A model generated the notes under the pieces. That model was not told the DNA's origin, searched no databases, and saw nothing but the letters and a program-made list of their open reading frames with translations. The translations under genes and the position numbers were made by a program. Below are positions 1 through 64,000 of a stretch of DNA of 64,000 nt, piece after piece (positions within the stretch are counted from its first letter, which is position 1; each line of letters opens with the position of its first letter). The DNA is from Modestobacter lapidis (GTDB taxonomy: Bacteria; Actinomycetota; Actinomycetes; Mycobacteriales; Geodermatophilaceae): positions 186,001 through 250,000 of the forward strand of contig JABAKE010000002.1 in assembly GCA_019779905.1 (NCBI GenBank), read 5' to 3'.

Positions 1-6
1 CAGCGG

Positions 7-2259
7 TCAGGCGCCGTCCGCGCTGGACCGGAAGCGGCGCAGCCGCAGGCTGTTGGTGACCACCAGCACCGAGGACGCCGCCATCGCCAGACCGGCCAGC
101 AGCGGGTTCAGGTAGCCCAGCGCCGCCAGCGGGATCAGCGCCACGTTGTAGGCGAAGGCCCAGAACAGGTTGCCCTTGATCACCGCCAGGGTGCGCCGGG
201 ACAGGCGCACGGCGTCCACGGCGGCGTCCAGGTCGGCTCGGACGAGGGTCAGGTCGCTGGCCTCGATCGCCACGTCGGTGCCCGACCCCATGGCCAGCCC
301 CAGGTCGGCCTGGGCGAGCGCCGGAGCGTCGTTGACGCCGTCGCCGACCATCGCCACGACCCGACCGCGGGCCTGCAGGTCGCGCACGACGTCGACCTTG
401 CCGGCCGGCAACACCCCGGCGACGACCTCGCCGCGGTCGGGGTCCAGCCCGACCGACCGGGCCACCGCGGCGGCGGCACCGGGGTTGTCGCCGGTGAGCA
501 GGACGGGCGCCAGGCCGAGCTCCCGCAGCCGCGCGATCGCGGCCGCGCTGGTCGGCTTGACGGTGTCGGCGACGACGCAGACGCCCGTGACCGCGCCGTC
601 CACGGCGACCAGGACGGCGGTCTGCCCGGCGCCCTCGGCCCGGTCGACGACGACGGCCAGGTCGGCCGGCACCGGGCCCGGCATCGCCGACGCCCGCCCG
701 ACGACGACGTCCCGGCCGGACACCCGGCCGCGCACGCCGATCCCCTGCTCGCTGCTGAAGCCCTCGACCTCGGGCAGGTCGCCGGCGGCCGCCACGATCG
801 CGCGGGCGATGGGGTGCTCGGAGCCGGCCTCCACGGCGGCGGCCAGGCGCAGGGTGTCCGGCGGGCCGGCCACCTCGAGCAGGCTCATCTGCCCGGTGGT
901 GACGGTGCCGGTCTTGTCCAGCAGGACGGTGTCCACCCGCCGGGTGCTCTCCAGCACCTCCGGCCCCTTGATCAGCACGCCGAGCTGGGCACCACGGCCG
1001 GTGCCGACGAGCAGCGCGGTGGGAGTGGCCAGGCCGAGCGCGCAGGGGCAGGCGATGACGAGCACCGCGACGGCCGCGGTGAACGCCACCGTGGCATCGC
1101 CGGTTACGAGCAGCCAGGTGACCAGGGTGCCCAGGGCGAGGACCAGGACGATCGGCACGAAGACCGCCGAGACCCGGTCGGCCAGCCGCTGCACCGGCGC
1201 CTTGCCGCTCTGCGCCCGGGTGACCAGCCGGCCCAGCTGGGCGAGCGTGGTCGCGGACCCGACGCGGGTCGCCTCGACGACCAGCCGGCCGCCGGCGTTG
1301 ACCGTGGCGCCGGTGACGGGCGCGCCGGTGCCGACCTCGACGGGAACGCTCTCCCCGGTCAGCATCGACATGTCGACCGCGGAGCTGCCGCTGACGACGA
1401 CGCCGTCGGTGGCGATCTTCTCCCCCGGCCGGACGACGAACCGGTCGCCGACCGCCAGCGCACCGATGGGCACCCGGACCTCGCGGCCCTCGCGCAGCAC
1501 GGCGGCGTCCTTGGCGCCCAGCTCCAGCAGCGCGGTCAGGGCGGCGCCGGAGCGGCGCTTGGCCCGGGCCTCGGCGTAGCGGCCGGCGAGCAGGAAGACC
1601 GTGACCGCCGCGGCGACCTCGAGGTAGATCTCGTGGCTGCCGGCGCCCTGCTCGGCGATCAGCGTGAAGGACATCCGCATGCCGGACATGCCGGCGTCCC
1701 CGAGGAACAACGCCCACAGCGACCACAGGTAGGCCGCCGAGATGCCGATCGAGACCAGGGTGTCCATGGTGCTGGCGCGGTGCCGGGCGTTGACCACCGC
1801 GGCGCGGTGGAACGGCCAGGCACCCCAGACCGCTACCGGGCTGGCCAGGGTGAGCACCAGCCACTGCCAGTTGTCGAACTGCAGCGCCGGGATCATCGAC
1901 AGCAGCACGACGGGCAGGGTGAGCGCCGCGCTGATGATCAGCCGCTGGCGCAGGCCCGCCTCCGGCGCGGGGGCGTCGGGGACGGGGTCCCCGTCGTCCG
2001 GCGGGGCGGGCAGCGTGGCGGAGTAGCCGGCGGCGCCGACCGTGGCCAGCAGCCGGTCGGTGTCGACCCGGGTGGGGTCGAAGCGGACGGTCGCCGCCTC
2101 GGTGGCGTAGTTGACGCTGGCCTGCACGCCGTCGAGCTTGTTGAGCTTGCGCTCGATCCGGTTGGCGCAGCTGGCGCAGGTCATGCCGGTGACGTCGAGG
2201 CGGACCTCGTCCAGCGGCGCGCCCGCGGTGGACGGGCCCGCCTGGGGCCCGGCGGTCAT
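7..2259 (-). CDS. copA: Copper-exporting P1B-type ATPase CopA
   Basis: Integral-membrane pump that exports Cu(I) with ATP hydrolysis. The 750-residue product has an N-terminal HMA domain with the copper-binding GMTCASC at residues 25-31, the actuator TGES at 301-304, the transmembrane metal site CPC at 404-406, the phosphorylation motif DKTGT starting at D448, the SEHPIA nucleotide-binding motif near 480 and the hinge GDGVND at 639-644. Near the C-terminus a YN pair and MAASS match the Cu(I)-type (P1B-1) transmembrane signatures. I chose the ATG at 2259 because it forms an ATGA overlap with the preceding chaperone gene and precedes the HMA domain; an upstream in-frame extension reads through that gene and is low-complexity. 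It is the last gene of a csoR-copZ-copA group, so copper induction through CsoR is expected. Confidence 0.95.
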
Positions 2260-2465
2260 GCCGGGTCCGCGGAGTAGTTCCCCGCCTCGGCGACGGCGGC
2301 CTGCACCTGCTCGACGGTCACGTCCTGGCCGGTGACCTGGAGGCGGCCGGAGGTGAGGTCCACGTCCACGGCGGTGACACCGGTGACCTCGCCGACCTCC
2401 TCGGTGACGGAGGCGACGCAGTGCTGGCACGTCATGCCGGTGACGACGAAGGTCTGGGTCTGCAC
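2256..2465 (-). CDS. copZ: Copper chaperone, CopZ-like HMA protein
   Basis: A 69-residue single HMA domain. The GMTCQHC motif at about residues 10-16 binds Cu(I), and the beta-alpha-beta-beta-alpha-beta pattern fills the whole protein. The family carries copper in the cytosol and hands it to CopA. The start is GTG at 2465, with GAGGA seven bases upstream; any longer reading is proline/arginine-rich and lacks a better site. Its stop overlaps the copA start by four bases (ATGA), so the two are translationally coupled. csoR lies 28 bases upstream on the same strand. Confidence 0.92.
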
Positions 2466-2493
2466 GGGATGTCCTCTTCCGGTGGTGGAGGGG

Positions 2494-2787
2494 TCAGGAA
2501 CGGACGAGCCGGGCGATGGCCGCGGAGGCCTCGGCGATCTTGGCGTCGGCGGCGACGCCGTCGTCGGCGGCACTGCTGGCGACGGCGTCGCGCACGCAGT
2601 GGCCGAGGTGGTCGTCGAGCAGGCCGAGGGCGACCGCCTGCAGGGCCTTGGTGGCGGCCGAGACCTGGGTCAGGACGTCGATGCAGTAGGTGTCGTCCTC
2701 GACCATCCGCGCGATCCCGCGGACCTGACCCTCCACCCGGCGCAGCCGCGCCACGAGCTGGTCCTTGTCGCCTGCGTAACCCGTCAT
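2494..2787 (-). CDS. csoR: Copper-sensing transcriptional repressor CsoR
   Basis: A 97-residue all-helical DUF156 protein. The Cu(I) ligands of the family are visible: a cysteine in TYCIDVL (about residue 35), then histidine and cysteine in HLGHC (about residues 60-64). The N-terminus RLRRVEGQVRGI is the DNA-binding helix typical of CsoR. Apo-CsoR represses and copper releases it. The gene is first in the csoR-copZ-copA group, and a 17-bp near-perfect palindrome that looks like a CsoR operator lies immediately upstream of its start, so it is probably autoregulated. No good ribosome-binding site is seen, so a very short leader or leaderless mRNA is possible. Confidence 0.93.
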   Translation of the reverse strand: MTGYAGDKDQLVARLRRVEGQVRGIARMVEDDTYCIDVLTQVSAATKALQAVALGLLDDHLGHCVRDAVASSAADDGVAADAKIAEASAAIARLVRS

Positions 2788-2797
2788 GCCGACCAGA

Positions 2798-2814
2798 GTA
2801 CCCCTAGGGGGTAC
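2798..2814. promoter_or_regulatory. CsoR operator
   Basis: The palindrome GTACCCCTAGGGGGTAC lies 11 bases upstream of the csoR start. Known CsoR operators have a TACCC-type half site repeated in inverted form around a G/C tract, and this matches. Its position would block the promoter of the copper operon. Confidence 0.75.
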
Positions 2815-2987
2815 CGGTTACCACCCGCGCACCGGCTCGGACCCGTGGGTCGGCCGCTCGCACGATCAGGCGGTCGCAGGATGCCGGACGGCCCGGTCGG
2901 CGCCGGGGTGACCCACCGGGACCGACCGGGTCACGGAGCAGAAATCAGGACTCGAGGCCGTGCCTCGGTCCGCCCTTCCCGGTGGCG

Positions 2988-3257
2988 TCAGCGACGACGG
3001 CGGGGGGCGAGCAGCGGCGGCGGCGGGGGGTCGTTGCGGTGCTTGACCTTCAGCCCGACGACGACGGCGATCGTGAGGCCGACCGCGCCGACCAGCGCCA
3101 TGCCGGGCGGGCTCTGCAGGAACGCCAGCGCGGCGGCCTTGCCCTGCGCGGTCAACCGCTTCGGGTCGGCCCGGTAGGACAACTCGTCCAGGGTGGACGC
3201 GAGGGACTCGCGGGCGGCATCGATCTCGAACTGGATCTGCTCGGGGCTGCGCGGCAC
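2988..3257 (-). CDS. DUF3618 membrane-associated protein
   Basis: An 89-residue protein. The N-terminal half (RSPEQIQFEID...LSYRADPKRL) matches the DUF3618 pattern that recurs in the larger protein at 40758-41390. One transmembrane helix follows at about residues 52-70 (GMALVGAVGLTIAVVVGL), then a proline/arginine-rich tail. Function unknown; related proteins sit with holin-like stress proteins in actinobacteria. The start is taken as GTG at 3257, just before the conserved segment, although no strong ribosome-binding site precedes it. It is divergent from the tRNA-Leu gene. Confidence 0.75.
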   Translation of the reverse strand: MPRSPEQIQFEIDAARESLASTLDELSYRADPKRLTAQGKAAALAFLQSPPGMALVGAVGLTIAVVVGLKVKHRNDPPPPPLLAPRRRR

Positions 3258-3322
3258 GGGCGACAGCCTGCCAGATCGGCGCCCACCCGGCCGAGCCAGC
3301 CGCTCTCTAGACTTCCCCGGAC

Positions 3323-3403
3323 GCGGGAGTGGTGTAACGGCAGCCACGCCAGACTTAGGATCTGGTGCCTTCGGGCGTGCGGGTTCGACTCCCGCCTCCC
3401 GCA
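3323..3403 (+). tRNA. tRNA-Leu (anticodon TAG)
   Basis: Acceptor stem GCGGGAG (3323-3329) pairs with CTCCCGC (3396-3402), discriminator A at 3403. The anticodon stem CCAGA/TCTGG encloses the loop CTTAGGA, giving anticodon TAG, which reads CUA leucine codons. A long variable arm (TGCC TTCG GGCG) identifies a class II tRNA, and the T-arm GCGGG TTCGACT CCCGC is standard. CCA is not encoded. Confidence 0.95.
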
Positions 3404-3573
3404 CGAGTGCGTCCCTCCTGGCGGGAGAGACCGCCTCTGGCCCCCCGGATGATCTCGGCCAGGCCGCGCAGCCGCTTGACCCGGACCTCGTGCACGCGGC
3501 AGCCCGGCTCCGGGAACGGCGCGGCGTCGAGCACCCCGGTGTCACCCACCGCCATCGTCGACGGATCGTGGAG

Positions 3574-3993
3574 TCAGCAGAGGCTGCTGTTGGCGGCGTT
3601 CACCAGATCGACGACCTCCTGCTGACCCGCTCCGCTGCCGCTGTCGAGCATCGCGTCGACCAGCACCTGCGGATCCAGGCCCTGCTCGAGCAAGCCGCAT
3701 GCCTGGCGTCCCAGAGCGAGCAGATTGCTGTCGGACTGGAAGACCCAGCCATTCCCGCCCGTCCCCCGGGCCTGGCGGAGGAACGAGTCCGCCGAGCTGC
3801 TTCCTGCACCCGTCCCGGTCGAGCTCGGCGTCGTGGCGCGCGGAGTGGGCGCGACCGGCGCAGCCTCCTCGGCGGTGGCCGCCACGCCGCTCCCGCTCCG
3901 CGACCCTGCTGCTGTCCCACCGTCGCTGCTGCTGCCAGCACAGGCTGACAAGCTCAGCACTGCTGCGGCCATGACCACTACCGATCGCTGCAC
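3574..3993 (-). CDS. Secreted lipoprotein with DUF732-like domain
   Basis: A 139-residue lipoprotein. A short basic N-terminus, a hydrophobic stretch (VVVMAAAVLSLS) and the lipobox LSAC at about residues 15-18 predict lipid attachment outside the membrane. A Ser/Gly/Ala/Pro-rich linker follows. The C-terminal 60 residues (LLALGRQACGLLEQGLDP...NAANSSLC) look like DUF732, a small helical domain of mycobacterial secreted proteins with two conserved cysteines that could form a disulfide. Function unknown. The start is GTG at 3993, with a G-rich stretch upstream; the longer reading lacks a signal peptide at its N-terminus. Confidence 0.75.
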   Translation of the reverse strand: MQRSVVVMAAAVLSLSACAGSSSDGGTAAGSRSGSGVAATAEEAAPVAPTPRATTPSSTGTGAGSSSADSFLRQARGTGGNGWVFQSDSNLLALGRQACGLLEQGLDPQVLVDAMLDSGSGAGQQEVVDLVNAANSSLC

Positions 3994-4133
3994 TGCGCCC
4001 CCGTCGTGCCCGGCCTCGCGGCCTGCCCGCGAGGATCCGGCACGATCCAAGCCGACGGCGCCGTCCGCGTGCCCCGCTCAGCCGCCGGAGACCACCCGAA
4101 GGGGTCGACCGGCCTCCGGCGTCCGGCGTCCCG

Positions 4134-6116
4134 TCAGGCCGGCGCCGGCGCTGACACCGAGTCGAACCAGCGCTCCAGCTGGTCGGCGGGCAACGGACGA
4201 CACATGAAGTACCCCTGGGCGACGTCGCAGCCCAGATCGCTGAGCCGGTCCCAGGTGACCTGGTCCTCGATGCCCTCGGCGACCGTCGTCAGCCCGAGGT
4301 TGTGCCCCAGCTCCACGATCGACCGGACGATGTCGGCATCCCGGTGGTCGGCCGCCATCTCGGCTACGAAGGTCCGGTCGATCTTCAGCTGGTGCACCGG
4401 GAGGCCCTTGAGGTGGGCCAGCGAGGTGTACCCCGCACCGAAATCGTCGATCGACAGCGTGATGCCGACATCGGCCAGCCGGGTGAGGATCTCCTGCGCA
4501 CGGTCCGGGTCGGCCATGATGGCGCTCTCGGTCAGCTCCAGCTCCAGGCAGCCCGCCGGCACCTGCCAGCGGACGAGCAACTCGGTCACGTCGTCGACGA
4601 AGCGCTCGTCGAGCAGGTTGCGGGCCGAGATGTTGACCGCGACGGTGAGCGTGCGGCCGGCCGCACGCCACCGGGCGCACTGCTCCAGCGCGGCGCTGAG
4701 CACGTACCGGGTCAGCGGCCGGATCAGCGGCGTGCGCTCGGCCAGCGGGATGAACGACGCGGGCGGGATCATCCCGCGCTGCGGGTGCTGCCACCGGACC
4801 AGCGCCTCGACGCCGGAGACCGCCGAGCCCGGCATGGCCACCTTGGGCTGGAAGTGCAGCACCAGCTCGCCGGCGTCGATGGCCCGGCGCAGGTCACCGA
4901 GCAGGCCCAGCCGCTCGGGGCTGTGGTCGTTGAGCGCATCGTCGTAGACGCACACACCCAGCCCGCGTTCCTTGGCGACGTACATCGCGATGTCGGCGTT
5001 CTGCAGGAGGCCGTCCACGTCCGACCCGTGCCCGTCCGCCAGCGCGATCCCGATGCTGGCGTCGACGTCGAGGAACACGCCGTCCACCTCGATGCTGCCC
5101 TCCATCGCAGCCTGGGCGCGGGCGGCCAGTTCCAGTGCGGCCTCGGCGCCGGCCACGGCGGGCAACAGGATGGCGAACTCGTCCCCGCCCAGCCGGGCGA
5201 CCGTGTCGGTGGCCCGGACGGTGTCCTGCAACCGGGTCGCGACCGCGCGCAGCACCGCGTCGCCGTAGGCGTGCCCCAGCGTGTCGTTGATCTCCTTGAA
5301 CCGGTCCAGGTCGATGAGCATCAGCGCGAGCGGTCCGGGGTCGCCGTCCGTCGTGGCGAGCGCAGCCGTCGCGCGCTCCGCCAGCAGCGTGCGGTTCGGC
5401 AGGCCGGTCAGCCCGTCGTGCAGCGCCTGGCGACGGTTCTCCTCCGCCTGGGCCAGGGTCGCCCGCCGGCTGCGGGTCAGCACCACCGCGAACAGCCCGA
5501 CCAGGACCAGCCCGACGCCGAACAGCAGCGGGGTGGCCACGAGCAGCAACCGCTGCGACCGGGCCATGCTCTCCAGCGCGGTATCGGCCGCGGCCAGGTG
5601 CTGTCGCGCCTCCTCCTTCACGAGGGTCTCGAGGGCCTCGTGATGCGGGTCGACCAGCGTGTCCTCGTACTCCTCGGCCCCGGCCGGGTCCAGCCAGACC
5701 GCGGCGAGCAGGTCCTCCACGGCTGCGCCGTACCGCTCGTGCAGCACCAGCGACCGGGCGAACCGCCCCTCGTGCTCGCCGGCGGCCGTCCCCATCTGCA
5801 CCAGGGCGTTCCGGGTGGCTGCGGTGGCGGCGTCGTACGCGGACCGCACCTCCTGATCAGGATCCAGGACGAGCTCGTCGGCCAGTTCCTCCTGGCGGTC
5901 CAGCCCTTCCTCCGCCTGGTCCGACCACTCCGCCACCGCGGCACTCTGCTCGACCTCACGGGCCGCGTCGGCGTTGGCGACGGCCGTCACCACGGAGAAG
6001 ACGGTGAGCACGAGCAGGACGACGACCAGGCCACCGGTGGCGGCGTGCGCCGACAGGCGGCGCGATACGTCGCGGGTCAGCCGGGAGGGGAGTGCTCGCC
6101 TCGTCGGGGTCCTCAT
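4134..6116 (-). CDS. Membrane GGDEF-EAL cyclic-di-GMP cyclase/phosphodiesterase
   Basis: A 660-residue bifunctional-type cyclic-di-GMP enzyme. Two transmembrane helices (about 26-49 and 189-213) enclose a helical extracytoplasmic sensor region. The GGDEF domain has the intact signature at 310-314 and an inhibitory-site RxxD (301-304) exactly five residues before it. The EAL domain begins with EAL at 437-439 and keeps the downstream catalytic elements: NIS, ELTES, DDFGAGY, KIDRTFV, AEGIED and a final QGY. Both activities therefore look possible; which one dominates cannot be read from sequence. Start ATG at 6116, with AAGG upstream. The TasA-like gene lies 165 bases upstream on the same strand, suggesting a link with matrix or biofilm control (inference). 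Confidence 0.92.
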   Translation of the reverse strand: MRTPTRRALPSRLTRDVSRRLSAHAATGGLVVVLLVLTVFSVVTAVANADAAREVEQSAAVAEWSDQAEEGLDRQEELADELVLDPDQEVRSAYDAATAATRNALVQMGTAAGEHEGRFARSLVLHERYGAAVEDLLAAVWLDPAGAEEYEDTLVDPHHEALETLVKEEARQHLAAADTALESMARSQRLLLVATPLLFGVGLVLVGLFAVVLTRSRRATLAQAEENRRQALHDGLTGLPNRTLLAERATAALATTDGDPGPLALMLIDLDRFKEINDTLGHAYGDAVLRAVATRLQDTVRATDTVARLGGDEFAILLPAVAGAEAALELAARAQAAMEGSIEVDGVFLDVDASIGIALADGHGSDVDGLLQNADIAMYVAKERGLGVCVYDDALNDHSPERLGLLGDLRRAIDAGELVLHFQPKVAMPGSAVSGVEALVRWQHPQRGMIPPASFIPLAERTPLIRPLTRYVLSAALEQCARWRAAGRTLTVAVNISARNLLDERFVDDVTELLVRWQVPAGCLELELTESAIMADPDRAQEILTRLADVGITLSIDDFGAGYTSLAHLKGLPVHQLKIDRTFVAEMAADHRDADIVRSIVELGHNLGLTTVAEGIEDQVTWDRLSDLGCDVAQGYFMCRPLPADQLERWFDSVSAPAPA

Positions 6117-6280
6117 GTGCCTTGGTCCTCATCGCCACGGCGCCCGCTGGGTCGGGGCGCTCACCGTGGACATCGACCCGGAACAAGATCGGCTACAACG
6201 CAGCGGGCGCGACCCACCCCGACGAGGGAGCTCCCGCACCGGCCGGTGCCCGGGACGGGGCTGCCCCTCGCCCGGCGCGG

Positions 6281-6895
6281 TCAGCGGGCAGCGCCGTCGC
6301 GCTGGACAGCGGTGAAGACCATCTGCAGATTGCTGGCCTGCGCCCGGAAGGCATCGCCCGCCGACGAGGGCAGCGTGACGGTCACCGCGAGGTGGTCGGT
6401 GGCGTCGGCCGCCAGGCTCCGCGGCGCGACGAGAGCGGCGGTGCGCACGACCGGGCCGGAGGCCAGCACGGTGCGGACGTCCCCGTCGCAGGTGGCGCTC
6501 GCCGTCCAGGCGACCGAGCAGGACTCCACGGACATCTGCAGGCCGTTCGTCGCGTCGGTGTCCAGCAGGCTCGACTTCGTGGCCGTGGTGGCGAGGCTGA
6601 CCGAGGAAAGCGCAGAGGTTCCGTCGTTGACCAGATCGACCGGCTGGGTCAGCGAGGACCCCGGCAGCACGCTGCCGAACTCCAGCGGCACGCTCGCCCC
6701 GCCGCCGGCCGCGGCCAGGTCGACCGAGACGACGCCGTTGTCGACCGAGACGACGGCCGGGGTGGTGCTGTCGGTGAAGCTGCCGAAGACCCCGAGGCCG
6801 GCAACGGCGGCAGCGGCGGCGACGACACCGAGCGAGCCGACGACCTTCGCGGTGTTCGTGCGGTGTGCCGTCCGGGGGGTGGGAGTGGTGGTCAC
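6281..6895 (-). CDS. Orphan TasA/CalY-like secreted protein with SipW-type signal peptide
   Basis: A 204-residue secreted protein. After a short basic N-terminus comes a hydrophobic stretch (VVGSLGVVAAAAAVAGLG) followed by FGSFTDST, the hallmark of TasA/camelysin-type substrates of SipW signal peptidases. The mature part is a beta-rich domain with two cysteines in SCSVAWTASATC. It resembles the duplicated proteins at 44370 and 46711 in layout and in this cysteine motif. Start GTG at 6895, with GAGGAG ten bases upstream. No signal peptidase gene is adjacent, so processing probably depends on the SipW-like enzymes near 45-48 kb (inference). The promoter region carries the same 11-bp repeat array as the duplicated genes. 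The GGDEF-EAL gene follows on the same strand. Confidence 0.85.
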   Translation of the reverse strand: MTTTPTPRTAHRTNTAKVVGSLGVVAAAAAVAGLGVFGSFTDSTTPAVVSVDNGVVSVDLAAAGGGASVPLEFGSVLPGSSLTQPVDLVNDGTSALSSVSLATTATKSSLLDTDATNGLQMSVESCSVAWTASATCDGDVRTVLASGPVVRTAALVAPRSLAADATDHLAVTVTLPSSAGDAFRAQASNLQMVFTAVQRDGAAR

Positions 6896-6958
6896 GGCGG
6901 GGCTCCTCGCAAGCGGTGTACCCGGCGGTCGATCCGCCGGTACCGAGAACGATCCGGG

Positions 6959-7002
6959 GGCAACCGCAGGGCGGCCGCGAGGCAACCGCAAGAAACCCGC
7001 AA
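6959..7002 (-). promoter_or_regulatory. Four tandem 11-bp repeats upstream of the orphan TasA-like gene
   Basis: On the minus strand four contiguous 11-mers read TTGCGGGTTTC (7002-6992), TTGCGGTTGCC (6991-6981), TCGCGGCCGCC (6980-6970) and CTGCGGTTGCC (6969-6959). All keep a GCGG core at one-helical-turn spacing. The array ends 63 bases before the GTG start. A matching array lies at the same distance from the duplicated tasA-like genes. It is probably a binding site for a regulator that contacts one face of the DNA. Confidence 0.65.
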
Positions 7003-7033
7003 GGTGTGCGGCGGCGGCCGTGCCACCGCCGGG

Positions 7034-7642
7034 TCAGCCGCGCAGCACCTCGGCGAGCACCGGCACCAGCGCGGCGAAGGCCTGCCCACGGTGGCTGAGG
7101 GCGTCCTTCTCGGCCGGCCCGAGCTCGGCGGCGGTCACGGTCTGGCCGGCCGGCACGAACACCGGGTCGTAGCCGAAGCCGTTCGCGCCCCGCGGCCCAC
7201 GGCCGACGCTTCCCCGCCACTGCCGCTCCAGCACGTGCTCCACGCCGTCCGGGGTGACCAGCGCGGCGGCGCAGACGAAGGCCGCGCCACGCCGCTCGTC
7301 GGGGACGTCGGCGAGCTGGCCGAGCAGCAGCGCGGTGTTCGCCGCGTCGTTCCCGTGCCGGCCCGACCAGCGGGCCGACAGCACCCCGGGCATCCCGTTG
7401 AGCGCGTCGGCGGTGATCCCGGAGTCGTCGGCCACTGCGGGCAACCCGGTGTACCGGACCGCCTCACGGGCCTTCAGCAGGGCGTTCTCCTCGAACGTCG
7501 CCCCCGTCTCGGGGGCCTCGGGGTACTCGGGGACGTCGCGCAGGCCGACGACCGCCACGCCCGGGACGGCGGTGGCCAGCAGCCGCTGGAGCTCGGCCAG
7601 CTTGCCGGCGTTGCGGGTGGCCAGCAGGAGCCGGTGGCTCAC
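7034..7642 (-). CDS. rdgB: RdgB/HAM1 non-canonical purine NTP pyrophosphatase
   Basis: A 202-residue cytosolic enzyme that hydrolyses dITP, XTP and ITP to monophosphates and so keeps damaged purines out of DNA and RNA. The N-terminal [14 protein letters not shown] carries the family T-x-N-x-G-K signature, and ADDSGI and SARWSG motifs follow in the usual order. Length matches the family. The GTG start at 7642 overlaps the rph stop (GTGA), so translation is coupled. The rph-rdgB pair is conserved in actinobacteria (Rv1340-Rv1341 in M. tuberculosis). Confidence 0.95.
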
Positions 7643-8361
7643 TTCTCCAGCGCGATCTGCTGCAGCAGGGTCAGCTCGGCGCAGCCGGTCACCGCGAGGT
7701 CCAGCAGTTCATCGAGCGTCCGCCGGTTGAAGACCGCACCCTCGGCAGTGCCCTGCACCTCCACGAAGCTGCCGTCGCCGGTGCAGACGACGTTCATGTC
7801 GGTGCCGGCCGTGACGTCCTCCTCGTAGGCGAGGTCGAGCCGGGGCTCGCCGTCGACGACCCCCACGCTGACCGCCGCGACCGACTGACCGATCGCGGTG
7901 GGCCTCGCCAGCTTGCCGCGGGCTCCGAGCCAGGAGACGGCGTCGGCGAGGGCGACGTAGGCGCCGGTGATCGCCGCCGTCCGGGTACCGCCATCGGCCT
8001 GCAGGACGTCGCAGTCGAGTGCGATGCTGTTCTCCCCGAGCGCGGCCAGGTCGATCGAGGCACGCAGCGAACGGCCGATCAACCGGCTGATCTCGTGGGT
8101 GCGGCCACCGATCCGGCCCTTGACCGACTCCCGGTCGCTGCGGCTGTGCGTGGCCCGCGGGAGCATCGAGTACTCGGCGGTGACCCAGCCCAGGCCCGAA
8201 CCGCGCCGCCAGCGGGGCACGCCCTCGGTGACGCTCGCGGCGCACAGCACCCGGGTGCGGCCGAACTCGACCAGCACCGACCCCTCGGCGTGGTCGAGCC
8301 AGTTGCGGGTGATGGTCACCGGACGGAGCTGGTCGGCCGTACGGCCGTCGGGGCGGGTCAC
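7639..8361 (-). CDS. rph: Ribonuclease PH
   Basis: A 240-residue phosphorolytic 3'-5' exoribonuclease that trims tRNA 3' ends. The N-terminus [13 protein letters not shown] is the classic family start, followed by EGVPRWRRG, the [24 protein letters not shown]-type phosphate-binding segment (about residues 75-100), [14 protein letters not shown] and the C-terminal VEVQGTAEG. Length and order are standard. GTG at 8361 is the start because it immediately precedes the conserved N-terminus. It is first in an rph-rdgB unit and divergent from the YjbQ-type gene. Confidence 0.95.
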
Positions 8362-8431
8362 TGTGCCGAGGGTAACGAAGTCTCCTCCGGCCCGATGGGT
8401 CGCGATGGGCGTCGCGTGCCACCCTCCTCCC

Positions 8432-8836
8432 ATGCGCTCCGAGCTGCGTGCCGTGCGGACCGGCGGGGTTCCCTCCGTCGTCGACCTGACCGACGAGTGC
8501 GCGGCATTCGTCGACGGCGAGGCCGACGGGTTGCTGCACGTCTTCGCGCCGCACGCGACGGCGGGCATCGCGATCATCGAGACCGGAGCGGGCAGTGACG
8601 ACGACCTGCTGGCCCAGCTCGACGAGCTGCTGCCCCGCGACGACCGGTGGCGGCACCGGCACGGTGCCCCCGGCCACGGGCGGGACCACGTGCTCCCGGC
8701 GTTCGTTCCACCGCACGCCACGGTGCCGGTGCTGGAAGGTCGGCTCGCCCTGGGCACCTGGCAGCGGATCTGTTTCGTCGACACCAACGTCGACAACCCC
8801 AGCCGGCACGTCCGGTTCTCGTTCTTGGCCGGGTGA
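8432..8836 (+). CDS. YjbQ/UPF0047 family protein
   Basis: A 134-residue single-domain protein of the YjbQ (UPF0047) family. The conserved histidine motif [11 protein letters not shown] near residue 40, followed by a DDRWRHRH segment and a C-terminal [12 protein letters not shown], is diagnostic. Some family members have weak thiamine-phosphate synthase activity, but the physiological role is unsettled. ATG at 8432 is the first methionine before the conserved core; no strong ribosome-binding site is visible, only CCTCC-rich sequence. Divergent from rph with a 70-base gap. Confidence 0.85.
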
Positions 8837-8991
8837 CGCGTTCGTGAGCATCGCAGCGAGCGCCAGCGAGCGAGGAGCGGAGCGGTTGCGGAACCGGCTA
8901 CCGACGATCGGGCGGCTGACCGACGCGGCCGGCCTCCCGGCCGGCGGACGACGGCTTGGGTCCGGTCGGCCGCGTGTAGGACGATGCCGGC

Positions 8992-9480
8992 ATGACCGAG
9001 ACCGACGTCGCCCCCGTTCGCCTCACTCCCGGTGACGTGGCGCCGGACTTCACGCTGCCCGACGCCGATGGCACCCCCGTTCCGCTGGCCTCCTACCGGG
9101 GGCGGCGGGTCATCGTCTACTGCTACCCGGCGGCGCTGACCCCCGGCTGCACCACCCAGGCGGTCGACTTCACCGCGGCCGCCGGCGACCTGGCCGAGGC
9201 CGGGCTGGACATCATCGGCGTCTCCCCCGACGCCCCCGACAAGCTGCTCCGCTTCCGGGAGAAGGAGGAGCTGGGCATCACCCTGCTGTCCGACCCGGAC
9301 AAGGAGGTGCTGCGGGCCTACGGCGCCTTCGGCCCGAAGAAGCTCTACGGCAAGGAGGTCATCGGGGTGATCCGCTCCACGTTCATCGTCGACGCCGAGG
9401 GCCGGATCGAGAAGGCGGCCTACAACGTCAAGGCCACCGGTCACGTCTCCAAGCTGCTGCGCGACCTCGGCCTGGGCTGA
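8992..9480 (+). CDS. bcp: Thiol peroxidase, Bcp-type peroxiredoxin
   Basis: A 162-residue cytosolic peroxiredoxin that reduces hydroperoxides. The peroxidatic cysteine is C53 in TPGCTTQ. The position five residues on, where E. coli Bcp has its resolving cysteine, is valine here, so this is a 1-Cys type unless C44 (YCYP) takes part. [11 protein letters not shown] opens the thioredoxin fold and [10 protein letters not shown] closes it. Start ATG at 8992, just after the last in-frame stop. It appears monocistronic; a convergent gene follows eight bases later. Confidence 0.92.
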
Positions 9481-9488
9481 GCGGCGCC

Positions 9489-9974
9489 TCATGCGCGCCA
9501 CGTTCCCGGCCGGGGCTGGCAGGCCGGCCCGCAGCGGTGGCCGGCATCCCACGGGAACCGCCCGTCGGCGTCGCTCCAGGTCAGCTGCAGGGCGGCGACG
9601 GACACCTGGGCAGGCCGCTGGTAGTGCCGGTTGGCACCGAGGACGACCTCCCCGGGATTGGGCACCGCCTCGACGACGAACCGGGTCGTCGTGTCGTCGA
9701 ACCCGAGCAACTCACCCGGGACGAGGTCCCGCCCGCCGGTCACCAGGTCGGCGACCCGGGTGAGCCAGCCGTGGGTGGCCTCCGGGGCGAGGCCGACCAC
9801 GACCAGCTCGGGGTGACCGAGACCGAACAGGCCGATCGTGTACCCGAAGGCGGGTTCATCGGGGTGGTCCCCCGGGCCGACGTACTGGACCACCCAGCGG
9901 TGTGCGCGGATGGCCTGGACGAGGTGGGCGTCCTCCTGGTCGAGCCAGGCGGTGGTCTGCGGGTCGGTCGTCAT
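9489..9974 (-). CDS. DUF4262 domain protein
   Basis: A 161-residue cytosolic protein. The segment [20 protein letters not shown] at about residues 43-62 is the conserved heart of DUF4262, a domain found mainly in actinobacteria and proteobacteria with no established function. No signal peptide or membrane segment. ATG start at 9974. It converges with the bcp gene and is followed upstream by an 86-base gap before the polymerase-like gene on the same strand. Confidence 0.8.
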
Positions 9975-10060
9975 GGCGGCAGCCTCGGCCCGGCCACCGA
10001 CACGACGCGGGATCGCGCGGGCGGCCTGTGGACAACCTTCGTCGTCCCCAGGCAGGGCTA

Positions 10061-11026
10061 TCAGGTCGGCGGCGGCTGCTGCCCAGCCGCCGTCCGCGCG
10101 CGGGCGCGGCGCTTGCCCTCGTGCATCGCCTGGACCCGGGCGACCGGGATGGTGTGCCCCTCGGCGACCAGGTCGGCGGGCAATTCCTGCGGCTCGGGCA
10201 GCGCGGCGGCCCAGGGGTCGCCGCTCCCGATCCGCTCGCTCGCCGTCCGGACCGTGACGTCACCGGGGCGGACGTCGTCCAGCTCGGCCCAGTCGACCGG
10301 CGCGGACACCGGCAGACCGGGGCGGACCCGCGGGCTGTAGGCGGCCGCGACCGTGCCCCGCCCGGACCGGGTCGAGTCGACGAAGACTCGGCCGGCGCGC
10401 TCGGCGACCACGTACGCCGTCGTGGCCAGCGAGGGGTCCAGCCGCTCGGTGCGGGCCGCCAGCGCGCGGGTCGCCGCCGCGACGTCCTCGGCCGGCGAGC
10501 CGTGCACCGGGACGACGACGTGCACCCCGGTGGAGCCGCTGGTCTTCACCGCGGCAGCCAGGCCGGCGTCGGCCAGTGCCCGCCGGACCAGCCGGGCGGT
10601 GCGCACCACCACCTCGAACGGCGCGCTGTCGGGCGGGTCGAGGTCGAGCACCAGCCCGGTCGGCTGCTCCTCACCCACCCGGCCGAACGGCACGTGGTAC
10701 TCGACCGCCCGCTGGTTGGCCAGCCACAGCAGCGTTCGGCGGTCCTCGCACAGCACCTGGTGGACCTCCCGGCGGGCCCGGTCGGACCAGGTGGCCACGG
10801 TGCGCACCCAGTCCGGCGCTCCCTTGGGCACGTCCCGTTGGATGAACGGCGCGGCTCCCGGTCGCACCCGCTTGATGGTCAGCGGCCGCCCGGCGAGCAA
10901 CGGCACCAACCGGTCGGCGAAGGCGTCGAGGTGGTCGACCAGCTCGCCCTTCGTCACCTCGAGCCCGTCGCCCAGCGGAGAGCTGAGGCTGCTCAGCCGG
11001 ACGCCGTCCCGCTCGTCGTCTGCCAC
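10061..11026 (-). CDS. Stand-alone LigD-type polymerase (archaeo-eukaryotic primase fold)
   Basis: A 321-residue protein equal to the polymerase domain of DNA ligase D, without ligase or nuclease modules. The catalytic acidic pair is D128 and D130 in VLDLDPP, and [10 protein letters not shown] at 161-170 is the conserved nucleotide-binding motif. These enzymes add nucleotides, often ribonucleotides, during non-homologous end joining or excision repair with Ku and LigD. No ku or ligase gene is nearby in the window, so partners must be elsewhere. The start ATG at 11026 gives an N-terminus typical of the family. A hairpin element separates it from the phosphodiesterase gene upstream. Confidence 0.9.
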
Positions 11027-11062
11027 CCGGCCACCGTGCCCGGGCGCAGCGGTGCCAGCAAT

Positions 11063-11122
11063 AGAAGGACCCTCCTGCCCCCCACGCCTCGCAGGCTCGG
11101 CGCGGGCCCCTGCAGGAGGGCC
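11063..11122. repeat. Dispersed hairpin element, copy 1
   Basis: Outer stem CCCTCCTGC (11070-11078) pairs with GCAGGAGGG (11112-11120). The core carries the family signature CCCCCAC...CTCGCAGGCTCGG...CGGGCCCCTG. It sits right after the stop of the metallo-hydrolase gene and probably terminates that transcript. Confidence 0.75.
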
Positions 11123-11123
11123 G

Positions 11124-11864
11124 TCACAACTCGTACACCGCGGCGTGCTCGGCGAGCTCGGCGGCGGGGAACGCCCCCCGGGCGGCGGCCAGCTGCTCCC
11201 CGGCGTCCACCCAGGCGGGCACGTGGGTGACCAGCAGCCGCCCCACCCCGGCCGCGGCGGCGAGCTCGCCCGCCTCCCGGCCGGTGAGGTGCAGGCCCGG
11301 CGGCAACCCGGGGACCTCGGGGTGCGCGGCCTCGGCCAGCAGCAGGTCGGCGCCGCGGGCCAGCTCCTCGACGGCGGCCGAGGGCCCCGTGTCCCCGGTG
11401 TAGACCAGCGTCCGGCCCGCCACGGTCAGCCGCAGGGCGTGGCACTCGATGGGGTGCGCCGTGCGCGCCGTGCGCACCTGGAACGGGCCGAGCGTCCACT
11501 CGCCGGGCCCGATCGGGATCGCGTCGAAGACGTCGGCGATCTGGTCGCCGTCGTCGCCGTAGGCCATCGCCAGCCGCCGGGCGGCGCCCACCGGGGCGTA
11601 GAGCGGCACCGGGGTGCGCGAGGACTGCCCGGAGTAGCGGTGCCACACCATGAAGGGCGCGGCGTCCAGGCAGTGGTCGGCGTGCAGGTGGGACAGGAAC
11701 ACGGCGTCCACGGCGGCCGGGTCGGCGAGGGCGACCAGCGACCCGAACGCTCCGTTGCCCAGATCGAGCAGCAGACTGAAACCCTCGTGCTCGACGAGGT
11801 AGCAGGACGCCGGGGACGCCGGACCGGGCGCGCTGCCCGAGCAGCCCAGGACGGTGAGCCTCAC
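11124..11864 (-). CDS. MBL-fold phosphodiesterase, Rv1339-like
   Basis: A 246-residue metallo-beta-lactamase-fold hydrolase. The metal site HLHADHC is at residues 59-65, and TGDTGPS and a late histidine (THVPAW) supply further ligands. Its position next to murI and upstream of rph/rdgB matches M. tuberculosis Rv1339, reported as an atypical cyclic-AMP phosphodiesterase, so this is the likely ortholog; the substrate here is inferred by synteny. GTG start at 11864 overlaps the murI stop (GTGA), so the two are coupled. A hairpin terminator follows its stop. Confidence 0.88.
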
Positions 11865-12700
11865 GGCGCCACTGCCGGCTGCGCCCCGACCGCGGTACGG
11901 GTGACCATGTCGACCTCTGGCCCCAGGAATCGACGGCCCAGCCGGGCGAAGGGCTCCGGGTTCCCCGTCGCCAGGAAGCGGTGCACCGGTGGCGGCGCGT
12001 CGACGGTGCGCAGCAGGTCGGCGCGGGTGAGCACCCGGTAGACGTCCTTCGCCGTCTCCTCGGCGCTGGAGACCAGCGTGACCTCGTCGCCCAGCACGAG
12101 GGAGAGCACGCCGGTGAGCAGCGGGTAGTGGGTGCAGCCGAGGACGACGGTGTCGACCCCGGCGCCGAGCAGCGGGTCGAGGTAGGACTGCGCCAAGCCC
12201 AGCAGCTGACGCCCGCTGGTCACCCCGCGCTCGACGAAGTCGACGAAGCTCGGGCAGGCGGCGCTGGTGACGGTGATCTGCGGCGCCGCGGCGAAGGCGT
12301 CCTCGTAGGCGCCGCTGGTGATGGTGGCCTGGGTGCCGATGACCCCGACCTTCCCGTTGCGGGTGGCCGCGGTGGCGCGGCGCACGGCGGGCAGCACCAC
12401 CTCCACGACCGGGACGTCGTACCGCTCGCGGGCGTCGCGGAGACAGGCCGCGCTGGCCGAGTTGCAGGCCACCACCAGCATCTTGACCCCGGCGGCGACC
12501 AGGTCGTCCATTACGGCCAGGGAGTGCCGCCGGACCTCGGCGATGGGCAGCGGGCCGTAGGGGCCGTGCGCGGTGTCGCCCAGGTAGCGGATGGCCTCGT
12601 GCGGCAACTGGTCGAGCACTGCCCGGGCCACGGTCAGACCGCCCACCCCGGAGTCGAAGATGCCGATCGGTGCGTCCGGACCCGCCGTCGTCGTCCCCAT
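11861..12700 (-). CDS. murI: Glutamate racemase
   Basis: A 279-residue cytosolic enzyme that makes D-glutamate for peptidoglycan. The catalytic cysteines lie in VVACNSAS (about residue 82) and [10 protein letters not shown] (about residue 192), and the N-terminal [14 protein letters not shown] is diagnostic. ATG at 12700 gives the normal family length; the open frame continues upstream as arginine/proline-rich sequence with no homology. It is followed by the Rv1339-like gene with overlap, and a HAD hydrolase gene lies upstream on the same strand, all within the cysteine/cell-wall block. Confidence 0.95.
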
Positions 12701-12761
12701 GGTGCCGCCGAGGCTAGCCGCCACCGCCGACGGTCGCGCCGAGCACCCTCGGCAGCTGCGG

Positions 12762-13403
12762 TCAGCCGGCGCGGAGGATGGCGGCGGCCGGGAGCAGCAG
12801 GCCGGCACCGGTCCAGCGGGCGCCGGTGAGGTCGCGGACGACGACGTCGGCCGGCGTCGCCAGCGCACCGGCACCGATGCCGACCACCCGGCAACCGGCC
12901 GCCTGCCCGGCGGCGACGCCGCTCCGGCTGTCCTCCAGGACGAGCACGTCGGCCGGCGCCAGCCCCAGCCGGGCCGCCGCGGCGGCGTACCCCTCCGGGT
13001 CGGGCTTCCCGACGGCGACGTCCTCGGCCGTCACCACCACGGCCGGGGGCACGAGACCCGCGGCGCGCAGCCGGGCGGTCGCCAGCTCGCGGACCCCGGA
13101 GGTGACCACGGCCCAGGGCACGCCGTCCAGCTGCGGGATGAGGTCGAGCACGCCCGCGACGGCGGTCGTGCCGCCGACGTCCTCGAGTTCGTAGCGGGTG
13201 ACCAGCGCGGTCGATTCGTCGACCTGCGCGGGCTTGACGAACACGGCGACCGTGTCGGCGGCGCGGCGGCCGGGGACGGCCGCCATGACCTCGTCCGGGT
13301 CGAGGTCGTGGTCACGCGCCCAGCGGCGCCACGACGCCTCGACCCCGGCCTCGGAGTCGACGAGCACGCCGTCGTTGTCGAACAGCAGCCCGCGGGCCGG
13401 CAA
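12762..13403 (-). CDS. HAD-superfamily hydrolase (phosphoglycolate/phosphoglucomutase-like)
   Basis: A 213-residue HAD subfamily IA phosphatase. Motif I is [10 protein letters not shown] near the N-terminus, motif II VVTSGVR, motif III K in VGKPDPEGY, and motif [11 protein letters not shown]. It probably removes phosphate from a small sugar phosphate; the substrate is not evident. No ATG or GTG lies before motif I. TTG at 13403 is the best start, with GGGGA about nine bases upstream (CTG at 13409 is an alternative). That ribosome-binding site lies inside a copy of the dispersed hairpin element. It lies between cysM and murI on the same strand. Confidence 0.82.
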
Positions 13404-13410
13404 CGACAGG

Positions 13411-13455
13411 TCCCCTTGCAGGGGCCCCCCGCGAGCCTGCGAGCGGTGGGGCGGT
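13411..13455. repeat. Dispersed hairpin element, copy 2 (partial)
   Basis: Carries CCCCTTGCAGGGGCCCCCCGC and the GAGCCTGCGAGCGGTGGGG core in reverse orientation, but lacks the matching outer arm. It overlaps the start region of the HAD gene and may supply its ribosome-binding site. Confidence 0.6.
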
Positions 13456-13469
13456 GACGTGCTGGAACG

Positions 13470-13527
13470 GCCGCCTTGCAGGGCCCCGCCGCGAGCTTGC
13501 GAGCGGTGGGGGGCAAGGGGGTCCTTA
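13470..13527. repeat. Dispersed hairpin element, copy 3
   Basis: Stem CCTTGC (13474-13479) pairs with GCAAGG (13513-13518), with core CGCGAGCTTGCGAGCGGTGGGG and outer AAGGACCCCC (minus strand). It begins two bases beyond the cysM stop and probably terminates the mec-cysO-cysM transcript. Confidence 0.75.
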
Positions 13528-13528
13528 C

Positions 13529-14795
<1,267 letters not shown>

Positions 14796-14914
14796 GGCGG
14801 TGGAACTCCTTCTCGCGGGGTGAGGGGTGAGGGGCGCGCGCCCGGGGCACGCGGGGATGGCGACTGCTGGGGGGAACGCCGCTCCGCGACCGACTTGTTC
14901 CCCTGGCCGCGGCG

Positions 14915-14974
14915 GCCCTCCTGCAGGGGCCCGCCGCGAGCTTGCGAGCGGTGGGGGGCAGGAGGGTCCTTCTT
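14915..14974. repeat. Dispersed hairpin element, copy 4
   Basis: Outer stem CCCTCCTGC (14916-14924) pairs perfectly with GCAGGAGGG (14958-14966). The core is CCGCGAGCTTGCGAGCGGTGGGG. On the minus strand the mec stop codon runs straight into AGAAGGACCC of the element, the usual placement for this family. Confidence 0.8.
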
Positions 14975-15453
14975 CAGTCGTAGACGACCGTCGTCGGCGA
15001 GTGACCGAACAGGTAGGACTCGACGACCTCGACGTCCTCCTCGCTCACCTCGCCCTCGACGATGCGGAAGCTGCGGAACTCGACGTCGTCGCCGGCCAGG
15101 CCGGTCTGCTCGCCGTGCTCGCGGGTGGACACCAGCACGTAGTGCGCCTCGGGCTCGGAGGCGTAGCTGATGTCGGTGCGCGACGGGTACGCCTCGGTCG
15201 CGGTGTGCGAGTGGTACACGATCACCGGGACCTCGTCGCGCGAGTCCATGTCGCGGTAGAGCTTCAGCAGGTCGGCGCTGTCGAACTCGTAGAACGTCGG
15301 CGACCGCGCCGCGTTGAGCATCGGGATGAAGCGCTCGGGCCGGTCACTGCCCTCGGGCCCGGCGACGACGCCGCACGCCTCGTCGGGGTGGTCCTGGCGG
15401 GCGTGGGCCACGATGGCGTCGTAGGTCGCGCGTTCGATGCGCAGCACGGGCAC
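14974..15453 (-). CDS. mec: Mec, JAMM-domain CysO-cysteine peptidase
   Basis: A 159-residue zinc metalloprotease. The JAMM signature HSHTATEAYPSRTD at about residues 81-94 gives the two histidines and the aspartate that bind zinc; the catalytic glutamate is expected in DEACGVVAG near residue 25. Mec cuts cysteine off the CysO-cysteine adduct made by CysM. GTG at 15453 is the start (IERATYDAIVAHA follows). It is the first gene of the mec-cysO-cysM group, though a hairpin element separates it from cysO, so readthrough or a second promoter is needed. Confidence 0.92.
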   Translation of the reverse strand: MPVLRIERATYDAIVAHARQDHPDEACGVVAGPEGSDRPERFIPMLNAARSPTFYEFDSADLLKLYRDMDSRDEVPVIVYHSHTATEAYPSRTDISYASEPEAHYVLVSTREHGEQTGLAGDDVEFRSFRIVEGEVSEEDVEVVESYLFGHSPTTVVYD

Positions 15454-15574
15454 AGTCTAGGCGGTGGTTCCACCGGGCCACCCTCCTCCCCCGACCCGGT
15501 GCCACGACCCGCGGCACCGGGCGCGCCGGAACGGGGTGTGGCCCGCAGGTGTCGAGCCGATAGCGTCGCGTTCC

Positions 15575-15931
15575 GTGGTCCTCGAGGTGCTGATGGTCGT
15601 CGGTGTGGTGGTGCTCCCGTTGCCCGCTCTGGCGCTGGGCGCCGGAGGGCTGTTCCGGCGCAGCGGCCGGGCCAGCACGGACCTCCGGACCGACCGCATC
15701 GAACTGGCCCTGCTGGTGACCGGCCGGCTGCTCGCCCTGCTGCTCCTGCTGGCGCTGTCGGCGGTGACCCTGCTGGCCTGCGTGGGCGGGCTGGTGAAGG
15801 GGCTGAACGTGCCCAGCCTGGTCTACGTGTTCTTCATCGCCGACCTGCTGATCGCGGTGCTGGTGCTGCTCACCTTCGGGCGTCGCGACCCGCGGCGAGC
15901 GCGTCGACCAGCGACCCCTGCACAGCGGTGA
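15575..15931 (+). CDS. Small integral membrane protein, unknown function
   Basis: A 118-residue protein with three to four hydrophobic helices: VLMVVGVVVLPLPALALGAG, LLVTGRLLALLLLLALSAVT, VGGLVKGLNVPSLVYVFF and LLIAVLVLLTF, ending in an arginine-rich cytoplasmic tail. I do not recognise a family. GTG at 15575 precedes the first helix; the upstream open frame is low-complexity. Its 3' end overlaps the convergent DUF2017 gene by 62 bases, which is unusual but both frames look real. Confidence 0.65.
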   Translation: MVLEVLMVVGVVVLPLPALALGAGGLFRRSGRASTDLRTDRIELALLVTGRLLALLLLLALSAVTLLACVGGLVKGLNVPSLVYVFFIADLLIAVLVLLTFGRRDPRRARRPATPAQR

Positions 15932-16370
15932 GCCAGTAGTAGACGGTCAGCTGCGAGCCCTCGTCACCGGCGACGTCGATCTCGGGGGGCTCGGTCTCGG
16001 CCGTGATGCCCAGGCGGGTGCCCAGTGCCAGGCGCAGGTCGTTGGTGGTGCGCAGCCACGCGCGGGCCTGCTCGTCGTCCAGCCGGATCTCGCCGCCCTG
16101 CGGCGGGACGGTGGCCCGGACCAGGGCCAGGTCGTCGGCCTTGCCCTCGCGCAGCGCGGAGACCGTCAGCTCCCGGTACTCGGCGGCCAGCTCGGGGTCG
16201 CTCGCGTGGCCGGGCGGCAGCAGCCGCTCCACGACCGGGTCTCCCCCGGCGTCGTCGGGGTCGGCCGTGAGCAGCTGCTCGAGCTGGTCGAGCAGGAGGC
16301 CGACGATGCTGGCCTCGGCGTCGACGATGCGGGCGACGACCTGATCGCCCTTCCGGCGGAAGGGCTTCAC
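15870..16370 (-). CDS. DUF2017 family protein
   Basis: A 166-residue, largely helical cytosolic protein of the actinobacterial DUF2017 family (Rv1332-like). It starts MKPFRRKGD and has conserved RLGITAETEPPEID and YYWLTAVQGSLVDAL segments. Function unknown. It follows clpS by 13 bases on the same strand, the same order as in M. tuberculosis, which suggests a joint role or at least a fixed operon. Its end overlaps the convergent membrane-protein gene. Confidence 0.88.
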   Translation of the reverse strand: MKPFRRKGDQVVARIVDAEASIVGLLLDQLEQLLTADPDDAGGDPVVERLLPPGHASDPELAAEYRELTVSALREGKADDLALVRATVPPQGGEIRLDDEQARAWLRTTNDLRLALGTRLGITAETEPPEIDVAGDEGSQLTVYYWLTAVQGSLVDALAAGRDARR

Positions 16371-16383
16371 GCGATCTCCTCGC

Positions 16384-16680
16384 TCATGAGTCGCGCTGGA
16401 AGGTCGCCCACAGGCCGTAGGCGTGCAGCCGGTTGGTGTCGTGCTCCATGCGTTCGCGCGGGCCGGAGCTCACGATCGCCTTCCCCTCGTTGTGGACCTG
16501 CAGCATCAGCGTCGTCGCGGTCGGCTCGTCGTAGCCGAAGAGCTCCTGCAGCACGAAGGTCACGTAGGTCATCAGGTTGACCGGGTCGTCCCACACCAGG
16601 GTGACCCAGGGGCGGTCGATCTCCGACTGCTCCCCCGTCGTGGTGTCTGGGGTGCGCTCGGGCGCGAGAGGTCCGGCCAC
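16384..16680 (-). CDS. clpS: ATP-dependent Clp protease adaptor ClpS
   Basis: A 98-residue adaptor that delivers N-degron proteins to ClpC/ClpA with ClpP. The core [20 protein letters not shown], then [16 protein letters not shown], forms the binding pocket with the usual D-D/N-P-V-N motif. GTG at 16680 gives the usual length; GTG at 16716 would add 12 residues, and neither has a clear ribosome-binding site. clpS-DUF2017 is a conserved pair and is divergent from pncB. Confidence 0.9.
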
Positions 16681-16742
16681 CTGATCACTGTAAGCCGACC
16701 ACCACGGGCGCTCCACGCAGCGGCCACCTATCGTGCTGGTCC

Positions 16743-18047
16743 ATGCCGCAGAGCCCCCCGCTGCCGACGTTCAGCCCAGCGCTCCTCACCGACCGCTACG
16801 AGCTGACCATGCTGGCCGCGGCGCTGGCCGACGGGACCGCCGGGCGCGACACGGTGTTCGAGGTGTTCGCCCGCCGGCTGCCGCACGGCCGCCGGTACGG
16901 CGTGCTCGCCGGCACCGGCCGCTTCCTCGACGCGCTGGCCGAGTTCCGGTTCGGGGAGGCCGACCTGGACGCCATCCGGGCCCAGGGCATCGAGGACGAG
17001 CGGCTGCTCGACCACCTCGCCGGGTTCCGCTTCACCGGCGACATCGAGGGCTACGCCGAGGGCGACTTCTACTTCCCCGGCTCGCCGGTGCTCACCGTGC
17101 GGGCACCCTTCGGCCAGGCGGTGCTGCTGGAGACGCTGGCGTTGTCGGTGCTCAACCACGACAGCGCCATCGCTTCGGCCGGAGCCCGCATGGTCGGGGC
17201 CGCGTGCGGGCGCCCGTGCATCGAGATGGGCTCCCGACGCACCCACGAGGAGGCGGCGGTGGCAGCCGCGCGGGCAGCCGCCCTGGTCGGCTTCACCGCG
17301 ACGTCGAACCTGGCCGCCGGCGCCCGCTACGGCATTCCCACGACCGGGACGAGCGCGCACGCGTTCACCCTGCTGCACGACGACGAGGCGGCGGCGTTCC
17401 GCGCCCAGCTCGCCACGCTGGGCGTGGACACCACGCTGCTCGTCGACACCTACGACACCGAGCAGGGCATCCGGACCGCGATCGAGGTGGCCGGGCCGAA
17501 GCTCGGCTCGGTGCGCCTGGACTCCGGTGACCTGACCGTGCAGGCGACCCGCGCCCGCGAGCTGCTGGACTCGCTGGGCGCCTTCGGCACCAAGGTGATC
17601 GTCACCAGCGACCTCGACGAGTACGCCATCGCGGGGCTGGCCGCGGCCCCCGTCGACGGCTACGGCGTGGGCACCTCCCTGGTCACCGGCTCGGGTGCGC
17701 CGACGGTCGGGATGGTCTACAAGCTGGTCGAGCGCGACGGCGTGCCGGTGGCCAAGAACTCCGAGGGGAAGCGGTCGGTGGGCGGGCGGAAGTCCGCCGT
17801 CCGGCGGCACGACGCCGAGGGGACGGCGACCGCCGAGGTGGTCAGCAGCGGCCCGGTGGAGCCTCGCGCTGGCGACCGCGAGTTGCTGGTGCCCCTGGTT
17901 CGCGACGGCGAGCTGGTCGGCCGCCGGCCACCGGCCGAGGCGCTGCGGGCCGCGCAGCAGCTGCACCGGCGGGTGCGCGGGACGCTGCCGGCGGAGGCGT
18001 GGTCGCTGTCCCGCGGCGAGCCGGTGCTGGAGACCTGCACGGCATGA
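16743..18047 (+). CDS. pncB: Nicotinate phosphoribosyltransferase
   Basis: A 434-residue enzyme that joins nicotinate and PRPP to give nicotinate mononucleotide in NAD salvage. [14 protein letters not shown] opens the protein, the active-site histidine-type region lies in [23 protein letters not shown] (about residues 183-205), and [12 protein letters not shown] binds the phosphoribosyl group. ATG at 16743. pncA follows 34 bases downstream, so the pair can convert nicotinamide to nicotinate and then to NaMN. Divergent from clpS as in M. tuberculosis. Confidence 0.93.
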
Positions 18048-18081
18048 GCACCCCGCGCCGGGCGCCGGGCAGGATGGGCGC

Positions 18082-18666
18082 ATGAGCCGAGCGCTGATCG
18101 TGGTCGACGTGCAGAACGACTTCTGCGAGGGGGGCAGCCTGGCCGTGGCCGGTGGCGCCGCGGTGGCCCGGGCGATCAGCGCGCACACCGCGGCGGGCGG
18201 GTACGCCCACGTCGTCGCCACCCGCGACCACCACATCGACCCGGGAGCCCACTTCTCCGACTGCCCCGATTTCCTCGAGTCCTGGCCCGCGCACTGCGTG
18301 GTCGGCACCGGCGGCGTCGACCTGCACCCCGACCTGGACCGCGGGCCGATCGAGGCGGTGTTCGACAAGGGCGAGCACGCGGCCGCCTACTCCGGTTTCG
18401 AGGGGAGCTGCGCGGGCGTGGGGCTGACCGACTGGCTGCGGACCCACGACGTGGACGCCGTCGACGTGGTCGGCATCGCCACCGACCACTGCGTGCGCGC
18501 CACCGCCCTGGACGCCGTCGGCGCCGGGTTCAGCACCCGGGTCCTGCTCCACCTGACCGCCGGCGTCGCCGAGGCCTCCACCGAGGCCGCGCTCGAGCAG
18601 CTCCGCACCGCCGGCGTGGAGCTGGAGGGGGAAGTAGGGCAGGCCCAGCCGATGACCACGGGCTGA
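18082..18666 (+). CDS. pncA: Nicotinamidase
   Basis: A 194-residue isochorismatase-fold amidase that turns nicotinamide into nicotinate. The catalytic triad matches M. tuberculosis PncA almost residue for residue: D9, K96 and C137 (TDHCVRA), with metal ligands D49, H51 and H57. ATG at 18082, 34 bases after pncB. The family also activates pyrazinamide. The downstream serB gene converges after a 137-base gap with a small GTGACCC/GGGTCAC hairpin at 18791-18807. Confidence 0.94.
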   Translation: MSRALIVVDVQNDFCEGGSLAVAGGAAVARAISAHTAAGGYAHVVATRDHHIDPGAHFSDCPDFLESWPAHCVVGTGGVDLHPDLDRGPIEAVFDKGEHAAAYSGFEGSCAGVGLTDWLRTHDVDAVDVVGIATDHCVRATALDAVGAGFSTRVLLHLTAGVAEASTEAALEQLRTAGVELEGEVGQAQPMTTG

Positions 18667-18803
18667 CCTGCGGACCCAGCCACGGTTCCGCGGCGTCAGC
18701 CGCTCCGGTCCGACGACCGGGGCCGGAGGCCTCGTCGAGGAGGACCGGGCAACGGCTCAGCGAGAGCCGGGGACGGCTCCTGGCAGCGGTGTGACCCGAA
18801 GGG

Positions 18804-20075
18804 TCACGATGCATAGAGCACCTCATCGCGGGTGAAGCCGAGCACCTGCAGGACGGCGTCCAGGTAGGGCTGGTTGAGCGCGGCGTCGGCCTGCTCGCGG
18901 ACCACCGGCTTGGCGTTGAACGCGATCCCCAGGCCGGCGGCGTTGAGCATGTCCAGGTCGTTCGCGCCGTCACCGACGGCGACGGTCTGCTCGAGCGGGA
19001 TGCCGTACTGCGCGGCGAAACGGGCCAGTGCCCGGGCCTTGCCGGCCCGGTCGACCACCTCGCCGACCAGTCCCCCGGTCAACTTCCCGTCGGCGACCTC
19101 GAGGGTGTTGGCGGCGGCGAAGTCCAGCCCGAGGGTGGCGGCCAGCGGGTCGGTGATCTGGCTGAATCCGCCGCTGACGATCCCGCAGCGGAACCCGAGC
19201 CGCTGCAGCGTGCGGATCAGGGTGCGCGCACCCGGGGTGAGCACCAGGTGCTCGCGCACCTCGTCCAGCACGCCCACCGGCAGCCCGGCCAGTGCGGCCA
19301 CCCGGGCGCGCAGCGACTCCTCGAAGTCCAGCTCTCCGTTCATGGCCGCGGCGGTAATCCGGGCGACCTCGGCCGCCCGGCCGGCCCGCGCGGCCAGCTC
19401 GTCGATCACCTCACCGCGGACCAGGGTGGAATCGACGTCGAGCACGATGAGCCGCTTGCTGCGGCGGGCCAGGCCGACCTGCTCCACGGCCACGTCGGTG
19501 CCCGTCTCGGCGGCCACCGTGGCCAGCGCCGTGCGGAGCTCGGTGGAGCAGGCCCCGGACACGGTCAGCTCGAAGCTGGTGACGGGGTAGTCCGACAGCC
19601 GGCGGATCGCGTCGATGTTGCCGCCGACGGTTGCGATGGCCCGGGCGGCACCGGCGACGGCGGTGGGCGGCACCGGCCGACCGAGCACGATGACGTGGTG
19701 CGGGCGCCCCGCCCGCTCCCGGCGCCCGGCCCGGGCGTCGGACGTCTCCACGGTCACCTGCATGCCGGTGGCCGTGGAGACCTCACCGGCCAGCACGCTC
19801 AGGCGCTCCAGCAGTGTCCCGGTCCCGACCGGGGCACCGCCGTCGGCAGCGGCGGTCTCCCGGACGACGACGCCCAGCGCCAGCTGCCCGTGCACCACGA
19901 CCTGCTCCACGTCGACGACCTCGACCGGGGTGGGCGTCGTGCCCTGCAGCGCGGTGAACAACGCCGCGGTAACCCCCGGCCGGTCGGCCCCGGTGACGGT
20001 GATCAGGAAGGACGGCGCGGCCTGGTCCGGGGGCGAGCCGGACGGCGCGGTCAGGGCGGGGGCACGGTCGGTCAC
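18804..20075 (-). CDS. serB: Phosphoserine phosphatase with two ACT domains
   Basis: A 423-residue enzyme for the last step of serine synthesis. Two ACT domains (starting FLITVTGADRPGVTA near residue 25 and HHVIVLGRPVPPT near 110) precede a HAD phosphatase with motif I LDVDSTLVRGEV, motif II IVSGGFSQI and motif IV VGDGANDLDM. Layout and length fit the SerB2 type of mycobacteria, where the ACT domains bind serine. GTG at 20075 is the best start. It lies downstream of ctaD on the same strand but behind two strong hairpins, so it is probably separately transcribed. Confidence 0.93.
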   Translation of the reverse strand: MTDRAPALTAPSGSPPDQAAPSFLITVTGADRPGVTAALFTALQGTTPTPVEVVDVEQVVVHGQLALGVVVRETAAADGGAPVGTGTLLERLSVLAGEVSTATGMQVTVETSDARAGRRERAGRPHHVIVLGRPVPPTAVAGAARAIATVGGNIDAIRRLSDYPVTSFELTVSGACSTELRTALATVAAETGTDVAVEQVGLARRSKRLIVLDVDSTLVRGEVIDELAARAGRAAEVARITAAAMNGELDFEESLRARVAALAGLPVGVLDEVREHLVLTPGARTLIRTLQRLGFRCGIVSGGFSQITDPLAATLGLDFAAANTLEVADGKLTGGLVGEVVDRAGKARALARFAAQYGIPLEQTVAVGDGANDLDMLNAAGLGIAFNAKPVVREQADAALNQPYLDAVLQVLGFTRDEVLYAS

Positions 20076-20126
20076 CCCGCCATCGTGCCGGACACCGGAC
20101 GGCTGCCCGCAGCCGCCCGGGATGCC

Positions 20127-20162
20127 GAACGCCCCGCCGGCCGGATGGCGGGCGGGGCATTC
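20127..20162. terminator. Hairpin between ctaD and serB
   Basis: GAACGCCCCGCC (20127-20138) faces GGCGGGGCATTC (20151-20162) with a short GC-rich loop, one mismatch in the arm. It lies downstream of ctaD and upstream of serB (both minus strand) and probably separates their transcripts. Confidence 0.6.
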
Positions 20163-20181
20163 GGGTGAGCGATCGCCTCCT

Positions 20182-20239
20182 GGGGCCCCGTCTAGAGGCT
20201 CGCCCCGGCCCTGCGAGGGGCGCGGAGGACGGGGCCCTT
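20182..20239. repeat. Dispersed hairpin element, copy 5 (variant)
   Basis: Outer stem GGGCCCCGTC (20183-20192) pairs perfectly with GACGGGGCCC (20228-20237). The core CGCCCCTCGCAGGGCCGGGGCG is a divergent form of the family core. It starts directly after the ctaD stop, like the other copies. Confidence 0.65.
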
Positions 20240-20241
20240 CC

Positions 20242-21993
20242 TCAGGTGAAGTCCTTGTCGTTGGGGCCCTGGCGGTGCCCACCGGTGAGCCCGGTCTCGC
20301 TGGCGTAGGGCTCGTGGCCCTTGCCGGCGTGCGCCTCCATCTGCAGCCGCTCCGTGAGGTGCGGGTAGTGCAGTTCGAACGCGGGACGCTCGGACCGGAT
20401 CCGCGGGATCTCGATGAAGTTGTGCCGCGGCGGCGGAGACGACGTCGCCCACTCCAGGGAGTTGCCGTGGCCCCACGGGTCGTCGCGCAGGGCGAGCCGG
20501 CCGTGCTTCCAGGACTTCACCACGTTGTAGACGAACGGGATCGTCGAGGCGCCGAGGACGAAGGACCCGATGGTCGAGATGGTGTGCATGGTGGTGAACC
20601 CGTCGGACGGCAGGTAGTCGGCGTACCGGCGCGGCATGCCCTCGTTGCCCAGCCAGTGCTGGATGAGGAAGGTGCCGTGGAAGCCGATGAAGGTCAGCCA
20701 GAAGTGCAGCTTGCCCAGTCGCTCGTCCATCATCCGGCCGCACATCTTCGGGAACCAGAAGTAGATGCCGGCGAAGGCCGAGAACGCCACGGTGCCGAAG
20801 ACGACGTAGTGGAAGTGCGCGACGACGAAGTAGCTGTCGTTGAGGTGCCAGTCCAACGGCGGGGAGGCCAGCAGCACGCCGGTCAGCCCACCGAGCAGGA
20901 AGGTGATGAGGAAACCCATCGCGAACAGCATGGGGGCCTCGAACGTGATCTGGCCCCGCCACATGGTGCCGATCCAGTTGAAGAACTTGATCCCCGTGGG
21001 CACCGCGATCAGGTACGTCATGAAACTGAAGAACGGCAGCAGCACTGCACCGGTGGCGAACATGTGGTGCGCCCACACCGCCAGCGAGAGGGCGGTGATG
21101 GCGATCAGCGCGAAGACCATGCCCTTGTAGCCGAACAGCGGCTTGCGGCTGAAGACCGGGATGATCTCGCTGATGATGCCGAAGAACGGCAACGCGATGA
21201 TGTAGACCTCTGGATGGCCGAAGAACCAGAAGAGGTGCTGCCAGAGCATCGGGCCGCCGTTGGCCGCCGAGTAGACCTGCGCGCCGAGGTGCCGGTCGGC
21301 GAGCAACGCCATCAGGGCCGCGGTGAGGATCGGGAAGGCCAGCAGGATCAGGATGCTGGTGGTGAGCGCCGCCCAGGTGAACAGCGACATCCGGAACATG
21401 GTCAGGCCGGGTGCGCGCAGACAGACGATCGTGGCGATGAAGTTGACGCCACCCAGGATCGTGCCCAGCCCGCTGACCGCGAGGCCGGCGATCCATAGGT
21501 CACCACCGGCGCCCGGGCTGTGCGCCCCGGTCGACAGCGGGGTGTAGGCGTACCAGCCGAAGTCGGCCGCACCGCCCGGGGTGAGGAACCCGGAGACCGC
21601 GAGCGCCGACCCGAAGAAGAACAACCAGTAGGAGAAAGCATTCAATCGCGGGAACGCCACGTCCGGCGCGCCCAGCTGCAGCGGCATGATCAGGTTCGCG
21701 AACGCGAAGAACAACGGCGTCGCGAAGAAGAGCAGCATGACCGTGCCGTGCATGGTCACGAGCTGGTTGTACTGCTCGGGCGACAGGAACTGCAGGCCCG
21801 GCTGACCCAGCTCACCACGCATCAGCAGCGCCATCAGGCCACCCACGAAGAACCAGACGAACGATGTCGTCAGGTACATCATGCCGATGGTCTTGTGGTC
21901 GGTGGTGCGCAGCAGACCCAGGAGCCGCGACCCCTTCTCGGCCTCGTGCGCCGGGCTGGGCCGGCTCACGATCGGGGCGGGTGCGATCGTCAC
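20242..21993 (-). CDS. ctaD: Cytochrome c oxidase subunit I
   Basis: A 583-residue membrane protein with the twelve-helix core of heme-copper oxidases. Heme and copper ligands are visible: the first histidine in [14 protein letters not shown], the HPEVYI motif of helix VI, a HHMFATG pair, and HFHYVVFG in helix X. It is the catalytic subunit of the aa3 oxidase that reduces oxygen in the actinobacterial bc1-aa3 supercomplex. Start GTG at 21993, before the conserved [11 protein letters not shown]. No other oxidase subunit is adjacent, which is common in actinobacteria. A stem-loop element follows the stop. Confidence 0.95.
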
Positions 21994-22132
21994 GCTCGGA
22001 GCTTAGACGGTGCGCCCAGCGCACGTGCGACGGGCGACGGGCGTGGCCCGTCGTGGCGCGTCGGTGCAGGTCACGGACAAGTCACGAGGGTCACCCGAGC
22101 GGGTGGTTCAGCGAGTCCGACCGGTTCCGGAA

Positions 22133-22158
22133 GTTTGGCCAAGATCGGGACCGGGAAC
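22133..22158 (+). promoter_or_regulatory. Possible SigB/SigF-type promoter of the GlsB-like gene
   Basis: GTTT at 22133-22136 and GGGAAC at 22153-22158 are 16 bases apart, close to the GTTT-N15-17-GGGTAT pattern of actinobacterial general-stress sigma factors. It is 62 bases upstream of the start. The -10 has one or two mismatches, so this is tentative. Confidence 0.4.
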
Positions 22159-22220
22159 TGATGATCTTGCGCTGGAGGTTCCAGCACGCGGCGGTGCGCC
22201 GCCATGCTTAGGAGGCTCAC

Positions 22221-22499
22221 ATGGACGTTCTCTGGAACATCATCGTGCTGCTCGTGATCGGTGGCATCGCCGGCTTGATCGCCCGCGCCATCATCCCGGG
22301 CAAGCAGGATCTCGGGATCGGTATGACCATCGCGCTCGGCATCGTCGGGTCCGTGGTCGGCAATCTGCTGGGCAGCCTGATCTTCGAGCCCCACCGCTTC
22401 GAGCTCGGCACCTCCGGGATCATCGGCTCCATCATCGGCGCGATCGTCGTGCTGGGCATCTACGTGATGGCGACGAACCGGAAGCACGTCACACGCTGA
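22221..22499 (+). CDS. GlsB/YeaQ/YmgE-family stress membrane protein
   Basis: A 92-residue hydrophobic protein with three glycine-rich helices (IIVLLVIGGIAGLIARAIIPG, IGMTIALGIVGSVVGNLLGSLIF, GTSGIIGSIIGAIVVLGIYVM). This is the transglycosylase-associated / GlsB family, often induced by stress; the molecular role is not known. ATG at 22221 has an excellent ribosome-binding site (AGGAGG six bases upstream). A strong hairpin terminator follows 27 bases after the stop. Confidence 0.92.
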   Translation: MDVLWNIIVLLVIGGIAGLIARAIIPGKQDLGIGMTIALGIVGSVVGNLLGSLIFEPHRFELGTSGIIGSIIGAIVVLGIYVMATNRKHVTR

Positions 22500-22525
22500 C
22501 CCGAGCAGTCCAGCTCCATCCCCAC

Positions 22526-22554
22526 GAGGGCCCGGCCGACCAGGCCGGGCCCTC
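22526..22554. terminator. Bidirectional terminator
   Basis: Perfect 12-bp stem GAGGGCCCGGCC (22526-22537) / GGCCGGGCCCTC (22543-22554) with loop GACCA. It lies between the convergent GlsB-like and RlmA-like genes. No U-tract, as is usual at this GC content. Confidence 0.85.
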
Positions 22555-22583
22555 TGGCGTTCCGGGCCCTCGGCTGCCCGGGG

Positions 22584-23432
22584 TCAGCCGGGAGCGTGCG
22601 TGGTGACGTCCACCGCCACCGTCACCCGCACGGGCTCGGCCAGTCGGCCGACCGCCGCGGACAGCTCGGCGGGCGTGCGGTGCCGGGCGTGCGGCCCCAT
22701 CCCCACCAGGGTGCGGACCGCGGCCCGGTCCAGCAGCAGCTCCTCGCGGTGTGCCGCCGCGGCCACCGGGCGCAGATGCGGCCCGAGCGACGCGGCCAGC
22801 CGATCGGCCTTGGTCGGGTCGACGGAGAGCAGCCCCAGCGGGCCGACCAGCTCGGCGAGGTGATCCGCGGCTGGGGTGACGACGACCAGCCGCCCGTCGG
22901 GGCGCAGCACCCGGGCGGTCTCGGCACCGTTGCGCGGCGCGAAGACGACCAGCACCCGGTCCAGGCTCGCACTGCGCACCGGCCACCGGGCCCAGGTGTC
23001 GGCGACCACCGAGATGGCCCGCGGATGGGCCCGGGCAGCGCGCCGGGCCGCGTAGCGCGACACGTCCAGGACGACGCCCACCGCGCCCCGGGCCCGGTCC
23101 AGCACCCCCGCCAGGTGCGCCCCGGTCCCGCCGCCGGCGTCCAGGACGGTGCCCGGCTCGCCCGGCGCCAGGACGGCACCGGCCAGCGCGGCGGTCAGGC
23201 CGGCGTAGTGACCCGCGGCGAGGAAGTCCGCGCGGTCGGCGACCATCTCGGCCGAGTCGCCCGGGTGCACGCTGCTGCCCGAGGCCAGCAACGTCACGTG
23301 CCCCTGCCGCGACCGGTCAAAGGCGTGCCGCTGCGGGCAGGCCACCCCGGAGTCCGTCCCCGACAGTGGCTGCTCGCAGACCGGGCAGGCCAGCAGCGCG
23401 ACGGCCGCGGGCACCAGCGGAGGGCGGCTCAT
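22584..23432 (-). CDS. RlmA-like 23S rRNA (guanine-N1) methyltransferase
   Basis: A 282-residue SAM-dependent methyltransferase. The N-terminal zinc ribbon CPVC...CPQRHAFD (about residues 16-38) and the DRSRQGHVTLL sequence after it are typical of RlmA/TlrB enzymes that methylate 23S rRNA at G745 or G748. The SAM motif is VLDAGGGTGAHL near residue 97. Whether it is the housekeeping or macrolide-resistance type cannot be told. ATG at 23432 overlaps the stop of the phosphoesterase gene (ATGA), so the two are coupled. Confidence 0.88.
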   Translation of the reverse strand: MSRPPLVPAAVALLACPVCEQPLSGTDSGVACPQRHAFDRSRQGHVTLLASGSSVHPGDSAEMVADRADFLAAGHYAGLTAALAGAVLAPGEPGTVLDAGGGTGAHLAGVLDRARGAVGVVLDVSRYAARRAARAHPRAISVVADTWARWPVRSASLDRVLVVFAPRNGAETARVLRPDGRLVVVTPAADHLAELVGPLGLLSVDPTKADRLAASLGPHLRPVAAAAHREELLLDRAAVRTLVGMGPHARHRTPAELSAAVGRLAEPVRVTVAVDVTTHAPG

Positions 23433-23950
23433 CGCCGGCCGCCCGCGCGGACGGGGAGCGCGTGCAGCACGAGGTCGGTCAACCGGCCCTCGTCGACCGT
23501 CGCGGTCAGGTACGTGCCGTTCGGCTGCCGGCGGCGGTCGGTCGGCGAGCCGGGGTTGAGCAGCCGCAGCCCGGAGTCGGCGACGGTGTCCCAGGGGATG
23601 TGGCTGTGGCCGAACACGAGCACGTCGACGTCCGGGAACCGCTCGGCGCAGCGCCGTTCGCGGCCCTGCGCGCCCCCGGTCTCGTGGACGACGGCGAAGC
23701 GGAGGCCCTCGAGCTCCACGCGCGCGACCTCGGGCAGCCGCTCGCGGAGGGCCGCGTGGTCGTTGTTGCCGTACACCGCGACGAGGCGGCGCGACCGCTG
23801 CCCGAGCTCGTCCAGCAGCGCGACGTCCACCCAGTCGCCGGCGTGCACGACGACGTCCGCGGACTCGATCGCGACCCACAGGGCATGGGGAAGATCACGG
23901 GCGCGCCGGGGGACGTGGGTGTCTGAGATGAACACCACGGAAACCGGCAC
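23429..23950 (-). CDS. YfcE/MJ0936-type metallophosphoesterase
   Basis: A 173-residue single-domain calcineurin-fold phosphoesterase. The metal-binding motifs are in order: ISDTHVP near the N-terminus, HAGDWVD, YGNNDH and FGHSHIP. Small members of this family hydrolyse phosphodiesters in vitro; the natural substrate is unknown. GTG at 23950 is chosen because VPVSVVFISDTH is the usual N-terminus; longer reading lacks similarity. Coupled by ATGA overlap to the RlmA-like gene. Divergent from the MFS gene with a 77-base gap. Confidence 0.86.
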   Translation of the reverse strand: MPVSVVFISDTHVPRRARDLPHALWVAIESADVVVHAGDWVDVALLDELGQRSRRLVAVYGNNDHAALRERLPEVARVELEGLRFAVVHETGGAQGRERRCAERFPDVDVLVFGHSHIPWDTVADSGLRLLNPGSPTDRRRQPNGTYLTATVDEGRLTDLVLHALPVRAGGRR

Positions 23951-24027
23951 GACTGCATCGTCGCAGGCCACTACCTTCGCCTCTTGGCCGACAACTCGGC
24001 CGAGCCGAACGACGATCGAGGACATCC

Positions 24028-25572
24028 GTGAGCGACACCGCCCCGAACGCCACCGCCTCGGGGGTCTTCCCCGACGCCGAGCCCTATCCGAGACGGTGGC
24101 TGGCCCTCGCCGTCATCGCCGTGACCGTCCTGATGGTCATCCTCGACGCGACGATCGTGAACATCGCCCTGCCGGCGGTGACCGCCGACCTCGGGGTCAG
24201 TGCGGCCAACCAGCAGTGGATCGTCACCGCCTACACCCTGACCTTCGGCGGCTTCCTGCTCCTCGGCGGCCGGATCGCCGACTTCTGGGGGCGCAAGCGC
24301 ACCTATCTGGTCGGCGCGGCCGGCTTCGCGGTCGCCTCCGCCCTCGGCGGTCTGGCCACCAACGAGGTGATGCTCTTCGGTGCCCGCGCGCTGCAGGGCG
24401 TGTTCGGCGCCCTGCTGGCCCCGGCCTCCCTCGCCCTGCTGACCGTGCTGTTCACCGACGCCAGGGAGCGGGCCAAGGCGTTCGCCGTCTACGGCGCCAT
24501 CGCCGGTGGCGGGTCCGCGGTCGGGCTGCTGCTGGGTGGGGTGCTCACCGAGTACGCCGACTGGCGCTGGTGCTTCTGGGTCAACGTGCCGGTCGCCATC
24601 GTCGCCATCGTCGCCGCCATCCCGGTCGTCCCGGAGAGCAAGGCCCCGGGCGAGACCAGCTACGACATCCCCGGCGCCGTGCTGGTGACCCTCGGCCTGG
24701 CCTCGCTGGTCTACGGCTTCACCCGCGTCGCGGAGGCCTCGCAGGAGAACGCGGTCACCGGATCGACCGACAGCGCCTGGACGAACGGCCCGGCCCTGAC
24801 CTTCATCGTCGTCGGCCTGCTGCTGATCGCCGCGTTCGTCGTCGTGGAGCTGCGGGTGCGCAATCCGCTGCTGCCGATGCGACTGGTCCTCGACCGCAAC
24901 CGCGGTGGGGCGTACCTGACCTCCACGCTGGTCGGCGCCGGCCTGATCGGGGCGTTCTTCTTCCTGAGCCTGTACTTCCAGCAGGTCCTCGGGTACGAGC
25001 CGGTCGTCGCCGGGTTCGCCTCGCTGCCTGTCACGCTCGGCGTGCTGATCGCCGCCGGCGCCGCCAGCGCCCTGGTGCTGAAGACCGGGCCCAGGCCGCT
25101 GATGGTGCTCGGTGGGCTCCTGGCCGCGGCCGGCCTGTTCGTGCTGTCCTTCCTGACCGTCGACAGCTCCTTCTGGGCACTGCCCTTCCCGGGCCAGCTC
25201 CTGCTGGGCCTCGGGCTGGGCTTCACGTTCGTGCCGTTGTCCAACCTGGCGCTCATCGGCGCCGGGGAGCACGACGCCGGTGCCGCGAGCGCGATGCTCA
25301 ACGCCACCCAGCAGGTCGGCGCCTCGATCGGGACGGCGCTGCTGGCCACCATCTCGGTCGGTGCGGTCACGTCCGCCCTGGCCGACCGCGTCGCCGCCGG
25401 CGGCGACCCCCGGGACCCCGCGCTCGGCCTCGCCGCGCAGGTGGACGGGTACACCACCGCCTTCACCTGGGCCGCGGGCCTGCTGGTGGCGGGCGCGCTC
25501 GTCTCCGCGGCGCTGATCAAGGCGACCAAGGACGACCTGCCTGCCGAGGGCGCGATGGTGCACGCCGCCTGA
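24028..25572 (+). CDS. MFS drug-efflux transporter, DHA2 (14-helix) family
   Basis: A 514-residue membrane protein with about fourteen helices. The motif LDATIVNIALPAV in helix 1 and GGRIADFWGRKRTYL after helix 2 are typical of EmrB/QacA-type proton-driven drug exporters. The substrate cannot be read from sequence. GTG at 24028 is preceded by GAGGA at a good distance. No regulator gene of the TetR or MarR type is adjacent. Two facing hairpin elements separate it from the convergent cation exporter. Confidence 0.9.
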   Translation: MSDTAPNATASGVFPDAEPYPRRWLALAVIAVTVLMVILDATIVNIALPAVTADLGVSAANQQWIVTAYTLTFGGFLLLGGRIADFWGRKRTYLVGAAGFAVASALGGLATNEVMLFGARALQGVFGALLAPASLALLTVLFTDARERAKAFAVYGAIAGGGSAVGLLLGGVLTEYADWRWCFWVNVPVAIVAIVAAIPVVPESKAPGETSYDIPGAVLVTLGLASLVYGFTRVAEASQENAVTGSTDSAWTNGPALTFIVVGLLLIAAFVVVELRVRNPLLPMRLVLDRNRGGAYLTSTLVGAGLIGAFFFLSLYFQQVLGYEPVVAGFASLPVTLGVLIAAGAASALVLKTGPRPLMVLGGLLAAAGLFVLSFLTVDSSFWALPFPGQLLLGLGLGFTFVPLSNLALIGAGEHDAGAASAMLNATQQVGASIGTALLATISVGAVTSALADRVAAGGDPRDPALGLAAQVDGYTTAFTWAAGLLVAGALVSAALIKATKDDLPAEGAMVHAA

Positions 25573-25573
25573 C

Positions 25574-25678
25574 AGAAGGACCCCGTTCCCCCACGCTTCG
25601 CAAGCTCAGCGCGGTCAGGTCCCGCTGCAGGGTCCCGCCACGAGCTTGCGAGTGGTGGGGGGCAGCGGGGTCCTTCTT
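25574..25678. repeat. Dispersed hairpin elements, copies 6 and 7 (facing pair)
   Basis: Two copies meet head to head between convergent genes. The first (25574-25617) has AGAAGGACCCCGTTCCCCC and TCGCAAGCTCAGCG but no complete far arm. The second has outer stem CCCGCTGC (25621-25628) pairing with GCAGCGGG (25662-25669). Each reads AGAAGGACCC directly after a stop codon, one for each gene. Confidence 0.75.
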
Positions 25679-26595
25679 CATTCGTGGACCGGCGACTCGT
25701 GGTCGGAGTGCCCGGCGGACTCGAGCTGGAAGGTGCAGTGCTCGACGTCGAAGTGGTCACCCAGGCAGACGCAGAGGGCGTCCAGCACCCGGCCACCGTG
25801 CCCGTCGGCCAGGACGCCGTCGTTGACCACCACGTGCGCCGACAGCACCGGCAGCCCGGAGGTGATGGTCCAGGCGTGCAGGTCGTGCACGTCCAGCACG
25901 CCGTCCACCGACAGGACGTGCGCGCGCACCTGCGCCAGGTCCACCCCGCGGGGCGCGGCCTCCAGGAGCACGTCGAGCGCCTCGCGCAGCAGCGACCAGG
26001 CGCGGGGCAGCACGAGCACGCCGATGGCCAGCGAGGCGACGACGTCGGCCCCGGTCCAGCCGGTGGTCGCGATCAGCACGCCGGCGACGATGACCGCCAC
26101 CGAGCCCAGCGCGTCGCCCAGCACCTCCAGGTAGGCGCCGCGGGTGTTCAGCGATTCCGCCTGACCGGCGTGCAGGACGGCCAGGGACACGAGGTTGGCG
26201 ACCAGGCCGACACCGGCGACGGAGAGCATCCAGCCGGAGTGGATGTCCGGCGGGTTCCCGATGCGCCGGACGGCCTCGACGACGACGTAGGCGCCGACGC
26301 CGAGCAGCAGGAGGCCGTTGAGCCCCGCGGCGAGGACCTCGATGCGCTGCCAGCCGAACGTCCGGCGGCCGGCGGCGGGGCGCTGCGCGAGGGTGACCGC
26401 CCCGAGGGCCAGGCCGATACCCAGGGCATCGGTCGCCATGTGCCCGGCGTCGGCCAGCAGAGCGAGCGACCCGGAGATCAGCGCGCCGACCACCTCGAGG
26501 ACGAAGACGCTTCCGGTCAGGGCCAGGACGAACGCGAGCCGACGGCGGTGCGCCGCGGAGGCGGTGCCGTGCCCGGAGGCGTGGTCGTGCCCCAT
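25678..26595 (-). CDS. Cation diffusion facilitator, CzcD-like Zn/Cd/Co exporter
   Basis: A 305-residue CDF transporter with six transmembrane helices. A histidine-rich N-terminus (MGHDHASGHGTASAAH) precedes the first metal site HMATD in helix 2 (LADAGHMATDALGIG); helix 5 has YLEVLGD, as in CzcD. The cytoplasmic C-terminal domain ends in a histidine-rich tail (ESAGHSDHESPVHE). It likely exports divalent zinc or cadmium by proton exchange. ATG at 26595 has GAGGA upstream; starts further up give no conserved sequence. Confidence 0.9.
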   Translation of the reverse strand: MGHDHASGHGTASAAHRRRLAFVLALTGSVFVLEVVGALISGSLALLADAGHMATDALGIGLALGAVTLAQRPAAGRRTFGWQRIEVLAAGLNGLLLLGVGAYVVVEAVRRIGNPPDIHSGWMLSVAGVGLVANLVSLAVLHAGQAESLNTRGAYLEVLGDALGSVAVIVAGVLIATTGWTGADVVASLAIGVLVLPRAWSLLREALDVLLEAAPRGVDLAQVRAHVLSVDGVLDVHDLHAWTITSGLPVLSAHVVVNDGVLADGHGGRVLDALCVCLGDHFDVEHCTFQLESAGHSDHESPVHE

Positions 26596-26689
26596 TCCGG
26601 TCCTCCCCCGCCTCGGCGCTCCCACATGCACCATGCCGCATGTCACGGCTCCGCGCCAGGATCACCAACCCGCGGGCCTGCCCGGCCCC

Positions 26690-26787
26690 CTCGCAGGGGC
26701 CCGCCGCGAGCTCGCGAGCGGTGGGGTCAGGCCCTGCTGCAGGGCCCCGCGCTGAGCCTGCGAAGCGTGGGGGGCAGCAGGGTCCTT
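26690..26787. repeat. Dispersed hairpin elements, copies 8 and 9
   Basis: Copy 8 (26690-26727) is partial: CCCCTCGCAGGGGCCCGCCGC then GAGCTCGCGAGCGGTGGGG. Copy 9 has a perfect 9-bp outer stem, CCCTGCTGC (26732-26740) / GCAGCAGGG (26774-26782), around GCTGAGCCTGCGAAGCGTGGGG. They lie downstream of the M23 peptidase gene (minus strand). Confidence 0.75.
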
Positions 26788-26796
26788 CGACCTTCT

Positions 26797-27816
26797 TCAG
26801 ATGTGGACGCCGTGCTCCCGCAGCCAACCCACGGGGTCGATCTTGGTGCCGTCCATGCCGCCCACGTGCACCTCGAAGTGCAGGTGCGGACCGGTCGACT
26901 GGCCCCGGTTGCCCAGCAGCGCGATCGTGTCGCCGGCCCGGACGACCTGCCCCTCGGCGACCAGGATCGAATCCATGTGGCCGTAGACGGTCACGTCGCC
27001 GTTCTGGTGCTGGATGTACACCGCCAGGCCGTACCCGCTGGCGGCACCGGCCTTGATGACGACGCCGTCCATCGCGGCGTACTCGGGCGTGTGCATCGGC
27101 GCGGCCAGGTCGATGCCGGCGTGCAGGGTGCCCCAGCGGGCACCGAAGCCGCTGGTCAGCCGGGCGCCCGCGACGGGCAGCACGACCTTGGGGCGGGCGG
27201 CCTCGGCGGCCGCGGCGGCGGCCGCGTCGATCGCCGCCTGCTCGGCGGCGGCCTGGGTCTGGGCGGCCGCCACCTTCGCGTCCTCCCGCTGGGCCCGACT
27301 GGCCACCATCTCCTGCAGCCGACCGGCCGCCTCGTCCTCCGACAGCGCCGAGGCCTGGGCACGCAGCAGGCCGAGCTCCTCGGCGACGCTGGTGGCCTCG
27401 GTGGTGGCCGGCGCCGCGGCGTGGGCGGTGACCCCTCCGGAGGTGAGCAGGCCGCCCAGGCTCACCGCACCGAGCAGTGCGGCCGTGGCAACCACCGACG
27501 GACGGCGGCGGCGGCTCCACCAGCGGCCGGCGGCCATCTCGGTGACCACCTGCTCGGGCGACCCGTCGACGTCCGCGGCGGACCCGTCCCCGGCCGGCTC
27601 CGCCGGGTGTGCAGCCGGCAGCTCGATCGCGGCCAGTTCCAGCCCCACGAGCTCGGGGGCGAGCGGGGCGGTGGGCGTGCCGGAGATCAGGACGCCGCGC
27701 GACCGGGCCGTCGCCCGGAGCTCCTCCGATGGCCAGACGGCGAGGCCGCCGGCCGGGTGGCCGTCGGCGAGCGCCGATCGGCTGTCGAGGAGCCGGGCGA
27801 GGCGTTGCGGGTCCAT
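26797..27816 (-). CDS. Membrane-anchored M23 (LytM-type) peptidase
   Basis: A 339-residue cell-wall hydrolase or regulator. Cytoplasmic N-terminal 115 residues, an arginine stop (WWSRRRR), one membrane helix (VVATAALLGAVSLGGLL), then an alanine-rich coiled-coil segment with about 40 residues of Ala/Glu/Gln, and a C-terminal M23 domain. The domain has the zinc ligands in HAGIDLAAP and a final HLHFEV, so it looks catalytically intact. ATG at 27816 is the chosen start (MDPQRLARLLDSR); the upstream reading is low-complexity. Transcription starts within the 305-base divergent region shared with the alcohol dehydrogenase gene. Confidence 0.87.
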   Translation of the reverse strand: MDPQRLARLLDSRSALADGHPAGGLAVWPSEELRATARSRGVLISGTPTAPLAPELVGLELAAIELPAAHPAEPAGDGSAADVDGSPEQVVTEMAAGRWWSRRRRPSVVATAALLGAVSLGGLLTSGGVTAHAAAPATTEATSVAEELGLLRAQASALSEDEAAGRLQEMVASRAQREDAKVAAAQTQAAAEQAAIDAAAAAAAEAARPKVVLPVAGARLTSGFGARWGTLHAGIDLAAPMHTPEYAAMDGVVIKAGAASGYGLAVYIQHQNGDVTVYGHMDSILVAEGQVVRAGDTIALLGNRGQSTGPHLHFEVHVGGMDGTKIDPVGWLREHGVHI

Positions 27817-28121
27817 ACACCTGTCTTTCGTCCGTACGTGGCATGACGCGCCCGACTCCGGCGTGCCGGATCGGGCGGGGCCCATGTAAACACGTCGTGA
27901 CCGGTTCGTGATGTGACGTCGGGGGTATGCACACGCGGTCAAGTGATCAGCGCCACAACAGGAACTGCCAACCGTCGACCGTCCGTGACGTCATGTGTGC
28001 GCCGAGCTGATGAGTCGAACGCCTCATCACGGGTACGAGCAGGCGTGCACGCGCCGGGTGACGTTCTGCTGGCCTGACCAGCGGAGACCGCCGGGTGCCC
28101 CTCAGACGACAGGAGCGACGC
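27817..28121. other. Divergent intergenic region (M23 peptidase / alcohol dehydrogenase)
   Basis: No gene is seen. It is less GC-rich than its surroundings. It holds two TGACGTC-type sites (near 27915 and 27986-27993, the latter the perfect palindrome TGACGTCA), a GTCAC-rich stretch on the minus strand, and the inverted repeat TGATGAG-N8-CTCATCA at 28008-28029, 93 bases before the dehydrogenase start. These are likely regulatory sites for both genes, but I cannot name the regulators. Confidence 0.45.
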
Positions 28122-29303
28122 ATGCGCGCAGTGACGTGGCACGGCCGGGACGACGTCCAGGTGGACACCGTCCCCGATCCGACCATCCAGGACCCCACCG
28201 ACGTCGTGGTGGAGATCACCACGACCGGCATCTGCGGGTCCGACCTGCACCTGATCGACGTCATGGCCCCGTTCATGACGGTCGGCGACATCATGGGCCA
28301 CGAGCCGATGGGGGTCGTCCGCGAGGTCGGCCCCGAGGTGACGGCGGTGCAGCCGGGCGACCGCGTCGTCGTCCCGTTCAACATCTCCTGCGGCACCTGC
28401 TTCATGTGCGGGCAGGGGCTGCAGAGCCAGTGCGAGACGACCCAGAACCGCGAGCAGGGCTACGGCGCCTCGCTGTTCGGGTACACCAAGCTCTACGGGC
28501 AGGTGCCCGGCGGGCAGGCCGAGTACCTGCGGGTCCCCTTCGGCAACACGCTGCCGATCAAGGTGCCCGACGGCCCGCCGGACGACCGGTTCATCTACCT
28601 CTCCGACGTCGTGGCCACCGCCTGGCAGGCGGTGCAGTACGCCGCGGTGCCGCCGGGCGGCTCGGTGCTGGTGCTCGGCCTGGGCCCGATCGGCGACATG
28701 TCCACCCGGGTGGCCAAGCACCTGGGCGCCGGCCAGGTGCTCGCCTGCGACATCGTCCCCGAGCGGCTGGCCCGGGCGCGGGCCAACGGCATCGACGTGC
28801 TCGACTCCACCACCCAGGCCGACGTGGTCGCCTGGGTGCGGGACAAGACCGACGGCCGCGGGCCGGACGCCGTCATCGACGCCGTGGGCATGGAGGCGCA
28901 CGGTTCACCGGGTGCAAAGTTCGCCCAGAAGGCCAGCGCGATCGTTCCCGACGCGATCATGGAGAAGGTCATGCAGGTCGCCGGGGTGGACCGTCTGGCG
29001 GCGCTCAACACCGCGATCGCGGCGGTGCGGCGGGGCGGCACCATCTCGCTGTCCGGCGTCTACGGCGGAGCGTCCGACCCGATGCCGCTGATGACGATGT
29101 TCGACAAGCAGATCCAGCTGCGGATGGGGCAGGCCAACGTCTGGCGCTGGGTGCCCGACATCCTGCCGCTGCTCACCGATGCCGACCCGCTCGGCGTCGA
29201 CACCTTCGCCACCCACCACGTGCCGCTGGAGCAGGCTCCGGAGGCCTACGAGACCTTCCGGCAGAAGCAGGACGGCGCGGTGAAGGTGCTGCTCAAGCCG
29301 TAG
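28122..29303 (+). CDS. Zinc-dependent alcohol dehydrogenase, formaldehyde dehydrogenase-like
   Basis: A 393-residue medium-chain dehydrogenase. The catalytic zinc site starts with CGSDLH (about residues 38-43) and GHEPMG; the structural zinc cysteines are in CGTCFMCGQGLQSQC. The NAD-binding motif is LVLGLGPIG. The extra insert after the Rossmann fold and the overall order resemble glutathione-independent formaldehyde dehydrogenases and related aldehyde dismutases. The actual substrate is unknown. ATG at 28122 has AGGAG upstream. Divergent from the M23 peptidase gene. Confidence 0.9.
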   Translation: MRAVTWHGRDDVQVDTVPDPTIQDPTDVVVEITTTGICGSDLHLIDVMAPFMTVGDIMGHEPMGVVREVGPEVTAVQPGDRVVVPFNISCGTCFMCGQGLQSQCETTQNREQGYGASLFGYTKLYGQVPGGQAEYLRVPFGNTLPIKVPDGPPDDRFIYLSDVVATAWQAVQYAAVPPGGSVLVLGLGPIGDMSTRVAKHLGAGQVLACDIVPERLARARANGIDVLDSTTQADVVAWVRDKTDGRGPDAVIDAVGMEAHGSPGAKFAQKASAIVPDAIMEKVMQVAGVDRLAALNTAIAAVRRGGTISLSGVYGGASDPMPLMTMFDKQIQLRMGQANVWRWVPDILPLLTDADPLGVDTFATHHVPLEQAPEAYETFRQKQDGAVKVLLKP

Positions 29304-29435
29304 TCGGGCGCCGGGCACGGGTGACGTGACCAGTCTCATGACCGCGGTCGGGCTGGTTCACGGCACCCGTGCTCTTGGCTACGGGTGGACAGTGCGGTCC
29401 GCCTCCTCGTTCCCTGCTGTCCGGAGTCCTCCCCC

Positions 29436-30644
29436 GTGCCTCGCGCGTTGCTCGCTCTCGCCATCGGTGCCTTCGGCATCGGAACCACCGAGTTCGTCGT
29501 GCTGGGCATGCTGCCCGAGATCGCCGAGGGCCTGGACGTCTCGGTCTCCGCGGTCGGGCTGCTCATCTCCGCCTACGCGATCGGCGTGGTCGTCGGCGCC
29601 CCCACCCTCACCGCGCTGGGGGTGCGCTTCACCCCGCGCCAGACCCTGATCGGCCTGATGGTGGTGTTCGTCGTCGGCAACACGCTGTCGGCGTTCGCCC
29701 CCGGCTACACGACCCTCGTCATCGCCCGGGTGCTCACCGCACTGGCGCACGGCGCGTTCTTCGGCGTGGGCGCCGTGGCCGCCCGCCGGCTGGTCGCCCG
29801 GGACAAGGGCACCCAGGCCATCTCGCTCATGATCACCGGCCTGACGCTGGCCAACGTCGTCGGCGTCCCGCTGGGCACCTTCGTCGCGCAGCAGCTCAGC
29901 TGGCGGCTGGTGTTCGGCGCGGTGGCGCTGATCGGCGTGGTCACCATCGCCGGGCTGATCGCGTGGTTGCCGCCGGCGGCCGGCGAACCGACCGATCTGG
30001 CCAGCGAGCTGGGCGCCTTCCGGCGGCGGCAGGTCTGGCTGGTGCTGGGGCTGACCGCGATCGGCTTCTCGGCGATGTTCGCCGTCTACAGCTACATCAG
30101 CCCGATCCTCACCGAGCTCGGCGGCATCCCCGAGCAGTGGGTGACGCCGGTGCTCGCGCTGTTCGGTATCGGCACCACCATCGGCACCCTGGCCGGCGGG
30201 CGGCTGGGTGACCGGTACGGCTTCTCCTTCGTCACCGTCGGCATGGGCGTCCAGGCGGTGCTGCTGGCCGCGTTCGCGCTGCTGGCCCGCACCCCGGTCG
30301 CCGCCGTCGTCCTGCTGGTGCTGTTCGGCATGGTCGGCTTCGCCATCGGGCCGGTGGTGCAGAGCCGGGTGATCGACGCGGCCAAGGTGCCCGGCGGCAG
30401 CCTGGTCGCCGCGGCGAACCAGGCCGCGTTCAACGTGGCCAACGCGCTGGGCGCGGCGCTCGGTGCCGCGGTGCTCTCGGCGGGACTGGGCTACACCGCC
30501 CCGATCTGGGTGGGCGGCGTGCTCGCGCTGGCGGGTGCGGGCATCGCCGCCCTGGCCGTGCTCGGCGAGCGCCGGGAGACCGCGGCGGCCACGGCCGACG
30601 TCGCCGCCTGGCAGCGGACGATGACGCCGGTCGAAACACCCTGA
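29436..30644 (+). CDS. MFS transporter, DHA1 (12-helix) Cmx/AraJ-like
   Basis: A 402-residue membrane protein with about twelve helices, beginning ALLALAIGAFGIGTTEFVVLGMLP, a hallmark of the sugar-efflux and chloramphenicol-exporter group of DHA1 transporters. An exporter role for a drug or sugar is likely; the substrate is not evident. GTG at 29436 is chosen with GGAG eleven bases upstream; a GTG at 29385 would add 17 residues before the first helix. The aldo/keto reductase gene follows after 39 bases on the same strand. Confidence 0.88.
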   Translation: MPRALLALAIGAFGIGTTEFVVLGMLPEIAEGLDVSVSAVGLLISAYAIGVVVGAPTLTALGVRFTPRQTLIGLMVVFVVGNTLSAFAPGYTTLVIARVLTALAHGAFFGVGAVAARRLVARDKGTQAISLMITGLTLANVVGVPLGTFVAQQLSWRLVFGAVALIGVVTIAGLIAWLPPAAGEPTDLASELGAFRRRQVWLVLGLTAIGFSAMFAVYSYISPILTELGGIPEQWVTPVLALFGIGTTIGTLAGGRLGDRYGFSFVTVGMGVQAVLLAAFALLARTPVAAVVLLVLFGMVGFAIGPVVQSRVIDAAKVPGGSLVAAANQAAFNVANALGAALGAAVLSAGLGYTAPIWVGGVLALAGAGIAALAVLGERRETAAATADVAAWQRTMTPVETP

Positions 30645-30683
30645 CCGTGTGCGCCGGGGGCCCCGGCGGGGTAACCAGCCGTC

Positions 30684-31574
30684 ATGACGACGACGGCGGA
30701 GACGTCCGGACAGTTCACCCTCGGCGACCGCGCCGTGCACCGGATCGGGTACGGCGCCATGCAGCTCGCCGGTCCGCACGTGATGGGCCCGCCCCGCGAC
30801 CGTGCGGCCGCGGTCGCGGTGCTGCGCCGGGCCGTGGAGCTGGGCGTCGACCACGTCGACACCAGCGACTACTACGGGCCGCACGTGACCAACGAGATCA
30901 TCCGCGAGGCGCTGCATCCCTACCCGGCGCACCTCACCATCGTGACCAAGATCGGCGCCCGGCGGACCGCGGCGGGCGAGTGGCCCGAGGCGCTGAGCGC
31001 GGCGGAGCTCCGCCAGGCCGTGCACGACAACCTCGACCACCTCGGCGTCGACGCGCTCGACGTGGTGAACCTGCGGATGCCCGGGTTCGCCGAGCCGGTG
31101 CAGCGCTCGCTCGCCGAGCCGTTCGAGGCGCTGGCCGCGCTGCGGCAGGAGGGCCTGGTGAAGCACCTGGGCGTCAGCAACGTGACACCGCAGATGCTGG
31201 CCGAGGCCCGCTCGATCGCCCCGGTGGTGTGCGTGCAGAACCACTACAACCTGGTGCACCGGGCCGACGACCCGTTGGTCGACGCGCTGGCCCGCGAGGG
31301 CGTCGCCTACGTGCCGTTCTTCCCGCTCGGCGGGTTCAGCCCGCTGCAGTCCGCGGCGCTGGAGACGGTGGCCCGGCGCCTGGAGACCACGCCGATGCAG
31401 GTGGCGCTGGCCTGGCTGCTGGCCCGCTCCCCCAACCTGCTGCTCATCCCGGGCACCTCGTCGGTGGCGCACCTGGAGCAGAACCTCGAGGCAGCCGCCC
31501 GGGTGCTCGGGCCGGTCGAACTGGCGGAGCTGGACCGGATCGGCGGCACCGGGGAGCCCGACGTCGACCTCTGA
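30684..31574 (+). CDS. Aldo/keto reductase
   Basis: A 296-residue TIM-barrel oxidoreductase. The catalytic tyrosine lies in HVDTSDYYGPHVTN (about residue 62), the lysine in VTKIGA, and the C-terminal IPGTSSVAHLEQN binds NADPH. It reduces aldehydes or ketones of unknown nature. ATG at 30684. It may be cotranscribed with the MFS gene 39 bases upstream. A hairpin element follows its stop, between it and the convergent ABC-F gene. Confidence 0.9.
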   Translation: MTTTAETSGQFTLGDRAVHRIGYGAMQLAGPHVMGPPRDRAAAVAVLRRAVELGVDHVDTSDYYGPHVTNEIIREALHPYPAHLTIVTKIGARRTAAGEWPEALSAAELRQAVHDNLDHLGVDALDVVNLRMPGFAEPVQRSLAEPFEALAALRQEGLVKHLGVSNVTPQMLAEARSIAPVVCVQNHYNLVHRADDPLVDALAREGVAYVPFFPLGGFSPLQSAALETVARRLETTPMQVALAWLLARSPNLLLIPGTSSVAHLEQNLEAAARVLGPVELAELDRIGGTGEPDVDL

Positions 31575-31633
31575 AGAAGTACCCCCTTGCCCCCCACCAC
31601 TCGCAAGCTCGCGGCGGGACCCTGCAAGGGGGC
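31574..31633. repeat. Dispersed hairpin element, copy 10
   Basis: Perfect 9-bp outer stem CCCCCTTGC (31582-31590) / GCAAGGGGG (31624-31632) around CCACCACTCGCAAGCTCGCGGCGGG. It lies exactly between the convergent aldo/keto reductase and ABC-F genes and can serve both. Confidence 0.8.
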
Positions 31634-33253
31634 CTAGCGGGTGCGTTGCACCCTCGCCTCGTCGAACACCGGCTCGGGCGCCTCGTAGACCTGCCCGCCG
31701 GCGCCGAACACCAGGAACCGGTCGAACGTGCGGGCGAACCACCGGTCGTGGGTCACCGCGACCACGGTGCCGTCGAAGGCGCCGAGGGCCTCCTCCAGCG
31801 ACTCCGCCGACAGCACGTCCAGGTTGTCGGTCGGCTCGTCGAGCAGCAGCAGCGTGGCGCCGGACAGCTCGAGCAGCAGTACCTGGAACCGCGCCTGCTG
31901 CCCGCCGGACAGCGACCGGAACAGCTGGTCACCCTGCGGGGCCAGTCCGTAGCGGCGCAGCGTGGCCATCGCCCGGCCGCGGTCCACGCCCGGCCGACCG
32001 GGCTCGCCGTGCCAGAGCAGGTCGACCAAGCTCCGGTCCAGCCACTCGGGATGGGCATGGGTCTGGGCGAAGAACCCGGGGACGACGCGCGCCCCGAGCC
32101 GCCAGCCGCCGGTGTGCGCGACGTCCTGGCCGGCCAGCAGCCGGAGGAAGTGCGACTTGCCCGCGCCGTTGCTGCCCAGCACCGCCACCCGGTCGCCGTA
32201 ATCGACCTCCAGGTCGAAGGGCTTCATCAGCCCGGTGAGCTCCAGCTGCTCGGCCACCAGCACCCGCACACCGGTGCGGCCACCGCGCAGCCGCATCGCC
32301 ACGTGCTGGTCCGGCGGGCGGTCCGGTGGGGGCCCGGCGGCTTCGTACTTGGCCAGCCGGGTCTGCATCGCGTGGTAGCGCGCCGCCATGTCGGGTGAGT
32401 TCTTGGCCTGCTGCTGCATGGTGCGCACCAGGTCGACGAGCCGCTGGTGCTCCTCGTCCCAGCGCTTGCGGAGCTCGGCCATCCGCTCGTGCCGGGCGGT
32501 ACGCGCCGCGGGGTAGCTCGCGAAGTCACCGCCGTGCACCCACGCGCCGCCGCCTTCCACGGTGACCACCCGGTCGGCGACCCGGGCCAGCAGCTCCCGG
32601 TCGTGGCTGACGAACAGCACGGTCTTGCGGCTCTCGATCAGCCGCTCCTCGAGCCAGCGCTTGCCCGGGACGTCGAGGTAGTTGTCCGGCTCGTCGAGCA
32701 GCAGCACCTGGTCCGGACCGCGGAGCAGGCACTCCAGCGCGAGCCGCTTCTGCTCACCACCGGACAGGCTGGCCAGCTCCCGGTACTTGCAGCCGTCGTA
32801 AGGGACGCCCAGCGCGGCGACGGTGACGGTGTCCCACGTGACCTCGACGTCGTAGCCACCGACGTCACCCCAGTGGCCCAGCGCGTTGGCGTAGGCCATC
32901 TGCGCCGGCTCGTCGTCGCCCTCCATCATCGCCAGCTCGGCCGCCTCCACGGCGTCCCAGGCCTCGCGGACGGCCGGCGGGGCCAGGTCGATGAGGAAGC
33001 GCTGCACGGTGGTGTCGTCGCGGACCGACCCGATGAACTGGCGCATCACCCCGAGGCCACCGGTGCGGGCCACCGAGCCGCCGTCCGGGGTCAGGTCGCC
33101 GCTGATGATCCGTAGCAGCGTCGTCTTGCCCGCGCCGTTCTCCCCGACCAGCGCGGCGCAGGCGCCGTCACCGACCCGGAAGGAGACGTCCTCCAGCAGC
33201 ACCCGGCCGTCGGGCAGCGTGAACCGCACCCCGGCGACGTCGACGTATCCCAT
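31634..33253 (-). CDS. ABC-F family ATPase
   Basis: A 539-residue soluble protein with two ABC domains and no membrane segment. Walker A motifs are GENGAGKTT (about residue 38) and GSNGAGKS; signatures LSGGEQKRL and LSGGQQARF; Walker B LLLDEPDNYLD and LLLDEPTDNLD. The linker between domains contains charged helices (RKRWDEEHQRLVDLVRTMQQQ). ABC-F proteins act on ribosomes in translation or antibiotic protection; the exact role is not evident. ATG at 33253. Confidence 0.92.
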   Translation of the reverse strand: MGYVDVAGVRFTLPDGRVLLEDVSFRVGDGACAALVGENGAGKTTLLRIISGDLTPDGGSVARTGGLGVMRQFIGSVRDDTTVQRFLIDLAPPAVREAWDAVEAAELAMMEGDDEPAQMAYANALGHWGDVGGYDVEVTWDTVTVAALGVPYDGCKYRELASLSGGEQKRLALECLLRGPDQVLLLDEPDNYLDVPGKRWLEERLIESRKTVLFVSHDRELLARVADRVVTVEGGGAWVHGGDFASYPAARTARHERMAELRKRWDEEHQRLVDLVRTMQQQAKNSPDMAARYHAMQTRLAKYEAAGPPPDRPPDQHVAMRLRGGRTGVRVLVAEQLELTGLMKPFDLEVDYGDRVAVLGSNGAGKSHFLRLLAGQDVAHTGGWRLGARVVPGFFAQTHAHPEWLDRSLVDLLWHGEPGRPGVDRGRAMATLRRYGLAPQGDQLFRSLSGGQQARFQVLLLELSGATLLLLDEPTDNLDVLSAESLEEALGAFDGTVVAVTHDRWFARTFDRFLVFGAGGQVYEAPEPVFDEARVQRTR

Positions 33254-33328
33254 CCGGTCAGTCTCCCCGGCAGGGGCAACCGCATTCGCTCCCCGGCGCG
33301 GCGGAGCCGTCCTGACCCGGGCGCGGGC

Positions 33329-33547
33329 TCAGCTGACGGACGTGTGCAGCCGGTAGCGGGCCAGCCGCTCGACCAGCTCCGGCAACGCCCCGACCGGGGA
33401 GCCGGCCAGCTCGCGACGGGCGTTCTGGACGACCCCCATGACGACCTGCGGTCCCGCCAGCGTCCCGTACTCCTCGGCCAGCAATCTGGCCACGGCCTGC
33501 TCGACCGACTCGTCGTCCGAGGACCGGGGTGCGAGAACCGTCGTCAC
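33329..33547 (-). CDS. Small three-helix protein, unknown function
   Basis: A 72-residue protein of three predicted helices (ESVEQAVARLLAEEYG, PQVVMGVVQNARRELAG, LPELVERLARYRL). It resembles small DUF3562-like three-helix-bundle proteins that are common in actinobacteria; function unknown. GTG at 33547 has a very strong GGAGGA ribosome-binding site seven bases upstream, which fixes this start against a longer low-complexity frame. The gene upstream on the same strand is 200 bases away; that gap holds nothing I recognise. Confidence 0.78.
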   Translation of the reverse strand: MTTVLAPRSSDDESVEQAVARLLAEEYGTLAGPQVVMGVVQNARRELAGSPVGALPELVERLARYRLHTSVS

Positions 33548-33747
33548 GAGCGTTCCTCCGGGTGCGGGGCGGTGGGTTCGGTGGGGTTCGGCGGCCTCCG
33601 CCCGGGTGTTCCGGTGGGCCGCGGTGCCGGGTACACCATGACTGCCGAGCCCGCCGGTCGGCCAGGGTCGAAGGTCCCCATCCTGGGCCGCACGGCCAGG
33701 CGAGGCCGGGCACCTGCCCCGGTCGGGTCGTCGTTCGGCGGGCAGGT

Positions 33748-34215
33748 TCAGCTGCTGAAGGCGTTGTGCCCGTCGGCAGTGCTGGCGACGGCGTCGCGCA
33801 CCAGCTGGTCGAGGGCCACGGTGTCGACCCGGTCCAGCGAGGTGAACCGGATACAGCTCTTGCCGCAGGACACCTTGCCCAGCTGCTCGGCCCGGGACTC
33901 CGCCAGGTAGGCGCCGTCGACGATCGCGCACACGTAGACCGACAGGTGCCGCTTCTGCGCCGCCAGCGCGATCAGCGGCCACGTCGTCGTCTCGGTGGCC
34001 GACTTCGGCCGGTAGGGCATCATCCCGTAGCCCAGCATCTGCCCGCTGCCCACGGCCACCAGTTGGCGGTCGATGCCCGGGGCGGCGGCCATCACCAGCG
34101 CGTCGACGCGGCGGAGCTCGCCCTCGCGGGGGCCGGCGGCGGCGAACCAGGTGGCCAGTTCGGCGTCGGTCGGTCCGGGGCCGGCACCACCGGCGGCCGC
34201 CGGGCCACCGGTCAC
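33748..34215 (-). CDS. DUF1801 (YdhG-like) domain protein
   Basis: A 155-residue cytosolic protein. LGYGMMPYRPKSATETTTWPLIALAAQKRHLSVYV-type sequence in the middle (about residues 61-95) and the GKVSCGKSCIRF segment place it in the DUF1801 group. Function unknown. ATG at 34215 overlaps the stop of the small membrane protein gene (ATGA). Confidence 0.82.
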   Translation of the reverse strand: MTGGPAAAGGAGPGPTDAELATWFAAAGPREGELRRVDALVMAAAPGIDRQLVAVGSGQMLGYGMMPYRPKSATETTTWPLIALAAQKRHLSVYVCAIVDGAYLAESRAEQLGKVSCGKSCIRFTSLDRVDTVALDQLVRDAVASTADGHNAFSS

Positions 34216-34331
34216 AGCGCCGATCCCAGCAGGACGGCGCCGGCGGTCAACAGCATCGCGGCCACGACGAGGCCGGCGATCAGCCGTTGCCGCCGCCGTC
34301 CGTCCGGGCCGAGCCCACCCATGCCCATCAT
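34212..34331 (-). CDS. Small single-pass membrane protein
   Basis: A 39-residue protein: MMGMGGLGPDGRRRQR, then one helix LIAGLVVAAMLLTAGAVLLG, so the basic part should stay in the cytosol. Function unknown. The stop overlaps the start of the DUF1801 gene by four bases (ATGA), supporting real translation of both. Two starting methionines are possible (34331, 34328). Confidence 0.55.
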   Translation of the reverse strand: MMGMGGLGPDGRRRQRLIAGLVVAAMLLTAGAVLLGSAL

Positions 34332-34362
34332 GGCCGCACCGTACTGCTCCCCCGGCCGGTCG

Positions 34363-34944
34363 TCAGCGCCCGCGGCGCCCCAGGAGCAGCGTGTCCAGCG
34401 CTGTGCCGGCCGGCGTCGGTCGTTCCACCTGCGCCAGCCGGTCGACCTCCAGCAGCGCCGCGACGGGGGCCAGCCGGTCGACGCTGTGCAGGATCGCCGG
34501 GTCCTGCGGGCCGCCCACACCGCGCGTCGTGTTCTCGACGTCGTGGCCGAGGACCAGCAGCCGGCCACCGGGTGCCAGCCAGCCGACCGCGCGGGTCAGC
34601 AGCGCGACGGTGTCGGTCCCGGGTAGGTGCAGGTAGGCGACCAGCACGAGGTCCAGCGCGACCGGTTCCGCCGGCGCCCAGCTCAGGACGTCGGCGACCA
34701 CCCAGCGGACGGCGTCCCCGCCGGGCGCGGCGCGCCCCCGGTCGAGCCCCACGCCGGAGAAGTCGACCGCGGTGACGTCCCAACCGCGACCGGCCAGCCA
34801 CCGCGCGTGCCGCCCCTCCCCGGCCGCCAGGTCGACCGCCCGCCCCGGCGGCAGACCGTCGAGCTCAGCGGCGATGAGCGCGTTCGGGCCCGTCGACCAC
34901 TGCGCCTTCTCGGCGTAGCGCGCGTCCCAGTCGGTTGCCTGCAT
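34363..34944 (-). CDS. Class I SAM-dependent methyltransferase
   Basis: A 193-residue methyltransferase. DWDARYAEKAQWSTGPNALIAAEL at the N-terminus and the SAM-binding motif AVDLAAGEGRHARWLA (about residues 35-50) belong to the Methyltransf_25/TehB-like group. Target unknown. ATG at 34944 precedes the conserved DWDARY. The start overlaps nothing on the same strand; the small membrane-protein gene lies 31 bases downstream. Confidence 0.87.
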   Translation of the reverse strand: MQATDWDARYAEKAQWSTGPNALIAAELDGLPPGRAVDLAAGEGRHARWLAGRGWDVTAVDFSGVGLDRGRAAPGGDAVRWVVADVLSWAPAEPVALDLVLVAYLHLPGTDTVALLTRAVGWLAPGGRLLVLGHDVENTTRGVGGPQDPAILHSVDRLAPVAALLEVDRLAQVERPTPAGTALDTLLLGRRGR

Positions 34945-35014
34945 GTCCGCAGTGTCGCCTCCCGGTGTTCGCGGCGCGCCCGACCGCGACCGCCGGTTCC
35001 GAGAAGGTCGTGCG

Positions 35015-35266
35015 GTGACCGCTCCCCCGCCGGTCCGGTTGGTGCCCTTCCGGCCCGACCTGCTGGACGCCGTCCTGCCCTGGTTCGACCACCCCGAGGT
35101 GCAACGCCGGCTGGGCGGGCGCCGTTGGGCCGCCCGGCAACTCACGCTGCCGGTGACCCCGGACGCGGCAGAGGTCCGCGGGCAGCGGGTGCTGAGCGTG
35201 CGCCTCCGTCTGGCGCGGAAACCCGTGCGCGGATCGTCGGTGGGCGGTGCGAGGGTGCGGGTATGA
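35015..35266 (+). pseudogene. Remnant of a GNAT-type acetyltransferase gene
   Basis: The first 45 codons (VRLVPFRPDLLDAVLPWFDHPEVQRRLGGRRW...) look like the N-terminus of a GNAT acetyltransferase, but the frame then turns into unrelated arginine-rich sequence and stops after 83 codons. The acetyl-CoA-binding motif is absent. GTG at 35015 would be its start. The remnant ends across the start of the next gene. Low confidence that the product is made. Confidence 0.45.
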
Positions 35267-36324
35267 CGACGTCCGACGAGGTCGCGCTGCTGCGGCTGGC
35301 GGCCCAGCGACTGGCCGGGCCCCGGGCGGATACCCCGACCGAGGCGGTCCGCTGGCTCACCGCCGTCCAGGGGCAGGACCTGCCCGGCGCGCTCACGTCG
35401 GTCGCGCTCCGCACGGCCGGCGGTACCCGGGCCGCGGTCGAGGCCGCGCTCGACGCCGGCGAGGTGGTCCGGTCCTGGCCGATGCGCGGCACCCTGCACC
35501 TCACCGCCGCCGACGACCTGCCCTGGCTGCTGGACCTGCTCGGCGAGCGGGCGCTGGCCGGGGTGGCCGCCCGGCGGTCGGCCCTGGAGCTCACCGCCGG
35601 CGACCTCGAGCGGGCCCGGGAGCTCGCCGTCGCGGCGCTGGCCGGCGGCGGCCGGCTCTCCCGCGCCGGGCTGCTCGCCGTGCTGGCCGACGGCGGGGTG
35701 GGCATCACCGGCCAGCGCGGTTACCACCTGCTCTGGTACCTGGCGCAGACCGGCACGCTGGTGCTGGGCCCGATGGCCGGGGGTGAGCAGCTGTTCGTGC
35801 TGCTCGGGGAGTGGGTGCCCGCGCCGCGGCGGCTGGACCGCGAGGCGGCGCTGGGTGAGCTGGCGCTGCGCTTCTTCCGCAGCCACGGCCCGGCGACGGT
35901 CAAGGACCTGGTGCGCTGGGCCGGAGTGCTGGTCCGCGACGTGCGGACCGGCCTGGCCGTCGCCGGTGACCGGCTGACCACCCTGGACGTCGACGGTGTC
36001 GTGCACTGGATGGACCCGGAGACCCCCGACCGGCTGGCCGCCTGCCGGGCGGATGCCCAGCGGGTGCTGCTGCTGCCCGGCTTCGACGAGCTGGTGCTCG
36101 GCTACGCCGACCGCACCTGCACCGTGCCGGCCGAGTTCGCCGACCGGATCGTCCCCGGGGGGAACGGGGTCTTCCGCCCGACCACGATCAGCGGGGGCCG
36201 GGCGGTCGCGACCTGGCGGGGAACCGGTCGCGGCGCGGCACGGTCACTGCAGCTGGAGCCCTTCGGAGCACTCCCGGCCGAGGTGTCGGCCGCGGCGGTC
36301 CTCGCCCACGCGGCGCTGCCCTGA
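35263..36324 (+). CDS. Winged-helix HTH_42 protein, AlkZ-like putative DNA glycosylase
   Basis: A 353-residue cytosolic protein of the HTH_42 (DUF1006) superfamily, which contains the DNA glycosylases AlkX/YcaQ and AlkZ that unhook crosslinked or bulky bases. The motif TAVQGQDLPGAL near residue 38 has the Q-x-Q pattern of AlkZ-type members rather than the Q-x-D of AlkX. SWPMRGTLHLT, then TGQRGYHLLWYLAQTG, are further family motifs. ATG at 35263, preceded only by a weak purine-rich site. Activity is inferred from the family. Confidence 0.8.
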   Translation: MTTSDEVALLRLAAQRLAGPRADTPTEAVRWLTAVQGQDLPGALTSVALRTAGGTRAAVEAALDAGEVVRSWPMRGTLHLTAADDLPWLLDLLGERALAGVAARRSALELTAGDLERARELAVAALAGGGRLSRAGLLAVLADGGVGITGQRGYHLLWYLAQTGTLVLGPMAGGEQLFVLLGEWVPAPRRLDREAALGELALRFFRSHGPATVKDLVRWAGVLVRDVRTGLAVAGDRLTTLDVDGVVHWMDPETPDRLAACRADAQRVLLLPGFDELVLGYADRTCTVPAEFADRIVPGGNGVFRPTTISGGRAVATWRGTGRGAARSLQLEPFGALPAEVSAAAVLAHAALP

Positions 36325-36335
36325 CCGGGGGCCGC

Positions 36336-37610
36336 TCAGCCGGCCGGCGGCCGGAGCGTCCGCCCCCAGGTGGCGAGCAGCCCGGTCAGCGCCGTGTCCG
36401 TGCCGGCGGCACCGATGGCCGCCAACCCGACCGGCAGGCCCCCGACGAGGGCCGCCGGGGCGACGGCGACCGGAAGGCCGCCCACCCCGGCGATGCAGGT
36501 CAGCCGCAGCGTCGCGGCCCGGTAGGCGGCCTTGCGTTCGGTCAACCCCGACACCGGCGGGGCCGGGCAGCTGGCGGCCGGAGCGAGGACGGCGGTGCCG
36601 ACCGGGATCCGCCCGACCACGGTGGCGCGTCCCCCGGCGACGACGTTCCGGGCATCGGCGAGCACGTCGGCGGAGATCGCCGCGCCGTCGGCGAACCGGG
36701 CGGCCACTCCCGGGCCCAGGACGCCGGGGTGGGCGCTGACCCAGCCGCCGTGCGACGCCCACGCCTCGGCGCCCTGCACGGTGCGGAAGGCGGCGAACCA
36801 GCGCTCCAGCTCGTCGGCGGTCGCGAACCGCTCGCGGCGCAGCGGCCGGCCGGCAGCGGCGGCCAGCTCCTCCGCGGCCGTCGCCAGCGCGGCCGCGACC
36901 GCCGGGTCGGCGAGCGCGAGGAGGTCCTCGGCCAACACCAGCTCGGTGATCGGCGTGGCGCCGGTGGGGGCGAGCACCGTCGCCACCCGGTGCAGCAGGT
37001 CGGCGTCGCGGGTCAGCCAGCCCAGGGTGTCGAAGCTGGGCGACAGCGGCAGCGCCCCGTCGAGCGACACGGCACCGTGCGTCGGCCGCAGCCCGTGCAA
37101 CCCGCAGTAGGACGCCGGCACCCGGATCGACCCGGCGGTGTCGGTGCCGATGCCGACGTCGACCAGCCCCCGCGCGACGGCGCTGGCCGGCCCGTTGGTC
37201 GACCCCCCGACGGCCAGCCCGGCGCCCCACGGGTTGACCGGGCTGCCGTAGTGCACGTTGGTGCCCGACAGGCTGTAGGCCAGCTCGTCGGTCCGGGCGA
37301 TGCCGCGCACCGACGCGCCGGCCGCGAGCAGCTGCGCGAGCACCGGGGCGTGCGCCGGCGCCGGCGCCGACTGGATCAGCCGCACCGGATTCCCGGCGCC
37401 GACCGGGTGGCCGGCGACCGGGATGAGGTCCTTGACCGCCAGCTGCAGCCCGTCGAGCACCCCGCTGCCGGTGGGAGCGACCAGCGGCGAGCCGACGACG
37501 CGCCACACGGCGGGGTCGCTGCGCTCCATGGCGACGTCGTCCGCCGTCCGGCTGGACGATGGGCGCACGCCGGCCGCTTCCCCGGTGGCTGCCTGGTCCG
37601 GTGCGTTCAT
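36336..37610 (-). CDS. Amidase-signature family protein
   Basis: A 424-residue hydrolase with the Ser-cisSer-Lys triad: lysine in LAVKDLI, cis-serine in GGSTNGPAS, nucleophile serine in DTAGSIRVPAS. The signature region is complete, so it should be active on an amide such as a small acyl amide or allophanate-type substrate; which one is unknown. Start taken as ATG at 37610; ATG at 37529 is a close alternative with GGACGA upstream and would remove 27 poorly conserved residues. It converges with the AlkZ-like gene with a 11-base gap. Confidence 0.86.
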   Translation of the reverse strand: MNAPDQAATGEAAGVRPSSSRTADDVAMERSDPAVWRVVGSPLVAPTGSGVLDGLQLAVKDLIPVAGHPVGAGNPVRLIQSAPAPAHAPVLAQLLAAGASVRGIARTDELAYSLSGTNVHYGSPVNPWGAGLAVGGSTNGPASAVARGLVDVGIGTDTAGSIRVPASYCGLHGLRPTHGAVSLDGALPLSPSFDTLGWLTRDADLLHRVATVLAPTGATPITELVLAEDLLALADPAVAAALATAAEELAAAAGRPLRRERFATADELERWFAAFRTVQGAEAWASHGGWVSAHPGVLGPGVAARFADGAAISADVLADARNVVAGGRATVVGRIPVGTAVLAPAASCPAPPVSGLTERKAAYRAATLRLTCIAGVGGLPVAVAPAALVGGLPVGLAAIGAAGTDTALTGLLATWGRTLRPPAG

Positions 37611-37679
37611 GGGGTCAGCTTGACGGCCTCCTGCTCCCGGGACCAGCTCGCCCGCCGGTGACGACCGCGACCGGTGCGC

Positions 37680-38126
37680 TCAGCGGGTCCGCTCGACCAC
37701 GAAGACGGGGATCTCCCGGTCGGTGTTGCGCTGGTAATCGGCGTAGTCGGGATAGGCCGCGACCGCCCGCTCCCACCACTGCGCCCGCTCCTCGCCGGTC
37801 ACCTGGCGGGCCACGCCGTCCCACGCCTCCGGCCCGTCCTGGACGGTGACCTGGTCCGGGTGCGCCTTCAGGTTGAAGTACCAGGTCGGGTGGTCGGGGG
37901 CCCCGCCCTTGGAGGCCACCATGGCGTAGGCGCCGTCGTGCTCGACCCGCATCAGCGGGTTCTTGCGCACCTTGCCGCTCTTGGCACCGCGGGTGCTGAA
38001 GACGACGACCGGCTCGCTGCGGTTGGGCAGGGTGTTGCCCTCGCGCCCGCCGGTGCGCTCGTAGATCTCCACCTGGTCCCGCACCCACTTCTCCGGGCTG
38101 GGCTCGTACTCACCATCGAGAGGCAT
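37680..38126 (-). CDS. F420-dependent Ddn-like nitroreductase-family protein
   Basis: A 148-residue split-barrel protein. EPVVVFSTRGAKSGKVRKNPLMRVEHDG and the following KGGAPDHPTWYFNLKAHP match the deazaflavin-dependent nitroreductase (Ddn) family, which uses reduced F420 to reduce quinones and other compounds in actinobacteria. Native substrate unknown. ATG at 38126. It stands alone between the amidase and siderophore-interacting genes, all on the minus strand. Confidence 0.9.
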   Translation of the reverse strand: MPLDGEYEPSPEKWVRDQVEIYERTGGREGNTLPNRSEPVVVFSTRGAKSGKVRKNPLMRVEHDGAYAMVASKGGAPDHPTWYFNLKAHPDQVTVQDGPEAWDGVARQVTGEERAQWWERAVAAYPDYADYQRNTDREIPVFVVERTR

Positions 38127-38178
38127 GGCCCGACCCTAGGACCGGAGCGGGGTGTGGCACGAGCCGGAGCTGGGCTGC

Positions 38179-39024
38179 TCAGCCCGCGACGAGGGGCTCC
38201 TCCTCCGCGACGATCTCGGCGTTCCAGGCGGGCTTCTCGGCCTGCCACCGGTCCTCGGTACGCCCCTGCCGCCAGTAGCCGGAGATCGAGGTGAACTCCG
38301 GCGTCAGCGTCCGGTCGGCCCGGAGGTGCCGCCGGATGTCCCGGACGAAGCCGGCCTCCCCGTGCACGAACGCGTGCGGGGTGCCCGTGGGCAGGTCGGC
38401 CGCGAGGACGGCGGCCAGCAGGGCGGTGCCCGGCTCGCGGTGCCCGCGATGCACCCAGACCAGCTCCACCCCCTCGCCCACCACGAGGTCCTGCTCGTCC
38501 GCGGCGTCGGGCACCTCGACGAACACCCGCGCCGAGCGGCCGGCGGGAAGGCGACCCACGCTGGCGGCGATGGCCGGCAGGGCGCTGTCGTCACCGACGA
38601 GCAGATGCCAGTCGGCGTCCGGGCTGGGGGCGTAGCCGCCACCGGGGCCGAAGAACTGGATCGTGTCGCCCGGCTGGGCGGCGGCGGCCCAGGGCCCGGC
38701 CAGGCCCTCGTCACCGTGGTACACGAAGTCGATGGTCAGCTCCCCGGCCCCGGCGTCCCAGGAGCGCACCGTGTACGTCCGGGTCACCGGCCAGGTCTCC
38801 GGCGGCAGCTCGGCGCGCACCTGCTCGACGTCGAAGGGCACGTCGTAGGGGGCGTCGGACGGGCGGAACAGCAGCTTCACGTAGTGGTCGGTGAACTCGC
38901 CCACGGGAAGGCCGGCCAGCCCCTCGCCACCGAGCACCACCCGGACCAGGTGGGGGGTCAGCCGGGTGCTCTGCACCACCTCGGCGACCCGGGCGACCCG
39001 CTTGCGTCGTGGTGCCTGGCTCAT
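38179..39024 (-). CDS. Siderophore-interacting protein (FAD-dependent ferric reductase)
   Basis: A 281-residue SIP/ViuB-type protein. The FAD-binding segment RTYTVRSWD lies at about residue 88, followed by the HGDEGLAGPWAAAAQPGD region and a C-terminal NAD(P)H-binding domain with EAGFVRDIRRHL and a final SGYWRQGRTED. It reduces ferric siderophores in the cytosol to release iron. ATG at 39024 has GGAGG upstream. A probable iron box precedes it, so it should be induced by low iron through an IdeR/DmdR repressor. No siderophore synthesis genes are adjacent. Confidence 0.9.
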   Translation of the reverse strand: MSQAPRRKRVARVAEVVQSTRLTPHLVRVVLGGEGLAGLPVGEFTDHYVKLLFRPSDAPYDVPFDVEQVRAELPPETWPVTRTYTVRSWDAGAGELTIDFVYHGDEGLAGPWAAAAQPGDTIQFFGPGGGYAPSPDADWHLLVGDDSALPAIAASVGRLPAGRSARVFVEVPDAADEQDLVVGEGVELVWVHRGHREPGTALLAAVLAADLPTGTPHAFVHGEAGFVRDIRRHLRADRTLTPEFTSISGYWRQGRTEDRWQAEKPAWNAEIVAEEEPLVAG

Positions 39025-39060
39025 CGATCCTCCGTCATCTCGGGCGAGGGTCCTTCGGTG

Positions 39061-39079
39061 AGGTATGCCTTGCCTACCT
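39061..39079. promoter_or_regulatory. Probable IdeR/DmdR iron box
   Basis: AGGTATGCCTTGCCTACCT is an inverted repeat (half-sites AGGTATGCC and AGGTAGGCA) 37 bases upstream of the siderophore-interacting protein start. It fits overlapping iron boxes of the AGGT...ACCT type, though it is four bases wider than the classic 15-bp core. Confidence 0.55.
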
Positions 39080-39134
39080 CGCTGCAGAGCCTACAAGAGC
39101 GCCCCGACCCCCTGATCATTTCTCCGCGGCCGCT

Positions 39135-39161
39135 GTTTGCCGGGGCTGAACCCGGGGGTAT
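39135..39161 (+). promoter_or_regulatory. SigB/SigF-type general-stress promoter
   Basis: GTTT (39135-39138) and GGGTAT (39156-39161) are 17 bases apart, matching the GTTT-N15-17-GGGTAT consensus of actinobacterial stress sigma factors. It would drive the 39368-41390 operon. Confidence 0.6.
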
Positions 39162-39367
39162 CGCAAGCACTACCGGACGGCGACCCCACTCAGACCCGGT
39201 GGGACGGCCTGACCGTCGTCGCTCCCCGGGCCCTCGTGGCCCTGGAGCGCCGTTCCGGACGGCTCCCACCCCCTTTCGCCGGGCACCGCGTCGACCCGGC
39301 GGAGGGAGACCGGTCGTCCCGGGTCGACGACACACCCCCCAGTCCCGACGCACGACGAGGAGGAACG

Positions 39368-40159
39368 ATGACCCACTCCATCGACACCCCGACACAGCCG
39401 CCGCCCGGCGGAGCCGCCAACGTGTCGACCACCCCGTCGACCAGTGACGTGGCCAAGGACCAGGCGAGCAACGTCGCGTCCGGCGCCGCCCAGGCCGGCG
39501 GCCAGGTCGCCTCGACCGCTGCCGACCAGGCCAAGCAGGTCACCCAGGAGACGAAGCGCCAGGCGCAGGACATGGTCGCCCAGGGCCGCCAGCAGCTGCA
39601 GGAGCAGGCGCGCACCGGTCAGCAGAAGGCCGGCCAGGGGCTGAACGAGATCGCCCAGCAGCTGCGCACCATGGTGCAGGGCGGCGAGACCCCGTCCGGT
39701 CCGGCGGCCGACCTGGTCGCGCAGGCCGGTGACAAGGTGGAGCAGCTGGCCACCTGGATCTCCGACCGCGAGCCCGGCGACCTCGTCACCGAGCTGCGCA
39801 CCTTCGCCCGCCGCAAGCCGGGTGTCTTCCTCCTCGGTGCTGCCGTCGCCGGTGTCGTCGCCGGCCGGTTGACCACCGGTGCCGTCGCCGCGCACAAGGA
39901 CGAGGGCAGCTCGGGCTCGGCCGGGACCGGCGGTTACGCGCAGCCGGCCGTCGCGCCCGTCCCGACGTACGCCGAGGAGGGGTACGCCGGCACCAACTAC
40001 GCCACGGACACCACCGCGACCGGATACGCCGGCGGCACCACCGGGACCACCGGTACCACCGGCTCGGTCCCCCCGCCGCCGTACGGCACCGTTCCCCCGG
40101 CCGGCACCACCGGCGGCTTCGACGACCCGCTGCGCACCGGCGAGGTGGGCCGGCCGTGA
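39368..40159 (+). CDS. Helical repeat envelope-stress protein with one membrane helix
   Basis: A 263-residue protein. Residues 1-125 are rich in Ala, Gln and Lys with an amphipathic repeat (DQAKQVTQETKRQAQDMV, LQEQARTGQQKAGQG) like LEA or apolipoprotein-type helices. A membrane helix follows after RRKPGVFLLGAAVAGVVAGRLTTG at about 153-176. The C-terminal 80 residues are Gly/Thr/Pro-rich (GYAGGTTGTTGTTG) and probably disordered. I do not know its function. ATG at 39368 has GAGGAGG upstream. The next gene starts before its stop (GTGA overlap), so the three genes to 41390 form an operon. Confidence 0.85.
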   Translation: MTHSIDTPTQPPPGGAANVSTTPSTSDVAKDQASNVASGAAQAGGQVASTAADQAKQVTQETKRQAQDMVAQGRQQLQEQARTGQQKAGQGLNEIAQQLRTMVQGGETPSGPAADLVAQAGDKVEQLATWISDREPGDLVTELRTFARRKPGVFLLGAAVAGVVAGRLTTGAVAAHKDEGSSGSAGTGGYAQPAVAPVPTYAEEGYAGTNYATDTTATGYAGGTTGTTGTTGSVPPPPYGTVPPAGTTGGFDDPLRTGEVGRP

Positions 40160-40740
40160 GCACCCCATCCTCCGGCGGGGCGCCCGCTCCGCCCTACGGT
40201 GAGCCGAACTTCACGCAGGGCGGCGCCACGAACTACGCCGCCCCGCCCCCCGGCGCGCAGGGCCCCTACGGCGACTCCCAGCCGATGACCGACGAGGGGC
40301 ACCCCGACATCGAGGGGACCTCGGTCGGCGGGCTCATCGGTGAGGTCACCCGTGACCTGTCGACGCTGATGCGCCAGGAGCTCGAACTCGCGAAGGCGGA
40401 GGTCCGGGCCGAGGCGACCAAGGCCACCGACGAAGTCAAGGCGCAGGCGAGCAAGGCCGGCAAGGGCGCCGGGATGCTCGGTGGCGCCGGCTTTGCCGGC
40501 TACATGGGCGTGCTGTTCCTCTCGATCGCACTCTGGTGGGCCCTGTCGCACCTGGTGGGCCACAGCTGGTCGGCGCTCATCGTGGCCGCGGTCTGGCTGA
40601 TCATCGCCGCCGTCCTCTTCTCGATGGGCCGCAAGAAGCTCAAGCAGATCGACTTCACAGGCCTCAAGCAGGTCAACCCCAAGCCCGAGCGCACCGTGGA
40701 GACCCTCCAGCAGGTGCCCGGCGCTCTGAAGCCCCAGTGA
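40156..40740 (+). CDS. Phage-holin-like DUF1469 membrane protein
   Basis: A 194-residue protein of the Phage_holin_3_6 (PF07332/DUF1469) family. A proline/glycine-rich N-terminus leads to GEVTRDLSTLMRQELELAKAEVR, a conserved amphipathic helix, then two transmembrane helices (YMGVLFLSIALWWALSHLVG, WSALIVAAVWLIIAAVLFSMG). Despite the holin name such proteins belong to chromosomal envelope-stress operons. GTG at 40156 overlaps the upstream stop by four bases. The DUF3618 gene follows after 17 bases. Confidence 0.88.
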   Translation: MSTPSSGGAPAPPYGEPNFTQGGATNYAAPPPGAQGPYGDSQPMTDEGHPDIEGTSVGGLIGEVTRDLSTLMRQELELAKAEVRAEATKATDEVKAQASKAGKGAGMLGGAGFAGYMGVLFLSIALWWALSHLVGHSWSALIVAAVWLIIAAVLFSMGRKKLKQIDFTGLKQVNPKPERTVETLQQVPGALKPQ

Positions 40741-40757
40741 CCGGACAGGAGACCGAC

Positions 40758-41390
40758 ATGACCAGCAGTGACCCGGACGTGATCCGGCGCCAGATCGAGG
40801 ACACCCGTAGCAACCTCAGCTACGACGTGGACGCGCTGAACGAGAAGGTCAATCCGACCCGGGTCGTCGACCGTCGCGTCGGCAAGGCCAAGACCACGGT
40901 GACCGGTCTGAAGGACCGCGTCTTCGGCGCGGCCCACGACACCGGCCAGCAGGCCAGCGGCTCGGCCTCCCACGCCGCCGGCAACGTCCAGGGCGCCGCC
41001 TCCAACGCGCTCGGCACCGTCCAGTCGGCACCGCAGACCATCCAGCGCCAGGCACAGGGCAACCCCCTGGCCGCGGGCGTGATCGCCTTCGGGGTGGGCT
41101 GGCTGGTGTCCTCCTTGCTCCCGACGAGCGAGAAGGAGAAGCAGCTCGCCTCGCAGGCGGAGTCCGCGGTCAAGGAGCACTCGCAGCCACTGGTCGACCA
41201 GGCCAAGAACGTGGCCCAGGAGATCGGCGACAACCTGAAGCCGGCCGCCCAGGAGGCCGTCGAATCGGTCAAGGGCACCGCGCAGGAGGGTGTCGAGACG
41301 GTCAAGTCCGAGGGCCAGTCGGCCACGAAGGACGTCCAGGGCCAGGCCCAGGGCGCGAAGCAGACGGTCCAGGGGCACGCCTCCTCCTGA
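40758..41390 (+). CDS. DUF3618 envelope-stress protein
   Basis: A 210-residue protein. DPDVIRRQIEDTRSNLSYDVDALNEK at the N-terminus is the DUF3618 domain. A single helix near 107-120 (NPLAAGVIAFGVGWLVSSLLP) may enter the membrane. On both sides are Gln/Ala/Lys-rich amphipathic repeats like the first gene of the operon. Function unknown; DUF1469-DUF3618 pairs recur in actinobacteria. ATG at 40758 has AGGAG nine bases upstream. It is the last gene, closed by a strong terminator 13 bases after the stop. Confidence 0.88.
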   Translation: MTSSDPDVIRRQIEDTRSNLSYDVDALNEKVNPTRVVDRRVGKAKTTVTGLKDRVFGAAHDTGQQASGSASHAAGNVQGAASNALGTVQSAPQTIQRQAQGNPLAAGVIAFGVGWLVSSLLPTSEKEKQLASQAESAVKEHSQPLVDQAKNVAQEIGDNLKPAAQEAVESVKGTAQEGVETVKSEGQSATKDVQGQAQGAKQTVQGHASS

Positions 41391-41403
41391 CCGCTCCGCA
41401 CCG

Positions 41404-41435
41404 AACGGCCCCCGTCGCGCTCGACGGGGGCCGTT
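41404..41435. terminator. Terminator of the envelope-stress operon
   Basis: A perfect 14-bp stem, AACGGCCCCCGTCG (41404-41417) / CGACGGGGGCCGTT (41422-41435), with loop CGCT, 13 bases after the DUF3618 stop. Confidence 0.9.
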
Positions 41436-41565
41436 TCGCGTCCACTCCACCTCGACGCCGCCGAGCCCGGCTCCAGCCGGGCGCCCCTCCTGCCGATGTC
41501 CCGGGTGAACGCCACCTGACCGGACCCACCGGTGCAGGGGCACGGAGCGGACGGAGGCGGCGGAC

Positions 41566-41952
41566 GTGGAGTTGCCTGCCCGGGTACTGGTCGCCGACGA
41601 CGAGCCGGACATCCGGCTGCTCGTGACCCTCGCCGTGCGGAAGGCGGGGTGCACGGTCGTCGACTCGGTCGGCGACGGCCTCGCGGCACTCGCCGCGGCG
41701 CGCGCCGAGATCCCCGACCTGCTGGTGCTCGACGTGTCGATGCCCGGCGCGACCGGCCTGGAGGTGTGCGCCGCGCTCCGCGCCGAGCCGGCCACCGCCG
41801 GCTGCCGGGTACTGCTGCTGTCCGCCGGCGCCTCCCCCGCTGACATCGCCCGCGGTCTGTCCGCCGGGGCCGACGCCTACCTGCCCAAGCCCTTTCCGGT
41901 CGCCGGCCTGGTGGCGCAGATCCGCGCGCTCACGTCGGGTGTGCGGGCATGA
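41566..41952 (+). CDS. Single-domain response regulator
   Basis: A 128-residue receiver domain without output domain. Acidic pair D11/D12 in VADDEPDIR, phospho-acceptor D56 in VLDVSMPG, and the lysine in YLPKPF are all present, so it should be phosphorylated. It probably works by protein contact, like CheY-type or stress-cascade regulators. GTG at 41566 has GGAGG upstream. It overlaps the histidine kinase gene by four bases (ATGA), so kinase and regulator form one unit. Confidence 0.9.
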   Translation: MELPARVLVADDEPDIRLLVTLAVRKAGCTVVDSVGDGLAALAAARAEIPDLLVLDVSMPGATGLEVCAALRAEPATAGCRVLLLSAGASPADIARGLSAGADAYLPKPFPVAGLVAQIRALTSGVRA

Positions 41953-43406
41953 CCGCCGTGCTGGACCGGCCCACCGGGTCGCACCACTCCCCCGCACCGG
42001 CGGCGCTCCCCGAGCGGCTGGTGCCCGGGGGGCTGGCCCTGCTCGCGCTGGCCGGGGTACTGGTCCTCGCCACCCGGCCCGGCCACCTCCCCGTGCTGCT
42101 CGCCGCCTGCGCGGCCGTCGTCCTGCCCGTGGCCGATCTCGCCCGACGGCTCCGGGGGCAGCTCGCCACCGCGCGTGAACTCGAGGAGCAGCGGCGCGAC
42201 CTGGTCAGCCGGGGCCGGACCACGGCCGACGAGCTCGAGGTCGCCACCCGGATGATGCGGGCCCGCGCCCAGACCATGACGAGCGTCATCGATGCCGTGA
42301 CCGAGCAGTCGATCATCGGCACCGACCGCGACGGGGTCGTCCGGGTGTGGAACCCGGGCGCCGAACGGATGCTCGGCCTCCCCCGGGCCGAGGTCGTCCG
42401 CATCCGCTCGATCACCGACTTCCACGCGCCCGAGGAGCTCGACGGCGAGACCGGACCCGACCCCGCCCCCGCGCGGCGGGGGGCGAACCGCTTCGCCGCG
42501 CTGGTGGCCGTCGCCCGGGACCAGGGCAGCGACGTCCGCGACTGGACCTATCTGACCGCCGACGGCCGGCGGCTGACCGTCTCCGTGGCCATCACGCCCC
42601 GGACCGACGACGACGGCGAGCAGGCCGGCTGGAACTTCGTCGGCACCGACATGACCGAGGTCCGGGCGGCCGAACGGCTCAAGGACCAGTTCGTCAGCCT
42701 GATCTCGCACGAGCTGCGCACCCCGCTGAGCTCCATCCTCGGCTACCTGGAACTCGTCCTGGACGACGAGGAACAACCGCTCACCGACGACCAGCGGCAG
42801 TACCTGGGCACGGTCGAGCGCAACGCCCAGCGGCTGCTGCGGCTGGTCGGCGACCTGCTGTTCACCGCCCAGGTCGATGCCGGCCGCTTCACGCTGCAGC
42901 CCGAGGACGTCGACCTCGCCGCGATCGTGCGTGCATCGGAGGAGACCGCCCGGGTCACCGCGGCCGCCCGCGGCGTGTCCGTCGCGGTCGCCGTCCCTGA
43001 CGGGGGGCTGGTGGTCCGTGGGGACGCCCTGCGACTGGGCCAGGCCTGCGACAACCTGGTGTCCAACGCGGTCAAGTTCACCCCCGCCGGAGGGCACGTG
43101 ACGCTCCGGCTGGCCCCTGGCTGGCAGGACGACGACGGGCGAGTGACCGCCACCGAGCGGCCCGGCTGCCGTCCGGTCGCCGCGCTGTCGGTCAGCGACA
43201 CCGGCGTAGGCATCCCGGCCGGGGAGCAGGGCCGGCTGTTCACCAGCTTCTTCCGCGCATCGACCGCCCGGCGCAACGCCGTTCCCGGGGTCGGTCTCGG
43301 GCTCACCATCACCAAGGCGATCACCACGGCGCACGGCGGCAGCCTGGACGTCACGAGCGCCGAGGACGCCGGGACGACGTTCACCATGATCCTGCCGGCC
43401 GGCTGA
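41949..43406 (+). CDS. PAS-domain sensor histidine kinase
   Basis: A 485-residue membrane kinase. Two helices near the N-terminus (LALLALAGVLVLATRPG, LPVLLAACAAVVLPVADLA), a charged coiled-coil, a PAS domain (IIGTDRDGVVRVWNPGAERMLG, about residues 110-230), then the HisKA box SHELRTPLSSILGYLELVL with the phospho-histidine, and the ATPase boxes NLVSNAVKFTP, DTGVGIP and GVGLGLTIT. Complete and likely active. Its partner is the receiver gene just upstream, which it overlaps. The stimulus is unknown. Confidence 0.93.
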   Translation: MTAVLDRPTGSHHSPAPAALPERLVPGGLALLALAGVLVLATRPGHLPVLLAACAAVVLPVADLARRLRGQLATARELEEQRRDLVSRGRTTADELEVATRMMRARAQTMTSVIDAVTEQSIIGTDRDGVVRVWNPGAERMLGLPRAEVVRIRSITDFHAPEELDGETGPDPAPARRGANRFAALVAVARDQGSDVRDWTYLTADGRRLTVSVAITPRTDDDGEQAGWNFVGTDMTEVRAAERLKDQFVSLISHELRTPLSSILGYLELVLDDEEQPLTDDQRQYLGTVERNAQRLLRLVGDLLFTAQVDAGRFTLQPEDVDLAAIVRASEETARVTAAARGVSVAVAVPDGGLVVRGDALRLGQACDNLVSNAVKFTPAGGHVTLRLAPGWQDDDGRVTATERPGCRPVAALSVSDTGVGIPAGEQGRLFTSFFRASTARRNAVPGVGLGLTITKAITTAHGGSLDVTSAEDAGTTFTMILPAG

Positions 43407-43419
43407 CCTCTAACCTCAG

Positions 43420-44109
43420 GTGGTGGGAGATCACGAGTGGGTACCAGAGGTGACCCGTGAGGCCATGACCCGCGTTCTCGCGCACGCCGAGAAGGTGGGG
43501 CTGGCCAACACGGAGGAGTTCACCTTCCGCGCCTCCTTCATGTCCGCGGCGCACGACCGGCTCGGGTGCCCGCGTTTCCAGACCGAGTGGCGGAAGTTCG
43601 ACCTGCTCGTCCAGGACGGCGACGTCGCCACCTTGATCGAGTTCAAGTACTACCTGCTGCGTCGCAGCCACGACCTCGACGGGGTTCCCGGTCGGCTCAA
43701 GGGCGGTGCCGGACCGAAGAACGAGGCCGAGTTCAGCGCCTGCCTGGCGAAGTTGCGGAACTCAGTCGTCCCGGGCATCGGAGCGCGGCGGCTGGTCCTC
43801 GTGTACGAACGCGACGACGAACAACCGCGCCTGCGGACGCTGCACCGCAGCTATGGCGGGCTGGCGCCGTCCGGGTCGATCGCCAGGGTCTGGCGCGTTG
43901 CGGTCGGACCGCTGGAAGCACGCGTCCTCGAACCCACTGACCCAGCACCGGGAAGCGGGACATCGCCGGCCGCCGAGCTCCCGGGCGGTGAGGACGCTGC
44001 TGCCCTGTGGGCGGATGGCCGGCACGCCTTCGATCTCCACCCGGACCGGCCTGGCGTGTGCGTCCTGTGCCTGGGCGACCGCGCGGCAGCCGTGCACGCC
44101 ACTCCCTGA
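43420..44109 (+). CDS. Hypothetical protein with PD-(D/E)XK-like core
   Basis: A 229-residue protein I cannot assign to a family. The segment FDLLVQDGDVATLIEFKYYL (about residues 67-86) has the D...E-x-K spacing of restriction-endonuclease-like folds, supported by beta-strand-like flanks and a downstream RRLVLVYERDD strand. No signal peptide or membrane helix. GTG at 43420 or 43423 starts it, 14 bases after the kinase gene, so it may be cotranscribed. Nuclease activity is only a hypothesis. Confidence 0.6.
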   Translation: MVGDHEWVPEVTREAMTRVLAHAEKVGLANTEEFTFRASFMSAAHDRLGCPRFQTEWRKFDLLVQDGDVATLIEFKYYLLRRSHDLDGVPGRLKGGAGPKNEAEFSACLAKLRNSVVPGIGARRLVLVYERDDEQPRLRTLHRSYGGLAPSGSIARVWRVAVGPLEARVLEPTDPAPGSGTSPAAELPGGEDAAALWADGRHAFDLHPDRPGVCVLCLGDRAAAVHATP

Positions 44110-44149
44110 CCGGAGGCAGCCCCACGAGGCGACCCGGATGGCCAACGAG

Positions 44150-44193
44150 GCAGGCACGCTGGCCGCCGTCGCCGGCGGCTGAACGAGAACCCC
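44150..44193 (+). pseudogene. Remnant of a third receiver-gene 3' end
   Basis: From 44159 the sequence CTGGCCGCCGTCGCCGGCGG, then TGA and ACGAGAACCCC, matches the end of the REC-HPt gene at 46474-46508 with only three differences in the last 26 bases of coding and stop, and 19 identical bases (44175-44193 = 46490-46508). The frame is the same (L-x-A-x-A/V-x-x-G-stop). It appears to be what is left of another copy of that gene. Confidence 0.6.
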
Positions 44194-44195
44194 AC

Positions 44196-44257
44196 CCCGG
44201 GCTCCCGTGCGGCGGCCCGCCGCGAGCCTGCGAGCGGTGGGGGGCAAGGGGGCCGTC
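44196..44257. repeat. Dispersed hairpin element, copy 11 (degenerate)
   Basis: CGCCGCGAGCCTGCGAGCGGTGGGGGGCAAGGGGGCC carries the family core, but the left outer arm is degenerate. The left end of the 1504-bp perfect repeat (44221) falls inside this element. Confidence 0.6.
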
Positions 44258-44261
44258 CATC

Positions 44262-44305
44262 TTGCGCTGTTCTTGCGGATCGCTGGCGGGTGGCCTGCGG
44301 TTGGG
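44262..44305 (+). promoter_or_regulatory. Four tandem 11-bp repeats upstream of tasA-like copy A
   Basis: Contiguous 11-mers TTGCGCTGTTC, TTGCGGATCGC, TGGCGGGTGGC and CTGCGGTTGGG start at 44262, 44273, 44284 and 44295. The array ends 64 bases before the ATG at 44370, the same distance as in the orphan gene at 6895. Probable operator of a regulator binding one DNA face. Confidence 0.65.
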
Positions 44306-44369
44306 CCTCCAGAGTCGTCCTTGTCGCCGGGAACACCCGCCGACGAGGACCGACACACCGGAGACCGAC

Positions 44370-44993
44370 ATGAACGCCACCACCACCCGCACCCGCACCG
44401 CCCGCAAGGTCATCGGCTCCCTGGGCATCATCGGCGCCGCAGCCGCCGTCGCCGGCCTGGGCACCTTCGGCACGTTCACCGACAGCACCGCCCCGCTCAA
44501 CGCCACGGTCAACACCGGCACCCTGTCGATCAACCTGAACCCGGCCAACGACACCGGCACCCTGACCATGGCCGCCAACAACTTCGTCCCCGGCGACTCG
44601 CTGTCCCGCTCGGTCACCCTGGTCAACGACGGCACCGCCAACTTCGGCGCCCTGAACCTGACCAGCACCGCCTCCGAGGCCACCAAGACCAGCCTGCTCA
44701 ACACCGACCAGGCCGACGGCCTCAAGCTCACCGTCAAGTCCTGCTCCGTGGCCTGGACCAAGCCCACCGCCACCACCTACGCCTGCTCCGGCACCACCAA
44801 GGACCTCATCAGCGAGCTCCCCGCCGTCGGAACCTTCGGCGTGCCCACCCCGGCCAGCCTCACCGCCGGCGGCACCGACCACCTCGTCGTCACCCTCGCC
44901 CTGCCCACCAGCGCCGACAACGACTTCCAGGGCCTGTCCTCCGCCCTCTCGCTGACCTTCGGCGGCACCCAGGCGAGCGGCACCACCCGCTGA
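44370..44993 (+). CDS. TasA/CalY-like secreted protein, copy A
   Basis: A 207-residue secreted protein. The basic N-terminus and hydrophobic stretch (VIGSLGIIGAAAAVAGLG) lead to FGTFTDST at residues 33-40, the SipW-type signal end. The mature part is Thr/Ser/Asn-rich and beta-like, with two cysteines in SCSVAW...YACSG that could form a disulfide. TasA and camelysin are fibre-forming matrix proteins in Bacillus, so a surface-fibre role is inferred. ATG at 44370 has GGAGA upstream. The signal peptidase gene follows after 44 bases. The protein is identical to the product at 46711-47334. Confidence 0.87.
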   Translation: MNATTTRTRTARKVIGSLGIIGAAAAVAGLGTFGTFTDSTAPLNATVNTGTLSINLNPANDTGTLTMAANNFVPGDSLSRSVTLVNDGTANFGALNLTSTASEATKTSLLNTDQADGLKLTVKSCSVAWTKPTATTYACSGTTKDLISELPAVGTFGVPTPASLTAGGTDHLVVTLALPTSADNDFQGLSSALSLTFGGTQASGTTR

Positions 44994-45037
44994 CCAGCGG
45001 CCCGCCGCCCATCCGCTGACGACACCGAGGACCCGCC

Positions 45038-45727
45038 ATGACCGCCGCCCTGCTGGCGCCCCGCGTCACCCACCCCGGAACCGGGGTCCGCCCACCCCAG
45101 ACCCCGGCGCGGCCCACCACGGACCGCACCCCGGACCGCACCACGGCCCACCCGGACCGCACGGCCCGCAGCACGGCCGGCACGGCACGCACCACCAGCG
45201 GCAAGCGGGCCCTGGCCCACCTCACCCGCTGGACCGTCCGCCTGATGATGCTCGCGGCCATCGCCGTCTTCGCCGGCCTCGCCCTCGGACCCCACGTCCT
45301 GGGCTACCGCACGATGACCATGCTCACCGCCAGCATGGCCCCCGACATCAACCCCGGCGACGTCGTCGTCGTCACCCCCCTCCCCATCTCCGAGGTCCAA
45401 GCCGGGATGGTCATCAGCTACCACATCCCCATCGACGACCACCGCCTCGTCAGCCACCGCGTCCTCTCCGTCGAGACCGCACCCGACGGCGCCGTCACCG
45501 TCCAGACCAAGGGCGACGCCAACGACGCCCCCGACCCCTGGCAGGCCACCCTCCAAGGCGACACCGCCTGGCAGGTCACCGCCGTCATCCCCGAACTCGG
45601 CAACCTCATCCAGGCCCTCCGCACCCCCATCGTCAGCCAAGCCCTCGTCTACGGCGCCCCCGCACTCCTCGCCGGCTGGCTCCTCCTCACCATCTGGACC
45701 CCCACCCGCACCGAGGACCAGCCGTGA
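45038..45727 (+). CDS. SipW-type signal peptidase I, copy A
   Basis: A 229-residue membrane protease. A long Thr/Pro/Arg-rich cytosolic N-terminus precedes a membrane helix (LMMLAAIAVFAGLALG). The nucleophile is S99 in TASMAPDINPGD; the general base is a histidine, H140 in LVSHRVLS, rather than lysine, with acid residues D160/D163 in KGDANDAPDP. This Ser-His type is that of SipW and archaeal or ER peptidases. A C-terminal helix (ALLAGWLLLTIWTP) follows. It should cut the neighbouring TasA-like protein. ATG at 45038 has GAGGA upstream. Its stop overlaps the receiver-gene start (GTGA). Confidence 0.9.
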   Translation: MTAALLAPRVTHPGTGVRPPQTPARPTTDRTPDRTTAHPDRTARSTAGTARTTSGKRALAHLTRWTVRLMMLAAIAVFAGLALGPHVLGYRTMTMLTASMAPDINPGDVVVVTPLPISEVQAGMVISYHIPIDDHRLVSHRVLSVETAPDGAVTVQTKGDANDAPDPWQATLQGDTAWQVTAVIPELGNLIQALRTPIVSQALVYGAPALLAGWLLLTIWTPTRTEDQP

Positions 45728-46497
45728 CCGGCCCGCTGACCGCCCTCGTCGTCGACCCCGACGCCGTCGCCCGCCGCCAGGTGGCCGGGCTGCTGCAGCT
45801 CGGCGGGTGGCAGGTCTGCGAGGCGAGCACCGCCGACCAGGCCCTCGCCGCCAGCGCCACGGTCTCCCCCGACCTCGTCGTCACCGACGTCCTGCTCCCC
45901 GACGGCAGCGGCCCGCAGCTCCTCGGCCGGCTGCGCCGGGCCGGCAGCACTGCCCGCTTCCTCGCGGTCACCGCCGGGCCGACCGCCGCGGTGCGCGCCG
46001 AGTGCCGCACCGCCGGCGCGCTGGCCTGCCTGGCCAAGCCGATCGATGCCCGGCTGCTGCTGGACCTGGTCGAGCGCCGCAGCGCCGGGCCGGTGGCCGA
46101 ACCCGGCACTGCCGCGTCGGCGGGCGCCGACGACCTGCGCGATGACGATCTGCGCGATGACGACGTCGACGACCAGCTCATGGGCCGCCTGCAGGGGATG
46201 TACGACGACGCCCTGCCCGGCCGCCTCACGGCCATCGCCAGCAGCGTGCGGCAGGGCAACACCGCAGCCGTGGCCGCCGCGGCCCAGACCCTGGCCGGCA
46301 CCAGCGGCCAGCTGGGCCACCCCGAGGTGGCCGGCATCTGCCAGGCGATCGCCGCCGACGCCCGGCGCGGCATCCTCGCCCACCACCTGGTCGCCGACCT
46401 CGCCACGGTCGCCCTGTCCGTCGAGACCGCAGCCGGCCGCATCACCGCCGAGCAGCAGCGCTCCCGGCTCCGGCTGGTCGCCGGCGCCCGCGGCTGA
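45724..46497 (+). CDS. Receiver protein with histidine-less HPt-like domain
   Basis: A 257-residue cytosolic protein. The receiver domain is intact: D11/D13, phospho-acceptor D55 (VTDVLLPDG), T83 and K105 (LAKP). An acid linker with two LRDDD repeats (a 15-bp tandem repeat in DNA) leads to a helical C-terminal domain that looks like HPt: QTLAGTSGQLG fits the H-x-L-x-G-[ST]-S-x-x-L-G pattern, but the histidine is Q188. It could therefore bind but not accept a phosphoryl group. It overlaps the sipW-like gene by four bases (GTGA), so it belongs to the tasA-sipW unit. A role in controlling export or expression is inferred. Confidence 0.8.
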   Translation: MTGPLTALVVDPDAVARRQVAGLLQLGGWQVCEASTADQALAASATVSPDLVVTDVLLPDGSGPQLLGRLRRAGSTARFLAVTAGPTAAVRAECRTAGALACLAKPIDARLLLDLVERRSAGPVAEPGTAASAGADDLRDDDLRDDDVDDQLMGRLQGMYDDALPGRLTAIASSVRQGNTAAVAAAAQTLAGTSGQLGHPEVAGICQAIAADARRGILAHHLVADLATVALSVETAAGRITAEQQRSRLRLVAGARG

Positions 46498-46544
46498 ACG
46501 AGAACCCCGCCCGGCTCCTGGGCGGGGGTGTCGTCGCCCCGGCC

Positions 46545-46599
46545 CCCGTGCAGGGGCCCGTCGCGAGCCTGCGAGCGGTGGGGGGCAAGGGGGCCGTCC
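46545..46599. repeat. Dispersed hairpin element, copy 12
   Basis: CCCCGTGCAGGGGCCCGTCGC, then GAGCCTGCGAGCGGTGGGGGG and CAAGGGGGCC. It lies after the receiver gene stop and forms the left edge of repeat copy B. Confidence 0.65.
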
Positions 46600-46602
46600 A
46601 TC

Positions 46603-46646
46603 TTGCGCTGTTCTTGCGGATCGCTGGCGGGTGGCCTGCGGTTGGG
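46603..46646 (+). promoter_or_regulatory. Four tandem 11-bp repeats upstream of tasA-like copy B
   Basis: The same four 11-mers as at 44262-44305, 64 bases before the ATG at 46711. Confidence 0.65.
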
Positions 46647-46710
46647 CCTCCAGAGTCGTCCTTGTCGCCGGGAACACCCGCCGACGAGGACCGACACACC
46701 GGAGACCGAC

Positions 46711-47334
46711 ATGAACGCCACCACCACCCGCACCCGCACCGCCCGCAAGGTCATCGGCTCCCTGGGCATCATCGGCGCCGCAGCCGCCGTCGCCGGCCTG
46801 GGCACCTTCGGCACGTTCACCGACAGCACCGCCCCGCTCAACGCCACGGTCAACACCGGCACCCTGTCGATCAACCTGAACCCGGCCAACGACACCGGCA
46901 CCCTGACCATGGCCGCCAACAACTTCGTCCCCGGCGACTCGCTGTCCCGCTCGGTCACCCTGGTCAACGACGGCACCGCCAACTTCGGCGCCCTGAACCT
47001 GACCAGCACCGCCTCCGAGGCCACCAAGACCAGCCTGCTCAACACCGACCAGGCCGACGGCCTCAAGCTCACCGTCAAGTCCTGCTCCGTGGCCTGGACC
47101 AAGCCCACCGCCACCACCTACGCCTGCTCCGGCACCACCAAGGACCTCATCAGCGAGCTCCCCGCCGTCGGAACCTTCGGCGTGCCCACCCCGGCCAGCC
47201 TCACCGCCGGCGGCACCGACCACCTCGTCGTCACCCTCGCCCTGCCCACCAGCGCCGACAACGACTTCCAGGGCCTGTCCTCCGCCCTCTCGCTGACCTT
47301 CGGCGGCACCCAGGCGAGCGGCACCACCCGCTGA
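46711..47334 (+). CDS. TasA/CalY-like secreted protein, copy B
   Basis: A 207-residue protein identical to the product at 44370-44993, including signal peptide, FTDST end and the two cysteines. Being the same in sequence and in promoter array, it would simply raise the dose of the protein, unless the copies are in different transcripts. ATG at 46711 has GGAGA upstream; the second signal peptidase gene follows after 44 bases. Confidence 0.87.
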   Translation: MNATTTRTRTARKVIGSLGIIGAAAAVAGLGTFGTFTDSTAPLNATVNTGTLSINLNPANDTGTLTMAANNFVPGDSLSRSVTLVNDGTANFGALNLTSTASEATKTSLLNTDQADGLKLTVKSCSVAWTKPTATTYACSGTTKDLISELPAVGTFGVPTPASLTAGGTDHLVVTLALPTSADNDFQGLSSALSLTFGGTQASGTTR

Positions 47335-47378
47335 CCAGCGGCCCGCCGCCCATCCGCTGACGACACCGAGGACCCGCC

Positions 47379-48086
47379 ATGACCGCCGCCCTGCTGGCGC
47401 CCCGCGTCACCCACCCCGGAACCGGGGTCCGCCCACCCCAGACCCCGGCGCGGCCCACCACGGACCGCACCCCGGACCGCACCACGGCCCACCCGGACCG
47501 CACGGCCCGCAGCACGGCCGGCACGGCACGCACCACCAGCGGCAAGCGGGCCCTGGCCCACCTCACCCGCTGGACCGTCCGCCTGATGATGCTCGCGGCC
47601 ATCGCCGTCTTCGCCGGCCTCGCCCTCGGACCCCACGTCCTGGGCTACCGCACGATGACCATGCTCACCGCCAGCATGGCCCCCGACATCAACCCCGGCG
47701 ACGTCGTCGTCGTCACCCCCCTCCCCATCTCCGAGGTCCAAGCCGGGATGGTCATCAGCTACCACATCCCCATCGACGACCACCGCCTCGTCAGCCACCG
47801 CGTCCTCTCCGTCGAGACCGCACCCGACGGCGCCGTCACCGTCCAGACCAAGGGCGACGCCAACGACGCCCCCGACCCCTGGCAGGCCACCCTCCAAGGC
47901 GACACCGCCTGGCAGGTCACCGCCGTCATCCCCGAACTCGGCAACCTCATCCAGGCCCTCCGCACCCCCATCGTCAGCCAAGCCCTCGTCTACGGCGCCC
48001 CCGCACTCCTCGCCGGCTGGCTCCTCCTCACCATCTGGACCCCCACCCGCACCGAGGACCAGCCGGACGGCGGGCAGCGGGCATGA
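47379..48086 (+). CDS. SipW-type signal peptidase I, copy B
   Basis: A 235-residue copy of the Ser-His signal peptidase. Residues 1-229 match copy A (S99, H140, D160/D163), but the C-terminus differs: after EDQP it continues DGGQRA instead of stopping, because the repeat ends here. Its stop overlaps the start of the secreted-protein gene at 48083 (ATGA), while copy A overlaps a receiver gene. So the two peptidases are coupled to different downstream partners. Confidence 0.9.
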   Translation: MTAALLAPRVTHPGTGVRPPQTPARPTTDRTPDRTTAHPDRTARSTAGTARTTSGKRALAHLTRWTVRLMMLAAIAVFAGLALGPHVLGYRTMTMLTASMAPDINPGDVVVVTPLPISEVQAGMVISYHIPIDDHRLVSHRVLSVETAPDGAVTVQTKGDANDAPDPWQATLQGDTAWQVTAVIPELGNLIQALRTPIVSQALVYGAPALLAGWLLLTIWTPTRTEDQPDGGQRA

Positions 48087-48550
48087 CCGCCACCCGACGC
48101 ACCCTGGTGCTGCTCGCCGCGCTCGTCGCGGTCGTCCTCGGCACGACGCCGGCCATGGCCGCCTTCAGCGGGAAGAGCCCCGCGCTCGCCGCGACCGTCG
48201 GCACCGTCGAGGTCGCCGCACCGACCGACCTCAGGACCGGCGGCACCAGGTGCTGGACCACCACCTACACGGTGAGCTACAACGGCGTCACGACCACACG
48301 CGCCTCCACGACGATGCGGGCCAAGCTGTCGTGGCAGGCCAGCAGCACGCCGCGGGTCACCAGTTACGTGATCACCGCCTACCTGGGGGGCGGCAAGATG
48401 GAGGTCACCGAGGTTCCCGCCTCCATCACCTCGGTCACCGAGAACGTCGACGGCGACTACGCCGACGCGAACATCCGGGTCACCGTCACCGCCAAGACCG
48501 ACTACGGCTGGACTGCCGAGTCCCAGAAGTCAGGAATCATCACGTGCTGA
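48083..48550 (+). CDS. Secreted fibronectin-III-like protein of the duplicated locus
   Basis: A 155-residue secreted protein. The signal peptide (RRTLVLLAALVAVVLGTTPAMA) ends near AMA-AFSGKSP. The mature part is Thr/Ser-rich with a W...SYVITAYLGG and a late YADANIRVTVTAKTDYGW pattern reminiscent of a fibronectin type III fold, and two cysteines (near residue 57 and the last residue). It is coupled by ATGA overlap to the second SipW-like gene and overlaps the receiver remnant. It occurs only in unit B. A substrate or partner of the matrix system (as TapA is for TasA) is plausible but unproven. Confidence 0.75.
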   Translation: MTATRRTLVLLAALVAVVLGTTPAMAAFSGKSPALAATVGTVEVAAPTDLRTGGTRCWTTTYTVSYNGVTTTRASTTMRAKLSWQASSTPRVTSYVITAYLGGGKMEVTEVPASITSVTENVDGDYADANIRVTVTAKTDYGWTAESQKSGIITC

Positions 48551-48714
48551 CCGCCCTGATCGTCGACACCGACACGGCCGCCCGCCGCGGCGACCTCGCC
48601 TGGCTCGCCCGGGACGCCCACCGTGGGGCCTCGACCCACGACCTGCTGGACCAGTTCGCCGACCTGGCGCACGCCGCCGAGGCCGCGGCCCGCCGCAGGG
48701 CGGTCGGTCGCTGA
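48544..48714 (+). pseudogene. Internally deleted receiver/HPt gene
   Basis: A 56-codon frame starting GTG at 48544. Its first 15 residues (LTALIVDTDTAARRG) match the start of the REC-HPt protein at 45724 (LTALVVDPDAVARRQ), and its last 40 (DAHRGASTHDLLDQFADLAHAAEAAARR) match the end (DARRGILAHHLVADLATVALSVETAAGR). About 190 codons in between are missing, including the phospho-acceptor. The start overlaps the stop of the secreted-protein gene (7 bases), so it may still be translated as a mini-protein. Confidence 0.7.
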
Positions 48715-48734
48715 GCACCACCGAGGACGACGAG

Positions 48735-48778
48735 ACGCACAGTGCCCACCCCGGAGGACCGGGATGGGCACTGTGCGT
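48735..48778. terminator. Bidirectional terminator after the duplicated locus
   Basis: A perfect 14-bp stem ACGCACAGTGCCCA (48735-48748) / TGGGCACTGTGCGT (48765-48778), with a CCCCGGAGGACCGGGA-like loop. It closes the plus-strand locus and the convergent minus-strand regulator gene. Confidence 0.88.
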
Positions 48779-48809
48779 TCGGACGGGGCGAGTTCGGGGG
48801 TGCGGGGCG

Positions 48810-49514
48810 TCAGGCCACCAGCCGGTAGCCCACCCCGCGGACCGTGCGGATCTCGGGTGAGTGCAGCCCGGCTGCGGTGAGCTTGCGGCGCAGGTTGGAC
48901 ATGTGTGCCTCGACCAGGCGGAGGTTGCCCTCCCAGTCGGTCTGCCAGACCTCACGCAGCAGGGTCTCGCGCTGCAGCACCCGCCCGGGGCGGGAGACCA
49001 GGGCGGCGAGCAGGTCGAACTCGGTGCGGGTCAGGTCGACGGCCGAGCCGTCGACCCGCACCTCGCGGCTGTCGGGGTCGACCTCGAGCTCGGCCAGCCG
49101 CCGGACGGAGTCCTCGACCGCGGGTCGCGGCACGGGCACCGAGGGAGTGCGCGGCCGGCGCAGCATGGTCTGCACCCGCGCCACCAGCTCGCGCGGGGAG
49201 AAGGGCTTGGCCATGTAGCCGTCGGCGCCGACGGCCAGCCCGATGAGCAGGTCGACCTCCTCGGCCCGGGCGGTGAGCATCAGCACGTAGCAGTCGGTCT
49301 CGGCGCGCAGCTGGCGGCACACCTCGGTGCCGTCGGCGTCGGGCAACCCGAGGTCGAGGACGACGACGTCCGGGGCCGACCGGCGGACCTCCTCGAGGCA
49401 GGCGGCACCGGAGACGACCTCGCGGACGTCCATCCCGGCACGGCGCAGCACGGTCACCACCAGTTCACGGATCTCGTCGGTGTCCTCCACCACGAGCACG
49501 GACTGGCCGGACAC
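48810..49514 (-). CDS. OmpR/PhoB-type response regulator
   Basis: A 234-residue regulator. Receiver with VVEDTDEIR, phospho-acceptor in VVLDLGLPD (about residue 52), LTARAEEVD and MAKPFSPRELV; then a winged-helix DNA-binding domain (VRVDGSAVDLTRTEFDLLAAL, LREVWQTDW, VEAHMSNLRRKL, IRTVRGVGYRL). It should activate or repress genes when phosphorylated. No kinase gene is adjacent. GTG at 49514 has GGAGGAG upstream, which fixes the start. It converges on the TasA/SipW locus and is a candidate regulator of it through the 11-bp arrays, since OmpR-type proteins can bind tandem sites with about one-turn spacing (inference). Confidence 0.92.
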   Translation of the reverse strand: MSGQSVLVVEDTDEIRELVVTVLRRAGMDVREVVSGAACLEEVRRSAPDVVVLDLGLPDADGTEVCRQLRAETDCYVLMLTARAEEVDLLIGLAVGADGYMAKPFSPRELVARVQTMLRRPRTPSVPVPRPAVEDSVRRLAELEVDPDSREVRVDGSAVDLTRTEFDLLAALVSRPGRVLQRETLLREVWQTDWEGNLRLVEAHMSNLRRKLTAAGLHSPEIRTVRGVGYRLVA

Positions 49515-49627
49515 GGCTCCTCCTCCACACGACGACGTCGGATGCCTTGCTGGCGTCCTGGAGGAGATGTCGTCACCGCGGGATCGCAACTTGCACCGGG
49601 ACACCGCCCGGGTCCCCCGAACGGGTG

Positions 49628-49687
49628 AAGGACCCCCTTTCCCCGCACCCCTCGCAAGCTCGGGGCGGGCCCCTGAATGGGGGGCCT
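49628..49687. repeat. Dispersed hairpin element, copy 13
   Basis: AAGGACCCCCTTTCCCCGCACCC, CTCGCAAGCTCGGGGCGGGCC and AATGGGGGGCC form the usual structure; the outer stem CCCCCTTT / AATGGGGG has one mismatch. It begins at the acyl-CoA dehydrogenase stop. Confidence 0.7.
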
Positions 49688-50867
49688 AGGCGAAGGCGCT
49701 GAGACCGGTGATCGAGCGGCCGACGATGAGGGTGTTCATCTCCCGGGTGCCCTCGTAGGAGTAGAGCGCCTCGGCGTCGTTGAAGTACCGGATGACGTCG
49801 TGGTCGAGCACGATGCCGTTGCCGCCGAGCAGCTCGCGGGCCCAGGCCACGGTCTCCCGTCCCCGGCTGGTCACGTAACCCTTGGCCAGCGCCGCCTGGT
49901 CGTCGCGCAGAACGTCCTGCTCCTGCAGCTGGGACAGCCGCACCGTCATCCCCATGCTGGCGGTGACGTTGCCCAGCATCCGGGCGAGCAGGTCCTGGAC
50001 CAGCTGGAACCCGGCGATCGGCCGGCCGAACTGATGGCGTTCCTTCGCGTAGGCCAGCGCCACCTCGTAGGCGCCCACCTGGCAGCCGACCCCGCTCCAG
50101 GCCACCCCGCCGCGGGTCACCTTGAGCACCTTGTTCACGTCCTTGAACGAGTTGCCGCCCTCGAGCTTGGCCTCGGCGGGGATGCGGCAGCCGGTGAACG
50201 CGAGGTCGGCGTTCTGCACCGTGCGCAGCGCGAACTTGTCCTCGATCTTGGTGGCGGTGAAGCCGGGGGTGCCCTTCTCCACCAGGAAGGTCTTGACCTG
50301 GTCGTCGGCGACGTCGCGGGCGAAAACGACGACGACGTCGGCGAAGGTGCCGTTGCCGATCCAGCGCTTGGCGCCGTCCAGCACCCACGAGTCGCCGTCC
50401 CGCCGGGCGGTGGTGCGCATCCCGCGGGCGACGTCGGAGCCGCCCTCGGGCTCGGTGAGACCGAAGGCGCCGATGGCCTCCAGCCGCATCATCGCGGGGA
50501 TCCAGCGCTGCCGCTGCTCCGCGGAGCCGAGCACCATGATGGAGCCCATCGCCAGGCCGTTGTGCACGCCGAGGAAGGTGGCCATCGACGGGTCGACGCG
50601 GGACAGCTCCATCGCCTGGAAGCCGGTGAACAACCGGGACGCCCGGGGGCGGCCGTCCCAGTCGTAGGAGCGTCCGACGATGTCGGCCTCGGCGAAGCGC
50701 GGGATCAGGTCCATCGGAAACTCGGCCGCCGCCCAGGCCTCGTTGACCCGGGGCCTGACCTCGGTGGTGAGGAACTCGCGCAGCGCCAGCAGCTCCTTCT
50801 GCTCGTCCTCGGGCAGCAGGGTCTCGAAGCCGAAGAAGTCGGCCGGCAGCAGCAGGTCGGCGGTCAT
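49686..50867 (-). CDS. Acyl-CoA dehydrogenase (glutaryl-CoA dehydrogenase-like)
   Basis: A 393-residue FAD enzyme. FGLTEPEGGSDVA binds FAD and substrate; WVLDGAKRWIGNG follows; the catalytic glutamate is in YSYEGTREMNTL near residue 370; and VGRSITGLSAF at the end resembles glutaryl-CoA dehydrogenases (YEGT...GRAITGIQAF in the family). It takes two hydrogens off an acyl-CoA; a glutaryl-like substrate is likely but not certain. ATG at 50867 precedes the conserved N-terminus; a longer reading is unlikely. A hairpin element follows. Confidence 0.9.
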   Translation of the reverse strand: MTADLLLPADFFGFETLLPEDEQKELLALREFLTTEVRPRVNEAWAAAEFPMDLIPRFAEADIVGRSYDWDGRPRASRLFTGFQAMELSRVDPSMATFLGVHNGLAMGSIMVLGSAEQRQRWIPAMMRLEAIGAFGLTEPEGGSDVARGMRTTARRDGDSWVLDGAKRWIGNGTFADVVVVFARDVADDQVKTFLVEKGTPGFTATKIEDKFALRTVQNADLAFTGCRIPAEAKLEGGNSFKDVNKVLKVTRGGVAWSGVGCQVGAYEVALAYAKERHQFGRPIAGFQLVQDLLARMLGNVTASMGMTVRLSQLQEQDVLRDDQAALAKGYVTSRGRETVAWARELLGGNGIVLDHDVIRYFNDAEALYSYEGTREMNTLIVGRSITGLSAFA

Positions 50868-50907
50868 GGCCCGATGCTCCGCCAGTCCGCCGCCCTCAGC
50901 CACCGAG

Positions 50908-50951
50908 GGGGTGCGCGCCGGCCTGCGAGGGTGAGACGGGGTCCTTTCTTA
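50908..50951. repeat. Dispersed hairpin element, copy 14 (partial)
   Basis: On the minus strand AAGAAAGGACCCCGTCTCACCCTCGCAGGCCGG begins at the stop of the PEP-mutase-like gene, but the right half is lost. Confidence 0.5.
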
Positions 50952-51725
50952 ATCGAGGGTGCGAGTGCCCTCCGGCAGCGAGCCCCCGGCGACCAGCGCG
51001 GCGGTGGCGTTCTGCAGCGCGGTGAGCGCCACCCGCTGGGTGAACGGCCCGGTGGAGACCCGCGCCACGCCGAGCTCCTGCAGCTCCCGGACCGGCAGCG
51101 AGGCACCCGGCCGGAGGAGGAGCGACACCTTGTTCCGGCCGATGCCCTCGACCAGGGCCTCGACCTCCTCGCGGGCGCTCACCCCGGGCACGAAGACGAC
51201 CGGAGCGCCCACCTCCAGGTAGGCCCGGCCCCGGCGGACCGCCTCGGCCAGGGCCGGTCCACGATCGCCGTCCGGGGAGAGCAGCACGTCGGTGCGCGCG
51301 TTGAGCACGAAGTCGATGCCGGCGTCCCGCCCGGCGCGCAGCACCGCCTCGACGGCGGCCACCGCCTCGTCCAGCGGCTGCAGCTGGTCCTCGAGGTTGC
51401 CACCCACCGCACCGGCGGCGATGGCCCGGCGGGCGGTCTCGCCCGGGTCGCCGTAGCCGGCCTCCATGTCCATCGTCACCGGCAGCTCCACGGCGTCGAC
51501 GATCAGCTCGACCATGTCCAGGTGCAGGGCCAGCGGGATCTGCTCGCCGTCGGCGTAGCCGAAGGTGGCCGCGATCGAGTGGCTGGCGGTGGCCAGGGCA
51601 CGGACGCCCGGCGTGCCGGCCACGACCCGGGCGGAGACGACGTCCCAGACGTTGGCCAGGACCAGCACCTCCGGCGCGGTGTGCAGCTCGAGCAGGGTGC
51701 GGGCACGGGCGGCGAGATCGGGCAC
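50949..51725 (-). CDS. Isocitrate lyase/PEP mutase superfamily protein
   Basis: A 258-residue TIM-barrel protein. The magnesium motif [10 protein letters not shown] (about residues 85-94) and [10 protein letters not shown] belong to the ICL/PEP-mutase superfamily, but the KKCGH motif of isocitrate lyase is absent. It could act on a phosphonate or 2-keto acid; function unknown. GTG at 51725 is the start ([15 protein letters not shown]). Divergent from purT with a 71-base gap. Confidence 0.85.
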
Positions 51726-51796
51726 CAGGTCAACCTAGCGACATGTCGACACCTCGACACGTCATCCCGGGGAGTGCCCTCCGTAGCCTGATCGGC

Positions 51797-52993
51797 ATGG
51801 TCTCCCTGGGCACCCCGCTGTCGCCGTCGGCCACCCGAGTGATGCTCCTGGGCAGCGGCGAGCTGGCCAAGGAGGTGCTCATCGCGCTGCAGCGGCTGGG
51901 CGTGGAGACCATCGCCGTCGACCGGTACGCCGACGCCCCCGGCCACCAGGTCGCCCACCACTCCCGCACCATCCCGATGAGCGACCCGGACCAGCTGCGC
52001 GCGCTGATCGAGGCCGAGCGACCGGACGTCGTCGTCCCCGAGATCGAGGCGATCGCCACCGGCACGCTGGTGGAGCTGGAGGCCGAGGGCGTACGCGTGG
52101 TGCCGACCGCGCGCGCCGCCCGGCTGACCATGGACCGGGAGGGCATCCGGCGGCTGGCCGCCGAGGAACTGGGCCTGCCGACCAGCCCCTACCGGTTCTG
52201 CGACTCGCTCGACGAGCTGCGCGCGGCGGCCACCAAGGTCGGCTTCCCGTGCGTGGTCAAGCCGGTGATGTCCTCGTCCGGCAAGGGGCAGAGCAAGCTC
52301 GACGGGCCCGACGACGTCGAGCCCGCCTGGGAGTACGCGATGGCCGGCGGCCGGGTGGCCGGCACCCGGGTGATCGTGGAGGGGTTCGTCGACTTCGACT
52401 ACGAGATCACCCTGCTGACCGTGCGCTGGCTGCGCGACGGCGAGCCGACGACGTCGTTCTGCGCGCCGATCGGGCACCGCCAGGAGGCCGGCGACTACGT
52501 GGAGAGCTGGCAGCCCCAGCCGATGTCGCCGGTGGCGCTGGACCGTGCGAAGGCCGTCGCCGCCGCGGTCACCGGCGATCTGGGCGGCCTGGGCGTCTTC
52601 GGTGTCGAGCTGTTCGTCCGCGGGGACGACGTGTGGTTCTCCGAGGTCAGCCCCCGGCCGCACGACACCGGCCTGGTCACGCTGACCACCCAGTGGCAGA
52701 ACGAGTTCGAGCTGCACGCCCGGGCCTTCCTGGGCCTGCCGGTGGACACCGCGCTGCGCAACGCGGGCGCCTCGGCCGTCGTCTACGGCGGCACCGACGC
52801 CGTCGGCATCACCTTCGACGGGGTCGGCGAGGCGCTGGCCGCCCCCGGCGTCGACCTGCGGCTGTTCGGCAAGCCGGCGAGCTTCCCCCGGCGGCGGATG
52901 GGCGTGGCCCTGGCCCGGGTGGACGACGGCGACGTCGACGCCGCCCGCGCGACCGCCCGCCGGGCCGCGACGACGGTGCGCCCCCGCGCCTGA
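51797..52993 (+). CDS. purT: Formate-dependent phosphoribosylglycinamide formyltransferase
   Basis: A 398-residue ATP-grasp enzyme that makes formyl-GAR from GAR, formate and ATP in purine synthesis without folate. [13 protein letters not shown] opens the protein; [12 protein letters not shown] is the ATP-binding loop; and the C-terminal [17 protein letters not shown] carries the magnesium ligands. ATG at 51797 gives the usual length (E. coli PurT is 392). Divergent from the PEP-mutase-like gene. Confidence 0.94.
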
Positions 52994-53130
52994 CCGCCGG
53001 CCGGCGTCCACGGCGCGGAGGTCTGTCCACAGCACTGCGCCGGTACCCGGCGGCGGCCACGGTTCCCGGCACGCTGCAGGGATCACCGTCCCGCCGGCGC
53101 CCGCCGGCGGGACCCGCACGAGGAGGACCC

Positions 53131-54351
53131 ATCATCGACGACCCGCTCCCGCTGCTGCTCATCGCCGGCTCCCGGCTGGCCGCCCAGCCCGGCGTGCTGG
53201 CCGCCGAGCTCGACCCACTGGTGCGGCGACTCATGGTGCTCGACCCGGGCGTCGACACGGCCGGCCACGCCCAGCGCGCCCTGACCAGCGCGCTGCCGTA
53301 CCTGTGGGAGTCCGGCTGGCAGCCCGCCGACCTGGTGCACGTCGTCCGCCGCCGCACCAGCGGCCGCGGGGCGCGGCTGATCGCGGCGGTGATCGGCGCC
53401 GAGGCGAGCGCGAGCGGGGCCGCCGAGCGGGCACCCGGCGCGTGGGCGGCCCAACTGGAGGGCGGCGCGCCGGGCTCCGCCACCTCGGTGGCCGGCTGGT
53501 GGCGCGCCGAGCGGGTCGACGCCGCCGGCGCCTGGCGCGACGTCCTCCGCGTCCTGGGGGTGGTGCGGGAGCTGCCGCCGCTGGAGGTGCTGCTCACCCC
53601 GCCGTCGTCGTGGACGTCGGGGCGCCGGACGGCACCGGTCGATGTCGAGGGGGCGGACCCGAAGATGCTGGCCCGCATCCGGGCGCTGCTGGCCAAGGCC
53701 GAGTCGACCGACTTCCCCGAGGAGGCCGAGGCGCTGTCGGCGAAGGCGCAGTCGCTGATGGCCCGGCACACGATCGACGCCGCGGTGCTCGGGCAGCGGT
53801 CCGGTGCGGCGGCCACCTCGGTGCTGGCCCGGCGCATGCACCTGGAGGAACCGCACGTCGAGGCCAAGGCCGCCGTGGTGCAGGCGGTGGGGTCGGCGAA
53901 CGGGGTCCGCGTCGTGCTGCACCCGGCGTTCGGGCTGGCCACGCTGGTCGGTGCGGCCGACGACCTGGACCTGGTGGAGCTGCTGGTCACGTCGTTGCTG
54001 GTGCAGGCCGGCCGGGCGATGACGGTCGCGGCGGGCACCGGCGGGGCGCGTGCCCGGTCCACGGCCTACCGGCGGGGCTTCCTGTACTCGTTCGCGCAGC
54101 GGATCGGTGAACGGCTGGAGAGCGCCCGCGAGCAGGCGACCGCGGAGGCGACCACCATCTACGGCACCGACCTCGTGCCGGTGCTGGCCGAGCGGGAACG
54201 CGCCGTCGAGGCGGCGGTCAGCGAGCTGTTCCCGCACCTGCGGCGGCGCGGCGGACGGACCGTCGACCCGGCCGGGTGGCACGCCGGCCGGCGGGCCGCC
54301 GACGACGCCGAGCTCGGGGCCAGCCGCCGCTCCCTCACCGGCGGCCGCTGA
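53131..54351 (+). CDS. DUF2786 domain protein with apparent ATC start
   Basis: A 406-residue protein. The DUF2786 domain is seen at MLARIRALLAKAESTDFPEEAEALSAKAQSLMARHTID (about residues 179-217), followed by long helical regions. Function unknown. No ATG, GTG or TTG precedes the conserved N-terminus (DDPLPLLLIAGSRLAAQPG). Instead a strong GAGGAGG lies five bases upstream of two ATC codons (53131 and 53134), so ATC may be the start, or an ATG has been mutated or misread. The next usable codon would cut away about 29 residues. Confidence 0.8.
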   Translation: MIDDPLPLLLIAGSRLAAQPGVLAAELDPLVRRLMVLDPGVDTAGHAQRALTSALPYLWESGWQPADLVHVVRRRTSGRGARLIAAVIGAEASASGAAERAPGAWAAQLEGGAPGSATSVAGWWRAERVDAAGAWRDVLRVLGVVRELPPLEVLLTPPSSWTSGRRTAPVDVEGADPKMLARIRALLAKAESTDFPEEAEALSAKAQSLMARHTIDAAVLGQRSGAAATSVLARRMHLEEPHVEAKAAVVQAVGSANGVRVVLHPAFGLATLVGAADDLDLVELLVTSLLVQAGRAMTVAAGTGGARARSTAYRRGFLYSFAQRIGERLESAREQATAEATTIYGTDLVPVLAERERAVEAAVSELFPHLRRRGGRTVDPAGWHAGRRAADDAELGASRRSLTGGR

Positions 54352-54383
54352 GGTGCGACCCCCTGCCGGGGCCTACCGCGAGT

Positions 54384-54461
54384 GAAAGGACCCGCTCCTC
54401 CCCGACCCTCGCAAGCTCGGGCCGGGCTCCTGGAGCGGGCCGGGGGCAGGGGGTCCTTCAG
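54384..54461. repeat. Dispersed hairpin element, copy 15
   Basis: Stem CCCGCTCC (54391-54398) pairs with GGAGCGGG (54432-54439) around CCTCGCAAGCTCGGGCCGGG. A second half element (CGGGGGCAGGGGGTCCTTCA) follows. It lies between the DUF2786 gene and the convergent small-protein gene. Confidence 0.7.
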
Positions 54462-54637
54462 AGCAGGACGTCCAGGCCCGACACGTCCGCCATCGCCGCC
54501 GACTGCAACACCAGGTCGGCCGCGGTGGTCAGCCACCCGGCCACGAACAGCAGTCGCTCCGGCGAGTGGTCGTCCAGCGACGCCGTCACCGCGACGAGCC
54601 CCGCCTGTGCCACTGCCCTGCATGCCAAGGTCTCCAT
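54458..54637 (-). CDS. Small protein of 59 residues, unknown function
   Basis: METLACRAVAQAGLVAVTAS, then DDHSPERLLFVAGWLTTAADL with possibly two amphipathic helices. I do not recognise a family. ATG at 54637 has a very good AAAGGAG ribosome-binding site, which supports translation. The upstream region is less GC-rich and holds a possible stress promoter. It is convergent with the DUF2786 gene. Confidence 0.65.
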   Translation of the reverse strand: METLACRAVAQAGLVAVTASLDDHSPERLLFVAGWLTTAADLVLQSAAMADVSGLDVLL

Positions 54638-54707
54638 GACCGGCTCCTTTCCTCGCTGTGTCCTTCGGCAGCGGAAAAGGAGAACTGGAGAGATGCCGGG
54701 CAGAAAC

Positions 54708-54733
54708 AATCCCATTGGCTGATGGCGGGAAAC
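54708..54733 (-). promoter_or_regulatory. Possible SigB/SigF-type promoter of the small-protein gene
   Basis: On the minus strand GTTT (54733-54730) and GGGATT (54713-54708) are 16 bases apart, near the GTTT-N15-17-GGGTAT stress consensus. It lies 70 bases upstream of the ATG. Confidence 0.4.
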
Positions 54734-54761
54734 AATGGCGGCCGGGCAACCCGGGCGGCGG

Positions 54762-56315
54762 TCAGCCCAGCTGGTCGGGGACCGCGGGCGCCGGCGGCCG
54801 GTCGCGCCCCATCGTCTCCCCGCGGAAGAACGCCGGGGCGACGACGTTCCAGGCGGCCATCAGCAGCACCCCGAGCAGCAGCGTCCCGACGCCGACGACG
54901 AACACCCCGCCCACGCCGAAGAACACCGTCCCGCCGTACCCGGGGTCGGCGTACTCGAGGCAGGCCAGCACGAACACCAGCAGCATGAACAACCCGCCCA
55001 GCAGCGGCAGCACGACCCGCCTGAGCACGTCCCGGGCGGTGCGCCGGACGCGCCGGAACTGCCAGGCGCAGGCGAAGCCCGTCAGGCCGTAGTAGAAGGC
55101 GATGAGCATGCCGGTGGCCACGATCGAGTCCTGCAGCACGTTGTCGCTGACGGCGGTGAGCCCGACGTAGAAGGCGATCGAGACGATCCCCATCCAGATG
55201 GTGGACACCGACGGCGTCAGGTACCGCGGGTGCACCCGCGCGAAGGCCCCGGGCAGCGCGCGGTAGGCGCCCATCGACAGCGTGCCGCGGGCGGTCGGCA
55301 GGATCGTGGTCTGCGTGCAGGCCGCTGCCGAGGTCAGCACCGACAGGACCAGCAACGCCTCGAAGACCCGGCCGAGGACGTCGTCGCCGAACACCGTGGC
55401 CCCCAGGGCGGCGAGCACGTCCTCGGCGTTGTCCTCGTTGCCCAGCCCGATCCCCTCGGTGCCCACCCCGGCGAAGGCGACCGTCGCCGTGGTCACCACG
55501 ACGTAGATGCCGACCAGCAGGACGGTGGAGATGATCGCGGCACGACCGGGCGCCCGAGCCGGCTCCCGGGTCTCCTCGTTGACCGCCAGCGCGGAGTCCC
55601 AGCCCCAGTAGATGAAGATCGCCAGCAGCGTCGCCTCGGTGAGCTGCGACCAGTCCAGCCCCGAGGGCCACAGCCAGGACAGCGAGGGGGTCAGGGCCCC
55701 CTCGGGTGCCGTTCCGGTGTAGACCCGGACCAGCGCGTAGCCGGCGAAGGCGACGAGCACGGTGATCTCCACCGCCAGCAGCACGTACTGCAGGCGCGCG
55801 GTCGGCTCGATCCCCCGGTAGCAGACCCAGGTCATCACGGCGATCCACCCGACCCCGGCCAGCGTCGTCCAGAAGGTGCTCCCGGCCAGGCCGTCCAACC
55901 CGACCAACCGGTACCCGTAGGAGCCCGCCACCTGGGCGAGGTTGGCCATCACGATGACGTCGGCGGCGATGATCCCCCAGCCGCCCATCCAGCCGGTGCG
56001 CGGACCGAAGGCCCGGGCAGCCCAGGTGAACGTCGTCCCGCAGTCGGGCTCGCGCCGGTTGAGCTCGGCGTACGCGACCGCGATCAGCCAGACCGGGATG
56101 AACGACAGCAGCATGATCGCCGGCGCCTTCACCCCCACCGCGATCACGACGAAACCCAGCGTCGCGGCCAGCGCGTAGGCCGGCGCGGTCGACGAGACAC
56201 CCAGGACGATCGAGGAGCCCAGCCCCAGCGCACCGCCCTTGAGCCCCTTGTCCAGCGCCGCGCCCTCCGCCGGTCTCCCGGAGGTGGTCCCCGATTCCGA
56301 GGGGTGGGTGCTCAC
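54762..56315 (-). CDS. APC-superfamily amino-acid permease
   Basis: A 517-residue membrane protein with twelve to fourteen helices. GLGSSIVLGVSSTAPAYALAATLG in helix 1 and WAARAFGPRTGWMGGWG after it are typical of the APC amino-acid/polyamine transporter superfamily. Substrate unknown. GTG at 56315 gives a normal cytosolic N-terminus. Divergent from the PP2C phosphatase gene. Confidence 0.88.
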   Translation of the reverse strand: MSTHPSESGTTSGRPAEGAALDKGLKGGALGLGSSIVLGVSSTAPAYALAATLGFVVIAVGVKAPAIMLLSFIPVWLIAVAYAELNRREPDCGTTFTWAARAFGPRTGWMGGWGIIAADVIVMANLAQVAGSYGYRLVGLDGLAGSTFWTTLAGVGWIAVMTWVCYRGIEPTARLQYVLLAVEITVLVAFAGYALVRVYTGTAPEGALTPSLSWLWPSGLDWSQLTEATLLAIFIYWGWDSALAVNEETREPARAPGRAAIISTVLLVGIYVVVTTATVAFAGVGTEGIGLGNEDNAEDVLAALGATVFGDDVLGRVFEALLVLSVLTSAAACTQTTILPTARGTLSMGAYRALPGAFARVHPRYLTPSVSTIWMGIVSIAFYVGLTAVSDNVLQDSIVATGMLIAFYYGLTGFACAWQFRRVRRTARDVLRRVVLPLLGGLFMLLVFVLACLEYADPGYGGTVFFGVGGVFVVGVGTLLLGVLLMAAWNVVAPAFFRGETMGRDRPPAPAVPDQLG

Positions 56316-56452
56316 GCGCTGCTGGTCCTCGTCACCGCACGGTTATCGCACAGCGCTCCCGGCGACACGCCCGAGACGTGATCTGGGTCGGGAGCCCTTG
56401 CCGAGGACGGTGGTGCGTGACATAACTCAGGCGTTCCGTTCAGCCAGAAGCG

Positions 56453-58573
56453 GTGAACTGCGAACCGGTGGCACCGGGGTCTGGGCAGGTGAGCACCACG
56501 GTGGAGCCCCACTCGGCGCGCTCCCATGCGCCCTCGACCGAGGCCGGCCTGCTACGGGCCCAGCTGGCGATCGACGCGGCCGGCATCGGGACGTTCGACT
56601 GGGATCTGGTCGACGGGCGGCTCACCTGGGACGAGCAGCTTATCAGGATGTTCGGGTACGACGCCGAGACGTTCGACCACCACATCGGTGCGTTCAACGA
56701 CCGGGTGCACCCCGACGACCTCCCCCGGGTCACCGAGGCCCTGAGGTCCGCCATCGACACGTGCGGCGAGTACGACGCCGAGTACCGCATCGTGCTGCCC
56801 GGCGGGGAGACCCGCTGGGTGTACGCCCGGGGCCGGGCCGCCGGCCAACCGGGTGGGAGCGCGGAACGGGTCATCGGCGCCGTCTACGACGTGACCGCCG
56901 AACGTGCCGGGGAGGCCCGGGTCATCCGCGTCCTGGAGGCCATGCCGGCCGGCTTCTACTCCCTGGACGAGGAGTGGCGCTTCACCCACGTCAACGCCGC
57001 AGCCGAGCGGCTGCTGGGCCGCAGCCGGGACGAGCTGCTGGGTGCGGTGATCTGGACTGCCTTCCCCGACGCCGTGGACAGCCCGTTCGAGGCGGGCTAC
57101 CGGAAGGCGGTGGCGACCGGCGAGCCGCTCTCCTTCGACGCCTACTACCCCGCACCGCTCGACGGCTGGTACGAGCTCCGGGCCTGGCCGACCCCCGAGG
57201 GCCTGTCGGTGTACTTCCTGGAGGTCACCGAGCGCCGGGAGGCGCAGGAGCGGGCCGAGCGGTCAGCCCGGCGCCTGACCCTGCTGGCCTCGGTGAGCGC
57301 CGAGCTGGCCGGCAGCCTCGACCCCCGCACGGCCACCTCACGGCTGGCCCAGCTGGTCGTCCCGGCGCTGGCCGACTGGTGCCTGGCGACCGTGTTCGAC
57401 CGCTCCGGCCGGCCGGCCGAGGTGGGATCCTGGCACGCCGATCCCGGTTCCCACGAGCTGGTGGAGCGGTACGCCCGGCTGCGCCACGACGCCCTTCCCG
57501 GCGGCTGGGCGCTCCCCGTGGACGCGCAGGTGCACGTGTCGGGCCGGGACGTGCTGGCGCCGCTCGAGCCCGGCGCGGCGCGCGACGTGCTCGAGCGACT
57601 GGCCCCCGAGCACGTGCTCGCCCTGCCGATGCGCGGCCGCGGCCGGACCCTCGGGCTGCTGACGCTGGCCTTCGACGGCGGCCGCACCCCCACCGAGGAG
57701 GACGTCGCCACCGCCCAGGACGTCGCCGACCGGGCCGGGCTGGCGCTGGACAACAGCCGGCTCCACGACCAGCAGCAGCAGCTGGCCGAGGGCCTCCAAC
57801 GCAGCCTGCTCACCGATCCGCCGGAGCCCGACCACGCCGAGATCGTCGTGCGCTACGTGCCGGCCGTCGAAGCCGCCCGGGTGGGGGGCGACTGGTACGA
57901 CGCCTTCCTGCAGCCCAGTGGCGCGACGATGCTGGTGATCGGGGACGTGGCCGGGCACGACACCGCCGCCGCGGCCGCGATGGGCCAGCTGCGCAGCCTG
58001 CTGCGCGGGATCGCCGCCTACAGCGGTGCCGGCCCGGGCGAGGTGCTCCGCGGCCTGGACGCGGCCATGGAGGTGCTGCAGCTGCGCACCCTGGCCACCG
58101 CCACCATCGCCCGCTTCGAGCAGGACGACGACGAGCAGGCCCGCGGCGTCACCCGGATGGTCTGGTCCAACGCCGGCCACCTGCCACCCCTGGCACTGCA
58201 CCCCGACGGCAGCGTGGTCGTCCTCGCCGACTGGAAGGCCGACCTGCTGCTGGGCGTCGACCCGACCTTCTCCCGTACCGAGTCGACGGTGACCCTGGAC
58301 CGCGGGACCACCGTGGTGCTGTACACCGACGGGCTGATCGAGCGCCGCGACGCCGACCTCGACGCCGGGCTGGCCCGGCTGCGCGCGGCCCTGGCCGAGC
58401 TGGCCGGCCGGCCGCTGCAGGAGCTGTGCGACGAGCTGCTCGAGCGGCTGGTCGACGGCCGGCCCGACGACGACGTCGCCCTGGTCGCCGTCCGGCTGCA
58501 CCGGCAGGACCGACCCCGCCCGGCCGAGGCCGGCCCACGCCGGGTGCCCGCCGCCGTCCCCGACGAGCGCTGA
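56453..58573 (+). CDS. PAS-PAS-GAF-PP2C phosphatase (RsbU/SpoIIE-type)
   Basis: A 706-residue cytosolic signalling phosphatase. Two PAS domains (GIGTFDWDLVDGRLTWDEQ, about residues 45-150, and FYSLDEEWRFTHVNAAAE, about 165-265), a GAF domain (about 280-445), and a C-terminal PP2C/SpoIIE domain with ARVGGDWYDAF, VIGDVAGHD, SNAGHLPP, LYTDGLIE and RPDDDVALVAVR, which hold the metal-binding aspartates. It probably dephosphorylates an anti-sigma-factor antagonist and so turns on a stress sigma factor. Start GTG at 56453 or 56489; neither has a clear ribosome-binding site. Confidence 0.92.
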   Translation: MNCEPVAPGSGQVSTTVEPHSARSHAPSTEAGLLRAQLAIDAAGIGTFDWDLVDGRLTWDEQLIRMFGYDAETFDHHIGAFNDRVHPDDLPRVTEALRSAIDTCGEYDAEYRIVLPGGETRWVYARGRAAGQPGGSAERVIGAVYDVTAERAGEARVIRVLEAMPAGFYSLDEEWRFTHVNAAAERLLGRSRDELLGAVIWTAFPDAVDSPFEAGYRKAVATGEPLSFDAYYPAPLDGWYELRAWPTPEGLSVYFLEVTERREAQERAERSARRLTLLASVSAELAGSLDPRTATSRLAQLVVPALADWCLATVFDRSGRPAEVGSWHADPGSHELVERYARLRHDALPGGWALPVDAQVHVSGRDVLAPLEPGAARDVLERLAPEHVLALPMRGRGRTLGLLTLAFDGGRTPTEEDVATAQDVADRAGLALDNSRLHDQQQQLAEGLQRSLLTDPPEPDHAEIVVRYVPAVEAARVGGDWYDAFLQPSGATMLVIGDVAGHDTAAAAAMGQLRSLLRGIAAYSGAGPGEVLRGLDAAMEVLQLRTLATATIARFEQDDDEQARGVTRMVWSNAGHLPPLALHPDGSVVVLADWKADLLLGVDPTFSRTESTVTLDRGTTVVLYTDGLIERRDADLDAGLARLRAALAELAGRPLQELCDELLERLVDGRPDDDVALVAVRLHRQDRPRPAEAGPRRVPAAVPDER

Positions 58574-58594
58574 CCGCACTCCCCGGGCGACCAT

Positions 58595-58677
58595 GGCCGC
58601 TCTTGCGATGTTCCACCTGCATCTGCGGGTCCTGCACCACCGCACGAGCGCGCACAAGACCGCAAGAGTGAGCGGCC
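58595..58677. repeat. 83-bp imperfect inverted repeat
   Basis: Left arm GGCCGCTCTTGCG (58595-58607), right arm CGCAAGAGTGAGCGGCC (58661-58677); the right arm has a 4-base insert. The 53 bases between them contain smaller hairpins. It lies between the PP2C gene and the hydrolase gene. It may be a terminator, a small structured RNA or a dispersed element; no second copy is in the window. Confidence 0.5.
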
Positions 58678-58756
58678 TGACGGGGCGACGATCGGGCGGC
58701 CGACGACTGTCACCGAAATGACATTGCGGTGCCGCCGGGGCGGGTACCTCACCCGC

Positions 58757-59656
58757 ATGACCGACGTGAGCTCCTTCGACGGCACCCGTCTGGCGATCAA
58801 GGCCTGGGGGCCGGCCGAGGCCCCGATCGTGCTGCTCGTGCACGGCCTGGGCATGTCCGCCGAGTCCTGGGGCCGGGTTCCGGAGCTGCTCGCCGGCGGG
58901 CACCGATTGATCGCCTACGACCTGCGGGGACACGGCGCCAGCGGCGACGCCCAGGCGGGTGGCTACGTCATGAGCGCCCACGCCCGCGACCTGGGCGCGG
59001 TCCTGGACGCCGTCGTCCCCGACGGGGGCCAGGTGTTCGTGGTGGCGCACAGCCTCGGGGGTGGCATCCTGCTCGCCCATGCCGACGCGGCCGGCACCGA
59101 CCGGATCGCCGGTGCGGTGCTCGCTGGTTCCGGCGGATCGGCGGTCACCGCCATCGGCCTGCCCGCTCGCCGACTGCCCCCGTGGGCCCGGGCCTGCGTG
59201 CGCGCCGCCTGGCTGGCGGTGCTGCGCGCCGGTGCGCGACTAGGGAGACGGATCCGGCCGGTCCGGGCGGTGTCCGACCGGCTGATCCGCCGGTTCGCGT
59301 TCGCCCCCGGCGAGCCCGCACACCTCGTCGAGCGCGTCCGCGACAACTTCCTCGGCAGCCGTCCGGCGGCGCTCGCGGGCACGACCCTGGCCAGCGTCAG
59401 CCACGACGGCGCCCGGCTGGCCCCCGCGCTCGGCGTCCCCACCCTGGTCGTCCACGGCAGCGCCGACCCGGAGGTCTCCGACGACGACGTGCAGGAGCTG
59501 ATGGCCGGGCTCCCCGACGGGGAGCTGGTCACGCTGCCCGGCGCCGGCCACATGCTGCCGCTCACGCACCCGGAGATCGTCGTCGAGCAGGTCACGCGCT
59601 GGATGGACCGGGTGGCGTACGCCGCGCCCGGCGACGATGCCGCCGCCGCCCGGTGA
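58757..59656 (+). CDS. Alpha/beta hydrolase
   Basis: A 299-residue alpha/beta-hydrolase. The oxyanion motif is LVHGLGMS, the nucleophile serine is in VAHSLGGG (about residue 101), the acid in VVHGSADPEVS, and the histidine in PGAGHMLPLTHP. It hydrolyses an unknown ester or related bond. ATG at 58757 precedes the conserved core (SSFDGTRLAIKAWG). It stands alone on the plus strand. Confidence 0.88.
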   Translation: MTDVSSFDGTRLAIKAWGPAEAPIVLLVHGLGMSAESWGRVPELLAGGHRLIAYDLRGHGASGDAQAGGYVMSAHARDLGAVLDAVVPDGGQVFVVAHSLGGGILLAHADAAGTDRIAGAVLAGSGGSAVTAIGLPARRLPPWARACVRAAWLAVLRAGARLGRRIRPVRAVSDRLIRRFAFAPGEPAHLVERVRDNFLGSRPAALAGTTLASVSHDGARLAPALGVPTLVVHGSADPEVSDDDVQELMAGLPDGELVTLPGAGHMLPLTHPEIVVEQVTRWMDRVAYAAPGDDAAAAR

Positions 59657-59843
59657 GGCCGGCGGCGGGCGCCCCGGCCGCGGTCGGCGTCACGTGATCG
59701 TCACCCCGGCGGCGTCGGAGGAGGTCGTACTTGTCAGCTCCGTGACGAAGGCCGTTCCTGTGCGGAGGGCCCGGAGGGCGTGGGCACGAGAACGTCGTCC
59801 ACACCGACGCCCGGGACCTCCCGGGATGCAGAGAGGAACTCCG

Positions 59844-60398
59844 ATGCGCAGGATCACGAGCAAGCGACCGGTGGCCGTCCGCACGACCGTGGCGGCATTC
59901 GCCGCCGTGTCCACGCTGGGTCTTGCCGCCTGCGGCGGGACGGCCGGGGACGAGGAAGGCGCCGATGTCGCGGACGTCGCCCAGGAGGACGTCGTCGAGG
60001 AGGACGTCACCGAGGAGGACGCCGCCGGGGAGGACGTCGCCACCGGGCCCTTCGAGGGCCCCTACGACAGCGCGTTCTACGACGAGGTCGACAGCTACGT
60101 GGGCGAGGAGGTGGTTCTCTCCGCCGACGTGAACGAGGTCCTCAGCCCGATGTCCTTCACCATCGCCGGCACGGACGACACCACCGTCGAGTCCCTGCTG
60201 GTCGTCGGCGCCGGGGAGGACAACCAGCTCGCTCCGGAGACCACGGTGGAGGTGACCGGCACCGTCGAGGAGTCCTTCGTGATCGAGGACGTGGAGGAGC
60301 AGCTGGGGGTCGACCTCGAGGACGAGCTGTTCACCGACTTCGACCAGGAGCCCTACGTCATGGCCGGGAACGTGGAGGTCCTCGAGAACGTCGACTGA
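59844..60398 (+). CDS. Acidic secreted lipoprotein, unknown function
   Basis: A 184-residue lipoprotein with lipobox LAAC (about residues 27-30). After a very acidic linker (EDVVEEDVTEEDAAGED), one domain with VGEEVVLSADVNEVLSPMSFTI resembles an OB-like bacterial domain but I cannot name it. ATG at 59844 has GAGAGGA upstream. A long hairpin terminator follows the stop, so it is its own transcript. Confidence 0.8.
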   Translation: MRRITSKRPVAVRTTVAAFAAVSTLGLAACGGTAGDEEGADVADVAQEDVVEEDVTEEDAAGEDVATGPFEGPYDSAFYDEVDSYVGEEVVLSADVNEVLSPMSFTIAGTDDTTVESLLVVGAGEDNQLAPETTVEVTGTVEESFVIEDVEEQLGVDLEDELFTDFDQEPYVMAGNVEVLENVD

Positions 60399-60427
60399 GC
60401 CGGCCGCGCCGGTTTCCTGAGGGACAT

Positions 60428-60479
60428 GCCCGCCCGGGCACGCGCTGGTGGCGCGACCACCGCGTGCACCCGGGCGGGC
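60428..60479. terminator. Terminator after the lipoprotein gene
   Basis: GCCCGCCCGGG (60428-60438) pairs with CCCGGGCGGGC (60469-60479), and inner CACGCG/TGGTGG segments pair again with GCGTG and CCACC. It lies 30 bases after the stop. Confidence 0.85.
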
Positions 60480-60584
60480 CCCGGGTCCTGGCCTCGTGCC
60501 ACCTCCTGCCGGCAAGCCCTCCCGCCGCGGTGAACGCGACGCTGCTGGACCATGTACGGCCGGACCCGACGAACGGAGCACCTC

Positions 60585-61466
60585 GTGAAGCACTGGCTGG
60601 CCCGCATCGGCATCGCGCTCGGTGCCCTGCTGACCCTGCTCCTGGTCTACGGCGTGTTCATCGAGCCGAGGCTGATCCTGGACGAGGAACGGGAGACGGT
60701 CTTGATGCCCCGGGTGGGCGAGGAGCTCTCCGGTACGGAGATCGCGCTGATCAGCGACTTCCAGCTCGGCATGTGGTTCGCCAACACCGGCATGGTGGAG
60801 CGCGCGGTGGAGACCGCCGTGGCGGCGGAGCCGGACGTCGTGCTGCTGGGCGGTGACTTCGTGTACAGCACCGAGCCCGGCATCCAGACCCAGATCGACA
60901 CGCTGCTCGAGCTGATCGACCCGCTGCTGGCATCCGGGATCCCGACGTTCGCCGTCCTGGGCAACCACGACCACGCGGTCGGCGCCGCCGACGAGCTGAC
61001 CGCAGCCCTCGAGGACCACGGGGTGCCCGTGCTGCTCAACGCAGCGGCCCCCGTCCCGGGCACGGACGGCGGAGCGGACCCGGCGCTGCACATCGTCGGC
61101 GTGGGGCCGCCCACCCCCGGCCTGGCCGACGTGGACGCGGCGCTGGCCGACGTGCCGGACGACGCCCCACGAGTGGTGCTCATGCACAACCCGACCGTCT
61201 TCGCCGAGCTGCCCGCCGGCAGCGCGCCGTTGACCGTCGCCGGCCATACGCACTGCGGCCAGGTCACCCTCCCCGGAACCCCGCACTGGGCCTATCTGGG
61301 GCTGACCGCGGAGGAGAAGATCGTCGCCGAGGGTTGGGCTCCCGACGACTACGGCGCCGAGGGCAACCGGATGTTCGTCACCTGCGGCATCGGTTTCAGC
61401 CTCGCACCCATCCGGATCAACGCGGCGCCGGAGGTCGCCTTCTTCGAGCTCCGGTCCGGTAGCTGA
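60585..61466 (+). CDS. Membrane-anchored metallophosphoesterase, YaeI-like
   Basis: A 293-residue enzyme. One N-terminal helix (IGIALGALLTLLLVYGVF) anchors it; the phosphoesterase motifs are ISDFQLG, LLGGDFVY, LGNHDH, MHNP and AGHTHCGQ, in the usual order. YaeI/YkuE-type members act on phospholipid or lipid-linked phosphates at the membrane. GTG at 60585 has GGAG upstream. It precedes the phospholipase D-like gene by 95 bases, suggesting an envelope-lipid group. Confidence 0.88.
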   Translation: MKHWLARIGIALGALLTLLLVYGVFIEPRLILDEERETVLMPRVGEELSGTEIALISDFQLGMWFANTGMVERAVETAVAAEPDVVLLGGDFVYSTEPGIQTQIDTLLELIDPLLASGIPTFAVLGNHDHAVGAADELTAALEDHGVPVLLNAAAPVPGTDGGADPALHIVGVGPPTPGLADVDAALADVPDDAPRVVLMHNPTVFAELPAGSAPLTVAGHTHCGQVTLPGTPHWAYLGLTAEEKIVAEGWAPDDYGAEGNRMFVTCGIGFSLAPIRINAAPEVAFFELRSGS

Positions 61467-61561
61467 TGACAGAGCTGATGACAGAGCTGCCGCCGAGGGC
61501 GCTGCTGCCGGGTGGACGGCGCCGCCACCCACGCCACGCCGGAACCGAAGGAGATCGTGCG

Positions 61562-62863
61562 ATGCCGACACCTGCCGTGGCGGAGCCCCGCCCCGCGACC
61601 GCAGCAAGGAACGAGCCAGCAAGCGACGAGCTGCGGGCCGTGCTGGAGGGCCTGCTGGGCGTTCCGTTCACCGAGGGCAACCGGATCGATGTCCTCCGCA
61701 ACGGCGAGGAGACCTTTCCGGCCATGCTGGCGGCGATCTCCGCGGCAGAGCGGAGCATCGACATGCTCTGGTTCGCCTGGCGGGACAGCGACATCGGGCG
61801 CCGGATCGCCGACGCCCTCGCCGACCGGGCCGGCCGCGGCGTGCGGGTGCGGGTGCTGCTGGACGCCTACGGGACGAAGATGATCGGCCGCGACACCGTC
61901 ACCCGGCTCCGGGACGCCGGCTGCTCGGTGCTGTTCTACCGGCTGCTGCCCGGAGCGCGGCCCACCGTGTGGAACTTGCGCTCCCACCGGCGGGTGCTGG
62001 TCTGCGACGAGACGGTGGCCCTGACCGGTGGCACCGGCGTCGCCGACACGTGGGGCGGCGACGGCGACCGCCCCGGCTCGTGGCGCGACACGGCCTACCT
62101 CGTCCGGGGGCCGGCGGTGGCGGGCGTGCGTGCGGGATTCGCCCTGCCGTGGCTGCAGGCCCAGGCCCGTGGCGGTCGGGACGGTGTCCTCTCGGCGGAG
62201 GACCGGTTCCCACCGCTGACCGCGCAGGGGTCCACGGCCGTGCAGGTGCTGCGCCCGGCGTCCGCGCCGGGATGGAACGAGGCGGCGCTGGCCATCGCGG
62301 CACTGCTGCAGTCCGCCCGGCACCAGGTGCGGGTGACCACCCCCTACCTGCGCCTGCCCCGCTGGCTGCGGGAGCTGATCGTCGCCACCGCCGACCGCGG
62401 GGTCGCCGTCTCGCTGCTGGTGTCCGGCCCGCACAGGGAACGGCCGTCGGTCCACCTGCAGGGGCAGCGCGAGTACCAGCGCCTGCTCGATGCGGGCGTC
62501 GAGATCTGGCGGTACCAGCCCACCCTGCTGCACACCAAGGTCGTCACCGTGGACGGGGAACTGGCGATGGTCGGCACGGCCAACCTCGACGTGCGCTCCC
62601 TGGCCCTCAACGAGCAGCTGTGCCTCGTCGTCGCGGACCGGGCCGTCGTGGGAACCCTCGACGACCACTTCGACGACGACCTCACCGTGAGCACCCGGGT
62701 CGACGCCGAACGCTGGCGTGCCCGACCGGTGACGCACCGGGTGCTGGAGGCGGCCGCCGACGTCGTGGGCCGCCCGCTGCGCGGCCTGGGCTCGCTGGGC
62801 CTGGTGGGCCGGCGTCCGGGACGCGGGTTCTGGACGGGGCCGTCCCATCCGGAGGGGGAGTGA
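61562..62863 (+). CDS. Phospholipase D-superfamily protein (cardiolipin-synthase-like)
   Basis: A 433-residue PLD-fold protein. The first HKD motif is degenerate: SHRRVLVCDETVALTGGTG has arginine where the catalytic lysine normally stands (H-x-R). The second, LLHTKVVTVDGELAMVGTANLD, is complete. The layout resembles cardiolipin synthases but without the N-terminal membrane helices, so it may be peripheral or altered in activity. ATG at 61562 has AAGGAG upstream. The PAP2 gene overlaps its stop (TGATG). Confidence 0.87.
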   Translation: MPTPAVAEPRPATAARNEPASDELRAVLEGLLGVPFTEGNRIDVLRNGEETFPAMLAAISAAERSIDMLWFAWRDSDIGRRIADALADRAGRGVRVRVLLDAYGTKMIGRDTVTRLRDAGCSVLFYRLLPGARPTVWNLRSHRRVLVCDETVALTGGTGVADTWGGDGDRPGSWRDTAYLVRGPAVAGVRAGFALPWLQAQARGGRDGVLSAEDRFPPLTAQGSTAVQVLRPASAPGWNEAALAIAALLQSARHQVRVTTPYLRLPRWLRELIVATADRGVAVSLLVSGPHRERPSVHLQGQREYQRLLDAGVEIWRYQPTLLHTKVVTVDGELAMVGTANLDVRSLALNEQLCLVVADRAVVGTLDDHFDDDLTVSTRVDAERWRARPVTHRVLEAAADVVGRPLRGLGSLGLVGRRPGRGFWTGPSHPEGE

Positions 62864-64000
62864 TGGGTCCGGCCCGGGCCACCTCGGAGGACACCCGGGG
62901 GGTCGGTCGTTTCGAGCTCCGCGCCGTGCTGGGCTGGGCGGCGCTGGTCATCGGCGCGGTGCCGTTCCTGCTGCTGTGGCTGCTGGTGCAGCGTTCCTGG
63001 TCGCCGCTGGCGTCGCTGGACGGTGAGGTGGCCGCCGACCTCAACGAGGCCGTCAGCGGATCCCCGCTGCAGGTGAGGGTGCTGCGAGCGGTCACCGACC
63101 TCGGCGGCACGTGGGTCGCCGTACTGGTCATGACGCTGGCCACGGTGTTCCTGCTCATCCGGCACCAGCGTCGGCTGGCGGCCTTCGTCGCCACGGCCGG
63201 CCTCGGGCTCGCCGTCCTCGGCCCGGTGACCAAGGCGATCGTCGACCGGGCCCGGCCCGTCGTCGACTCCCCCGTCGTCCAGACACCCTCGAACGCCAGC
63301 TTCCCCAGCGGTCACGCGATGACCGCGATGGTGGTCTGGGGCACGCTGCTGCTGATCACCCTGCCGTCGGTACGCCGCCGGGTCCGGCCGTGGCTGATCG
63401 CTGCCACGGTGGTGCTGGTGGTGCTGGTCGGCTTCACCCGGCTGGCCCTGGGTGTGCACTTCGTGTCCGACGTCCTCGCCGGCTGGGCGCTGGGGGCCGG
63501 CTGGCTGGCGATCACGGCCGCGACCTTCCGCGGATGGCAGCACGACCGGCCCCGCACCGTCGATGCACCACTCGACCCGCTCGACGTGCCGGCGGGCGAG
63601 GCGGTGCACCTCGCCGCGTCCCCCGACCCGGCGGCACCCTCGAGCCGCCGGGCCGCACTGCGCCTGCTCGGGGTGGCCGCGGCCCTGTTCGCCGTCCTCA
63701 GCGGACTGGGCCTGCTGGTCACCGCCGTGCTCACCGACACCTGGCTGGGCCGGTGGGACCGCAGCGTCGTCCAGTGGTTCGCCGACCTGCGCACTCCCGA
63801 CCTCACTCCGGTCATGGAGGTGGTCGGCCGCCTGGCCGGCACCCCCGTCGTGATCGCCCTCGGCCTGACCCTGGCGGTGCTGGCCCTGGCCGTGACGGCG
63901 AGCTGGCGGCCGGTCGTGTTCGTCGTCGTGACCCTGGTCGGCGAGGTGGCGCTCTACTTCGCCACCGCCGAGGTGGTGAGCCGGCTGCGCCCGAGCGTGG
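62863..64000 (+). CDS. Tandem PAP2 phosphatase (partial, runs off the window)
   Basis: The visible 379 residues form a membrane protein with a complete PAP2 domain: KAIVDRARP (motif 1), PSGHAM (motif 2) and TRLALGVHFVSDVLAG (motif 3). A linker with DAPLDPLDVPAGEA follows, then a second PAP2 domain begins (DTWLGRWDRSVVQWFADL ... VVSRLRPSV) and is cut by the window end. Such enzymes remove phosphate from lipid phosphates such as phosphatidate or undecaprenyl pyrophosphate. ATG at 62863 overlaps the upstream stop, so it is coupled to the PLD gene. Confidence 0.85.
   Translation, partial: MGPARATSEDTRGVGRFELRAVLGWAALVIGAVPFLLLWLLVQRSWSPLASLDGEVAADLNEAVSGSPLQVRVLRAVTDLGGTWVAVLVMTLATVFLLIRHQRRLAAFVATAGLGLAVLGPVTKAIVDRARPVVDSPVVQTPSNASFPSGHAMTAMVVWGTLLLITLPSVRRRVRPWLIAATVVLVVLVGFTRLALGVHFVSDVLAGWALGAGWLAITAATFRGWQHDRPRTVDAPLDPLDVPAGEAVHLAASPDPAAPSSRRAALRLLGVAAALFAVLSGLGLLVTAVLTDTWLGRWDRSVVQWFADLRTPDLTPVMEVVGRLAGTPVVIALGLTLAVLALAVTASWRPVVFVVVTLVGEVALYFATAEVVSRLRPSV

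Follow-up and report, generated by a model that had tools for sequence, protein, structure and literature searches.

The locus described here, from the actinobacterium Modestobacter lapidis, appears to belong to a TasA-type surface-fibre regulon of the Geodermatophilaceae that has its own two-component system, a four-half-site operator, and a receiver protein with an HPt-like domain (REC-HPt) serving as a docking or feedback part; we put the probability of this reading at roughly 60%. The window, a 64,000-nt stretch of the M. lapidis genome (G000 among the 112 family genomes compared, to which all G-numbers refer), contains a feature wider than 44150..48778, running from a receiver gene and a histidine kinase gene (41566-43406) to an OmpR-type regulator gene on the minus strand (48810-49604). 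Unit A comprises a TasA/camelysin-family protein, a Ser-His peptidase of the SipW type and the REC-HPt protein; unit B duplicates unit A in tandem, with a Fn3-like secreted protein and with REC-HPt only as a remnant. The commonest gene order in relatives is REC, histidine kinase, TasA, SipW, Fn3 and REC-HPt, with the OmpR-type regulator facing them. A sequence-only reading of this DNA had already picked out a SipW-type peptidase beside its TasA-like candidate substrate, a receiver protein with an HPt-like domain joined by overlapping translation, a Fn3-like secreted protein in unit B, and a second locus with an orphan substrate, all of which are borne out by the searches reported below.

In this genome the cassette is duplicated in tandem and the losses are complementary, unit A being without Fn3 and unit B without a complete REC-HPt. 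Direct sequence comparison finds 44221-45724 and 46562-48065 identical over 1,504 bp, with zero mismatches. A short ORF resembling the 3' end of REC-HPt is found at 44138..44182 (+), recognized from its translation and from a 40-nt repeat with 90% identity to 46473-46512, and a second REC-HPt remnant of 56 codons in frame occupies 48544..48714 (+), recognized likewise from its translation and from a 43-nt repeat (86%). A perfect 1.5-kb repeat within a draft of 383 contigs could be taken for an assembly artefact, but different genes lie 3' of the two copies and different sequence lies 5', and TasA copies that are 100% and 99.8% identical occur independently in G060 and G110; we consider an artefact extremely improbable. 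A search for a riboswitch or structured RNA in the leader gave no Rfam match of note between 40000 and 50000, the sole row having E=0.85 at 40724.

The TasA-like genes of the two units (copy A, 44370..44993, +; copy B, 46711..47334, +) are identical at the DNA level. Copy A scores above the curated cut-off of Pfam Peptidase_M73 (E=1.8e-12; 48 bits against 22.5), and a whole-genome profile search for M73 recovered both copies. The orphan TasA-like secreted protein, encoded at 6281..6895 on the minus strand, is 44% identical to the main TasA, and its gene is absent from the Pfam M73 matches of that whole-genome search. Against the Bacillus TasA equivalog NF046066 the score is 18.3 bits, below the cut-off of 450, and by this model the window's protein is classed as a relative of Bacillus TasA and not as its ortholog. 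The TasA-like profile nonetheless matches solved TasA chains (8aur, E=4.3e-6; 5of1, E=4.4e-6) and, weakly, the archaeal bundling protein AbpX (E 0.07), while Foldseek with the predicted model returns TasA 5of2 and 5of1 as its top rows with a probability of 1.00, a TM of about 0.5 and an E value of 2e-4, a modest match. Phe36 and Thr37 are invariant in the N-terminal segment, the would-be donor strand, and Phe occupies the putative P2' position in 52 of 52 TasA-like proteins.

It may be that the TasA-like proteins are not fibre subunits but non-polymerising surface proteins or a camelysin-like protease. The Pfam model is indeed named after camelysin, a peptidase, TasA evolves fast here (dN/dS 0.51-1.30), and the fibres themselves are something we infer; the profile matches to solved TasA chains, the weaker one to AbpX, the pairing with SipW and the invariant Phe36 and Thr37 of the putative donor strand all argue the other way, and we regard this alternative as unlikely. 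Extracellular amyloid is reported in the accessible text of a paper on Geodermatophilus obscurus G-20T (PMC3035280). In G048, taken as that strain, the locus is without TasA and SipW and the orphan site is degenerate; TasA as the origin of this amyloid is unsupported.

SipW copy A (45038..45727, +) scores above the cut-off of TIGR02228 (E=1.9e-16; 60.3 bits against 51.85) and below that of the Bacillus SipW equivalog NF046067 (E=5.2e-14; 52.3 bits against 190), and its catalytic Ser99 and His140 are retained in 50 of 51 relatives. Copy B (47379..48086, +) differs from it in the last codons. The TasA-type proteins with which the peptidase is paired are its likely substrates. The gene for the Fn3-like secreted protein (48083..48550, +), a candidate second SipW substrate, overlaps SipW copy B as ATGA. 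Pfam fn3 matches this protein with E=0.01 and the best relative with 1.4e-8, and was found in 6 of 26 relatives; the protein's profile matches fibronectin structures with E 2.7e-10. An aromatic residue lies 3' of the AxA site in 33 of the 35 relatives that cover the region. The Fn3 profile matched 34 PDB sequences, none of them a TapA chain.

The two-component genes border the duplicated units. REC1, a single-domain receiver protein (41566..41952, +; Pfam Response_reg 1.4e-24), has a gene that overlaps the kinase gene here and lies upstream of it in most relatives' loci. The PAS histidine kinase HK (41949..43406, +) is assigned by HisKA (2.1e-20), HATPase_c (1.3e-24) and PAS (1.1e-7), and 81 of the 112 family genomes encode a homologue (E<=1e-90). 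Its likely operator-binding partner is the OmpR/PhoB-family response regulator (48810..49604, -; Response_reg 2.2e-27, Trans_reg_C 1.2e-25), found at >=91% identity in 15 of 23 genus genomes.

Upstream of the TasA-like genes lies an operator of four half-sites with 11-bp spacing, which on sequence grounds is a newly recognised element. Operator A occupies 44261..44300 (+), operator B 46602..46641 (+), and operator C, which precedes the orphan TasA-like gene and has 0 mismatches to the 40-bp pattern, 6964..7003 (-). The operator ends 9 bp before a -10-like box at fixed spacing (CAGAGT, 44310..44315, +; +49 from the operator start), and 51 of the 53 regions upstream of TasA have NANNNT precisely at +49. 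The motif CTTGCGG-N4-CTTGCGG, allowing <=2 mismatches, is present in 53 of 53 of these regions as against 2 of 1,060 shuffles. Searching the 23 genus genomes for the full 40-bp array (<=3 mismatches) gives 26 matches, compared with 1 for the reversed-pattern control. M. lapidis has it at four sites only, those of unit A, unit B and the orphan TasA gene and a fourth at a conserved microprotein ORF. Outside the family, arrays were detected in 2 of 247 genomes, both being simple repeats, compared with 3 control matches.

Across the family, the exact double half-site is found in 69 of 81 genomes with HK and in 6 of 31 without it; G041, G042, G046, G047 and G056 have HK, divergent loci and no exact double half-site. 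Among 141 exact sites, 51 are upstream of M73 genes near SipW and 14 upstream of M73 genes elsewhere. For the remaining 76, the 40 that were fetched comprise 14 with TasA-like genes, 5 of a 37-aa type, 1 with a related 32-aa ORF, 2 with a Fn3-like gene further down and 18 that are of other kinds or unclear. Half of the M73 genes located away from SipW (14 of 28) are without an exact operator.

The link between regulator and operator rests on neighbourhood and on co-occurrence in related, non-independent genomes. Many OmpR-type regulators are present in these genomes, and binding by the adjoining one is what we infer, so that a real operator might be bound by another regulator. Of the 15 genus genomes that have the adjoining regulator, however, 14 carry arrays (the exception is 72% complete), as against 0 of the 8 without it; in most loci the regulator gene follows the operon on its 3' side, and in two g9 genomes it comes immediately after HK. 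Operators of the PhoB/OmpR family usually take the form of direct repeats with an 11-bp period close to a -10 box, which also counts against an outside regulator; we consider one distinctly improbable. The present operator differs from others of that family in its four CTTGCGG-type half-sites and its lineage-restricted regulon.

The REC-HPt gene (45724..46497, +) overlaps the stop of SipW copy A as GTGA. Its product matches Response_reg (E=3.4e-17) and, under the cut-off of 24.6, Hpt (E=7.5e-4; 20.1 bits), and in 30 of 30 relatives both Response_reg and Pfam Hpt (E<=0.1; best 2.4e-9) match. Helices are predicted at 145-256; the rows of a full-length fold search were filled by the receiver domain. 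The receiver residues Asp11, Asp13, Asp55 and Lys105 (phospho-Asp, acidic pocket and Lys) are kept, and the phospho-His position is Gln188, leaving no phosphorylatable His. Far from consistently lacking the receiver gene, an outcome that the sequence-only reading had named as speaking against it, 62 of 68 SipW genomes of the family carry a REC-HPt or HPt-only homologue, at the same locus in all 62; the other six have neither. An order-level sample of 397 genomes yielded no REC-HPt outside the family at E<=1e-25 with the best few candidates per genome scored, a search in which distant forms could be missed. A named genome collection yielded 55 REC-HPt loci, all under Geodermatophilaceae names except Bacillus sp. 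AZ43 and a Frankiales bacterium, whose contigs correspond to G030 and G061 of the Geodermatophilaceae.

Residue counts and the tree are based on 73 rows, each being the best match at one fetched locus. Excluded are G047, whose match was too weak, and the second REC-HPt paralogues that some g3 and g4 genomes have; the HPt segment of G032 falls on a separate match and is counted as missing, and an in-frame stop in G038 (a MAG) was set to X. The phospho-His is present in 26 of 72 relatives and lost in 46, and the phospho-Asp is present in 46 of 62 proteins with a receiver and replaced in 16. Among 61 full-length proteins, 18 retain both sites; most of these are from Blastococcus (g3), whose rows keep His in 14 of 15 scorable cases and Asp in 16 of 16. 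REC is missing altogether in 11 of 73 rows. The Gly at H+4 of the HPt domain is invariant (72/72), and H+3 is Ala in 72 of 72 in place of the canonical Lys. By parsimony the tree requires at least 7 changes each at the His and Asp positions and at least 4 in whether REC is present. The dN/dS of REC-HPt in Asp-less lineages (0.22-0.49) is like that in others (0.24-0.44), indicating purifying selection.

These counts do not sustain the earlier proposal of phosphorylation-linked control of secretion, in which the receiver protein would act directly on TasA export or processing. Such a role would suit the translational overlap of REC-HPt with SipW or Fn3 and the locus shared with SipW in every genome having both. 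Against it, many copies lack the receiver or its Asp (the receiver domain is entirely absent in 6 of the 62 SipW genomes with a homologue), six SipW genomes do without REC-HPt, and the protein outlives the peptidase: among SipW-less genomes, REC-HPt is found 3' of the kinase in G038, G048, G049, G051, G052 and G059 and the HPt-only form in G041, G042, G047 and G056, and in 6 of 11 genomes without TasA and SipW REC-HPt stands directly behind the operator. Its retention behind the kinase in SipW-less genomes ties REC-HPt to the kinase/regulator module and not to export, and we reject it as a secretion regulator on the ground that it persists without SipW; direct control of this kind is very unlikely. 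Judged from these sequences, a docking or feedback part of the two-component system is more likely than a phospho-switch for export.

Alternatively, REC-HPt may stand between HK and the regulator as a functional phosphorelay element or a phosphate sink, in which case copies with substitutions would reflect lineage-specific decay or the use of other residues. The window's own copy retains Asp55, Lys105 and the acidic pocket, and the proteins with both sites intact, mostly from Blastococcus, suggest that phosphotransfer may matter there. As a general account it is doubtful, in view of the repeated changes on the tree, the purifying selection on substituted copies, the persistence of HPt-only forms and the universal Ala at H+3.

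Under the docking or feedback reading that we favour, HK and the OmpR-type regulator would respond to a signal, and the regulator would bind the tandem array of four CTTGCGG-consensus half-sites, spaced at 11 bp, just 5' of a -10 box without a separate -35, activating the TasA-SipW-(Fn3)-REC-HPt operon together with the orphan TasA-like gene and the microprotein ORF. Maturation of the TasA-like proteins would fall to SipW, as probably would that of the Fn3 protein, a possible TapA-like accessory, and the mature proteins would join on the surface via donor-strand exchange. Co-induced REC-HPt would feed back on the two-component system, either by docking as an adaptor or by competing (a pseudo-HPt), phosphotransfer through it seeming dispensable in most lineages. 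It is tempting to extend this to the whole family, with one two-component system and operator driving combinatorial TasA-type subunits, a non-phosphotransfer REC-HPt giving bacterial pseudo-HPt feedback, and a leaderless acidic microprotein tuning that module; this extension is tentative, and we think it possible rather than probable.

The system resembles Bacillus tapA-sipW-tasA in its TasA-family protein (by sequence and fold), the adjoining Ser-His SipW-type peptidase, its overlapping genes and an accessory secreted protein. It differs in its order, TasA-SipW-Fn3, and in an accessory that is Fn3-like with no TapA match found. The Bacillus matrix operon is regulated by SinR/SlrR and Spo0A; here there are a dedicated two-component system, an operator shared with an orphan TasA gene and a microprotein, and REC-HPt. 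Archaeal bundling pili (AbpA/AbpX) are similar in their TasA-related fold, and we know of no operon or regulation that they have in common with the window's system. In the accessible text on Bacillus cereus tasA-calY-CapP filaments (PMC13082335), at least two TasA-family subunits and an assembly factor form a sortase-independent system; two or more TasA-family subunits and a possible accessory are likewise found here, and the signalling module and operator differ from what that text describes. For REC-HPt, the available part of a plant review offers a works-like comparison only: AHP6, a pseudo-HPt without the phospho-His, inhibits by competing with functional HPt proteins, and pseudo-response regulators have a receiver without the phospho-Asp (PMC7402358), whereas here both domains are in one protein of a bacterial matrix-gene operon. 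A receiver gene inside a substrate-peptidase operon, noted in the sequence-only reading as not known from the Bacillus system, was not found described in the open-licence PMC literature, nor was the window's system, nor any mention of TasA in Geodermatophilaceae. Where TasA and Modestobacter do come together is in a soybean metagenome study, whose accessible text holds one TasA mention.

TasA-type matrix fibres have been studied almost solely in Bacillus. The locus would provide a defined, testable matrix regulon in actinobacteria of stone, desert crust and soil that are prone to form aggregates, with the operator, candidate regulator, substrates and processing enzyme all named. REC-HPt, moreover, constitutes a natural series: its phospho-sites, and even the whole receiver, are variably present, but the HPt-like core and docking glycine are constant. 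It would allow one to test directly whether a phosphorelay fold can signal through docking only.

Two tandem cassettes make up the centre of the locus: unit A (44370-46497) carries genes for a TasA-like protein, a SipW-like peptidase and a receiver protein with an HPt-like domain (REC-HPt), and unit B (46711-48714) carries TasA, SipW and Fn3-like genes followed by a 56-codon in-frame remnant of REC-HPt. Genes overlap as GTGA (SipW-A/REC-HPt), ATGA (SipW-B/Fn3) and GTGCTGA (Fn3/remnant). A receiver gene (REC1) and a PAS histidine kinase gene (HK) lie 5' of the units, and an OmpR-type regulator gene lies 3' on the opposite strand (48810-49604). The two TasA genes are identical and the SipW genes nearly so, DNA at 44221-45724 and 46562-48065 compares with zero mismatches, and the gaps are complementary, unit A having no Fn3 gene and the REC-HPt of unit B being broken. 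This tandem duplication is either recent or has been homogenised by conversion. Where the locus holds a pair of TasA genes (six genomes), the two resemble one another more than they do any other genome's TasA in the set; within single loci of G060 and G110 (L067, L086) they are 100% and 99.8% identical as DNA, suggesting recurrent duplication or gene conversion. A 229-aa ORF between kinase and unit A (43420-44109, forward strand) had no Pfam or NCBIfam match and no counterpart in the relatives' loci searched.

The TasA-like protein exceeds the cut-off for Pfam M73, and a profile of 37 relatives matched solved chains 8aur and 5of1 at ~4e-6 (AbpX, 0.07). Its AlphaFold2 model (mean pLDDT 75.6, residues 1-52 poor) retrieved TasA 5of2 and 5of1 as the best Foldseek rows (E 2.1e-4 and 8.9e-4, TM ~0.5). 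SipW exceeds the TIGR02228 cut-off and keeps its Ser-His pair in 50/51 relatives, and the Fn3-protein profile matched fibronectin structures at 2.7e-10. Phe36 of TasA is present in 52/52 sequences, and in the Fn3 protein 33 of the 35 relatives having that region carry an aromatic residue at the second position after AxA. Because Phe at P2' is described as making TasA a poor substrate for ordinary signal peptidase I (PMC10269814), both proteins are plausible SipW substrates; we infer the exact cut site.

The commonest gene order among 60 loci from 59 genomes and 20 further loci is REC1 - HK - TasA - SipW - Fn3 - REC-HPt, with the regulator facing; in Geodermatophilus and relatives, variant loci carry another TasA and Fn3 farther along. 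The 55 loci in named genomes belong to Geodermatophilaceae, except for two doubtful labels. Other families of the class have M73 genes as well (31/246 sampled genomes, this one included). The amyloid of G. obscurus G-20T is not accounted for by this locus.

TasA in the family loci is preceded by a putative shared operator. CTTGCGG-N4-CTTGCGG, allowing two mismatches, lies 5' of TasA in 53/53 regions (35 exact; shuffled controls, 2/1,060), 99-119 nt ahead of the start codon. Ungapped alignment of the 53 regions places half-sites at 0, 11, 22 and 33, and a -10-like NANNNT (mostly CAGAGT) at +49 in 51, with 0 or 1 at neighbouring offsets. In this genome the double half-site, exact or with one mismatch, matches 7 times, grouped into 4 arrays (5 times for the reversed-pattern control), and the 40-bp pattern with up to three mismatches gives exactly 4 (control, 0). 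Across the genus the 40-bp pattern has 26 matches in 14/23 genomes (control, 1); the same 14 carry HK, and the regulator (at least 91% identity) is in 15, the fifteenth, without an array, being a 72%-complete assembly. In the order sample the array occurs in 34/51 family genomes versus 2/247 others, where both cases are simple repeats; the control matched 3 times, in two genomes outside the family. Exact double half-sites number 141 in 75/112 family genomes (control, 14) and occur in 69/81 genomes with HK versus 6/31 without (Fisher p 9e-11, the genomes being related).

These 141 sites include 51 before M73 matches near SipW, at 113-168 nt, and 14 before M73 matches elsewhere; an exact site is lacking at half (14/28) of the M73 genes located away from SipW. 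A further 40 sites beyond those before M73 were fetched, with 14 preceding TasA-like genes, five a 37-aa-type ORF and one a related 32-aa ORF; in G104 a site with three mismatches also precedes a 32-aa ORF. The 37-aa-type ORF, conserved and acidic, lies in this genome at L094:1564-1677 (contig C184, near 326967) behind the same operator as the TasA genes. Its ATG falls 6-7 nt past the -10-like box in six genomes, so that its transcript would probably be leaderless, and pairwise differences by codon position (50, 78, 153) match expectation for a protein under selection; in one of six genomes it extends to 63 aa. A GGDEF-type gene adjoins it in 6/7 loci examined, and by eye its EVEDL-like stretch recurs in the linker of several REC-HPt proteins from Modestobacter. 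The window's orphan TasA-like gene (6281-6895, reverse strand) has a neighbour with GGDEF/EAL-type motifs in translation (4134-6116, same strand, 165 nt 3'), a possible link to c-di-GMP. In three Blastococcus-group loci (L140, L142, L147) the operator precedes ORFs of 63-64 aa whose signal region is TasA-like, possibly small secreted regulon members. An operator-like array with three mismatches (L266; G049, contig C41, ~78.8 kb) precedes a 97-aa ORF resembling, by eye, the REC-HPt linker and HPt start.

SipW of this type is present in 68/112 family genomes, and a REC-HPt or HPt-only homologue (six HPt-only) in 62 of these, in the same locus in 62/62; none was found in G053, G077, G079, G083, G084 and G104. 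Eleven SipW-less genomes retain REC-HPt (G038, G048, G049, G051, G052, G059) or HPt-only (G041, G042, G047, G050, G056), adjoining HK except in G050. In G038, G042, G048, G049, G052 and G059 the REC-HPt or HPt match has the operator 93-234 nt ahead of it, whereas no operator was found at that position in G041, G047, G050, G051 and G056.

Both Response_reg and Hpt were matched by 30/30 aligned REC-HPt relatives, and the model (mean pLDDT 88.1, pTM 0.53) has a receiver domain, with helices making up the C-terminal part. Among 73 rows, the phospho-position His is kept in 26/72 and the phospho-Asp in 46/62; 18 of 61 full-length proteins have both and nine neither. On a quick tree with many weak branches the minimum changes are seven for His, seven for Asp and four for receiver presence. 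The residues following the His position are invariant, Ala at H+3 and Gly at H+4 (72/72 each). Since the H+4 Gly of HPt proteins is tied, in work on yeast Ypd1, to phosphotransfer more than to affinity (PMC6341664), its invariance is no proof of docking alone. By NG86, computed on genomes of biased codon use, five Modestobacter pairs lacking the Asp give REC-HPt dN/dS values of 0.22-0.49 and four other pairs values of 0.24-0.44, with TasA above both at 0.51-1.30. A pseudo-HPt is known in plant AHP6, described as inhibiting through competition (PMC7402358). From sequence, REC-HPt appears to belong with the two-component system; it would be expressed together with the fibre genes, and its most likely role is feedback on that system by docking.
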